Program-made: the position numbers and the translations under genes
Origin: a virus
DNA: 36,311 bases
Reading direction: 5' to 3' (one strand)
IMG/VR virus record: IMGVR_UViG_3300042485_000814
Coordinates: 1 to 36,311 of that record
The notes under the pieces: model-generated
Database searches by the model: none
What the model saw: the letters and a program-made list of their open reading frames with translations, nothing else
What the model was told of the DNA's origin: nothing
In this document: positions 1 through 36,311 of the stretch, piece after piece
Numbering within the stretch: position 1 is the first letter of the stretch
Layout of the letters: every line of letters begins with the position of its first letter

Positions 1-727
1 CACAAGCCTTGAGTCGATTACTGAGCTATGCGAGGAGACGGATTACTATGTGACCATTGAAGTGGATTCGATTGTCAATGCACGGCTAAGGCTTCAGGTC
101 GATGGGGTTAACTACGCCACAGCCATAAGCACGGCGGGCACGTATAACTTCACTATAACAGTAACGCAGAGCGGAGCATTGAGCTTACTCGGTTCGCAGT
201 TTGGTGCTTCGCTCGATGGCGAGATAACGGTTACGCGCATCACTGTGCGAGCTGATAAGAACTGGGCGAAGTATGACAAGTACAGCGACCTGATTCAGAT
301 TGGTGACTTCAGCGATGAATGCCGCTTCTTCAAGATTGAAGGCTGCAATGGCGAGAACCAATTCGGGCTCGGCTTCAGCGGCACATCATTCTTGCCGGGC
401 ATCCGATTGGAGGGGCGCAGATTTCAGCCGCAATACGATACCGATACCGACCTATTCAGATACGCATCGGGCAGATGGCAGGCGAGCTTCGTGGACCGCA
501 AAAAGAAATTAAGCTACCACTTCGGGCGCTTGCCTGAGTACGTGCTCGACTTCCTCTCGATTGTTTTCTACTTCGATAACTGCTATGTTAATGGTGAGCT
601 ATCCTTCCCAGCCGATAATGAATTCCCGACCATCGAGTATGACAATGCCGATGACCTTGGCAGCTTGACAATCGAGCTGTATAAGAAGAAGGAGAAAGTG
701 CGCAAGACCGTATGTGTTGGCGTGGAT
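1..727. repeat. Left copy of near-identical terminal repeat
   Basis: This stretch aligns without any gap to 35585-36311 (constant offset 35584). I counted about 38 mismatches by eye, roughly 95% identity, with none in the last 100 or so bases. It encodes the same part of the same tail protein in both places and most changes are silent. The simplest reading is that the molecule is circular or circularly permuted and the contig closed on itself across two strain variants. A true direct terminal repeat would be expected to be identical. Confidence 0.9.
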
Positions 728-835
728 GCTGACTGCTTGCCGTCGATATTGGATAACGCAGATGAGCCGTTTATACTAACACAGGATAACGAGCGCATCA
801 CAACTGAGAACTTCATCAATTTGTATCAGGAATAA
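2..835 (+). CDS. Tail protein, C-terminal part (5' end cut by window edge)
   Basis: The frame is open from the first bases and ends in TAA at 835. It is the same protein as the truncated gene at 34746-36311, so joining the ends gives one protein of about 557 residues. An internal GTG at 50 is only an apparent start. The fragment is rich in beta-strand-like sequence and aromatic residues and has a few cysteines. No catalytic motif is visible. Its place after the tape measure and a 668-aa tail protein suggests a tail-tip or distal tail component, possibly host-contacting. That role is inferred from gene order only. Confidence 0.8.
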   Translation, partial: TSLESITELCEETDYYVTIEVDSIVNARLRLQVDGVNYATAISTAGTYNFTITVTQSGALSLLGSQFGASLDGEITVTRITVRADKNWAKYDKYSDLIQIGDFSDECRFFKIEGCNGENQFGLGFSGTSFLPGIRLEGRRFQPQYDTDTDLFRYASGRWQASFVDRKKKLSYHFGRLPEYVLDFLSIVFYFDNCYVNGELSFPADNEFPTIEYDNADDLGSLTIELYKKKEKVRKTVCVGVDADCLPSILDNADEPFILTQDNERITTENFINLYQE

Positions 836-840
836 ATTCG

Positions 841-848
841 TATATTTG
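841..848 (+). promoter_or_regulatory. Bacteroidetes -7 promoter box (TATATTTG)
   Basis: TATATTTG followed by CAG lies in the 85-nt gap between two genes and matches the Bacteroidetes primary sigma -7 consensus TAnnTTTG. A TTG lies 17 nt upstream (821-823), slightly closer than the usual 19. It should drive the 179-aa gene at 921 with a 5' leader of about 65 nt. Confidence 0.7.
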
Positions 849-857
849 CAGTACATC

Positions 858-886
858 ATAGGAACGTAGGGGTTATGCCGTCCTAT
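858..886 (+). promoter_or_regulatory. Leader hairpin upstream of 179-aa gene
   Basis: ATAGGA-A-CG (858-866) pairs with CGTCCTAT (879-886) to give an 8-bp stem with one bulged A and a 12-nt loop. It sits in the 5' leader between the promoter and the ATG at 921. There is no T-run after it, so it is not a terminator. It may stabilise the mRNA or shape translation. Confidence 0.45.
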
Positions 887-920
887 TCAACAGGCTGACA
901 ATAATTAAATCTCTACTACT

Positions 921-1460
921 ATGGCTTGTGTAAGCTACTGCGACTCTTCGCTACTTGACCACAACTTAGTAAACTGCAATGAATACAAGCTCGGCGGCGT
1001 GTCTGCTATCCTTGTGGGCGCTTGCGGTACCGAATTGGTTGACCCTGAAAATGCAGAAGCAATTGAGGCATTAATATCTGCCGGAACTGCGAAGCTAATT
1101 GAGGACATCCGTTTCGCGTTGCCTGCTGGCTCACCTGTGACTGTTGACAGCCCAATCGGCTGCGGTACTCCTATTCGTATCAACGAAGACCGTACTGCAA
1201 CCTTGTACGATGCAAACGTAACCGATGAGAATAACAGCTTTTGGAATGATGTTAACAACCGCCGCATCGCATGGATACTTGCGTACATGTGCGACAGCGG
1301 AAAGGTGATTTACATCAACCCTCCAGTTGGTATTACCACATCGGCGAACTTCATCTTGCCTGAGCAGAACAATGAATTGCAGCGTTACGAAGTTACCTTC
1401 TCATGGCGCGATAAGAATATCCCAGCACAATACGATGCCCCTGCTGGCATCTTTGGATAA
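921..1460 (+). CDS. Abundant virion protein, candidate major tail tube protein
   Basis: A 179-residue protein with its own promoter and structured leader. Its codons lean to CGT for Arg and ACT/ACC for Thr, as in the capsid gene at 7388 and unlike the genes around it, which points to high expression. It has scattered Cys and no catalytic motif. The size fits a siphovirus tail tube subunit, and no other tail-tube candidate is obvious between the terminase and the tape measure. On a circular map it directly follows the tail genes. It could instead be a decoration or fibre protein. The stop overlaps the next ATG (TAATG). Confidence 0.5.
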   Translation: MACVSYCDSSLLDHNLVNCNEYKLGGVSAILVGACGTELVDPENAEAIEALISAGTAKLIEDIRFALPAGSPVTVDSPIGCGTPIRINEDRTATLYDANVTDENNSFWNDVNNRRIAWILAYMCDSGKVIYINPPVGITTSANFILPEQNNELQRYEVTFSWRDKNIPAQYDAPAGIFG

Positions 1461-2380
1461 TGGATATTCAAACCACAAATCAAAGCGGCAAGCCTACCTC
1501 AAGCGGGGTGGTGCTTGTTGCTTTTGGTAAGCCTCAGTATTACTGGGCTGCTTACAACTTAGCGTATTCGATTAAGCGATTCAACAAGGATTTGCAGATT
1601 GCGCTAATCAGCGATTCCAAGGACAGGGCATTGTATCATTGCCATGACTTGACAAATCAAATCGATGTTTATGTTGACTTGCCCGAGCAGCACATATACA
1701 CGAATAAGAAATTAGACCCCGGCAAGGCGAAGGTATTGCTATTCGATTACTTGCCTTTCCATTACAACCTTTATCTCGATGTCGATGCTGTATGCCTGAA
1801 GGACTTGCAGCCATTGATCGACCAGCTAATTGCGAACGATGCGAAGTATGCCACGCGAGTTGTGGGTGAGCATACAATCGATCAGGGCCGCGATTTCAAA
1901 GCCATGCAATGGGCGTGGGCTGACCAACTATGGCAGCACTTCGGCCTTGCTAAGAGCGATAAGATTTATGCGATTAATAGCAGCATCCAGTTCATCGAGA
2001 AATGTCCAGAGGCAGAAGCCATCTTCCGCACCGCTGCCGACCTCTACCTTAACAATCCGATGCCGATTAACAAGCTACGGATGAAGTGGGGAGGCGGGCA
2101 ACCTGATGAGCTTTACTTCAATGTATCATTCGGCAAGAATAACTTCAAGCCTTATGAGGTTGATGTTATTTGCTTTCAGATGAGCCGTGAGTTCAGCTAT
2201 GCGCAAATCGAAGAGCGCTTCTACCTGATGAGCTACTATGGTGGCAAGGGATTCACACCGACATTTTACATCGAATGGCTCGATAGGAAACTTAAAGCAT
2301 GGATGCAACAGGACGGCATCCAGCACAAATACTTCATTCACCGAATTACAGACCATAAGCATGCAGACCCTAAGCGATAA
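1460..2380 (+). CDS. GT-A fold glycosyltransferase (GT8-like)
   Basis: A 306-residue protein. Residues 16-50 read like the first Rossmann-type strand and helix of a GT-A glycosyltransferase. FHYNLYLDVDAVCLKDL carries a DxD motif (Asp107-Val-Asp109) that in this fold binds the metal and sugar nucleotide. GGGQPDELYFNV (about residue 214) resembles the acceptor/catalytic region of GT8-like enzymes. It probably transfers a sugar from a nucleotide-sugar donor; the acceptor is unknown. It is coupled to the gene before it (TAATG) and overlaps the methyltransferase after it by 20 nt, so the two may modify the same sugar or protein. Confidence 0.75.
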   Translation: MDIQTTNQSGKPTSSGVVLVAFGKPQYYWAAYNLAYSIKRFNKDLQIALISDSKDRALYHCHDLTNQIDVYVDLPEQHIYTNKKLDPGKAKVLLFDYLPFHYNLYLDVDAVCLKDLQPLIDQLIANDAKYATRVVGEHTIDQGRDFKAMQWAWADQLWQHFGLAKSDKIYAINSSIQFIEKCPEAEAIFRTAADLYLNNPMPINKLRMKWGGGQPDELYFNVSFGKNNFKPYEVDVICFQMSREFSYAQIEERFYLMSYYGGKGFTPTFYIEWLDRKLKAWMQQDGIQHKYFIHRITDHKHADPKR

Positions 2381-2927
2381 GCCAAAGAGAGGCAGACCTA
2401 AAAAGATTGTAACAACTGCCACATTCAACGAAGTGGCTCGCCACGATTGGAACAGCGAGCCCGATGTATGTGAGTTCATTGGCTCACTTATTAAGATGAA
2501 CACATCAGCGAACGTGCTCGAGATTGGCGTGTTCGAAGGCGAGACAGCCGTTAAGATGATTGAAGCCTTGCCATACGGCGGCAAGTACACAGGCATCGAC
2601 ATTAACAACTATCTGAAGCATGACCTCAAATCATTCGGAACAGATGTCGAGTTTATCCTCGGCGAATCGATAACATTGCTGAAAGGCTATCCGGCAAATC
2701 ACTTCGATTTTATATTCGTTGATGGCGATCACAGCTGGGATAATATATTGCCCGAGTTCAAAGAGGTTGAGCGCGTGCTTGCCAATGGTGGCATCCTTGC
2801 CTACCATGACACGATTCATATTCCTGATGTGAAGAAGCTGATGGAGTACGCAGCGCATTATAACTACAATGTGATTACGTTAAACACATCCGAGGGGCGT
2901 GGCCTTTCGCTAATTCAGAAACCATGA
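2361..2927 (+). CDS. Class I SAM-dependent methyltransferase
   Basis: A 188-residue protein. LEIGVFEG (53-60) is the SAM-binding motif I, GID (78-80) ends strand 2, and FVDGDHSW (119-126) plus AYHD (147-150) match the Methyltransf_24-type family often found in sugar or natural-product modification. The N terminus has KRGRPKK, an AT-hook-like basic tract. The ATG at 2361 is chosen because an in-frame start at 2238 would overlap the glycosyltransferase by over 140 nt. The pairing with the glycosyltransferase suggests O-methylation of a glycan, which is an inference. Confidence 0.75.
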   Translation: MQTLSDKPKRGRPKKIVTTATFNEVARHDWNSEPDVCEFIGSLIKMNTSANVLEIGVFEGETAVKMIEALPYGGKYTGIDINNYLKHDLKSFGTDVEFILGESITLLKGYPANHFDFIFVDGDHSWDNILPEFKEVERVLANGGILAYHDTIHIPDVKKLMEYAAHYNYNVITLNTSEGRGLSLIQKP

Positions 2928-3004
2928 AAGCACTAACCTTTTGCCGCTCTAAGTCATGCGGCTCGCACATCATAAACCAACCAACCACTAAAGCAACTGC
3001 GTAA
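2924..3004 (+). CDS. Tiny coupled ORF (26 aa), unknown
   Basis: The ATG overlaps the methyltransferase stop (ATGA) and the TAA overlaps the portal ATG (TAATG), so it fills the gap between two genes exactly. The product (MKALTFCRSKSCGSHI...) has two cysteines and is basic. Its main role may be to carry ribosomes into the portal gene. It is not recognised, and a chance ORF is possible. Confidence 0.4.
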   Translation: MKALTFCRSKSCGSHIINQPTTKATA

Positions 3005-4911
3005 TGGCACTAAGCATAGAGGACATTGATAAGATTGTGAATAGGTTTGCAATGCTGCACAAGGGCTGGGAAGCCGCAGCAATGAAGACACCTATAAATC
3101 CAATCACTAAGCAGCGCACAGGCGTGAGTCAATATCCTGAGTATTGGCCGGGGTATAACTATGCCGCTAAGATGTATGACAGCATCTTGCCGCATACCCG
3201 GCCTGACATTTACCCGGCACATCTACTCAGCGTGCGCGCACCTAACCAAACCGATGCACAGGCTGAGTACATCCGAGCGAACTACAAGCCTACAACGCTT
3301 AGTGTGTTTGAGGACTTCAAAGCCACGATAAGCCGTGCGTTCGCGGACCAAAACTGGAGCATCCGATACAGCCCCGAGCTCGAGCCAATCTTTGGCGAGG
3401 ATACGTTCCAGCGCTACGTTAACCAAGAGATTGAACGCTTCGGCTCGCTTGAGGCATTCGTTAAGACCATGCTCCCAACGCTGAAGCTAATAGACCCGAA
3501 TGGCATTATCGCAATCGAGCCGAATGATGTTGATACCTATGAGAATGAGGAGGGCGAAGAGATAATCAGCAACGAGCTGATAAGACCAATGCCCGAATAC
3601 TACTCATGCAAAAGCATCGTAGGGCAAAAGTACGGCGAGTATTACATGGTCATTACCGATGACTATTCAAAGGTGCGCAACGGAAGCAAGGAAGAGAAGA
3701 GCGGCATCGTGTTGGAGATTTATGACACGATGAATATCTGGAAGGTTTACCAAATCGGCAAGAAGTCGGACTACACATTCAGCGAACCCGAGCTATACTA
3801 TTCGCACAACCTTGGATATGTGCCAGCGCAAAAGCTACAAGGGATGCCTCAGCTTATCGCTGGTGAAATTAACTTTCAATCGCCATTCATCACAGCCGTG
3901 CCATTGCTCGACCAAGTGATTCTCGATGAAAGCTACTTGCAAATCAGCAAAGCCACAAGCGCATTCCCTTTCATGGTTGCGCTGGGTGAGATATGCGAGT
4001 TCACCGATCGCGAGGGTAACAAGTGTCAGGACGGCCAAATCTTCGACCCCATCAATGGCGGGTACCGTACTTGCTCAAGCTGTAATGGCTCGGGTGTGAA
4101 GAGCCGATTCAGCCCGACAGGGATGCTATTGATTAAGCCTAAGACAGCATTGAGCGAAGGTGACAGCGCACTCAGCGGCGAATACCTAAAGTTCGTAAGC
4201 CCTCCAATGGACACGCTGAACTTCCTACGCACCGAGATTGAGCAACAAATGGCAAAGGCTCGCAGGATATTGCACCTGCCTTCGTCAGACGAAACAGGAA
4301 CCATCGGCGAAGCATCGACAGCCACAGGCTCATTGAATAAGCTACGTGCTCTCTATGCGTTTATTAAGCCTATCTCTGACCAGCTATTCAACCTTTATGA
4401 GTTCTGCTTGGTGACGATGGGCAAGATGCGTTATGGCGAAAACTTTGGCGGTGTCAATCTTGTGTACCCGACATCATTCGACATTAGCACCCCGAGCGAT
4501 TACTTAGCTGTAATCAGCGAAGGCGTGAAGGCAGGCGTGCCGCCATCGATTACATTCAGCAATGTCTACAACTACATCAAGGCAATTCACTACACCGATG
4601 AAGAGACAAGTGCTGTTTATGATTTAATCCTGAACGCTGATGAATTGCTACTAATGAGCTCGGCAGATATTGCCCTGCGCGTTGCTAATGGCACAATCGA
4701 GAAGTACCAAGATGTAATTCATCACAGCGCACCACAGTTAATCATGGAGCTTATTCGCAATCACATCCCGACCGAAGATGCTCAACGCTTTATCGACCTA
4801 CCGATGGCCGAGCAGATTGCAGCACTTAACCGCTTAGCATCGGATAGGATTGCCGTGCAGCTCGACCCGATTCAACAGGCGCAACAGGAACTATTGAATG
4901 GCATCATTTGA
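3004..4911 (+). CDS. Portal protein
   Basis: A 635-residue protein in the usual place ahead of the head-morphogenesis and scaffold genes. It has the mixed alpha/beta make-up of siphovirus portals and a long helical C-terminal half with QxxQ-rich ends. Portals form the dodecameric ring through which DNA enters the capsid and to which the neck attaches. Residues 331-360 hold a four-cysteine insertion (Cys331, Cys341, Cys357, Cys360; the last pair in TCSSCNGSG), which looks like a small zinc ribbon of the DnaJ type. The call rests on size, order and overall character. Confidence 0.75.
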   Translation: MALSIEDIDKIVNRFAMLHKGWEAAAMKTPINPITKQRTGVSQYPEYWPGYNYAAKMYDSILPHTRPDIYPAHLLSVRAPNQTDAQAEYIRANYKPTTLSVFEDFKATISRAFADQNWSIRYSPELEPIFGEDTFQRYVNQEIERFGSLEAFVKTMLPTLKLIDPNGIIAIEPNDVDTYENEEGEEIISNELIRPMPEYYSCKSIVGQKYGEYYMVITDDYSKVRNGSKEEKSGIVLEIYDTMNIWKVYQIGKKSDYTFSEPELYYSHNLGYVPAQKLQGMPQLIAGEINFQSPFITAVPLLDQVILDESYLQISKATSAFPFMVALGEICEFTDREGNKCQDGQIFDPINGGYRTCSSCNGSGVKSRFSPTGMLLIKPKTALSEGDSALSGEYLKFVSPPMDTLNFLRTEIEQQMAKARRILHLPSSDETGTIGEASTATGSLNKLRALYAFIKPISDQLFNLYEFCLVTMGKMRYGENFGGVNLVYPTSFDISTPSDYLAVISEGVKAGVPPSITFSNVYNYIKAIHYTDEETSAVYDLILNADELLLMSSADIALRVANGTIEKYQDVIHHSAPQLIMELIRNHIPTEDAQRFIDLPMAEQIAALNRLASDRIAVQLDPIQQAQQELLNGII

Positions 4912-5809
4912 TTCGCTCGTAAACCAAAAGATTAAGCTCTTCGAGTCGGTGCCGGATAAACTGGCAACGGCTGCGATTAAGACACAGGCTGAGATATGGC
5001 GAAAGATTCGCCCGATTCTCGATGACATGGATGTCACAGCAGCCGGAAACATCGAGCAAACAGAGGGCAACATCAGGCGCATTGGACTCATTGCTGATGA
5101 ACTGAAGAAGGTGCTTGCCGGTAGCGAATACAAGGAAGCCGTTCGTTCTTTCCTCGGCTCAATCGATGAAGGAGTGCAGCTCACAAACGAGATTGCACGA
5201 ACATTCGAAAGCGCATTCGAGCCGACCGAAGTGCAAAAGCAATTGCTGCAAATATCCAAGCAGAATGCGATTAATACTTTCTTCGGCGCTGGCTTGGATG
5301 CACGATTCACGCAGCCCTTTCTCGAGCAACTAACCACCAACATCGCAGCACGCGCACCACTACGCGAGGCCGTTGTTGCATTGGAGGGGTTGGTTACTGG
5401 AACGGAAGCGAATGATGGGCGGCTGCTTGCCAACATAAAGACCACAGCCACAACCGCGCAAGCCGTTGCAGACCGAAGCTATTCAGCCGCTGTCAATGAC
5501 GAGCTCGGCATCGAGTGGTTTGAATACCTCGGCGGGGAGATTGAGACAACGCGGCCATTCTGCGAAAATCGCGAGGGCGGCATCTACCATCGCAAGGAGA
5601 TTGAGGCATGGGGCGCAGGTAAGAATAGTGCTGGCATAAATGACATTCGTGACGGCACATGGGCTGGACGCATTGACGGCACAGATAGTAAGTCGATATT
5701 CACACTTGTAGGGGGGTGGAACTGTCGGCACTATCTCGTGCCAGTGCCCGAAAGAAAGGTGCCTGATACGGTCAAAGCTCGGGCGAGAGCCGAGGGGTTT
5801 ATTGATTAA
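4898..5809 (+). CDS. Minor head / head morphogenesis protein (Mu gpF / SPP1 gp7-like)
   Basis: A 303-residue protein overlapping the portal gene by 14 nt. The N-terminal 170 residues are helical. The C-terminal domain has FCENREGGIYHRKEIEAW and GGWNCRHYLVPV, the Cys/His signature typical of phage Mu F-like head morphogenesis domains. Such proteins bind the portal and assist capsid assembly or DNA ejection. It is probably the last gene of its transcript, as a promoter follows its stop. Confidence 0.8.
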   Translation: MASFDSLVNQKIKLFESVPDKLATAAIKTQAEIWRKIRPILDDMDVTAAGNIEQTEGNIRRIGLIADELKKVLAGSEYKEAVRSFLGSIDEGVQLTNEIARTFESAFEPTEVQKQLLQISKQNAINTFFGAGLDARFTQPFLEQLTTNIAARAPLREAVVALEGLVTGTEANDGRLLANIKTTATTAQAVADRSYSAAVNDELGIEWFEYLGGEIETTRPFCENREGGIYHRKEIEAWGAGKNSAGINDIRDGTWAGRIDGTDSKSIFTLVGGWNCRHYLVPVPERKVPDTVKARARAEGFID

Positions 5810-5819
5810 ATAAATTTTA

Positions 5820-5827
5820 TACCTTTG
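5820..5827 (+). promoter_or_regulatory. Bacteroidetes -7 promoter box (TACCTTTG)
   Basis: TACCTTTGC lies in the 22-nt gap after the stop at 5809. Only four bases separate it from the ATG at 5832, so the transcript would start at or next to the start codon and be leaderless or nearly so. The upstream TTG (5802-5804) is 15 nt away, shorter than ideal. Confidence 0.6.
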
Positions 5828-5831
5828 CTAT

Positions 5832-6098
5832 ATGAGACACTTGATACTCTCAGATGGCCGTATCATTCAAGCATCCGATATGGTGGCCGAGCACCTACTG
5901 AATAAGAAGGGCGCAAAGGAATTAATACTGCAACCAATTAACACCCCTCAAATATATGCCGATCAAACCGGAGGAAGCACTGGAGATAGTCAACTTCCTA
6001 AACCTAAACGAAGCCGAGAATCTCGAGGAAGCAAAGGAGAAATTCCAAGAGAACTGGGTAAACAGCAAGGAGCTAAGCGAAAAGCTCGGAAAGATTAA
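5832..6098 (+). CDS. Small protein upstream of and overlapping the scaffold gene
   Basis: An 88-residue frame. The first 41 residues (MRHLILSDGRIIQASDMVAEHLLNKKGA...) read like a genuine small phage protein. From 5956 the frame overlaps the scaffold gene in another frame for 143 nt and encodes a Lys/Arg/Ser-rich, low-complexity tail, as expected when a helical gene is read out of frame. It may be a real overlapping gene or have an accidental C-terminal extension. It lies directly behind a promoter box. Not assigned to a family. Confidence 0.55.
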   Translation: MRHLILSDGRIIQASDMVAEHLLNKKGAKELILQPINTPQIYADQTGGSTGDSQLPKPKRSRESRGSKGEIPRELGKQQGAKRKARKD

Positions 6099-6780
6099 TG
6101 GCACAATTGCCCACGTTGCTAAACGAGCTTTTGAGCCATTCGGAGTTACGCTCACTGAAGAAGATTTCAAGGACAAGAAGGCGCAAGATGTATTACGCAT
6201 GGCATCCGAACGAGCTCGAGAGGCTTATGAGAAACAGCAAGAAGAGTGGCAACAGCGAGCCGATAAGTCAGGCAGCGAAGAGCTTGTAAAGGAGTGGGAG
6301 AAGAAATACAAATCCCTCGAGAAGAAAGTAACGGACATCGACTCAGCCAGGCAAGATGCCATCAATCAGTTCGACCAGTTCAAGCTAAAGATGGCAGAGG
6401 AGCAAAAGCAGAGCAAGATAAACCACACCTTCGAAAAGGAGCTCTCAGCAATCAAGCTCGACCCATCGGTTAATGAGTTTACGATTAAAGGCTTCAAGGC
6501 TACCATCGGTGAGAAGTACGCAATCGATTTGGAAGAGGACGGTAATGTCTTTGTAAAGGATAAGAACAGCGGCGAGCGATTGAAGAGCAAAGAGAAAGCA
6601 GGCTCATTCCTCAACTTATCTGATGTGCTGCTTGCAGAAGCTACGGCGGCGGGCATCATCATGAAGAACCCATCGGCTGGGCAGCGTGTACCGAGACCGG
6701 GGCAGGCTATCATCCCGCCGATTGAAGCACAAGCCGACAAACGCATGAAAGGTGTTAACCCTCGATTCTTTACAAAATGA
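5956..6780 (+). CDS. Capsid scaffolding protein
   Basis: A 274-residue, highly charged, mostly helical protein with a coiled coil from about residue 85 to 155 rich in Glu, Lys and Gln, and a basic C terminus ending VNPRFFTK. This make-up and the position between head-morphogenesis protein and major capsid protein fit a scaffold that templates the procapsid and binds coat protein through its C-terminal end. The frame has a stop at 5923-5925, so the ATG at 5956 is the natural start. Confidence 0.75.
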   Translation: MPIKPEEALEIVNFLNLNEAENLEEAKEKFQENWVNSKELSEKLGKINGTIAHVAKRAFEPFGVTLTEEDFKDKKAQDVLRMASERAREAYEKQQEEWQQRADKSGSEELVKEWEKKYKSLEKKVTDIDSARQDAINQFDQFKLKMAEEQKQSKINHTFEKELSAIKLDPSVNEFTIKGFKATIGEKYAIDLEEDGNVFVKDKNSGERLKSKEKAGSFLNLSDVLLAEATAAGIIMKNPSAGQRVPRPGQAIIPPIEAQADKRMKGVNPRFFTK

Positions 6781-6932
6781 CAATCAAACAAGCGTATAAG
6801 ATATTGATGCACCACGCAGATTGGCGGCAAGGCAAACACAGCGAAATGGTAAGCCCTGCCGACCTCACAAAAGCACTTGAGATTGTGCTTACATATCTCG
6901 AAAATAAACTAATGCAGACAGCCCATGCCTGA
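6777..6932 (+). CDS. Small helical protein (51 aa)
   Basis: The ATG overlaps the scaffold stop (ATGA), and the stop lies 8 nt inside the next gene. The product begins MTIKQAYKILMHHADWRQG and includes a helical stretch SPADLTKALEIVLTYLE. Such tightly coupled small proteins are common in the head modules of Bacteroidetes phages. No function can be assigned. Confidence 0.6.
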   Translation: MTIKQAYKILMHHADWRQGKHSEMVSPADLTKALEIVLTYLENKLMQTAHA

Positions 6933-7197
6933 ATATGAAGGTTACAATGTCACGGCATCCGATCGCGCTGGCAAAAAGTATAAAGCGGTAGACGATGACG
7001 GCAATGAGATTCACTTTGGCGCTGAAGGGTATCGGATTAACCCCGGCACGGATGCAGGCAACTCTTACTGCGCTCGTAGTAATGGCATCCCTTCTCCGAA
7101 AGGCTCGGCGAATTGGTGGGCTCGGCAGCTTTGGAGCTGCGAGGGGCGAAGGTCGGTAAGCGATAAACCTTTTTTTGGTAGAATCGAATTGCCTTAG
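6925..7197 (+). CDS. Small conserved phage protein (90 aa)
   Basis: Begins inside the previous small gene. The middle has IHFGAEGYRINPGTDAGNSYCARSNGI, a pattern (HFG..GY.I.PGT..GDSYCARS.GI) I associate with small proteins encoded beside capsid genes. The end (SDKPFFGRIELP) is less typical and may be an extension of the usual length. It is the last gene before the intrinsic terminator at 7254. Function unknown. Confidence 0.6.
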   Translation: MPEYEGYNVTASDRAGKKYKAVDDDGNEIHFGAEGYRINPGTDAGNSYCARSNGIPSPKGSANWWARQLWSCEGRRSVSDKPFFGRIELP

Positions 7198-7253
7198 TAT
7201 ATTGCGGTTCGTTCTTTATTCTCTCATACTAATTGTTTAGGCACAATTTGAAA

Positions 7254-7280
7254 AGGCTTGCAGAAATGCAGGCTTTTTTT
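7254..7280 (+). terminator. Intrinsic terminator with GAAA tetraloop
   Basis: AGGCTTGCA (7254-7262) pairs with TGCAGGCTT (7267-7275) across a GAAA tetraloop, 9 bp including two G-T pairs, and is followed by a T-run to 7280. It ends the portal-scaffold transcript. The capsid promoter starts four bases later. Confidence 0.85.
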
Positions 7281-7283
7281 GTT

Positions 7284-7291
7284 TATCTTTG
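7284..7291 (+). promoter_or_regulatory. Major capsid promoter (-7 box TATCTTTG)
   Basis: TATCTTTG follows directly after the terminator and about 90 nt ahead of the capsid ATG. The nearest TTG is 23 nt upstream, inside the terminator stem, so the -33 element is weak or replaced by the T-rich stretch. Confidence 0.75.
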
Positions 7292-7300
7292 TAGCATCTA

Positions 7301-7384
7301 TGATGTAGTGAGCCGCAACTTATCGCGGCAAAGTAGGCGCAACTTCCGGCCTTTGTAATTGGGAGTTCTCTTAATACTACATTA
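7301..7384 (+). promoter_or_regulatory. Folded 5' leader of the capsid mRNA
   Basis: TGATGTAGT (7301-7309) can pair with ACTACATTA (7376-7384) right before the ATG, nine pairs with one G-T. Inside lie a GCCGC/GCGGC hairpin (7312-7316 with 7325-7329) and a smaller AGGC/GCCT stem (7335-7338 with 7349-7352). The result is a closed multi-branch leader. It could protect the mRNA 5' end or present the start codon for high translation. Confidence 0.45.
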
Positions 7385-7387
7385 ATC

Positions 7388-8434
7388 ATGTCTATATCTC
7401 GCATTCTATCGGAGTGTCCTAATGTGCAAATGTCACTTAGCGAACTCTTCATCGAAGTTGGACAGCGTGAGCAATTGCCTTTCTTAGAGTTCTTGCTTTC
7501 GCCTGAAAACGCAAAACTAATCCGCACTGAGGTTGCACCCGGTGGCGGTAAATTAAAAACAGTACAAGCTCGTTGGATTCAGCGTTTGCCTGAGACTGAA
7601 GTAGAAGAGGGTGGCGAAATCCTTACTTGTACTTCAACCAATACTTACGGCGATTCAACAACCACTTACACGCTTGACACGACTGACACTTACCAAGCAT
7701 CTCAGCTAATCAATGCTGCTGACATCGCTCGCCATTGCCAGGAGAACTCACGCTATGTGCTTGAGTCGGTAATGCGTTTGATGGATGTACTTGATCGCAA
7801 GGTTGCTTCCGCTGCCGCTGTTCAGGCTGTTGCCGACATCGGAACGTGGGGCACTGAGGTGTCAGGGTACTACACTGTAACTGGTGACTGCTTGCAGATT
7901 GCTACTCGCCAAACTGGCGGGCAAGCATTGAACGAGTTCGCCCTTGCTGACATCCTTCAGGCTACTCGCATGGCTAACTATCCGGGTGCGCCTGTGGTAT
8001 TTGGCGGTGCTGAGATGCAGCGTTATGCTAACGCGGTGCAAGCTGGTTGCTGCACTCAGTTCGGCATCGACCTTCTTGCAATCTCTCAGCAGAACGGTTT
8101 CGGATTCTCTTACGATTCTCGCGTTGCAGCGGCTCAAGGTTCGCAGCTTAAGAACTTGGTAACTACTGCCGGAGCAATCCAGTGGTTATCATTCAACTTA
8201 GCTGATTGGAATCAGGGCATTACGCCTGTGGCTGGTTCAAACTACTCTAAGACCTTGGTGTTCACACCGGCAGGCGTACCAGTAGATTTGACCATGAAGG
8301 ATGACTGCGGTAATTTGTCAATCGTGTTGACTACAACTGGAAAGATTGTAACGCTTCCAACTGACATCTACGAGTCTTCTGACAAGTATGCTGGCGTTAA
8401 CTACGTGAACTGCGTTGAAATCGCAAACCCGTAA
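7388..8434 (+). CDS. Major capsid protein
   Basis: A 348-residue protein after the scaffold gene, flanked by its own promoter, folded leader and 3' terminator. Codon use is shifted to CGT, ACT and GCT relative to neighbours, as expected for the most abundant virion protein. Features fit HK97-fold coat proteins: an N-terminal helical arm, a beta-rich middle, and a long helix (residues about 115-145, HCQENSRYVLESVMRLMDVLDRK). No protease gene or cleavage site is evident. Assigned on order, expression signals and character. Confidence 0.8.
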   Translation: MSISRILSECPNVQMSLSELFIEVGQREQLPFLEFLLSPENAKLIRTEVAPGGGKLKTVQARWIQRLPETEVEEGGEILTCTSTNTYGDSTTTYTLDTTDTYQASQLINAADIARHCQENSRYVLESVMRLMDVLDRKVASAAAVQAVADIGTWGTEVSGYYTVTGDCLQIATRQTGGQALNEFALADILQATRMANYPGAPVVFGGAEMQRYANAVQAGCCTQFGIDLLAISQQNGFGFSYDSRVAAAQGSQLKNLVTTAGAIQWLSFNLADWNQGITPVAGSNYSKTLVFTPAGVPVDLTMKDDCGNLSIVLTTTGKIVTLPTDIYESSDKYAGVNYVNCVEIANP

Positions 8435-8484
8435 TTGGGTTAATGAGCCTGCTATCCCAAGCGGATGAGGACTTGTTAACCCAA
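8435..8484 (+). promoter_or_regulatory. Long-armed inverted repeat after capsid stop
   Basis: TTGGGTTAA (8435-8443) and TTAACCCAA (8476-8484) are perfect inverted repeats. With G-T pairs the stem extends to 13 bp (8435-8447 with 8472-8484) around a 24-nt loop. It starts right after the capsid stop and precedes the terminator at 8514, so it may be a 3' stabilising structure for the capsid mRNA. Confidence 0.5.
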
Positions 8485-8514
8485 GACGGATTAGATAATC
8501 TAACCACGCAATAA
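8443..8514 (+). CDS. Tiny ORF (23 aa) between capsid gene and terminator
   Basis: ATG at 8443, eight bases after the capsid stop, to TAA at 8514 at the foot of the terminator. The product MSLLSQADEDLLTQDGLDNL... is acidic and contains an LLTQDGLDNLTTQ pattern resembling the short 'LITE(N/D)G' repeats seen in small Bacteroidetes phage peptides. It overlaps the inverted repeat, so the DNA may be conserved for RNA structure instead. Confidence 0.35.
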   Translation: MSLLSQADEDLLTQDGLDNLTTQ

Positions 8515-8543
8515 AGAGGGGGGCTTCGTGCCCTCCTTTTTTT
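8514..8543 (+). terminator. Intrinsic terminator of the capsid transcript
   Basis: AAGAGGGGGGC (8514-8524), loop TTCGT, then GCCCTCCTTTT (8530-8540) form an 11-bp stem with two G-T pairs that runs into a T-tract ending at 8543. It leaves the capsid as an essentially monocistronic mRNA. Confidence 0.9.
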
Positions 8544-8546
8544 ATT

Positions 8547-8554
8547 TATCTTTG
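8547..8554 (+). promoter_or_regulatory. Bacteroidetes -7 promoter box (TATCTTTG)
   Basis: TATCTTTG starts three bases after the T-tract of the preceding terminator and 14 nt before the ATG at 8569. The same terminator-then-promoter layout is seen at 7254-7291. It should drive the neck and fibre operon. Confidence 0.75.
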
Positions 8555-8568
8555 TAAAAACTAAAGAG

Positions 8569-9606
8569 ATGTGCATTGAATCACTACTCGGATTGAGAGG
8601 CTGCGAATCACCAGAGCCATCGACTGGGCTCTACATCGATGACCTCGGCATCAATCAAACCTTTCTCGGGCAACTAATCACAGACCAATATCGCAATGGC
8701 GTTGAGCTGTTCGAAGATAAACGAGCCTTCGCATGGCGCAAACTTTCATCGGATGTGCTGACTAAGCTCAGCCCAATGATGAAGAGCGACACGATAATCG
8801 AGAGCAAGCGCGTTGGGCAAGTTGTGTCCAATTATGCCAACGTGCAGACCGCGCTTGGCGCTGGCAACTATGGCGGCATCAGGTTGAAGATTGACCCGAA
8901 CACGGTTAGCTATCTTAACTTTTACCTGGCAGATATTAACCTTGCAATCGACTCTGCTAATGTGAACGTGCCGGTGCTTATCTTCGACATGACCACAGGC
9001 AAGTTGATTGAAACAATCACCTATGCCGAGGGTGCGCTCGATCAGTTCATCGGCAAGACATTCACCTCAGCAAAGCGTAAGATGGATATCGCCATCGTGT
9101 ATGAGTCAGATATAAACACGGTAAAGTTCACGCCAAAGAGAGGCACTTGCACAAGCTGTGGAGGCGGGATTAAGGAATCGCATATCTGCCCTTTTGTTGA
9201 TGCGATAGGCATCGAGCTCACAACCGATGGCACGAACGTGCTGACAAGCAAGTCGAGTAAGTACACCACAGGCATGAGCCTCACGTATAATGTGAACTGC
9301 GATCGCCAAGGATGGCTGTGCTCGGTAGGTGGCACGATGGCATTAGCGTTAGCATATGCCACAGCCGTTGAGATTTACAACTATGCGCTAACGATTAGCC
9401 CGAATCAAAGGGTAAATACAACGGTAATTGTGAATCGGGGGCAGAACAAGACCGAGCTCATGGATGGAATCATGGCAGCTCGCGACATCGCAGCAACAAG
9501 GTACAGCGAAGACCTTGGCGCAACCTTGCAGAACATGCGCCTGCCTGATGACACGCATTGCTGGGATTGCAGAAAGAACATGAAGTACGTTACAGCCCTG
9601 CCATAA
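8569..9606 (+). CDS. Virion structural protein, cysteine-bearing
   Basis: A 345-residue protein that starts a new transcript just after the capsid gene. The N terminus MCIESLLGLRGC... is followed by a mostly beta middle. CTSCGGG (about residue 194) and CWDCRK (about 333) are two CxxC pairs that could bind metal or form disulfides. The position fits a head-tail connector or other abundant virion component. No family with known function is recognised. Confidence 0.55.
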   Translation: MCIESLLGLRGCESPEPSTGLYIDDLGINQTFLGQLITDQYRNGVELFEDKRAFAWRKLSSDVLTKLSPMMKSDTIIESKRVGQVVSNYANVQTALGAGNYGGIRLKIDPNTVSYLNFYLADINLAIDSANVNVPVLIFDMTTGKLIETITYAEGALDQFIGKTFTSAKRKMDIAIVYESDINTVKFTPKRGTCTSCGGGIKESHICPFVDAIGIELTTDGTNVLTSKSSKYTTGMSLTYNVNCDRQGWLCSVGGTMALALAYATAVEIYNYALTISPNQRVNTTVIVNRGQNKTELMDGIMAARDIAATRYSEDLGATLQNMRLPDDTHCWDCRKNMKYVTALP

Positions 9607-9607
9607 G

Positions 9608-10162
9608 ATGCCGACACCCGCCGAAATTCAAAAGAACCTCGATGCGTTGTATAGCGATTGGACTAACAAGTTCACTGCTTTATACGGCCCTGTTCGTGAA
9701 TTGAAGCGCATCATGTTTAAGCGCATATTCGGCACTGGCTCAAGCGGTGGCACGAATACGGCGGGCGAGAAATTGCCAACTGTGCCATATAGCACTAAGC
9801 CGATATATGTCAGCCCTCGAGCGTTGGCAAGTGCGCCGAGTAAATACAAGGTTGGCAAACGTGGCGAGCCAATTAAATCGTTATTTTTTCCCGGCGGTTA
9901 TGCCGAACTAAAGAAAGGCACTTCGCGCAAGTTGCCTTTGGAGTTAACCGGAAGGCTCAAAGGTGGCTTCCTTTCATCCGAGGTATTGACTGAAGGATTG
10001 GAAGCAGCGATAACAGTACCCGCATCCGAGGAAGGCAAGATTGATGGATTAGAGGCGAAATACGGCACTATCTTTTTGCCGACACCTGAAGAACAAGCCG
10101 AGATGCTTGAAGACCATGCAGCCGAGCTTGTGCAACAAATCATTAATGCTATGAATAAATGA
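9608..10162 (+). CDS. Neck / head-tail joining protein candidate
   Basis: A 184-residue protein starting one base after the previous stop and overlapping the next gene by 4 nt. The C-terminal half (LPLELTGRLKGGF, then ITVPASEEG, then KYGTIFLPTPEEQAEMLEDHAAELVQQIINAM) resembles the small virion-morphogenesis or neck proteins of Mu gpG / HK97 gp10 type: a first-strand region, a conserved 'YG..IF.PT.EE' turn, then a terminal helix. It probably helps join head and tail. Assigned by pattern and order. Confidence 0.55.
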   Translation: MPTPAEIQKNLDALYSDWTNKFTALYGPVRELKRIMFKRIFGTGSSGGTNTAGEKLPTVPYSTKPIYVSPRALASAPSKYKVGKRGEPIKSLFFPGGYAELKKGTSRKLPLELTGRLKGGFLSSEVLTEGLEAAITVPASEEGKIDGLEAKYGTIFLPTPEEQAEMLEDHAAELVQQIINAMNK

Positions 10163-12585
10163 ATATACTTTCCACTATTCTTGACAGGCTAAACCAACGT
10201 ATTGAGGTCGGCAATATCTTTGACAAGATTTACGGCCTTAGCGAGCTTGTAGGCGAGGGCAATGATAAGGCGTGGGCGTTCTACATCGGCAACGGTCAAG
10301 CGATTCCTGTAACGGATTATGATGCTAAACAGGGCACGCTCTTTTGGGCGAAGCGTGGCAAGATTAACGTAACGAAAAACGATTCGCTCAAGCTGGCAGG
10401 GTGCCGCTCAATCTATGAGACGCGCTTCTCGATGACGGCATACGCAATGGTGCGCAAGTCGCACCTACCTTGCGACTCAGCCGATGCACAGGACTGGGTG
10501 GCATCGAGAGTGCTTCGTTTAATTAGCGGCACTGACCCGCAATTTAAGACTGCCATCGGGGCAATTGCTTATGAGGTTGTGCCGAGCGGGTACGCGAATG
10601 AGATTAAATACTTGCCAGTTAACTATGAATGGGCAGCGGTTGCAATTGATGTGGATGTGAATGTCAGCACATCGAGCGAGGACGGCTGCTATGACACTTG
10701 CGCAACCGGTGACATCCCTCTGCCTGACTTCGAGCCATGTGAGCCTTGCCTCACATCTGTTGCTGTGGATGGGGTTACCATAACCGGCAACGGCACACCA
10801 GCGAATCCGCTTGTCGCAATTGGTGGCGGTGGTGGTGGCGGCACATTGATAGCCTTGCCATTTACTACCGACCATTTAAGCGCAACAGGCAATGCTTACG
10901 CGATTGGTAACATCGTTTGGTATAACGGCAATGTCTATCGCTGCATCGCGGCGAACGATTCAATCCTTCCAACAAACACAAGCTACTGGGTTAATCTTGG
11001 TGCTGGCTTTCCAACAGTTCAGCAGCCAACAGATTGGAACGCAACAAGCGGCAACAATCAGATATTAAACAAGCCAACGATTCCTGTACTACCAGCTACC
11101 ATCGTTGAGGATGTAACCGCAACCGCGCCTCTGAGTTCAAGCGGTGGGGCTACACCCGACATCAGCATTACGCAAGCTGACGGCACAACAGATGGCTACC
11201 TCAGCAGCGCAGATTGGAATACCTTCGATGGAAAGTTCGATACACCAACAGGGACAAGCGCAGACTATCTCGATGGAACTGGCGCACCTCAGCCATTCCC
11301 AACGCTTACAAATGGCACGGTCACATCGGTTGCGGCAACAGTACCAAACCCGACAAACCCTGCATTCAGCGTTAACGTACCTAACCCAACAACTACGCCA
11401 AGCATTGACATAACTGCAAATGGAGTTGTGAGCCAGTACGTGCGTGGCGATGGCTCACTCGCTAACTTCCCTTTGGGCGGTGGCGGTGGCGCATCGGTTA
11501 ACTATTACCTCAACGGCTCAATAAGTCAAGGCACGATTGGGGGAAATCAATATTTCCAAATGAGCCGCGTTCCAGTGCTTGGACCGGGCACTAACTTCAC
11601 ACGCACAAACGCGCAGGGCAATGGCTACATCGCGCAATTTATAACCGATGCAGGCGACCCAAACCTTTTGGCAATCCCTTCAGGCAATTGGAACTTCGAG
11701 ACCTACTTCAATGCTTCGAGTGGCGGTGGCAATCCTAGCTTTTACATGGAGCTTTACAAGTACGATGGCGCAACCTTTACGCTAATTTCAACAGGGTCTA
11801 CAAATCCCGAAGCGATTACAGGCGGCACGGTAGTCGATTTGTATGTTAGTGCGCTTGCAGTACCTTCGACTGTATTGGCTGCAACTGATAGGCTTGCAGT
11901 ACGCATTTTCGTAACTACATCGGGGCGTAACATTACGCTGCATACTGAGGACAATAACCTTTGCCAAATTATTACCACATTCACCACAGGGCTTAACGCA
12001 TTGAATGGCTTGACCGCTCAAGTGCAGAACTTTGCAACTGGTACAAGTGGCACCGACTTCGGCATCAGCTCGGCAAGCACTACCCATACATTCAATCTAC
12101 CAACTGCCAGCGCAACAAATCGAGGCGCATTAAGCACAGCCGATTGGACTGCGTTTAACGGCAAGTTCAACACCCCAACAGGAACAACCTCGCAGTATGT
12201 GCGTGGTGATGGCTCGCTTGCTTCATTGCCTTTCGAGCTTGTTGTGGCTGCATCGGATGAAACAACAGCTTTGACCGCAGGCACGGCGAAGATTACATTC
12301 AGGATGCCGCGAGCCGTTACCCTTACAGCCGTTCGCGCATCGCTCACCACAGCCCAAGCATCGGGCAGTATCTTTACAGTTGACATCAATGAATCTGGCA
12401 CAAGTATATTGAGCACTAAGCTGACCATTGACAACACTGAAAAGACAAGCACAACGGCTGCGACACCTCCGGTCATAAGCGATGCTAATCTCGCTGACGA
12501 TGCTGAGATGACAATCGACATCGACCAAATCGGAGACGGCACGGCAAAGGGCTTAAAGGTTACATTAATCGGCACAAGGGCATGA
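10159..12585 (+). CDS. Neck-like domain fused to long fibre (808 aa)
   Basis: Residues 1 to about 185 form a compact alpha/beta domain resembling tail-completion or neck proteins. A Cys-rich linker and a glycine run (222-228) follow. Residues about 246-282 look like a ChtBD3/CBM5-12-type sugar-binding module (GNIVWYNGNVYRCIAAN ... YWVNLG). The rest is fibre-like: GYLSSADWNTFDGKF (346) recurs as GALSTADWTAFNGKF (656), and SQYVRGDGSLA occurs at 425 and 678. The C terminus (about 695-808) is a beta domain common at phage fibre ends. It likely forms a host-binding fibre or neck whisker. Confidence 0.7.
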   Translation: MNILSTILDRLNQRIEVGNIFDKIYGLSELVGEGNDKAWAFYIGNGQAIPVTDYDAKQGTLFWAKRGKINVTKNDSLKLAGCRSIYETRFSMTAYAMVRKSHLPCDSADAQDWVASRVLRLISGTDPQFKTAIGAIAYEVVPSGYANEIKYLPVNYEWAAVAIDVDVNVSTSSEDGCYDTCATGDIPLPDFEPCEPCLTSVAVDGVTITGNGTPANPLVAIGGGGGGGTLIALPFTTDHLSATGNAYAIGNIVWYNGNVYRCIAANDSILPTNTSYWVNLGAGFPTVQQPTDWNATSGNNQILNKPTIPVLPATIVEDVTATAPLSSSGGATPDISITQADGTTDGYLSSADWNTFDGKFDTPTGTSADYLDGTGAPQPFPTLTNGTVTSVAATVPNPTNPAFSVNVPNPTTTPSIDITANGVVSQYVRGDGSLANFPLGGGGGASVNYYLNGSISQGTIGGNQYFQMSRVPVLGPGTNFTRTNAQGNGYIAQFITDAGDPNLLAIPSGNWNFETYFNASSGGGNPSFYMELYKYDGATFTLISTGSTNPEAITGGTVVDLYVSALAVPSTVLAATDRLAVRIFVTTSGRNITLHTEDNNLCQIITTFTTGLNALNGLTAQVQNFATGTSGTDFGISSASTTHTFNLPTASATNRGALSTADWTAFNGKFNTPTGTTSQYVRGDGSLASLPFELVVAASDETTALTAGTAKITFRMPRAVTLTAVRASLTTAQASGSIFTVDINESGTSILSTKLTIDNTEKTSTTAATPPVISDANLADDAEMTIDIDQIGDGTAKGLKVTLIGTRA

Positions 12586-13364
12586 GCTTCATTGTTAATC
12601 CTTACTGGTATGCAAGTGCTGGCTGCCCTGATGCCGATGCAAATGCTTTCCTAACGGCAGCAGGGATAACAGACCCGACCATCTCGGGCGCGATTTGCAC
12701 ATTGGTAACAACACTCAAATCGCAAGGCATTTGGAGCAAGCTCGATGCTATCTATCCAATGGTAGGAGGAACAGCCACAACGCATAAATTCAACCTAAAG
12801 AATCCCGCTGATACCAATGCAGCGTATCGCTTGAGCTTTGTCGGTGGTTGGACTCACTCGGCAAATGGTGCTTTGCCCAATGGAACCAACGCATATGCTG
12901 ACACCTTTTGGATAAGCACACAGCAGAACTCGGCGAGCTTGTCATTCTATTCGCGAAGCAATACCACTGGATTGTTCCATGAATACGGAAGCGCTGTCGG
13001 GCCCTTTACTTATTTGTTGTTAAGGTTTAACAATTTGATATATGCGACAGTGAATTCATCTTCCGACAATACTGTTGCAAATACGGATTCACGTGGATTC
13101 TATATGATTTCTCGGACTGCTTCGAATGCGGTTAAAGTTTACAAAAATGCTTCAACAATAATAACCGGATCCACAGCCAGCTCAGGGATTCCACCCTACA
13201 ATATGATTATTTCTGCTTGGAGGCAATTTCCCGGCACAATTGTTCGCTACTCAAATCGACAGTGTGCATTTGCCACATTGGGCACAGGATTAAACGATAC
13301 CGAATCCGCTAATCTATACACAGCGATTCAGACACTGCAAACCACATTAGGACGGCAAGTATGA
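12582..13364 (+). CDS. Receptor-binding / lectin-like appendage protein
   Basis: A 260-residue protein. The N-terminal segment (DADANAFLTAAGITDPTISGAICTLVTTLKSQGIWSKLDAIYPMVGGTATTHKFNLKNP) is a pattern I know from many Bacteroidetes phage appendage proteins. It precedes a beta-sandwich region that reads like a LamG/concanavalin-type lectin fold. It overlaps the fibre gene by 4 nt, consistent with a tip or receptor-binding subunit. Binding of cell-surface glycans is inferred. Confidence 0.65.
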   Translation: MSFIVNPYWYASAGCPDADANAFLTAAGITDPTISGAICTLVTTLKSQGIWSKLDAIYPMVGGTATTHKFNLKNPADTNAAYRLSFVGGWTHSANGALPNGTNAYADTFWISTQQNSASLSFYSRSNTTGLFHEYGSAVGPFTYLLLRFNNLIYATVNSSSDNTVANTDSRGFYMISRTASNAVKVYKNASTIITGSTASSGIPPYNMIISAWRQFPGTIVRYSNRQCAFATLGTGLNDTESANLYTAIQTLQTTLGRQV

Positions 13365-13564
13365 TAACAGTATACCAATTAACACCCGAACAAGCCGAGC
13401 AATTACGCGGCGTTCAATATGTCGCAGATATGACATTCAACCCTATCGAAGATGCGAATGGCAATTGGATAATAAGCGGCGAAGAGGTAAGCAGCACAAC
13501 CATCGAATGGGTTAAGCAATTGCCAGCGATTGAATATATTCAAAAAGAAGTATTACCTTTGTAA
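13361..13564 (+). CDS. Small conserved protein of the fibre module (67 aa)
   Basis: Starts by 4-nt overlap with the lectin-like gene. The sequence MITVYQLTPEQAEQLRGVQY ... FNPIEDANGNWIISGEEV matches a small-protein pattern I repeatedly associate with Bacteroidetes phage fibre genes. Function is unknown; a fibre assembly chaperone or capping subunit would fit the position. The next promoter overlaps its last codons. Confidence 0.6.
   Translation: MITVYQLTPEQAEQLRGVQYVADMTFNPIEDANGNWIISGEEVSSTTIEWVKQLPAIEYIQKEVLPL
13554..13561 (+). promoter_or_regulatory. Bacteroidetes -7 promoter box (TACCTTTG)
   Basis: TACCTTTG overlaps the end of the previous gene and lies 15 nt before the ATG at 13577, with the stop codon inside the TTTGTAA string. 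It likely starts transcription of the 164-aa gene and the lysis module. Confidence 0.6.
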
Positions 13565-13576
13565 AAACTTACCACT

Positions 13577-14071
13577 ATGGCAGGCGTAAAAGTAACCGAC
13601 CTTACAACCTTAGCAACGGCAGCAAACGATGACATCATGTATATCGTTGATACAAGCAGCAACACCAGCAAGCAAATCGAGGTGCAGAACATCTACGCGG
13701 GTATGCCGCAGTTTGATAGTGGGAGTTTCACGCCTACACCATCTGACGAGGTGGATTGCACTGTAACACCTATTCAGGCATTCTACCAACGTATTGATAA
13801 CATTGTAAATTGCAGCTATTATTTACAGGTTGATTTAGCCACAGGAGAAACTTTGGGCTCGTTCAATTTAACGCTTCCAGTAGCATCTGATTTCACGCAG
13901 GCTAAACAGCTGTTCGGTATAGTAGCGCATAACGATGACACTGCTGAATTAACTCAATGGGGGCTAAGTGCAGACACCACAAATAACAAATGTTCGGTAA
14001 CCATTAAAAGCTCAACGACAGAATACAGTTATTCGTTTATTTACATAGTAGCTCAATACGAAATTTTGTAA
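13577..14071 (+). CDS. Probable virion appendage protein (164 aa)
   Basis: The N-terminal segment VTDLTTLATAANDDIMYIVDTSSNTSKQIEV fits a motif common at the start of phage fibre and head-fibre proteins ('I..L...T....D...IVD......K.I....I'). The remainder is beta-rich (GSFTPTPSDEVDCTV ... YIVAQYEIL) and may be a small beta-sandwich. It has its own promoter and overlaps the endolysin start by one base (TAATG). Role inferred from pattern and position. Confidence 0.5.
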   Translation: MAGVKVTDLTTLATAANDDIMYIVDTSSNTSKQIEVQNIYAGMPQFDSGSFTPTPSDEVDCTVTPIQAFYQRIDNIVNCSYYLQVDLATGETLGSFNLTLPVASDFTQAKQLFGIVAHNDDTAELTQWGLSADTTNNKCSVTIKSSTTEYSYSFIYIVAQYEIL

Positions 14072-14529
14072 TGCGCTCCACCTCAATTCTCGGGCTTAAT
14101 TTGATTAAGAAGTACGAGGGATTGAGGCTCTCAAGCTACCTATGCCCAGCCGGAGTGCCGACCATAGGCTACGGCTCGACACGATACCCGAATGGAAAGA
14201 AGGTAATCCTCGGCGAAAAGCTGAGCGGCGAGAAGGAAGCAACGCAATTGCTACTATCCACGCTTGACCCATTCGAGTCAGCCGTCAATAAGCACCTACC
14301 TAACCTTAACCAATGCCAGTTCGATGCGCTTGTGTGCTTTGCCTACAACGTAGGGACTGGCGCGTTGGTTAAGTCCACGCTACTGAAGAAAGCAAAAGCC
14401 AACTCAGCCGACCCGAGCATCCTCGATGAATTCCTTCGCTGGAACAAGGCAGGCGGGAAGGTGCTCTCAGGGCTGACCAATCGCAGGCGCGAAGAGGCGA
14501 ATCTCTATTTCTCACTTTGTAATATTTAG
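14071..14529 (+). CDS. Endolysin, GH24 lysozyme family
   Basis: A 152-residue protein with the GH24 (T4-type) muramidase layout: Glu16 in KKYEG, Cys25 eight residues later, then Thr31 five residues after that (E-8aa-C-5aa-T), followed by IGYGS. It hydrolyses the glycan strand of peptidoglycan to release progeny. FDALVCFAYNVGTGAL (about 89-104) and the C-terminal LTNRRREEANLYF are further family landmarks. No signal peptide or N-terminal membrane segment is seen, so it needs a holin to cross the inner membrane. Cys replaces the Asp found in T4 lysozyme, a known variant. Confidence 0.92.
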   Translation: MRSTSILGLNLIKKYEGLRLSSYLCPAGVPTIGYGSTRYPNGKKVILGEKLSGEKEATQLLLSTLDPFESAVNKHLPNLNQCQFDALVCFAYNVGTGALVKSTLLKKAKANSADPSILDEFLRWNKAGGKVLSGLTNRRREEANLYFSLCNI

Positions 14530-14574
14530 CGGCATCTTGCCCCAACGCCGCGCTGGCGTGTGCGTATATTAGAT

Positions 14575-14778
14575 ATGCGGAAAAGGGCTACCAAACCAAG
14601 GCGGATTATTGATGTGATTGTGAAGCACTGGCGCGGCACAATCGGTTCGCTTATGATTTTGGTGTCCATCTTTCTACTAATCTTCAAAGTAATAACAGCC
14701 GAGACATTAACAGCCATCATTGCAGCACTATTAGCAGCAGGGTACATACCAAAAGCAAAAAGCGATGCAACAGATTAG
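14575..14778 (+). CDS. Small two-helix membrane protein, holin candidate
   Basis: A 67-residue product with a basic N terminus (MRKRATKPRR), one clear membrane helix (GSLMILVSIFLLIFKVI) and a second hydrophobic helix (LTAIIAALLAAGYI), then a short polar tail. Size, topology and location 46 nt after the endolysin suit a holin. An in-frame GTG at 14560 would add five residues; ATG is preferred. Confidence 0.6.
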   Translation: MRKRATKPRRIIDVIVKHWRGTIGSLMILVSIFLLIFKVITAETLTAIIAALLAAGYIPKAKSDATD

Positions 14779-15157
14779 AAGAGATACAATAAAGGTGGTT
14801 CGCCATAATAAGGTGAACATCGATGAGATGCAGTGGCAACAGCCCGATGTGGACACCTCATTCGCCCAGGCGAATCGTGAGAGCTTTCACGCTGTGATGG
14901 CGCAGCCGCCAAAGGCGAAAGTGCTCACAGCATTCGACACGATTCAGCCGTGTGATGTATCTTTATACCCAGCCGCCACGTATTACATCCCGAAAACTCA
15001 CGCTGTAAGAAACGAGCCGGAAATGCCAACGCCTATGAATTACGATATACTTGCAAATGGAATTGTGCTGACCTTCACGATGCTGCTTACCATCAAGTAT
15101 GCGCTCGGATGTGTGCCTGCGTGGCGTTCATTAATTGCGGATTTACGTTCGGTTTAA
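14765..15157 (+). CDS. Unknown protein with C-terminal membrane helix (130 aa)
   Basis: Overlaps the holin candidate by 14 nt. Residues 1-90 are polar (Gln/Val/Asp-rich), then DILANGIVLTFTMLLTIKYALG (about 93-115) forms a single membrane-spanning segment near the C terminus. Membership of the lysis module is suggested by position. It could be a lysis accessory or anti-holin, but no family is recognised. Confidence 0.55.
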   Translation: MQQIRRDTIKVVRHNKVNIDEMQWQQPDVDTSFAQANRESFHAVMAQPPKAKVLTAFDTIQPCDVSLYPAATYYIPKTHAVRNEPEMPTPMNYDILANGIVLTFTMLLTIKYALGCVPAWRSLIADLRSV

Positions 15158-15159
15158 CG

Positions 15160-15167
15160 TATCTTTG
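15160..15167 (+). promoter_or_regulatory. Bacteroidetes -7 promoter box (TATCTTTG)
   Basis: TATCTTTGCAG lies directly after the stop at 15157 and four bases before the ATG at 15172, so the mRNA would be leaderless. A TTG lies 22 nt upstream (15135-15137). It gives the PAS-DHp gene its own transcription start. Confidence 0.65.
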
Positions 15168-15171
15168 CAGC

Positions 15172-15738
15172 ATGGCATCGCTGCACATCCTTGAGTCATC
15201 AATTGACCTCTTCTATGTGATCACCGACAGGGATGGCAACATCGTCACCACGAATGACCTATTCCGCGAGTACTCCAGCCACATAAAGCCCGGCAATATC
15301 CTCGACATCGCAGCGCAAGATAGCGACCGCGATGAACTGCTTGCAGCCATTCGCAAGGCGCAAAGCAAATCGCCTGACCCGATTCGGGCCTATGCAAAGA
15401 CTAAGCAGAAGATTGCATCCGAGCGTTTCAATATGTGGAATGTTTACGCGATTGTCGATATGCTGCACTTCATCGGCATTCAATTGGTCGATGTTACTTC
15501 CATCAGCAACCACGAATATGAACGGCAAAAGATGCTTCTCGAAGAGTTTAGATTCACCCTATCGCACGAACTTCGTCAGCCGTTGACATCGATTGGCGGC
15601 TTGGTGAAGATGATAAATGAGCATACGTGGGCAACCGATCAGGAGCGCGATGGGGTGATGAAGATGCTCGAAGATAGTGTTGAAAAGCTCGACAATGTGA
15701 TTCGGCTATTGGTCAAAAAAGCAACAAGGCAACTATGA
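15172..15738 (+). CDS. PAS + HisKA (DHp) protein lacking the kinase ATPase domain
   Basis: A 188-residue protein. Residues about 5-110 read as a PAS sensor fold (LFYVITDRDGNIVTTNDLFREY ... HFIGIQLVDVTSI). Residues about 115-185 form the two-helix dimerisation/phosphoacceptor domain of sensor histidine kinases, with H-box FTLSHELRQPLTSIGG and the acceptor His132. The second helix (RDGVMKMLEDSVEKLDNVIRLL) is complete and the protein stops right after it, so the HATPase_c catalytic domain (N, G1, G2 boxes) is missing. There is no membrane segment, so it should be cytoplasmic. A further in-frame ATG at 15109 lies upstream of the promoter. Role in a phage unknown; interference with host signalling is inferred. 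Confidence 0.8.
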   Translation: MASLHILESSIDLFYVITDRDGNIVTTNDLFREYSSHIKPGNILDIAAQDSDRDELLAAIRKAQSKSPDPIRAYAKTKQKIASERFNMWNVYAIVDMLHFIGIQLVDVTSISNHEYERQKMLLEEFRFTLSHELRQPLTSIGGLVKMINEHTWATDQERDGVMKMLEDSVEKLDNVIRLLVKKATRQL

Positions 15739-15920
15739 GCAACCTACCGGCCACCGATTGCGAATGCGATGAGCGCTTGGTAAAGGTGCTGGCAGTTTAC
15801 ATAGCCGAGAAGTCGATGCCGATTAAGGTGGCGGGCGATATATTGCTCAACGAGCTTAGAGATAAGAGCACGTACCTCAAACGATTAAACGAACTGATAA
15901 AATGCAGCAAAGCAACGTAA
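15735..15920 (+). CDS. Small unknown protein (61 aa)
   Basis: Starts by 4-nt overlap with the PAS-DHp gene and ends 18 nt inside the next gene. It begins MSNLPATDCECDERLVKVL and is mostly helical. Tight coupling suggests joint expression with the PAS-DHp protein, though any partnership is unproven. Confidence 0.5.
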   Translation: MSNLPATDCECDERLVKVLAVYIAEKSMPIKVAGDILLNELRDKSTYLKRLNELIKCSKAT

Positions 15921-16546
15921 CCAGTCTCAGCCTGTTGGCAATATGCCTATTTCTTTTGCTGCTATTGATGCGCACTTGCGGAGCATTAGGCGAGGCTGAA
16001 AGCAATGCGATGTATCTCGATTCGCTCAATAATGAGTATGTGGTGCGCATCAATCAGGACAGCACATGGATGTACTCGCAATCGATTCAGCTGGCAATTG
16101 CAGGGGCAAGGATTAAAGCACTCGAGCTGCGTGAGCCTGAAGTGGTGATACGCTACCAAACGCGGACCAAGGTGGTGACGCAAATAGAGCTTGGCGAGAC
16201 CGTGTACATTGACAGCTTTCCGCACCTTCGCCTGCCGCGTTACTTCCATCGGCCGGGTAAGTGGCTCGAGATAGGTGGGCAAATTAACCGCTTAGGACGG
16301 CTTCAGTTGGACTCAATTATTATTCCTGTAAGTTATACCGTTGCAATCGGAGATACGTTGCGTAAGGGCTTCCTATCGCGTAAGCGTGATAAGGTTGTAA
16401 GGCTTGGCATCGATAACCCTTATGTGACTGTTACCGGAATGAACAATATAATCGTGGCCCAGCCGCCTAAGAAGTGGTATGAGACACGCGCATTCGCTTT
16501 CGCACTTGGTGGCATTACAGGATTCGCAATTGGTCGCGCAAAATAA
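15902..16546 (+). CDS. Membrane-anchored protein of the lysis region, possible spanin-like
   Basis: A 214-residue protein with an N-terminal membrane helix (LSLLAICLFLLLLLM), a periplasmic-type middle containing a helical stretch and a beta region (IRYQTRTKVVTQIELGETVYID), and a second hydrophobic segment at the C terminus (AFAFALGGITGFAIG). This plan resembles proteins found beside lysis genes in Bacteroidetes phages (DUF6808/DUF6549-like), where a spanin role has been suspected. It is the last gene before the early promoter. Confidence 0.5.
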   Translation: MQQSNVTSLSLLAICLFLLLLLMRTCGALGEAESNAMYLDSLNNEYVVRINQDSTWMYSQSIQLAIAGARIKALELREPEVVIRYQTRTKVVTQIELGETVYIDSFPHLRLPRYFHRPGKWLEIGGQINRLGRLQLDSIIIPVSYTVAIGDTLRKGFLSRKRDKVVRLGIDNPYVTVTGMNNIIVAQPPKKWYETRAFAFALGGITGFAIGRAK

Positions 16547-16601
16547 TTGCGTTGTAAATCAGCGCTTTATAAATTAATTTGCTTTTTTCTTTGTTCGTGT
16601 A

Positions 16602-16631
16602 TTGCAGGTTCAAATAAAGTTTGTATGTTTG
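16602..16631 (+). promoter_or_regulatory. Strong early promoter P1 (TTG-N19-TATGTTTG)
   Basis: TTG at 16602-16604 and TATGTTTG at 16624-16631 are separated by exactly 19 nt, the Bacteroidetes consensus spacing. The element and its leader (GTTAAACA...ACACTTAAACATTCACACC before the ATG) closely match the promoter and leader at 22812-22869. It starts the early region. Confidence 0.85.
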
Positions 16632-16667
16632 CAGTGTTAAACAATCACACACTTAAACATTCACACC

Positions 16668-16880
16668 ATGAGAACAGTAACACTACAAATGATTGACGAA
16701 CTAACAGGCGAAACAGTTAGCAGAACAATCGACGCAACCAACGCATACTCTAACGGAGAATATTGCTGGGAGCTTAAAGGCGAAAACGAGCAACGTAAAA
16801 ATTTAAACGATTGGATTTTAGACCGTGGCAATAAACAGCACGAAACTATTTTAACCCTTGTTTCTTGGTCATTCAACTAA
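16668..16880 (+). CDS. Small early protein (70 aa)
   Basis: First gene behind early promoter P1, with an A/C-rich leader and no Shine-Dalgarno. The product starts MRTVTLQMIDELTGETVSRTI and is mixed alpha/beta, with a Trp-rich C-terminal half. It resembles no family I can name. First genes behind strong early promoters often act on the host, which is only a suggestion here. Confidence 0.6.
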   Translation: MRTVTLQMIDELTGETVSRTIDATNAYSNGEYCWELKGENEQRKNLNDWILDRGNKQHETILTLVSWSFN

Positions 16881-16887
16881 CCACCAC

Positions 16888-16906
16888 GGGCGGCTAACAA
16901 CCGCCC
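16888..16906 (+). promoter_or_regulatory. GGGCGG hairpin, copy 1
   Basis: GGGCGG (16888-16893) and CCGCCC (16901-16906) form a 6-bp all-GC stem around CTAACAA, just after the stop at 16880. It is followed by TTTCATCTT, a poor T-tract. Closely related hairpins follow the genes ending at 18180 and 23058. Confidence 0.65.
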
Positions 16907-16923
16907 TTTCATCTTAAACTTTC

Positions 16924-16944
16924 AAACCTTTATACACTTACACA
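16924..16944 (+). repeat. Repeated leader motif, copy 1
   Basis: AAACCTTTATACAC followed by TTACACA directly precedes the ATG at 16945. The same 14-mer precedes the ATG at 17190. The A/C-rich character matches the leaders at 16668 and 22870, so this may be a Shine-Dalgarno-free translation start signal. Confidence 0.55.
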
Positions 16945-17169
16945 ATGAACACAATCACACAAATTACCGCAATTACCAAGTCAGGCATGAACCTAATTTG
17001 GCACGAGACGATGAACGATTTCATCGCTTACGAACTCGAGGTTCCAAACACCGACCTCTCAGAGCTTCCAATCGCAAAGGCAAAGGCAGCACAGTACCCA
17101 CTAATCGTTGAAGTATCAGCCGTCATAATTGATGCCGACACTTACCAACTAATCGAAGTAATCAAGTAA
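16945..17169 (+). CDS. Small early protein (74 aa)
   Basis: Second gene of the early operon. It is acidic to neutral, with strand-like stretches (QITAITKSGMNLIWH, YPLIVEVSAVIIDADTYQLIEV). No family recognised. Its start lies right behind the repeated A/C-rich leader motif. Confidence 0.55.
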   Translation: MNTITQITAITKSGMNLIWHETMNDFIAYELEVPNTDLSELPIAKAKAAQYPLIVEVSAVIIDADTYQLIEVIK

Positions 17170-17175
17170 TTTTTT

Positions 17176-17189
17176 AAACCTTTATACAC
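17176..17189 (+). repeat. Repeated leader motif, copy 2
   Basis: AAACCTTTATACAC abuts the ATG at 17190 and repeats the 14-mer at 16924-16937. Confidence 0.55.
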
Positions 17190-17489
17190 ATGGACACAAG
17201 TACCACTTTTCAAAACTACGAGCGCACAGAGTTCTACCATTACGATCACCTCAGCGGTGTTATGACCTTGCTCGTTTCACACGGATGCCAAAAGGGCATT
17301 CACACACGCTGCGATTCAGGCGCAGCAAATATGGCGCGTAAGTTTCACCGCGAGCAATTCGAGGGCGTACCAGCCGAGCATCGACTATTCGAGCCACTAT
17401 CTCGCGCTGATTACATTGATAGGTTTACCAGCGTAATCGATGGCATCAATCGCGATTTGATTCACTCAATGGAATCCGATAACCTTTAA
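17190..17489 (+). CDS. Small early protein (99 aa)
   Basis: Polar and His/Arg-rich, with HYDHLSGVMTLLVSHGCQKGIHTRC in the first half and a helical end (YIDRFTSVIDGINRDLIHSM). The Cys/His spacing is suggestive of metal binding but fits no motif I know. Precedes the SSB-like gene in the same operon. Confidence 0.55.
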   Translation: MDTSTTFQNYERTEFYHYDHLSGVMTLLVSHGCQKGIHTRCDSGAANMARKFHREQFEGVPAEHRLFEPLSRADYIDRFTSVIDGINRDLIHSMESDNL

Positions 17490-17514
17490 TCTTTAACTAT
17501 TAAACATTTATATC

Positions 17515-18180
17515 ATGGCTTTAACAGCACCAATCGGCGGTTCATCGAATCGCCAAATCGCACCCGAAGGCAGCTACCCTGCACGCTGCTATCAAATCAT
17601 TGACCTCGGAACCACTGAGCAGGGCGGTAACTTTCCCGGTAAAAAGCGAAAAGTTCAATTCCTATTCGAGCTACCTACCGAGCTTGCAGTATTCGATGAA
17701 GCTAAAGGCAGTCAGCCGTACTACGTGCGCAGCATCTACACGCTTTCGATGAATGAGAAAGCATTACTACGCCGCGACCTTTCGGCGTGGCTTGGTAAAA
17801 AGTTAAGCGATGCCGAGGCAGCAAAGCTCGACATATTCAAGATGCTCGGAAAGACTGGCATGGTTAACATTGCTCACGTAACGAAAGGCGAGAATACCTA
17901 CGCAAACATTATCAGCTTCGCGCCGCTGATGAAGGGCTACGAATGCCCAGCAGCAATCAATGAGGCATTCACCTACACGCCAACCGCGCACGATCAAGAA
18001 GTATTCTCGAAGCTGCCCGAGTTTATTCAGGATAAGATTAAAGAATCGGATGAATACATCGCAATGAGCCGCAACGAGCAAAGGTCAGCGTTCAATAAAC
18101 CGCCGCAAAACATTGAAGAGCTGCCGGACATTGACGATATCTTTGGGCAGAAAGCGGCGAATGATTTACCTTGGGATTAA
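17515..18180 (+). CDS. Single-stranded-DNA-binding-like replication protein
   Basis: A 221-residue protein. EGSYPARCYQIIDLGTTEQGG followed by KKRKVQFLFELP and later YANIISFAPLM is a beta-rich pattern like the phage SSB/DUF669-type proteins. The extreme C terminus is acidic and ends NDLPWD, like the partner-binding acidic tip of SSB (D-D-x-P-F/W). It likely coats single-stranded DNA during replication or recombination and recruits partners through its tail. It is followed by a GGGGCGG hairpin. Confidence 0.65.
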   Translation: MALTAPIGGSSNRQIAPEGSYPARCYQIIDLGTTEQGGNFPGKKRKVQFLFELPTELAVFDEAKGSQPYYVRSIYTLSMNEKALLRRDLSAWLGKKLSDAEAAKLDIFKMLGKTGMVNIAHVTKGENTYANIISFAPLMKGYECPAAINEAFTYTPTAHDQEVFSKLPEFIQDKIKESDEYIAMSRNEQRSAFNKPPQNIEELPDIDDIFGQKAANDLPWD

Positions 18181-18193
18181 TTGAAATAAATAA

Positions 18194-18214
18194 GGGGCGG
18201 TAAAGCGCCGCCCC
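18194..18214 (+). promoter_or_regulatory. GGGGCGG hairpin, copy 2
   Basis: GGGGCGG (18194-18200) pairs with CCGCCCC (18208-18214) around TAAAGCG, a 7-bp all-GC stem 14 nt after the stop at 18180. No T-run follows (TCTCACAC). It could be a weak or factor-assisted terminator, a processing site or an mRNA 3' cap. Confidence 0.65.
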
Positions 18215-18236
18215 TCTCACACTAATAGAAACAAAC

Positions 18237-18896
18237 ATGAACACTTTGACAAAGGTACAAATACCAATCGAGAAAATATACATCGCGATTAATTCGCCTA
18301 AAACATTAAACGCGCAATCTCTAATCGCTGCGAACAAAGGTATACTGATTAACAACGTGAGTGAATACAACGCAATGACTGCCTGCGTTAAGGAGGTAAG
18401 CGATGCAGTTAAGGCAATCGAAGCAGCGCGTAAGGAAGTAACAATGCCGCTCGATGCTTTCAAAAAGGAATTGATGAAGCTCGAAAAGGATAGCATCGCA
18501 CCGCTCAACGAGTTTATCGAATCAGCAAAGCAGCGCATGGTGGATTACCATGAGAAGCTCGCAGTTGAGCGGGCTGCGGCTGAAGCAAAGTTGAAAGCCG
18601 AAGCAGAGGCATCAATGCGACAAGCTGAATCAATAGGCGATATTATGGCATCGTTTACTGATAGCCTATACACTACCAGCGTTGAGACGAATCACACTAA
18701 GAACGTGCGCACAACCATTAAGGCGCGCACCAATGGCGAGGTGGACTGGTTGAAGGTGCTATCTGTTCAATTCGCATTCGGCAACCTAACCGCTGAAGAC
18801 CTATTGACCGGGCTTCCGAAAGCGATGAAGGAGCTCGGGGTGGATAGCATCGATGGCATTGAACTTTACGAAACTAAAACTCAAATAATCAGATAA
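18237..18896 (+). CDS. Coiled-coil early protein (219 aa)
   Basis: Residues about 45-130 are a long heptad-rich helix (VKAIEAARKEVTMPLDAFKKELMKLEKD ... RAAAEAKLKAEAEASMRQAE), followed by a compact C-terminal domain ending IELYETKTQIIR. Such proteins often lie near SSB and exonuclease genes in phage recombination modules, so a role in DNA recombination or replication is possible. No catalytic motif. Confidence 0.6.
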   Translation: MNTLTKVQIPIEKIYIAINSPKTLNAQSLIAANKGILINNVSEYNAMTACVKEVSDAVKAIEAARKEVTMPLDAFKKELMKLEKDSIAPLNEFIESAKQRMVDYHEKLAVERAAAEAKLKAEAEASMRQAESIGDIMASFTDSLYTTSVETNHTKNVRTTIKARTNGEVDWLKVLSVQFAFGNLTAEDLLTGLPKAMKELGVDSIDGIELYETKTQIIR

Positions 18897-18898
18897 TC

Positions 18899-19387
18899 AT
18901 GGAAACAAATCAGAAAAGCAAACTTTTTGCTGCAATGGCAACAAGGCCAACGGTCTCAATTAAGAAACACCTTGCCGAGCAAAAACAAGAGCAAGAGCAA
19001 AAGAAATCAACAGCGGCCATTAGAGGCGTACTAAAAAATGGAAATGCTTATAAATTTACAAAGTATAAGCATGAAGAAATCATAGCTATGCTTGAAAAGG
19101 TAAGACAAAAAACGCCTTTTAGCCATAAAAATTTTAGTGTTGCCCTTGGATTTGGTTCTTCTACATATAGCAACTGGGTTGTAGGTTCGCGCTTTAGCCG
19201 AAAATCATATATTCAAGTTATGCAGAAAGCAGCCGAAATTAATGAGCAATGCAATAAACAAGGTCAGCTATCGCTTGGGGTTGAAAAGCCTACCTATGGC
19301 GTAATAACACTCGAAGCCGCAATTCAAATGGTTAAGGACGCCGGATATAGGGTTTACAAACGCATTGAAAACTGGGAGGAAATCTAA
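18899..19387 (+). CDS. Helix-turn-helix-like protein (162 aa)
   Basis: The N terminus (1-55) is a polar linker rich in Gln/Lys/Glu. Residues about 60-115 (HEEIIAMLEKVRQKTPFSHKNFSVALGFGSSTYSNWVVGSRFSRKSYIQVMQKA) read as a Cro/C1-like helix-turn-helix, with FSVALGFGSSTYSNWV as helices two and three. It may regulate early or late transcription. The gene is clearly more A+T-rich than its neighbours, a sign of separate origin. Starts 2 nt after the previous stop. Confidence 0.6.
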   Translation: METNQKSKLFAAMATRPTVSIKKHLAEQKQEQEQKKSTAAIRGVLKNGNAYKFTKYKHEEIIAMLEKVRQKTPFSHKNFSVALGFGSSTYSNWVVGSRFSRKSYIQVMQKAAEINEQCNKQGQLSLGVEKPTYGVITLEAAIQMVKDAGYRVYKRIENWEEI

Positions 19388-19818
19388 TGAAAATCAACGA
19401 AAACTCAGCCTACATTGAGGACACTTGCGGCAATAGGATAATCGTAAATCGCAACAATCAGAGGTTAACCGTATCGATTCAATTAGCCAACAACGAATTA
19501 AACCCGAAGCCGAAATACATCGGGGACATCGACATGACCAGCCGCACGTTAATCGTTAAGCGCAGCCGGATGAAGCACTTGCTAATTAAGCGCAATGCCT
19601 ATGGACTAAATCATAAGCTAATCACAGAGGCAACGCGCTTCGATACGGTGCGCATCATTGATGAATTCTCGACATGGAACATACCGCGTGAGTTTATCGT
19701 TGAGCACGGCCAGCCTTTACTCTTTACAAGGTACTGCCATGAGCTGCAAATATTCATATCACTTGAACAGATTGAACAATTCAAAGAATCCAAACAACCC
19801 AAAGAACAAAAGCAATGA
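19387..19818 (+). CDS. Unknown early protein (143 aa)
   Basis: The ATG shares its A with the previous stop (TAATG). It has an N-terminal beta region (YIEDTCGNRIIVNRNNQRLTVSIQL), then RTLIVKRSRMKHLLIKRNAYGLNHKLI, a basic segment that could contact nucleic acid, then a mixed domain. The Lys/Gln-rich tail (ESKQPKEQKQ) is disordered. Not recognised. Confidence 0.55.
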   Translation: MKINENSAYIEDTCGNRIIVNRNNQRLTVSIQLANNELNPKPKYIGDIDMTSRTLIVKRSRMKHLLIKRNAYGLNHKLITEATRFDTVRIIDEFSTWNIPREFIVEHGQPLLFTRYCHELQIFISLEQIEQFKESKQPKEQKQ

Positions 19819-20054
19819 AAAAGAAAACAGCAACAGACTATTTCTACGATCGTGTCATCAAGATATTCATTGAGTACCATGAAAATGACGAAGCAAATGT
19901 AAATTTCAGCGAAGCAATAACCGAGGCATTCGAGCAGGCAAAAGCCATGGAAGTACAGCAAATTACTGAAGCATTCAATGAAGGTGCACTCGATTCTCTG
20001 CAATTAGGAAAAGAATATTATGCCTTTGTTTATGACACGCGAACAATACATTAA
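19815..20054 (+). CDS. Small helical phage protein (79 aa)
   Basis: Overlaps the previous gene by 4 nt. It carries FEQAKAMEVQQITEAFNEGALDSLQLGKEYY, a pattern (EQAK.ME..QI..A...G) I recognise from numerous small phage proteins of unknown role. Acidic and helical. The nuclease gene begins inside its end. Confidence 0.6.
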   Translation: MKKKTATDYFYDRVIKIFIEYHENDEANVNFSEAITEAFEQAKAMEVQQITEAFNEGALDSLQLGKEYYAFVYDTRTIH

Positions 20055-20604
20055 GCACCCAGCAACGAGCGCGAGCCGTATCAAACGCCACTATACAGGC
20101 GATATAAGCTACGCACAAGCCGCGCTCGATGCCGGTGCTGCGTTTCACTTTGACCTACTCGAACAGCCATTCATTAAGATGCCTGAACCTGTGCGCAATG
20201 TTTACACAGCGATTAACGAATTGCCGATGCTTGCGCGACTATTTAATGAATCTGAGCACGAATACATAAAGCTCGGAAGCATTGAGGTAAACGGCATTGA
20301 GCGCGAGGCGAAGGGAATGATGGACTTGTGCTGGATAAGCGAGGGTATTATTGCCGATGTTAAAACCACAAGCGCGCCAACGATGCAGGCCTTCGCCGAG
20401 GATATGATACGGCACCTCAACCACGTTCAGGCGGTATGGTATTCGATGCTAATGGGCTTCAACCCTGCGAACTTTTACTACATCGGCATACCGCCAAAGG
20501 TCAAGCAGTCTGGTAAGTTCAGCGACCTCTACCTATACCGGCACAATGCGCTCGAGATTGAGAACGCGAAGCAGTTAATAAGTAAATACTTCGAGCAATT
20601 ATGA
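20020..20604 (+). CDS. PD-(D/E)XK nuclease (exonuclease VIII / RecB-like)
   Basis: A 194-residue protein. KGMMDLCWISEGIIADVKTTSAP gives Asp102, Asp113 and Lys115, the D...D-x-K catalytic core, and QAVWY (Gln137, Tyr141) matches the QxxxY motif of the RecB/lambda-exonuclease clade. The N-terminal REQYIKHPATSASRIK resembles the RecE exonuclease-domain opening. It probably resects double-stranded DNA ends during recombination or replication. An AGGA lies about 11 nt ahead of the ATG at 20020, so that start is used; ATG 20032 is an alternative. Confidence 0.8.
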   Translation: MPLFMTREQYIKHPATSASRIKRHYTGDISYAQAALDAGAAFHFDLLEQPFIKMPEPVRNVYTAINELPMLARLFNESEHEYIKLGSIEVNGIEREAKGMMDLCWISEGIIADVKTTSAPTMQAFAEDMIRHLNHVQAVWYSMLMGFNPANFYYIGIPPKVKQSGKFSDLYLYRHNALEIENAKQLISKYFEQL

Positions 20605-20837
20605 GCGCTGCACCTGACTTAGGCAACCTGAGCGAGTTCATCGACCACAACTATAAGAACGTGGCATCGTACCTCATGGCTTGCGGTTTCGATTATTATG
20701 AATCGAACTATAAATATCGGAAGTTCTACAACGATTATGAGAACAATCGCTGCATCGTTATTGACCTATACGATGATGCTGAACGCCTTAATAAGGTCGA
20801 GCTGGTACGAATGATTGATAAAGTGTATTCGAGATGA
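20601..20837 (+). CDS. Small unknown protein (78 aa)
   Basis: Overlaps by 4 nt with the nuclease before it and with the VRR-NUC gene after it. The product is rich in Tyr and Asn/Asp (YLMACGFDYYESNYKYRKFYNDYENN) and acidic. The close setting between two nucleases suggests an accessory role in DNA processing, unproven. Confidence 0.55.
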   Translation: MSAAPDLGNLSEFIDHNYKNVASYLMACGFDYYESNYKYRKFYNDYENNRCIVIDLYDDAERLNKVELVRMIDKVYSR

Positions 20838-21217
20838 GAAAGGCTAAAGAATCAGATATCTACTTTGCAATCGCGAAGTTTATGAAGCTAAAGCACCCGA
20901 GAGTACTATGGCGCTTCGACTTCAGCGCTGGCGTGAAGATGAGCATCGGGCAAGCGAAATCCCACAAGGGATTGAACCCTCATAGGGGCTACCCTGACCT
21001 GTTTATCTGCCAGCCATCGAACGGTTATGCCGGGCTATACATCGAGATTAAGAAAGAGGGCGAACGAACGCAGCGCAAGGATGGCACACTCTACGCCGAT
21101 CAGCACCTTGAAGAGCAACACGCAATGCTCAAACACCTTAACATGGTAGGCTATAAGGCCGTGTTCGGTATTGGGTTAATGGACTGCATTGAAATAATTG
21201 AAGAGTATTTGAGATAA
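20834..21217 (+). CDS. VRR-NUC domain nuclease
   Basis: A 127-residue single-domain protein. RGYPDLFIC (Asp55), YIEIKKEG (Glu71, Lys73) and EEQHAMLKHLNMVGYKA (Gln95) are the catalytic and structural landmarks of the VRR-NUC branch of PD-(D/E)XK nucleases, which includes stand-alone phage structure-specific or Holliday-junction endonucleases. Likely trims branched DNA before packaging. Overlaps the preceding gene by 4 nt. Confidence 0.85.
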   Translation: MRKAKESDIYFAIAKFMKLKHPRVLWRFDFSAGVKMSIGQAKSHKGLNPHRGYPDLFICQPSNGYAGLYIEIKKEGERTQRKDGTLYADQHLEEQHAMLKHLNMVGYKAVFGIGLMDCIEIIEEYLR

Positions 21218-21265
21218 ACTAAAAACAAAACTTCTGGGAGGAGTTATAAAACCCGATAAAAACAA

Positions 21266-22012
21266 ATGAATAATTACAAATTAGAACCAATGGTGAAGCA
21301 TAGTAACCAAGTTCACACGACAACCGATTACTTTTTGTTTAAGCCAATAGACGGCAATCGAAACAAAAACCTCTTACACATCAACAGGCTAAAAAAATCA
21401 ATGAATCAAAACTATTTGTTTACGGTAATTATTGTAAACGAAAAGTATGAGATTATTGATGGGCAGCATCGGTTTGAAGTAATACAGGAATTACAGCTAC
21501 CATTGCATTACATTATATGTTCCGGATATGGTCTCACCGAGGTGCATATACTCAATGCAAATTCAAAGACTTGGAACGCTGACGACTACTTAGAGGGCTA
21601 TTGTAAATTAGGATATAAAGACTATTTGATATTTGCTGATTTCAAACATAAATATCAGATAGGGCACAATGAGTGTATTTCATTGTTATCTAATTGGTCA
21701 TACTCTAACAGCGACAATACAAAAGAATTTTATGAGGGAAAATTTAAGGTAAAAAATTTAATGCTTGCAGAAGAGTATATTGAAAAAATATTAATGATTG
21801 AGCCGTATTATGCTGGCGTTCGTAGGCGAGCATTTGTTGGAGCGATGCTGCAACTATTCAGCAATAAAAACTTTGAGTTTACTGAGTTTTTGCAAAAGCT
21901 AAAAACGCAACCTACCGCTTTACAGGATTGCACCAGCGCAAGCAATTATAAGGTTCTTATTGAAGAGATTTACAACTATCGCAGGCGCGAAAAGGTTAAT
22001 CTTCGGTATTGA
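21266..22012 (+). CDS. ParB/Srx-like nuclease-fold protein (248 aa)
   Basis: IIDGQHRFEVIQEL (Asp65-Arg69) is the ParB/sulfiredoxin-fold signature, followed by PLHYIICSGYGLTEVHILNAN. The C-terminal 130 residues are helical and probably contact DNA or a partner. Such proteins bind or nick DNA, or use nucleotides, but the target here is unknown. The gene is much more A+T-rich than its neighbours and sits right before the structured RNA, so it may be an acquired unit. A 48-nt gap precedes it. Confidence 0.7.
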   Translation: MNNYKLEPMVKHSNQVHTTTDYFLFKPIDGNRNKNLLHINRLKKSMNQNYLFTVIIVNEKYEIIDGQHRFEVIQELQLPLHYIICSGYGLTEVHILNANSKTWNADDYLEGYCKLGYKDYLIFADFKHKYQIGHNECISLLSNWSYSNSDNTKEFYEGKFKVKNLMLAEEYIEKILMIEPYYAGVRRRAFVGAMLQLFSNKNFEFTEFLQKLKTQPTALQDCTSASNYKVLIEEIYNYRRREKVNLRY

Positions 22013-22021
22013 TTTATTTTG

Positions 22022-22029
22022 TATATTTG
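22022..22029 (+). promoter_or_regulatory. -7 promoter box (TATATTTG) of the structured RNA
   Basis: TATATTTG sits 9 nt after the stop at 22012 and 2 nt before the first stem of the folded element. No TTG is found at the usual distance, so the match is to the -7 box only. Confidence 0.6.
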
Positions 22030-22031
22030 AG

Positions 22032-22144
22032 CATTCGGTCGTGAGAACCCGAATGAGTTAAAAACATTTTAAGCCCTTTGGGGGCTGCGAGGCAAGGGTA
22101 AAACCAAGCCGTTCTCACCGCAGCCATCAAAGGGCATTTTTTTT
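22032..22144 (+). ncRNA. Structured small RNA or attenuator leader with possible pseudoknot
   Basis: Four helices can coexist. A: CATTCGG (22032-22038) with CCGAATG (22049-22055). B: GCCCTTTG (22073-22080) with CAAAGGGC (22128-22135). C: GGCTGCG (22083-22089) with CGCAGCC (22119-22125), stacked inside B across a 2x2 loop. K: the loop of A, GTGAGAAC (22041-22048), is perfectly complementary to GTTCTCAC (22111-22118), which abuts helix C. K would make a loop-to-hairpin pseudoknot. Eight T residues follow, then the ATG of the replication gene. No known RNA family is recognised. Confidence 0.7.
22073..22144 (+). terminator. Intrinsic terminator or attenuator directly before the start codon
   Basis: Helices B and C give 15 Watson-Crick pairs, and the outer stem is followed by A then eight T (22137-22144). 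The T-run abuts the ATG at 22145, so termination would stop transcription just before the replication gene, and the same stem would mask its translation start on readthrough RNA. Confidence 0.65.
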
Positions 22145-22783
22145 ATGAGAAAATCATTTATACTATACAGCGATATTTACGACACGCTTCAGCATTTAAC
22201 CGATGAACAGCTCGGTAAATTAATGCGAATGATATTTGAATATCAAACCAGCGGCAAGAAACCTGAAACAAATAACCCTTTATTTATTGCATTTGGTTTC
22301 ATTAAATCGAGCTTAGATAGGGATGGAGTAAAGTATGAGCAACGAGCCGAAAGGTCGCGTGAAAACGGCGCTAAAGGAGGCAGACCAACTAAAAACCAAT
22401 TAGGTAAAAATGAAACCCAAAAAACCCAGCGGGTTATTTCAAAACCCAAAAAACCTGATAGTGATAGTGTAAGTGATAGTGTAAGTGATAGTGTAAGTGA
22501 TAGTGTTAATGTAAATGCTAATGCTAACTTTAAGAAGTGGAGCGAGCAAGATTTGATTGAGTCAATGACTGCATACAAGGATAGATACCCTAAGGAACTC
22601 CTAAATGCTTTCTTTAACTATTGGACTGAGCCGCTTGCGAATGGTAGGATACGCTTAACCTCTCAAGATGCTTGGGATACTGGTCGCAGGTTGGTTACTT
22701 GGAATAAACGCGATAAGGATAAACAACCAGCGAACGCAGCACCAACAAAGACACGCGCCTCGATGGGCGTTAAGATGGAATAA
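22145..22783 (+). CDS. Replication protein (DUF6291-like), possible helicase loader
   Basis: The N terminus FILYSDIYDTLQHLTDEQLGKLMRMIFEYQTSGK is the DUF6291-type domain found in phage replication proteins. ENGAKGGRP follows near residue 77, then a low-complexity linker (DSVSDSVSDSVSDSV) encoded by 12-bp repeats. The C-terminal part (FKKWSEQDLIESMTAYKDRYPKELLNAFFNYWTEP ... WDTGRRLVTW) is like the end of phage DnaT/DnaC-type loaders. Two genes later comes DnaB, supporting a role at the origin or in loading. Expression may depend on readthrough of the RNA element ending at its ATG. Confidence 0.65.
   Translation: MRKSFILYSDIYDTLQHLTDEQLGKLMRMIFEYQTSGKKPETNNPLFIAFGFIKSSLDRDGVKYEQRAERSRENGAKGGRPTKNQLGKNETQKTQRVISKPKKPDSDSVSDSVSDSVSDSVNVNANANFKKWSEQDLIESMTAYKDRYPKELLNAFFNYWTEPLANGRIRLTSQDAWDTGRRLVTWNKRDKDKQPANAAPTKTRASMGVKME
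22457..22510 (+). repeat. In-frame 12-bp tandem repeat
   Basis: GATAGTGTAAGT occurs three times perfectly (22463-22498), flanked by a half unit and a degenerate fourth unit (GATAGTGTTAAT). Each unit encodes Asp-Ser-Val-Ser, so gain or loss of units keeps the frame and changes only the linker length. Likely to vary among related phages by slippage. Confidence 0.9.
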
Positions 22784-22811
22784 AATATTTTAATTTATTT
22801 TCGATAAAGTG

Positions 22812-22841
22812 TTGCAGATTCAAAATAAGTTTATACATTTG
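22812..22841 (+). promoter_or_regulatory. Strong early promoter P2 (TTG-N19-TACATTTG)
   Basis: TTG (22812-22814) and TACATTTG (22834-22841) are 19 nt apart. Downstream CAG-GTTAAACATT and ACACTTACACA-ATG match promoter P1 at 16602-16668 almost base for base, so the two look like copies. It drives the 62-aa gene and probably dnaB. Confidence 0.85.
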
Positions 22842-22869
22842 CAGAGTTAAACATTCAAACACTTACACA

Positions 22870-23058
22870 ATGACAACTAAATTAGAAACAAACGAATTTT
22901 ATAGAGTTAATTCTTACTACTGGCAAGGTATAGTTTACATTGTTTTAGAAACAAAAGATAACAAAAGCCTATGCCAAATAAAAGGTAGCAACTCATCACC
23001 AAAATGGATTAAAACAAATCAGCTTTCTAAAGATTTTAAAGATTTTAGAAATTCCTAA
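22870..23058 (+). CDS. Small early protein (62 aa)
   Basis: First gene behind promoter P2. It is A+T-rich, with beta-strand-like text (FYRVNSYYWQGIVYIVLETKD) and a basic end (KWIKTNQLSKDFKDF). It shares its promoter type and following GGGGCGG hairpin with the first early gene at 16668, though the proteins are not obviously related. Unknown function. Confidence 0.6.
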   Translation: MTTKLETNEFYRVNSYYWQGIVYIVLETKDNKSLCQIKGSNSSPKWIKTNQLSKDFKDFRNS

Positions 23059-23070
23059 AAAAAGAAACAA

Positions 23071-23088
23071 GGGGCGGCTAACCGCCCC
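23071..23088 (+). promoter_or_regulatory. GGGGCGG hairpin, copy 3
   Basis: GGGGCGG (23071-23077) pairs with CCGCCCC (23082-23088) around CTAA, a 7-bp stem 12 nt after the stop at 23058 and 12 nt before the helicase ATG. CAACTTTACC follows, no real T-run. Confidence 0.65.
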
Positions 23089-23099
23089 AACTTTACCGC

Positions 23100-24488
23100 A
23101 TGACCTCAATCCCTAAAATCGAACAAGCCCTCATGTTTCTTTGCCTTAACGGCGATGATAACTATAAGGAAATAGCGCCGCAGCTTATTGATGAACACTT
23201 CTCAGACGATACAGCACTCAAAGCCTTTAAGGTCATTAATGCCATAATGAAGGACGGCAAGCAGCCGACATTCGTTACATTCGGCAAATATGCATTAACC
23301 GAAAAAACACTCACGGCTAATGAGATTGCCAGCGTTACCCAATGGGGCAATGAGTTGAGTTACTCAGAGCCGATCAATGAGTACATCAGCATTCTCAAAG
23401 ATGAACACATCAAACGCAATATAAACCACATACTAACCGAAGAGGCACTCGGATTAGGTAAGCTAAAGAGCGGCGGTGAAACAGCCGTTAACATCATCAA
23501 GCGCCTCAACACCCTAATCGAGAATGGCAGCCCTACCGATAACATCATAACAACACTTCAGCTCACCCACGAAGAGCGGCAAGCATACTACCGCCGCGCT
23601 GCATTGCACCAAAGCGGCAAAACGAGCGGATTGAATACCGGCATCGCAGCACTTAACCGATTCACCGGAGGCTTCCATCCCGAGCTTATAATCTTAGCAG
23701 GCAGACCATCGATGGGTAAGACTGCCCTCGCATTGTACCACGCCTGCCAGTTCAATGAGCCGGGCATCTACTTCAACCTCGAGATGAATCAAAGCCAGCT
23801 CTGCCAGCGGCTCATACTTCAGCATGCGAACGATGCGATTAACAGCGCACGCCTACGCGATGGGAACCTATCGCAGCCCGAGCTACACGCATTTGAAACC
23901 ACGATCGGATTAGTTGAGAAGCTACCCATCACAATCTACGATAAACCGCGCTGTGGGGTGCATGAGGCAATACGCATAATGCGGCGCGAAGCACGTAAGA
24001 ACAATTGCAAATGGGCAATCATTGACTATCTTCAGCTGATGACGATAGAGGGCTTCAGAGGCGGTAATCGCGAGGCTGAGGTTGCAGAGATAAGCCGAAC
24101 ATTGAAAGCCGCACAAAAAGAGTTAAACATTCCAATAATCGCACTTGCTCAGTTAAGCAGGCAAGTCGAGCAACGCGCCGATAAAAGACCGATACTCTCA
24201 GACCTTCGCGAATCGGGAAGCATCGAACAGGATGCCGACACGGTTATGTTCGTATATCGACCTGAATACTACGGATTGAATGATGAAGCTGGCAACCCTT
24301 ATAGCTCCGATGTATTTTACCTGTTCGAAAAGCATCGGCAAGGTTCAACCGGTGAGGTACGCTTTAAGCATAACAGCACCCTCACGAGCTTTCACGATAA
24401 TGGCTCGAGTGGTGGCAGTACCTTCCTTCCGGTCGAGACGAAAGCAATGCAGACGAATGAAAGTTTTGATATAAGCCCCTTCAAATGA
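23100..24488 (+). CDS. dnaB: Replicative DNA helicase, DnaB family
   Basis: A 462-residue protein of the usual DnaB length and layout. It has an N-terminal helical domain (about 1-100), a linker, then a RecA-like motor with Walker A GRPSMGKT (201-208), Walker B region CKWAIIDYLQLM, and ALAQLSRQVEQRADKRPILSDLRESGSIEQDAD, the classic DnaB motif with the arginine finger region. It unwinds DNA ahead of the fork as a hexamer. No DNA polymerase or primase gene is present, so the phage probably recruits the host replisome. Confidence 0.95.
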   Translation: MTSIPKIEQALMFLCLNGDDNYKEIAPQLIDEHFSDDTALKAFKVINAIMKDGKQPTFVTFGKYALTEKTLTANEIASVTQWGNELSYSEPINEYISILKDEHIKRNINHILTEEALGLGKLKSGGETAVNIIKRLNTLIENGSPTDNIITTLQLTHEERQAYYRRAALHQSGKTSGLNTGIAALNRFTGGFHPELIILAGRPSMGKTALALYHACQFNEPGIYFNLEMNQSQLCQRLILQHANDAINSARLRDGNLSQPELHAFETTIGLVEKLPITIYDKPRCGVHEAIRIMRREARKNNCKWAIIDYLQLMTIEGFRGGNREAEVAEISRTLKAAQKELNIPIIALAQLSRQVEQRADKRPILSDLRESGSIEQDADTVMFVYRPEYYGLNDEAGNPYSSDVFYLFEKHRQGSTGEVRFKHNSTLTSFHDNGSSGGSTFLPVETKAMQTNESFDISPFK

Positions 24489-24721
24489 CAATCGAAGAGC
24501 AACTAATCGAGCGCATGAATAACTACCAGCCGAGCGAGGCAATGATAAAAGATGGATGCGTAACATACCACAGTACAACGCGAACGCATCGAAGCTACGC
24601 AGCGCACTTGAAACACGCACAGAATGGCTCATTCGTGCGCAAGGCATACCTCAAACGCTGCTATGGGTGGCTGATGCTTTTGAAAAAAAACCGCATTGAA
24701 ATGCACCACACAATCAAATAA
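24485..24721 (+). CDS. Small unknown basic protein (78 aa)
   Basis: Overlaps dnaB by 4 nt. His-, Lys- and Arg-rich in its second half (TTRTHRSYAAHLKHAQ, KAYLKRCYGWLMLLKKNRIEMHH), so it may bind nucleic acid. No family recognised. Confidence 0.55.
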   Translation: MTIEEQLIERMNNYQPSEAMIKDGCVTYHSTTRTHRSYAAHLKHAQNGSFVRKAYLKRCYGWLMLLKKNRIEMHHTIK

Positions 24722-24726
24722 ATACT

Positions 24727-24734
24727 TATCTTTG
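24727..24734 (+). promoter_or_regulatory. Bacteroidetes -7 promoter box (TATCTTTG)
   Basis: TATCTTTGCAG is in the 23-nt gap before the gene at 24745. An ATG immediately followed by TAA (24740-24745) begins 5 nt after the box and shares its last A with the ATG at 24745. Confidence 0.6.
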
Positions 24735-24744
24735 CAGGCATGTA

Positions 24745-24972
24745 ATGCTTAATTCAATGGAATCAAGTGAAAACATAAAGACAGGGCGAGGGGGCTACCG
24801 CGAGGGCGCTGGAGCGAAGCCGCTATATGGCGAGCCAACGGTTAACATTACCTTCCGCGTTCCCGAGTCGCATAAGTCAACGATTCGCCGTATGGTGTAC
24901 GATTACATGGATGGGTTAAAGACAAACCCCAAGCACGAACCCAAAGGCAATATTCCTGAATATGGATGCTAA
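24745..24972 (+). CDS. Small DNA-binding-like protein (75 aa)
   Basis: GRGGYREGAGAKP followed by VNITFRVPESHKSTIRRMVYDYM is a widespread small phage/bacterial pattern (GGxRxGAGRK, then a ribbon-helix-helix-like strand and helix). Such proteins are thought to bind DNA. ATG 24745 is used; an in-frame ATG at 24757 would remove four residues. It starts a transcript that continues to the methyltransferase and terminase genes. Confidence 0.6.
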   Translation: MLNSMESSENIKTGRGGYREGAGAKPLYGEPTVNITFRVPESHKSTIRRMVYDYMDGLKTNPKHEPKGNIPEYGC

Positions 24973-25345
24973 GCTCTTAACCATACCATGTGCGATTGAA
25001 TCGGTAGCAACGCGCCGCGATAAGACGATTAAAGTAACAATCGGAACGCAGGAGCTAACGCCCGAGCAAACTAGCGCACTATTTAACCAGTGGATGGGTG
25101 GCGTGGGTGTGATGGCATTCAAAGGCGAGCAGTTCAACTACAACGATGAACAGCTACTCAACAACCTGAAGCTCGATGCCGCCGAGCTTGGAAGTAAGAC
25201 ACCGAGCCAGCGGTTACGATCAACGCTCTATGTGCTATTCGAACACGCACCGGAAGGGCATAAGGACTTCAACACATTCTATGCGGCAATGATGGAGCGA
25301 TTCATCGATATGGTTAAAAAACGCATTGATACATACAACCTATGA
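24962..25345 (+). CDS. Conserved-type phage protein of unknown function (127 aa)
   Basis: Contains ESVATRRDKTIKVTIGTQELTPEQTSALF and later KTPSQRLRSTLYVLFEHAPEGHKDFNTFYAAMMERFIDMVKKRID, a layout I associate with a protein conserved in many Bacteroidetes phages: a beta N terminus, a flexible acidic middle, then two helices. Overlaps its neighbour by 11 nt at the start and 4 nt at the end. Role unknown. Confidence 0.6.
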   Translation: MDAKLLTIPCAIESVATRRDKTIKVTIGTQELTPEQTSALFNQWMGGVGVMAFKGEQFNYNDEQLLNNLKLDAAELGSKTPSQRLRSTLYVLFEHAPEGHKDFNTFYAAMMERFIDMVKKRIDTYNL

Positions 25346-25713
25346 CAAGCAGATTAAGAGCCGGAGTATTGATAGATTCAGAGGTTAACGGCAAGCCGCA
25401 TTATTTCGGCTACCTTACGCATCCCGGATTGGAGTACGATATAGCCGTGGCATTCACTGAAAAGGATTTGAAAGGCTTTGCAGAGGTTAACAAGCTGATT
25501 CTGCCAACCGATGAACCTGAGTATAAGTTCGGCGTTATACTGCCAACCGAAGACCGCGATAAGAACAACGCTTACACATGCAAGGTATTCGCATCGGGCA
25601 AACTGCATAACCTCGTTATCTACCCACGGCAATACAATCAAATCGTTACCAATGGGCACAGCCTTAACGCACAGCACGAAAGCCGTATATTCACCGAACT
25701 AATTACAGCATAG
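25342..25713 (+). CDS. Unknown protein (123 aa)
   Basis: Mainly beta character (KPHYFGYLTHPGLEYDIAVAF, EYKFGVILPTED, KVFASGKLHNLVIYPRQY). No catalytic motif and no family recognised. Start overlaps the previous stop by 4 nt. Confidence 0.55.
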   Translation: MTSRLRAGVLIDSEVNGKPHYFGYLTHPGLEYDIAVAFTEKDLKGFAEVNKLILPTDEPEYKFGVILPTEDRDKNNAYTCKVFASGKLHNLVIYPRQYNQIVTNGHSLNAQHESRIFTELITA

Positions 25714-25714
25714 C

Positions 25715-25855
25715 ATGCCACTATTCCAAGGAGACAGCCAAGAGGTAATCAGCATGAACATCCGCAAGCTAATTGGCGAGGGATATTCAGCGCAGCAAGC
25801 ACAGGCAATCGCACTGGCAGAGGCTGAGAAGTACCGAAAAGCACGGAGGCGATGA
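25715..25855 (+). CDS. Small conserved phage protein (46 aa)
   Basis: Begins one base after the previous stop and overlaps the methyltransferase start by 4 nt. MPLFQGDSQEVISMNIRKLI followed by GYSAQQAQAIALAEAEKYRKARRR follows a very common small phage protein pattern (MPL..G.S....S.NI.K....G.P..QA.AIAL). Basic C terminus. Function unknown. Confidence 0.65.
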   Translation: MPLFQGDSQEVISMNIRKLIGEGYSAQQAQAIALAEAEKYRKARRR

Positions 25856-27060
25856 AAACAAAAGCAGTTAAGATATCTGAAGTTAAACTCAACCCGAACA
25901 ATCCTCGATTGATTAAGGATGAGAAGTTTGCTAAATTGGTGCAGTCAATCAAAGACTTGCCTCAGATGCTTGACATTCGCCCTATCGTAGTGAATAGCGA
26001 CATGGTGGTGCTTGGTGGCAATATGCGACTAAAGGCATGCAAGGAAGCCGGATTAAAGGAAATACCCATAATCATTGCAGACAACCTAACCGAAGAACAG
26101 CAGCGCGAGTTCTTAATCAAAGATAATGTAAGCGGAGGCGAGTGGGATTGGGCGATGCTTCAGAATGATTGGGATACCGAGCAGCTCGATGCGTGGGGCT
26201 TGGATATTCCAAACTTTGAAACAGAGCAAGCACTTGAAGCCATTGAGGACGATTACGAAGTACCTGATGAAATACAAACCGACATCGTACTTGGCGACCT
26301 ATTCGAGGTTGGTGAGCATCGTTTACTTTGTGGGGATTCAACGGATAGCGACCAAGTTGCAAAGTTGATGAACGGGCAGAAAGCAGATATGGTATTTACT
26401 GACCCGCCGTATAAAATCGAAACTAAAGGTGGTTGCAAGGGCGATGTAGGAAAAAATTTAAGGAAACAAGGGCAAGATATTGAGTTTATTTCAAATTTTG
26501 AACCTACTGAATTTCTGCAAGTTTTACCAATCGTATTCAATAAAAATATGAATGCTTATATTTTTTGTAACAAAGAATTATTACCTGATTATTTACTTTG
26601 GGCAAGGGATAGCGGATATTCTTTTAATGTTTTGATTTGGAAGAAGCCAAACGCAATTCCAATAGGAGATTCGCATCGACCTGATATCGAGTATCTTTTA
26701 TTGTTTAGAAAGTCAGCTATTTGGAATAATGGATTGAAAGATGTAAACTATTCGAGGTGCTTAGAGTTTGGTAGAGAAAGCGGTTTACATCCTACTATGA
26801 AACCTATCGAATTGATTGCAAATGAAATGAAGATAAGCTCAAACCAAAATAGTTTAGTATTTGATTTCTTTTTAGGCTCAGGCTCAACAATGGTAGCTTC
26901 ACATCAACTTAAACGCAAGTGCTATGGGATGGAACTCGACCCGAAGTACTGCCAAGTAATAGTCGACCGCATGATTAAACTTGACCCAACGCTTACGATA
27001 AAGCGCAATGGTCAGCCATATAAAACAGACGAAATACAGACACATGGCATTCCCGCATGA
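25852..27060 (+). CDS. ParB-domain / N6- or N4-DNA methyltransferase fusion
   Basis: A 402-residue protein. Residues 1-115 are a ParB N-terminal-like domain (LNPNNPRL, VVLGGNMRLKACKEAG). Residues about 145-395 are a beta-class amino-methyltransferase with catalytic DPPY (184-187) before the SAM motif FLGSGST (340-346) and HPTMKPIEL (313-321). It methylates adenine or cytosine amino groups in phage DNA, likely against host restriction. Bases about 26395-26905, covering the target-recognition part, are clearly more A+T-rich than both ends, suggesting exchange of the specificity region. Overlaps the small terminase gene by 17 nt. Confidence 0.88.
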   Translation: MKTKAVKISEVKLNPNNPRLIKDEKFAKLVQSIKDLPQMLDIRPIVVNSDMVVLGGNMRLKACKEAGLKEIPIIIADNLTEEQQREFLIKDNVSGGEWDWAMLQNDWDTEQLDAWGLDIPNFETEQALEAIEDDYEVPDEIQTDIVLGDLFEVGEHRLLCGDSTDSDQVAKLMNGQKADMVFTDPPYKIETKGGCKGDVGKNLRKQGQDIEFISNFEPTEFLQVLPIVFNKNMNAYIFCNKELLPDYLLWARDSGYSFNVLIWKKPNAIPIGDSHRPDIEYLLLFRKSAIWNNGLKDVNYSRCLEFGRESGLHPTMKPIELIANEMKISSNQNSLVFDFFLGSGSTMVASHQLKRKCYGMELDPKYCQVIVDRMIKLDPTLTIKRNGQPYKTDEIQTHGIPA

Positions 27061-27349
27061 TGGCAGAAAGATGAAGAAGGGGGAAACACTAAACCCGAAC
27101 GGCAGACCGCGTAAGCTGCCGGAGCTTCATGTATTGCTCGCTGATGTATTGGGCGAAGAGAAGGATGGCGTTACGGCTGCCGAAGCGATATTGAAAGCAA
27201 TACGCGCACGCGCAGCTAAAGGCGATACCCGCGCAGCCGAGCTACTTCTCGACCGCGCTTATGGCAAGCCGAAGCAAACCAATGAGACCACGCTCAAGAC
27301 CACCGAGCCGTTGGTGATTATCAAGACCAAAGAGGATGGCAATGCTTAA
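27044..27349 (+). CDS. Terminase small subunit-like protein (DUF5681-type)
   Basis: A 101-residue protein. MKKGETLNPNGRPRKLPELHVLLADVL and AAEAILKAIRARAAKGDTRAAELLLDRAYGKPKQ match the DUF5681 pattern typical of proteins encoded just before large terminases, which act as DNA-recognition subunits. ATG 27044 is chosen; an upstream in-frame ATG at 27008 would extend further into the methyltransferase gene. Confidence 0.75.
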   Translation: MAFPHDGRKMKKGETLNPNGRPRKLPELHVLLADVLGEEKDGVTAAEAILKAIRARAAKGDTRAAELLLDRAYGKPKQTNETTLKTTEPLVIIKTKEDGNA

Positions 27350-27467
27350 ATCAATTGGCATCGGAGTGCTGTTCACCCTGTTCATGGTTGGGCTTGCATA
27401 CTGCTTGGTGCTGGTGCTTCGCCACATTATCGACTGCATGCCAGACCCGAATGATGAGGAGGATTAA
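27342..27467 (+). CDS. Single-pass small membrane protein (41 aa) between terminase genes
   Basis: Starts inside the small terminase and its TAA shares an A with the large terminase ATG. The product has one strong membrane helix (IGIGVLFTLFMVGLAYCLVLVLR) and an acidic tail (CMPDPNDEED). ATG 27336 is an in-frame alternative. Exact packing between genes and the clear hydrophobic segment argue that it is real. Confidence 0.55.
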   Translation: MLKSIGIGVLFTLFMVGLAYCLVLVLRHIIDCMPDPNDEED

Positions 27468-28744
27468 TGGACTTCGAACTATTTGAAAGGCAGTCCATAG
27501 CACTCGAGGCTGTTGAGTCTGGGCAGTACCGTGTAATCGTGTTTGGGGGGAGTATACGAGGTGGAAAAACGACTTGGCTGCTTATTACACTTGTTTACCT
27601 CGCGCTCCAATATCCGCGAAGCCGTTGGGTGATCATTCGCCGCAGCCTGCCCGATCTGAAGCGCACAACCTTCCCATCGTTCAGCTCCATCCTGAATGAT
27701 GGCATCGATCAATACGTTGAAAGCTGGAACAGAGACACGCAAGTGGTGACATTCATCAATGGCAGCGAATTGATATTCATGGCTGAGAGTTACGATGACG
27801 ATAAAGACCTTAACCGATTCAAAGGACTCGAGGTGAATGGCGCTGGCTTGGATGAGGTGAACGAGCTGCAAGATGTTACGTTCTACAAAGTTCAGGAACG
27901 CATCGGCAGTTGGAACAAGGCAATAGGCCAGCCGCCGATCGTGTGCCTGGCAACTTGCAACCCGGCAAATAATTGGGTTAAGGATGTAATCTACAACCCA
28001 TACCGAGAAGGTAGATTGCCCGAGCGGTGGACATTCATCCCGAGCAAGATTACCGATAACCCGCACATCCCGGCTGAGTACCTCGAGAGCCTGAAGGAGC
28101 TCCCGCCTGTGCAGTATGCTCGATTCGTGGAGGGGGATTGGGATGTGATGGACGATGTGGCGAATCCATTCCTCTACGAGTGGGACGATGCGAAGCACAT
28201 CGATGACAGCGTGCAGCTGAACCGAAACATGCCAGTTCACATCAGCGTTGACTTTAACATCAACCCGCTGTGCGCCTTGGTGCTTCAGCACGTTGGCAGA
28301 GGCGCGGTGGTGGTGGATGAGATAAAGATTGAGAAGGGCAGCGTGGATGCGTTCTGCGATGCGGTGCTTGCGCTCGGCATCCCGATGGGGCTGATTAGGA
28401 TTACAGGCGATGCGATGGGTAAGGGAGGCACGGTTCAACAGCGTGATAACTCCAGCGCCTACACGATGATTAAGCGGCGGCTCGGCATGAGCGATAGTCA
28501 GTTCTTGATACCGGCTAACCCAACGCACTACAACAGCCGCATCGATTGCAACGCAGCACTGCGCAAGCTCGACATCCGCGTGAACTCAAAGCGCTGCAAG
28601 GGATTCGTATTCGATGCGAAGCAAGTGCAGTGCGATGCGAATGGGTCCATCATAAAGACCAATCGAAAAAACATTGCCGAGCGTGCTGACTTTCTCGATT
28701 GTTTCCGTTACTTTGTCAATGCAATTCTAAAGCGATACTTATGA
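27467..28744 (+). CDS. terL: Terminase large subunit
   Basis: A 425-residue packaging motor. ATPase domain: Walker A GGSIRGGKT (27-35), acidic LDE (128-130) as Walker B with catalytic Glu, and the coupling-type segment CLATCNPANN (160-169). Nuclease domain: HISVDFNINPL with Asp262, followed by later conserved Asp/His positions. It cuts concatemeric DNA and pumps it through the portal. Length and motif order are normal for the family. Confidence 0.92.
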   Translation: MDFELFERQSIALEAVESGQYRVIVFGGSIRGGKTTWLLITLVYLALQYPRSRWVIIRRSLPDLKRTTFPSFSSILNDGIDQYVESWNRDTQVVTFINGSELIFMAESYDDDKDLNRFKGLEVNGAGLDEVNELQDVTFYKVQERIGSWNKAIGQPPIVCLATCNPANNWVKDVIYNPYREGRLPERWTFIPSKITDNPHIPAEYLESLKELPPVQYARFVEGDWDVMDDVANPFLYEWDDAKHIDDSVQLNRNMPVHISVDFNINPLCALVLQHVGRGAVVVDEIKIEKGSVDAFCDAVLALGIPMGLIRITGDAMGKGGTVQQRDNSSAYTMIKRRLGMSDSQFLIPANPTHYNSRIDCNAALRKLDIRVNSKRCKGFVFDAKQVQCDANGSIIKTNRKNIAERADFLDCFRYFVNAILKRYL

Positions 28745-29082
28745 GCGTATGTTCACCTTGCTTTGATTCAGGCATCAGCGTTGCGGCTTGCAATGCTGGC
28801 ATTGCCTTTGGTGTTGTCACACCTGAGACTGAGTACGCGGTACTGATAACGCATAACGCGACTAAGCGTGTGCAGAGCTTTACCGCGACATCGGATGAAC
28901 AGGGCATCATCACAATCGTTGGCGCGAAGGTCGATGCGCTGCAAGGCTACACGATAAGCCTGAAGAACTGCGATAAGTTCACCATCTGCGAGGTTGAGTA
29001 TGACTGCATCGCATTCAGCGTTGTGAACATGGACACCGATGAACCTGAAACGATAAACCTACTCGAATGCGTAAGCTGCTAA
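28741..29082 (+). CDS. Small Cys-rich virion-type protein (113 aa)
   Basis: ATG overlaps the terminase stop (ATGA). Eight cysteines in 113 residues, including CSPCFDSG at the start and CVSC at the end, with a beta-sandwich-like middle (EYAVLITHNATKRVQSFTATSDEQGIITI). Possibly a small structural or tail-associated protein. Not recognised. Confidence 0.5.
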   Translation: MSVCSPCFDSGISVAACNAGIAFGVVTPETEYAVLITHNATKRVQSFTATSDEQGIITIVGAKVDALQGYTISLKNCDKFTICEVEYDCIAFSVVNMDTDEPETINLLECVSC

Positions 29083-29285
29083 AGAAACTAAAGAGCATCG
29101 CACACGGCTGGGCGCTGTGGGCGTTCGACACGAAGGAGAGCCGCGAGGTATCGAAGCCACGCATGGAGATTTGCAAGACATGCCCATACCGCATCAAGCT
29201 GACTGACACTTGCCGCGAATGCGGATGCTTCCTACCCGCTAAGACTCGAGTGCCTGATGAAACCTGCCCGCTGTTACACTGGTGA
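29067..29285 (+). CDS. Zinc-ribbon protein (72 aa)
   Basis: A basic, helical N terminus, then EICKTCPYR ... CRECGCFLPAKTRVPDETCPL: two CxxC pairs and a later Cys, a zinc-ribbon pattern common in small phage proteins encoded before tail assembly genes. Overlaps the previous gene by 16 nt. Role unknown. Confidence 0.65.
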   Translation: MRKLLKKLKSIAHGWALWAFDTKESREVSKPRMEICKTCPYRIKLTDTCRECGCFLPAKTRVPDETCPLLHW

Positions 29286-29286
29286 C

Positions 29287-29541
29287 ATGATGACCGGCTT
29301 CATCTTGGTTAGTGCGTTGCAGCATAAGGATGAAGTGGACGAGCTGCTCGACAAGGATGAGCGATGGCTTGACCTGATTGTTAACACAAGCGACATCAGC
29401 GTGGTGTATGAAGATGAGCACGCAGAGCGAACATTCATAACGCTAATGAGCAACGATAAAGAGATTACCACAAAGAACACACTGGATGAGATTATTCAAA
29501 AGATTAGGCGAGCGACTTCGATCAACATTTACTCGCAGTAA
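29287..29541 (+). CDS. Small acidic protein (84 aa)
   Basis: Starts one base after the zinc-ribbon stop at a double ATG (29287 and 29290). MMTGFILVSALQHKDEVDELLDKDERWLDLIVNTSDISVV... is an alpha/beta protein with an acidic middle. An in-frame ATG at 29257 would overlap the gene before. Its end overlaps the chaperone gene by 56 nt. Unknown function. Confidence 0.55.
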   Translation: MMTGFILVSALQHKDEVDELLDKDERWLDLIVNTSDISVVYEDEHAERTFITLMSNDKEITTKNTLDEIIQKIRRATSINIYSQ

Positions 29542-30127
29542 GAAAACAACATACAACCTCGTTGAAGTATTCAAGCATGGCGGGCATAGGTACTACCGAT
29601 TCCCCAAGGAGGTCAACATGCCGCTCGAGAGGTTCTCCATGAGCATGAGCTTGCTTGAGCGATTAAGCAGCGGGCTATCGGGCAGCGAGATGGAGAAGAT
29701 ATTGACCGAGATGGAGAAGGCACTCAGCGCGGGATTGAGCAATCCTAAGACAGCGGCACTCATGGGCGCATACATCCACGTAATTCGCGAAAGGCAGAAC
29801 ACGGTTATCCATCGCGACATACTGCTTAACATCGCAGCGACTTGGATAATTCGCGAGGACGAGAACCCGGCAGAGATTAACCCCGACATACATCAGCAGA
29901 AGCTGCAAACATTTGAGGCGTTGAGCAAGGGGGGTGCTCACGATTTTTTTTACAGCTTGGGTATCGAGCCGCTGATGCCCTTATTCAATATTTCAGCTCA
30001 AGAGTTTCAAACGCTCTGGGAGTACAACACGGTAGAACTTCGCAAGCTGCACGAGGCGTTACGCCAGCTGAGCTCTCACCGCAAAGCAGGGCTAAGAGAT
30101 CAGCCGACACCTTCCGCGAGCAAGTGA
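29486..30127 (+). CDS. Tail assembly chaperone-like protein (G-like)
   Basis: A 213-residue protein just upstream of the tape measure. HGGHRYYRFPKEVNMPLERF and a helical core followed by DFFYSLGIEPLMPLFNISAQEFQTLWEYN fit the tail assembly chaperones of Bacteroidetes phages. These bind the tape measure during tail assembly. The gene contains a perfect -1 slippery heptamer (29929-29935) and the -1 frame is open to 30243, so a longer G-T-like fusion may also be made. The start overlaps the previous gene by 56 nt; a later start near 29618 is possible. Confidence 0.65.
   Translation: MRLFKRLGERLRSTFTRSKKTTYNLVEVFKHGGHRYYRFPKEVNMPLERFSMSMSLLERLSSGLSGSEMEKILTEMEKALSAGLSNPKTAALMGAYIHVIRERQNTVIHRDILLNIAATWIIREDENPAEINPDIHQQKLQTFEALSKGGAHDFFYSLGIEPLMPLFNISAQEFQTLWEYNTVELRKLHEALRQLSSHRKAGLRDQPTPSASK
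29929..29935 (+). other. Candidate -1 ribosomal slippery site (GGGGGGT)
   Basis: GGGGGGT fits X-XXY-YYZ in the chaperone frame (G GGG GGT). A run of eight T (29944-29951) nine bases later gives a second slippery chance (T TTT TTT). The -1 frame has a stop at 29914-29916, just upstream, and is then open through 30243. Confidence 0.5.
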
Positions 30128-30243
30128 TGAACCTTGCCGGAGGTAGCATATCCGAGTTCAATGAGTTAATGGCTTCCGATGTTTCGGTTTATTTGCTTAA
30201 ATTTGAGGCAGCAATAAAGGCTCAAAATGGCAACAAAGGTTGA
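30127..30243 (+). CDS. Second half of tail assembly chaperone (T-like), 38 aa if started at ATG
   Basis: The ATG shares the A of the chaperone stop (TGATG), and the end overlaps the tape measure by 17 nt. The product NLAGGSISEFNELMASDVSVYLLKFEAAI resembles the C-terminal part of frameshifted tail assembly chaperones. In the -1 frame the sequence before the ATG (SADTFREQV) continues smoothly into it, so it may be made as a fusion rather than from this ATG. Confidence 0.55.
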   Translation: MNLAGGSISEFNELMASDVSVYLLKFEAAIKAQNGNKG

Positions 30244-32752
30244 GATTATCTACGAAGCCGAGGCTACGAGCCTAAAGGCAACGGTCAACGAAGTAAACAA
30301 GGCGAATGATGCCGTGGTGGCATCGGCACAGGAAAGCTCGAAGAAGGTAGCCGATACCTATAAGACAGCTGGCAAAAGCATCGCAGCTGCGTTCTCGGGT
30401 GGCGAAGTAAAGAAAGCTCTGGCCGATCAGAACAAGTCCTTTGAAGATTTGAATAAGAAGGCCGTGCCGCTAACAAGGGTGTTGCGTGGCTTAAAGAATG
30501 AACTCAACGCACTCGAGGAAGCGGGCAAAGGAGGAACAGAGCAGTTCAGGCAATTAGAGCGCGAAGCCGCAAGGCTCGAAGACCAAATTGGCGATACCCG
30601 CGCTCGCGTTTCTAACCTTGCAAGTGATACGTTTAAGTTCGATGCAGCGGTGGAAGCCACGCAAGGACTCGCGGCTGGCTTCGAGATTGCTCAGGGCGCG
30701 GCGGCATTGTTCGGCTCAGAGAGTGAAGATTTGCAGAAGGCATTGCTGAAGGTGCAGGCTGCGACTGCCATCGCTAACGGAGTGCAGCAAGTGGCTAACC
30801 TATTGCTCGAGGAAAGCAAGATTAAGACCTTAGTGCTGACAAATGCGCAAGTTGCTTACGCAACGGTTGTGGGCACATCCACAGGTGCGATGAAAGCATT
30901 CAGAATTGCATTAGCCGCTACTGGTATAGGCTTGATCGTGATCGGCTTGGTTGCTTTGATTGAGAACTTCGATAAGGTAAAGCGTGTTCTCGAGAACTCG
31001 ATACCGGGATTCAAAGAGGTAAGCAACGCGATTGGAGGTGTTGTAGATACGATCAAGGAATGGGTAGGTGCATCAGGCGAAGCAGAGCGAGCTGGTGCCG
31101 CATTTGATGCAGCCACGAAGAAGCAGAATGCTGCGGCTGATGCTGTGGTGAAATCTTATGAGCGCAGGATTGATATCGAGAAAGCAGCAGGCCGAAGCAC
31201 TACTCAACTTGAGATTGAAAGAGAGCAGGCTGTGATTGATGCGAACGAAAAGATTCTTAAAGACTATCGAAGCAAATCAAGCGAGATTGTTCAGCTGGAT
31301 GAAGAGGAAAAGCAAAAGGCAGTTCAATTAGCAAGGGATGCCGCAGATGCGATTGCTGAATCTCAAAATAATATTCTTGTTATTAGAACTGAAGCCGCAA
31401 AGGAAGCATCCGACAAAGCCAAAGAGGAAGCAAAGAAAGCAGCCGAAGCAGAAAAAAAAGCAGCCGAGGATGTAGCCAAGGCACGCGAAAACTTAGCTAA
31501 GTTAGAGACCGATGCTTTGCAGGCGCAATTGGATGAACGCGAAAAGATACTAAGCGAGAGCAACGCTAAGATTCAAGAACTTGAAAAGGCGTTTTTAGAA
31601 TCAAGGTTTGCAGCTGGAAGTATTGAAGAAAAGAAACTGCAAGATGCCATCTTAGCAATCAAAGAGCAAGCTACAAAGAGTATTGCTGAGATTGACAAAA
31701 AGGCAATTGATGATGCGGCGGCAAAGAAAAAGGAAGCTGAAGATAAAGCGACACAAGAAGCAGAGAAGGCAGCGGAGGAAAGAAGCAAGCTGGTAATCGC
31801 TGGCATCGATGCTGAGATAAATGCGGTCAAAACTTTAGAGATTGCAGAGGGCACATCGCTCGAAAGAAGGATTCAGCTTATTGAATTGGATTCACAAAAG
31901 CGCCTTGAATTAGCCAAAGACAATGCCAGCGAGATAAAACTCATCAACGCCGAGACCGAGCAAGCCATCCGCGAAGAGCGTAAGAAGTCACGCGATGAAG
32001 CAATCGACCAAGCGTTTGAGATTGCAAGTGCTTCGGCTGATGCGCTCGGTAGTATCTTAAAGTTTCAAAGCCAGCTAACCGAGAACCGAATTGCTGAGAT
32101 ACAAAGCAGCAGCGAAAAGGAACTCGAAGCGATTAACAGTTCACTCGAAAGCGAAGTAGTTAAGGCCAACAAACGCGAGGCATTGGAGAAGCGCACACAA
32201 TCTAAGATAGCAGCCGAAAAGCAAAAGCAGGCTCGGCAAGAAAAGGCATTGAATATCTTCCGAGCAACCATTGACACGGCTGCATCAATTGTTAAGACAG
32301 GGGCGCAGCTGGGTTACCCTGCCGCGCTTCCATTCCAAATCCTTGCCGGTATTATTGGAGCTGCTAACATCGCAGCAATCGCAGCACAGCCATTGCCTAA
32401 GTTCAAGAAGGGTGGTATGGTAGGCGGTCGCAGCCATGAGGCAGGCGGCACATTGATTGAAGCCGAGCGTGGCGAGTTCGTGGTGAATAAGAACTCAGTA
32501 ATGCGCAACCGCCGAGAACTCGATGCCATCAACACATCGAGCGCAGCGTTCAGGCGATTAATTGATGAGCGTTACGTGCGCCCTGCCATACTCAACTATG
32601 CGATGAATAACAAGCGCGATGGCATAACGGTTAATGCTTCGCTTAACAGCAAGTCGATGGAGAAAGAGCTCAAGGGATTGCGAAAGGATATGCGCAATAA
32701 GAACACCATTGTAAACATTAACGGCGGGGATTCTCGGTACTCATGGCAGTAG
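30227..32752 (+). CDS. Tape measure protein
   Basis: An 841-residue protein, the longest here. It has a helical N terminus with heptads, hydrophobic segments near 224-245 (LAATGIGLIVIGLVALI) and 695-720 (FQILAGIIGAANIAAIAA), and an Ala/Glu/Lys coiled coil over about 385-530. Near the end it has KFKKGGMVGGRSHEAGGTLIEAERGEFVVNK, a hallmark of tape measure C-terminal regions in Bacteroidetes phages. It sets tail length (at about 1.5 angstrom per residue, near 125 nm) and is expelled during infection. Confidence 0.92.
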   Translation: MATKVEIIYEAEATSLKATVNEVNKANDAVVASAQESSKKVADTYKTAGKSIAAAFSGGEVKKALADQNKSFEDLNKKAVPLTRVLRGLKNELNALEEAGKGGTEQFRQLEREAARLEDQIGDTRARVSNLASDTFKFDAAVEATQGLAAGFEIAQGAAALFGSESEDLQKALLKVQAATAIANGVQQVANLLLEESKIKTLVLTNAQVAYATVVGTSTGAMKAFRIALAATGIGLIVIGLVALIENFDKVKRVLENSIPGFKEVSNAIGGVVDTIKEWVGASGEAERAGAAFDAATKKQNAAADAVVKSYERRIDIEKAAGRSTTQLEIEREQAVIDANEKILKDYRSKSSEIVQLDEEEKQKAVQLARDAADAIAESQNNILVIRTEAAKEASDKAKEEAKKAAEAEKKAAEDVAKARENLAKLETDALQAQLDEREKILSESNAKIQELEKAFLESRFAAGSIEEKKLQDAILAIKEQATKSIAEIDKKAIDDAAAKKKEAEDKATQEAEKAAEERSKLVIAGIDAEINAVKTLEIAEGTSLERRIQLIELDSQKRLELAKDNASEIKLINAETEQAIREERKKSRDEAIDQAFEIASASADALGSILKFQSQLTENRIAEIQSSSEKELEAINSSLESEVVKANKREALEKRTQSKIAAEKQKQARQEKALNIFRATIDTAASIVKTGAQLGYPAALPFQILAGIIGAANIAAIAAQPLPKFKKGGMVGGRSHEAGGTLIEAERGEFVVNKNSVMRNRRELDAINTSSAAFRRLIDERYVRPAILNYAMNNKRDGITVNASLNSKSMEKELKGLRKDMRNKNTIVNINGGDSRYSWQ

Positions 32753-34749
32753 AAATTAAATTCCTTATCGACAACCTCGACCGAGGCCAGCCGCTTAACC
32801 CTGAGGACTTCGGCATCAATATTACCACGGACGATAACATCGGAGCCCGCATTGTATCGTTCGATAGTGATTTAACTTTTGGCGGTGATGTGTTCAATTA
32901 CCTATACACTAAGCTCGAGACATCAGGATACTGCGAGCTTGTGCGTGTGAGCGTGCAATACCTTTGCAACTCGGGTACCTGGGAGAAGTTGGTCGATGGC
33001 TATATCATTGTTACAGAATCGAACTTTTTGCTCGATAGATGCCAAGTAAAGACTAAGCTCTACGATGAAACATTCAGTACCAAGATTAACAACAACAAGA
33101 GCATCCCATTCTCGCTGTCCTTATCCGCATCAAAGAACGGCACATCGATAACGCCGCCAGTAATGCGGAGGCTTGACATATTCAACCCGCCCACCGGAAC
33201 CTATGAAGCGCAGTTCGCATACGGCTACGCGCTTTATGATGTCTTCCAGCATTTGATTAATTGCATGAGCGATGGCTTGATTGACTTTGATTCAAACTTC
33301 TTTGCATACACCTATCCCGATGCGAGCTTGCCAGTATACACGCAAGGCAATGTGCTAAGACAGCGACAGCCATTCGAGATGACTGCGACTTTCGAGAAGC
33401 TATATCTCGCAATGAAGCAAAAGGTCAACCTCGGCATCGGCTTCGAGAAGCAAGCCAATGGCAGACCATTGCTACGCATCGAGCCGATTTCATACTTCCA
33501 GCAATCGGGCGCATCGGCTAACCTTTACGATCAGCCGGAAATTGAGATGAGGTTCGACACCACTCGGCTGTATGCCGCTGTGGACTTTGGCTCTGACCCA
33601 TTCCTCGAACAGGCTGAGTGCGATGGTGGCAATACTGCATGCACGTTTGTGCAAACGCCATTCAGAGGATTCAGGATTGAGACATTCGGATTCATTGGCG
33701 AATGCAACACATCGAACGTGCTTAATGTTAAGAGCGGCGATATCATATTCGATGCCAACGTAATTGAGGATGTGATTCGCTTTGCATCGCCGAGCTATGA
33801 CCTAAACAACTTCATCATTCAGTCGAGTTATAGTGCATTCTACACGCCGAACGGATTTATCGCGATTCCATTCGACCCTTATACAATTGGGCAGACGATA
33901 TACAACGGGCTTTATAGAAATATTAATGTTTCAGCGAATTGGTTGAGCGGCTATCCCAATAGCTTATTCAGTTTCTTGAATGCGCCATTCACGCCATCAC
34001 AAGCAGCTTGCGAGGTAAGGATTGCAGGAGTACCAAATAATCCAGTATTTGATGCTAATGACACTACAACCGAATCATATTTCTCAATGAACGGTGTTTA
34101 TATTCCGTTTGGAGATGAGTTTAATGACCCTAATAATTTATTTTCAGGAGATTCTTACGTATGCCCATTTGCAGGGCTTTACACTGTTACATTACAATTA
34201 ATTCGAGGTAATGGTATTGACCCACTTGTAGGCAATGTGACAAATTTCTGTTCAATAGTTCGTCGCGATTCAAACGATACATTTATTTCTGAAACACCAT
34301 CATTCCCACCGCTTACGCAAACATATCCATCATTTTCATTGGTTACGGTTACAACATCATTTGTATGCAATCAAGGCGATAAGATAAGCGCAAATTTTTA
34401 CGCATTGGTTCAAAATGGCATAAATATACCTATAAGGATTGCCAGTACTTTTGGCGGTCAAAATAGCTACATGGACATCACAGCCGTTCCATTAAACGCG
34501 AACAACCCAGACCAAGACCTCGACCCAGTCAATATCGACGATGTGCAAGCCTACCTATATAAGTTCAAGCGACCGCTGACGATGGCAGAGATTAACGCCA
34601 TCACAAGCGAGACATCAAAGCCGATACAACTCGGTCGCAGGGATGACAGCCTTGCCGTGATTGATACCTACATTAAGAACATTCAGATTGAGTCAGTGAT
34701 GCGCAAGGCCGCGCAATTCGAACTACGTTCAAACAAACTACTTCCATGA
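32743..34749 (+). CDS. Large tail protein after tape measure (668 aa)
   Basis: Overlaps the tape measure stop by 10 nt. The N-terminal 300 residues are alpha/beta with DDNIGARIVSFDSDLTFGGDVFNYLYTKLETSG and WEKLVDGYI. The middle (about 380-590) is more beta-rich and its DNA (about 33900-34480) is more A+T-rich, like an inserted or exchanged domain. Location fits a distal tail or tail-tip baseplate-hub protein. No enzymatic motif is seen. Confidence 0.6.
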   Translation: MAVEIKFLIDNLDRGQPLNPEDFGINITTDDNIGARIVSFDSDLTFGGDVFNYLYTKLETSGYCELVRVSVQYLCNSGTWEKLVDGYIIVTESNFLLDRCQVKTKLYDETFSTKINNNKSIPFSLSLSASKNGTSITPPVMRRLDIFNPPTGTYEAQFAYGYALYDVFQHLINCMSDGLIDFDSNFFAYTYPDASLPVYTQGNVLRQRQPFEMTATFEKLYLAMKQKVNLGIGFEKQANGRPLLRIEPISYFQQSGASANLYDQPEIEMRFDTTRLYAAVDFGSDPFLEQAECDGGNTACTFVQTPFRGFRIETFGFIGECNTSNVLNVKSGDIIFDANVIEDVIRFASPSYDLNNFIIQSSYSAFYTPNGFIAIPFDPYTIGQTIYNGLYRNINVSANWLSGYPNSLFSFLNAPFTPSQAACEVRIAGVPNNPVFDANDTTTESYFSMNGVYIPFGDEFNDPNNLFSGDSYVCPFAGLYTVTLQLIRGNGIDPLVGNVTNFCSIVRRDSNDTFISETPSFPPLTQTYPSFSLVTVTTSFVCNQGDKISANFYALVQNGINIPIRIASTFGGQNSYMDITAVPLNANNPDQDLDPVNIDDVQAYLYKFKRPLTMAEINAITSETSKPIQLGRRDDSLAVIDTYIKNIQIESVMRKAAQFELRSNKLLP

Positions 34750-36311
34750 GCTACACATCGATACCAAACCAACCGATAATATTTAGCAGCACATTGCCCG
34801 AGGTATGCGATGGATGCGGCTCTGAGTTCGCGCAGCTTGCCGACTTCAACGATCAACTATTCTGGCAGCTCGAAGCAGGGCAGTGCGGTTACCTGCGATT
34901 CAATGAAATTATACTTGTCAATGATGCGAATGTTGATGGCTTTGATATAACCTTTCCCGGCAGCAATGACGATACCGCACTTGTTGCATATACCTTCTTC
35001 AAGTTCATCAACTGCCTCGAGTATAAGCTAACAATCACAATCAATACAGGCGCGGTGGGTACGTTAATCGTGGGCTTTACCAATGGTGATTCGGTGAACA
35101 TCAGCGCGGTGGGTACCCATGTAATTTACCTGAAGGCTACCGACATCCCTGCGAATACTAACAGCAATATTCAGGATTTGTTTATTGGCACTAACACAAC
35201 CGTGCAAGAGTTCATTGGAAGCGTTACCATTGATGACTTCCAGCCCAACTGCAACGGCGCGTTATTCGCGGGCATCGTTGATGCTACAACGCTGGCTGTG
35301 GTGCAAGTGCTCGACCCAGTACTAACAACGAAGGACCAATACCTCACGGCGGGCATTGCCTTGGCTGATTACGACCTTGAGCCGGGCTGCTATCGTTTAG
35401 CGATTGCGGACTTCTGCACCAACACATGCGGGCAGTATTACATTTACAATCCGTACTTCAACGATTGGGGCGGGTGTATCGATTGCCCGCCGCTTGGCTG
35501 GAGTAGCGTGGCGGTAACTGGCAGCGATACCTGGAACATCGGCGGCGGCGAGGCGCAGATTGACCTAACGGTGTTAGGAAACTCGACAAGCCTTGAGTCG
35601 ATTACCGAGCTATGCGAGGACACGGATTACTATGTGACTATTGAAGTGGATTCGATTGCCAATGCACGGCTACGGCTTCAGGTCGATGGGGTTAACTACG
35701 CCACAGCCATAAGCGCAGCGGGAACTTATAACTTCACGATAACAGTAACGCAGTCCGGAGCATTGAGCCTACTCGGTTCGCAGTTCGGCGCTTCGCTCAA
35801 TGGCGAGATAACGGTTAAGCGTATCACGGTGCGAGCTGATAAGAACTGGGCGAAGTATGACAAGTACAGCGACCTGATTCAGATTGGTGACTTCACGGAT
35901 GAATGCCGCTTCTTTAAGATTGAAGGCTGCAATGGCGAGAATCAATTCGGGCTGGGCTTCAGCGGCACATCATTCTTGCCGGGCATCCGATTGGAAGGGC
36001 GAAGATTCCAGCCGCAATACGATACCGATACCGACCTCTTTAGATACGCATCGGGCAGATGGCAGGCGAGCTTTGTAGACCGCAAAAAGAAACTCAGCTA
36101 TCACTTCGGGCGCTTGCCTGAGTACGTGCTCGACTTCCTCTCGATTGTTTTCTACTTCGATAACTGCTATGTGAATGGTGAGCTATCCTTCCCAGCCGAC
36201 AATGAATTTCCGACCATCGAGTATGACAATGCCGATGACCTTGGCAGCTTGACAATCGAGCTGTATAAGAAGAAGGAGAAAGTGCGCAAGACCGTATGTG
36301 TTGGCGTGGAT
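34746..36311 (+). CDS. Tail protein, N-terminal part (3' end cut by window edge)
   Basis: The ATG overlaps the previous stop (ATGA) and the frame stays open for 522 codons to the window end. Residues 281-522 are about 95% identical in DNA to the fragment at the window start, so the full protein should be about 557 residues. The N-terminal half is new: PEVCDGCGSEFAQLADFNDQLFWQLEAGQCG, then beta-sandwich-like repeats rich in Asn, Thr and Val, with two similar stretches (about 47-150 and 240-345) that may be duplicated carbohydrate-binding-like domains. Probably tail tip or receptor contacting. Confidence 0.75.
   Translation, partial: MSYTSIPNQPIIFSSTLPEVCDGCGSEFAQLADFNDQLFWQLEAGQCGYLRFNEIILVNDANVDGFDITFPGSNDDTALVAYTFFKFINCLEYKLTITINTGAVGTLIVGFTNGDSVNISAVGTHVIYLKATDIPANTNSNIQDLFIGTNTTVQEFIGSVTIDDFQPNCNGALFAGIVDATTLAVVQVLDPVLTTKDQYLTAGIALADYDLEPGCYRLAIADFCTNTCGQYYIYNPYFNDWGGCIDCPPLGWSSVAVTGSDTWNIGGGEAQIDLTVLGNSTSLESITELCEDTDYYVTIEVDSIANARLRLQVDGVNYATAISAAGTYNFTITVTQSGALSLLGSQFGASLNGEITVKRITVRADKNWAKYDKYSDLIQIGDFTDECRFFKIEGCNGENQFGLGFSGTSFLPGIRLEGRRFQPQYDTDTDLFRYASGRWQASFVDRKKKLSYHFGRLPEYVLDFLSIVFYFDNCYVNGELSFPADNEFPTIEYDNADDLGSLTIELYKKKEKVRKTVCVGVD
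35585..36311. repeat. Right copy of near-identical terminal repeat
   Basis: Counterpart of 1-727, ungapped, about 95% identical by hand count. Only about six amino-acid changes arise from roughly 38 base changes (for example Val to Ala, Asp to Asn, Thr to Lys), so both copies have been under protein-level selection. Confidence 0.9.

Follow-up and report, generated by a model that had tools for sequence, protein, structure and literature searches.

Pseudoknotted, terminator-linked RNAs with covarying loops lie before replication genes of a group of phages

Introduction

In type III toxin-antitoxin systems, the ToxI RNA, a tandem-repeat pseudoknot RNA, is located together with a terminator directly upstream of the gene for the endoribonuclease toxin. 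Phage phi29 possesses a packaging RNA (pRNA) with complementary loops that vary together, and RNAs that prime or activate replication origins are known from phage c2 and, as RNA II, from ColE1. The c4 antisense RNA (RF01695) and the P4 CI immunity RNA are small phage RNAs that carry specificity segments and act on phage genes. The c4 RNA is listed in PMC2864571, and the same source describes the STAXI motif, a pseudoknot found near genes for DNA-handling proteins (PMC2864571). In plasmids of the IncI complex, a pseudoknot and an antisense loop compete, and a single change in the loop gives rise to a new incompatibility type (PMC10724649). Control of replication initiators by RNA is a plasmid classic, and the RNAs treated here would represent an independent and much diversified phage version of it. 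They were analyzed starting from a viral DNA of 36,311 nucleotides (IMG/VR record IMGVR_UViG_3300042485_000814, positions 1 to 36,311), referred to as the window throughout. Literature searches found no description of such an RNA.

Results

All parts of the element lie on the plus strand of the window. A -7 box, TATATTTG (22022-22029), can be read directly as a promoter element of the Bacteroidetes type TAnnTTTG. Behind it follows hairpin P1 (CATTCGG/CCGAATG, 22032-22038 paired with 22049-22055; whole hairpin 22032-22055), the loop of which contains the hypervariable 5' pseudoknot strand PKa, GTGAGAAC (22041-22048). Its partner is the 3' pseudoknot strand PKb, GTTCTCAC, situated between P4 and P3 at 22111-22118. 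An A-rich single-stranded linker (22056-22072), which is 17-20 nt long in the aligned homologues, leads from P1 to the terminator stem with its outer helix P2 (GCCCTTTG/CAAAGGGC, 22073-22080/22128-22135), helix P3 (GGCTGCG/CGCAGCC, 22083-22089/22119-22125) and the apical hairpin P4 (GGC/GCC, 22091-22093/22108-22110; whole hairpin 22091-22110). The T8 tract that forms the tail of the intrinsic terminator occupies positions 22137-22144. A preliminary description had listed the box, four helices, the T8 tract and the ATG behind it, and a base-for-base check of the sequence upheld every one of these coordinates. P4, a 3-bp helix in the window that extends to 6-8 bp in relatives such as L273, L296, L309 and L321, was absent from that description.

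These parts, from the -7 box through P1, the 8-bp pseudoknot and the nested rod of P2, P3 and P4 to the T8 tract, follow one another without interruption as a unit of ~112 nt. The nested fold has a free energy of -44.9 kcal/mol (z = -4.8), and none of 200 dinucleotide shuffles was equally stable. Judged from sequence and alignment, the pseudoknot has the proportions of the classic H-type; two loop bases precede PKa, none separates PKa from the 3' strand of P1, and PKb runs straight into the 3' strand of P3. The G+C-rich P2/P3 stem is followed by A and T8, as in an intrinsic terminator. The predicted transcript of the whole element (22032-22144) extends from ~22032 to the U-tract, with its start placed by the -7 box and its end by the U-tract. 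The compact unit reads as a self-contained RNA gene of ~112 nt with a promoter-like box on its 5' side and a U-tract terminator on its 3' side.

Use of the DUF6291 protein encoded downstream of the window RNA as query yielded 39 viral loci, and the RNA was present at every such locus with upstream sequence examined. The set was widened by a covariance model devoid of the pseudoknot and later by searches based on the neighboring DnaB gene. It comprises 51 distinct homologous sequences from related viral contigs, termed class A, a number that counts sequences and not independent events. In these homologues, 99.4% of 1634 pair cells were paired, the corresponding values being 89% for shuffles and 30-48% for slid controls, and double-sided compensatory changes occurred in 19 of the 33 pairs; the shuffled controls never matched the observed covariation score. 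The preliminary description had proposed covariation in all four helices as a check, and double-sided changes were indeed found, at four of the seven pairs in P1 (97.8% of cells paired), five in the pseudoknot and eight in P2 and P3 together. P2 occurs in GCCC(A/T)TTG-type variants, P3 in variants such as TTTACG/CGTAAA, and P4 covaries as well. All homologues have a T-rich tail, on this strand only.

Pairing of the pseudoknot was counted on alignments built blind to it. Every lettered PKa/PKb cell in the 51 sequences was Watson-Crick with zero G-U, whereas G-U pairs were common in P1, P2 and P3. The bases of the P1 loop pair downstream with compensatory changes, as expected of an H-type pseudoknot and as the layout proposed before had it. 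By these comparisons, no helix covaries more strikingly than the pseudoknot, and none is more variable. At least ten helix types occur, several of them in one metagenome (3300044695: GTGGAATC, GTCAGAGC, GTCGAAGC). A search of Rfam 15 over the window gave no match at gathering thresholds, the best at permissive settings (E = 0.14) being an unrelated microRNA model; together with the strong covariation this bears out the earlier proposal of a structured RNA outside the known families. The comparative evidence identifies the class A element as a structured RNA that is conserved and contains a pseudoknot. When the region was compared with named phages by BLAST, nothing useful was returned, and a search of 84,980 species genomes of bacteria and archaea with the class A pattern yielded neither a convincing homologue nor a class A prophage. 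Matches of the covariance model on the minus strand were rejected as mere reflections of the same site, which is palindromic.

In 40 upstream contexts that diverge from one another, the box TAnnTTT[G/A] keeps a constant distance to the RNA. Since T, A/T and TTT were set by the search pattern and the G was left free, independent support comes only from the constant place of the box and from the free G, which was present in 31 of the 40 contexts. A conserved -33 box was not found upstream of the RNA.

The replication-organiser gene (22145-22783, plus strand; DUF6291, Pfam PF19808, E = 6e-27) starts with its ATG 0 nt past the T tract, and a gene for a DnaB-type replicative helicase (23100-24488, plus strand; Pfam DnaB_C, E = 1.1e-78) comes next. 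The placement of the RNA at a replication gene, noted for the window, extends to its relatives: DUF6291 is located downstream of nearly every RNA homologue with DnaB following, all on one strand. The gene upstream of the RNA (21266-22012, plus strand) has a weak GmrSD_N/ParB-like match, and other genes take its place in relatives, among them those for a nuclease, methyltransferases and a lipoprotein. At the loci examined, the RNA begins 8-17 nt past the stop codon of the upstream gene. On its other side, the gap to the organiser gene is 0-9 nt as a rule, with a small or other ORF in between at some loci. The organiser is a mosaic in which the N-terminal and middle domains are swapped while the position of the RNA is kept, and the RNA is therefore better conserved than the protein. 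At locus L018, an RNA identical to that of the window precedes an organiser of only 51% identity; at L001, the organiser is 98% identical to that of the window and the pseudoknot type is different.

Several further observations concern the organisers and the contigs. The organisers of L016, L021, L015, L170, L193 and L156 combine varied N-terminal and middle domains with a common TRASMGVKME-like C-terminal tail. The RNA is present in a single copy per genome, except in one contig, IMGVR_UViG_3300044695_002763 (52,227 bases; L006, L288), which carries two DnaB genes and two RNAs of different pseudoknot types and possibly consists of two related phages joined in assembly. In the window, a perfect G+C-rich hairpin, GGGGCGGTTAGCCGCCCC, is present at 23071-23088, a few bases before the start of DnaB at 23100, and a second strong hairpin lies at 18192-18216. 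The protein encoded at 2-835 recurs at 34746-36311 with few differences (e.g. TELCEETDYY/TELCEDTDYY); the near-identical ends are probably the overlap of a circular genome whose assembly included strain variation.

In the cultured Cellulophaga phages phi13:2 and phi19:3, the gap that precedes DUF6291 measures 145 nt; its sequence is different, its logic the same. In order, it contains a -7 box, CTCTCACAA, the hairpin of a terminator with TTGTGAGAG in its loop, and a U-tract; the RNA is predicted to start just after TACATTTG and to end in the U-tract. A simple pseudoknot-terminator descriptor was run on 76 distant DUF6291 loci and 760 shuffled sequences. It matched 34 of the 76 loci, as opposed to 21 of the 760 shuffles, and did not match the other 42. 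In the largest new group, class B (ten sequences), 260 of 260 cells were paired and 21 of 26 pairs showed double-sided changes. Nested minimum free energy folds of the class B RNAs were not exceptional, since their key helix forms a pseudoknot, which cannot be combined with the hairpins in nested folding. Class C RNAs consist of P1 and terminator hairpins that pair over their entire loops, and their helices covary. The class A model picks up some of them weakly (E about 0.002-0.15), and the comparison hints at a common descent of classes A and C. Sequence comparison places class A in a larger group of phage RNAs; in each, a strand on the 5' side, in most cases a hairpin loop, forms base pairs with the terminator-hairpin loop.

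Classes beyond A, B and C were assigned by eye. A further variant precedes the DUF6291 gene of a Bacteroidota genome, likely in a prophage (L475:1300-1500), where AAGATTGACA forms base pairs with TGTCAATCTT, located in a long loop of the terminator. More pseudoknot-terminator variants before DUF6291, missed or scored differently by the descriptor and likewise recognized by eye, are those of L355/L356, L334, L331 and L390. A GTGAGA/GTCGAA strand motif recurs in the pseudoknots of several classes on opposite strands, class A having it in the 5' loop, class B and Cellulophaga (L323) in the loop of the terminator. In class C RNAs (e.g. L463:6221-6305), AGTA and GAA flank the hairpin of the terminator loop, similar to a bulged-G (loop E) motif. 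DUF6291 phages of gamma-proteobacteria have only a 54-nt gap at that place and no RNA.

In class C, the start codon of the replication gene is immediately preceded by 6-7 nt that repeat PKa and are complementary to PKb. Among five pseudoknot types, class C RNAs matched their own leader over 6-7 nt versus 4-5 nt for swapped types, and the match was seen with replication genes of several kinds downstream. Five leaders carried a GTGCAG copy without an adjacent RNA, and an RNA with GTGCAG/CTGCAC loops was therefore predicted elsewhere in those phages. The predicted CTGCAC-loop RNA was then found in L347, L348, L357 and L359, located 1.84 kb upstream past ORFs including one for a likely thymidylate synthase; the contig of L354 ends early and contains no such RNA. 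In phages of the L451/L457 type, the class C RNA is separated from DUF6291 by 1.84 kb and several genes, with the match to the start kept. In L448, PKa and PKb pair with one G-U, but the match between leader copy and PKb is perfect, which favors pairing of PKb with the leader over mere duplication. One class C lineage (L465, L470) has no start-site copy. Complementarity between RNA loop and initiator leader with covarying specificity is present in class C, and no target was found in classes A and B: for class A, searches with exact 8-mers in 15 genomes and in gene leaders gave results no better than swapped controls, and for class B nothing above control appeared at gene starts. Matches of PKb inside a PDDEXK gene (G011, G014, G015) were judged coincidental.

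Discussion

A pairing that changes often yet stays matched suggests an uncatalogued RNA switch on the copying of viral DNA, and the start-codon target favors, at least for class C, an RNA that regulates the replication gene by base pairing. We give about even chances to the proposal that locked kissing-loop/pseudoknot RNAs control the replication organiser, as antisense RNAs in class C and in cis in class A. The element would be transcribed as a compact RNA of ~112 nt, locked by the pseudoknot between P1 and terminator, and would set the output of the replication organiser downstream of it (DUF6291, then DnaB). In class C, PKb in the terminator loop, complementary to the ribosome-binding region, would act as antisense in trans, and PKa, carrying the sequence of the target, would mask PKb until displaced. 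For class A, control in cis is proposed because no start-site target was found and the start codon lies directly past the U-tract. The fold may decide between a stop at T8 and read-through, and translation may be limited by P2, a stem that lies 9 nt ahead of the AUG. The fast-changing, strictly matched pseudoknot would serve as an address, such that the RNA of each phage acts on its own kind only.

The position of the RNA at the gene start, the conservation of the U-tract on this strand and the spacing of 0-9 nt before the ATG, which leaves no room for another promoter, would also be expected of a pure cis attenuator. Here, pseudoknot and terminator would set read-through into DUF6291 by sensing a protein, translation or the state of RNA polymerase, with the terminated RNA as a mere by-product. 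We consider this explanation possible but doubtful, since the L451/L457-type class C RNA still matches the start of DUF6291 from a distance, no conserved antiterminator helix and no conserved leader peptide are present, and a sensor of a protein or ligand is not expected to have the most variable helix at its core. A leader-peptide attenuator was rejected because the start/stop pattern and the frames in the linker differ between relatives. Of the three functions raised in the preliminary description, the stand-alone RNA and the attenuator are both retained. The ligand-sensing leader is disfavored and the element was not accepted as a riboswitch, since the pseudoknot, which would have to serve as the binding core, varies more than any other part and no alternative (antiterminator) pairing or fold was identified.

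A transcript that primes or activates a phage origin near the replication genes would likewise always reside in the replication module and be retained while neighboring genes change. Such a role is nevertheless improbable, as the class C start-codon copies point to mRNA control and RNA and organiser gene can be separated by 1.84 kb. We also think it unlikely that the pseudoknot determines superinfection or incompatibility specificity or pairs with host RNA, with its main effect outside its own replication gene. The coexistence of several helix types in one metagenome, and the occurrence of identical RNAs before 51%-identical proteins and of different RNAs before 98%-identical ones, would fit; however, recombination alone could spread helix types. 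Finally, inverted repeats acting as double-stranded DNA or cruciform, for example at an origin, would account for a strictly Watson-Crick pseudoknot helix, but G-U pairs are common in the other helices, and the asymmetric U-tract, the promoter box and the interlocked topology point to RNA, making a DNA-level element highly improbable.

Returning to regulation of the organiser by base pairing, we suggest, as a tentative extension, a widespread, uncatalogued phage RNA superfamily with two locking, fast-evolving loops, in the 5' hairpin and the terminator hairpin of one transcript, the address code of which would amount to RNA incompatibility or immunity among lytic Bacteroidetes phages. If true, co-infecting phages with different loop addresses do not cross-regulate. 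The assignment to Bacteroidetes was made from the promoter type and from named relatives. The evolutionary signature, strict pairing combined with rapid change, is unusually clear, and several RNA classes missing from Rfam are added. The covarying start-codon copies make the target predictable from sequence alone and, with two cultured Cellulophaga phages that have such an RNA, there is a testable handle on the regulation of DNA replication in these phages.

Among the known systems, ToxI likewise combines a pseudoknot RNA with a terminator directly before a gene, but it is a tandem repeat before a toxin gene, whereas the phage RNA is a single unit before a replication organiser, with DUF6291 and then DnaB downstream; type III toxin-antitoxin identity was rejected accordingly. 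The phi29 pRNA is also a phage RNA with co-varying complementary loops. It differs in that the geometry of the RNA described here fits intramolecular pairing, the RNA sits in the replication module, and the terminase is of a different type, Terminase_6N. The c4 and P4 CI RNAs differ in structure and hosts and act on the leaders of other genes, and they gave no Rfam match here. STAXI resembles the phage RNA as a pseudoknot near DNA-handling genes but is a tandem-repeated short pseudoknot not linked to a terminator, and again the phage RNA had no Rfam match to it. In the IncI, IncK and IncB plasmids (RNAI/Inc RNA, repZ/repA leader), loop pairing decides on initiator synthesis and specificity resides in loop nucleotides, where few changes suffice for a new type, a likeness to the phage RNA (PMC10724649). 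There, the antisense RNA is encoded on the opposite strand and translation is turned on by the pseudoknot, while the phage RNA lies on the same strand as the target gene at every locus and carries both complementary loops on one terminator-ended sense-strand RNA. By analogy, and without claiming homology, initiator control in IncI-complex plasmids appears to be the closest functional parallel.
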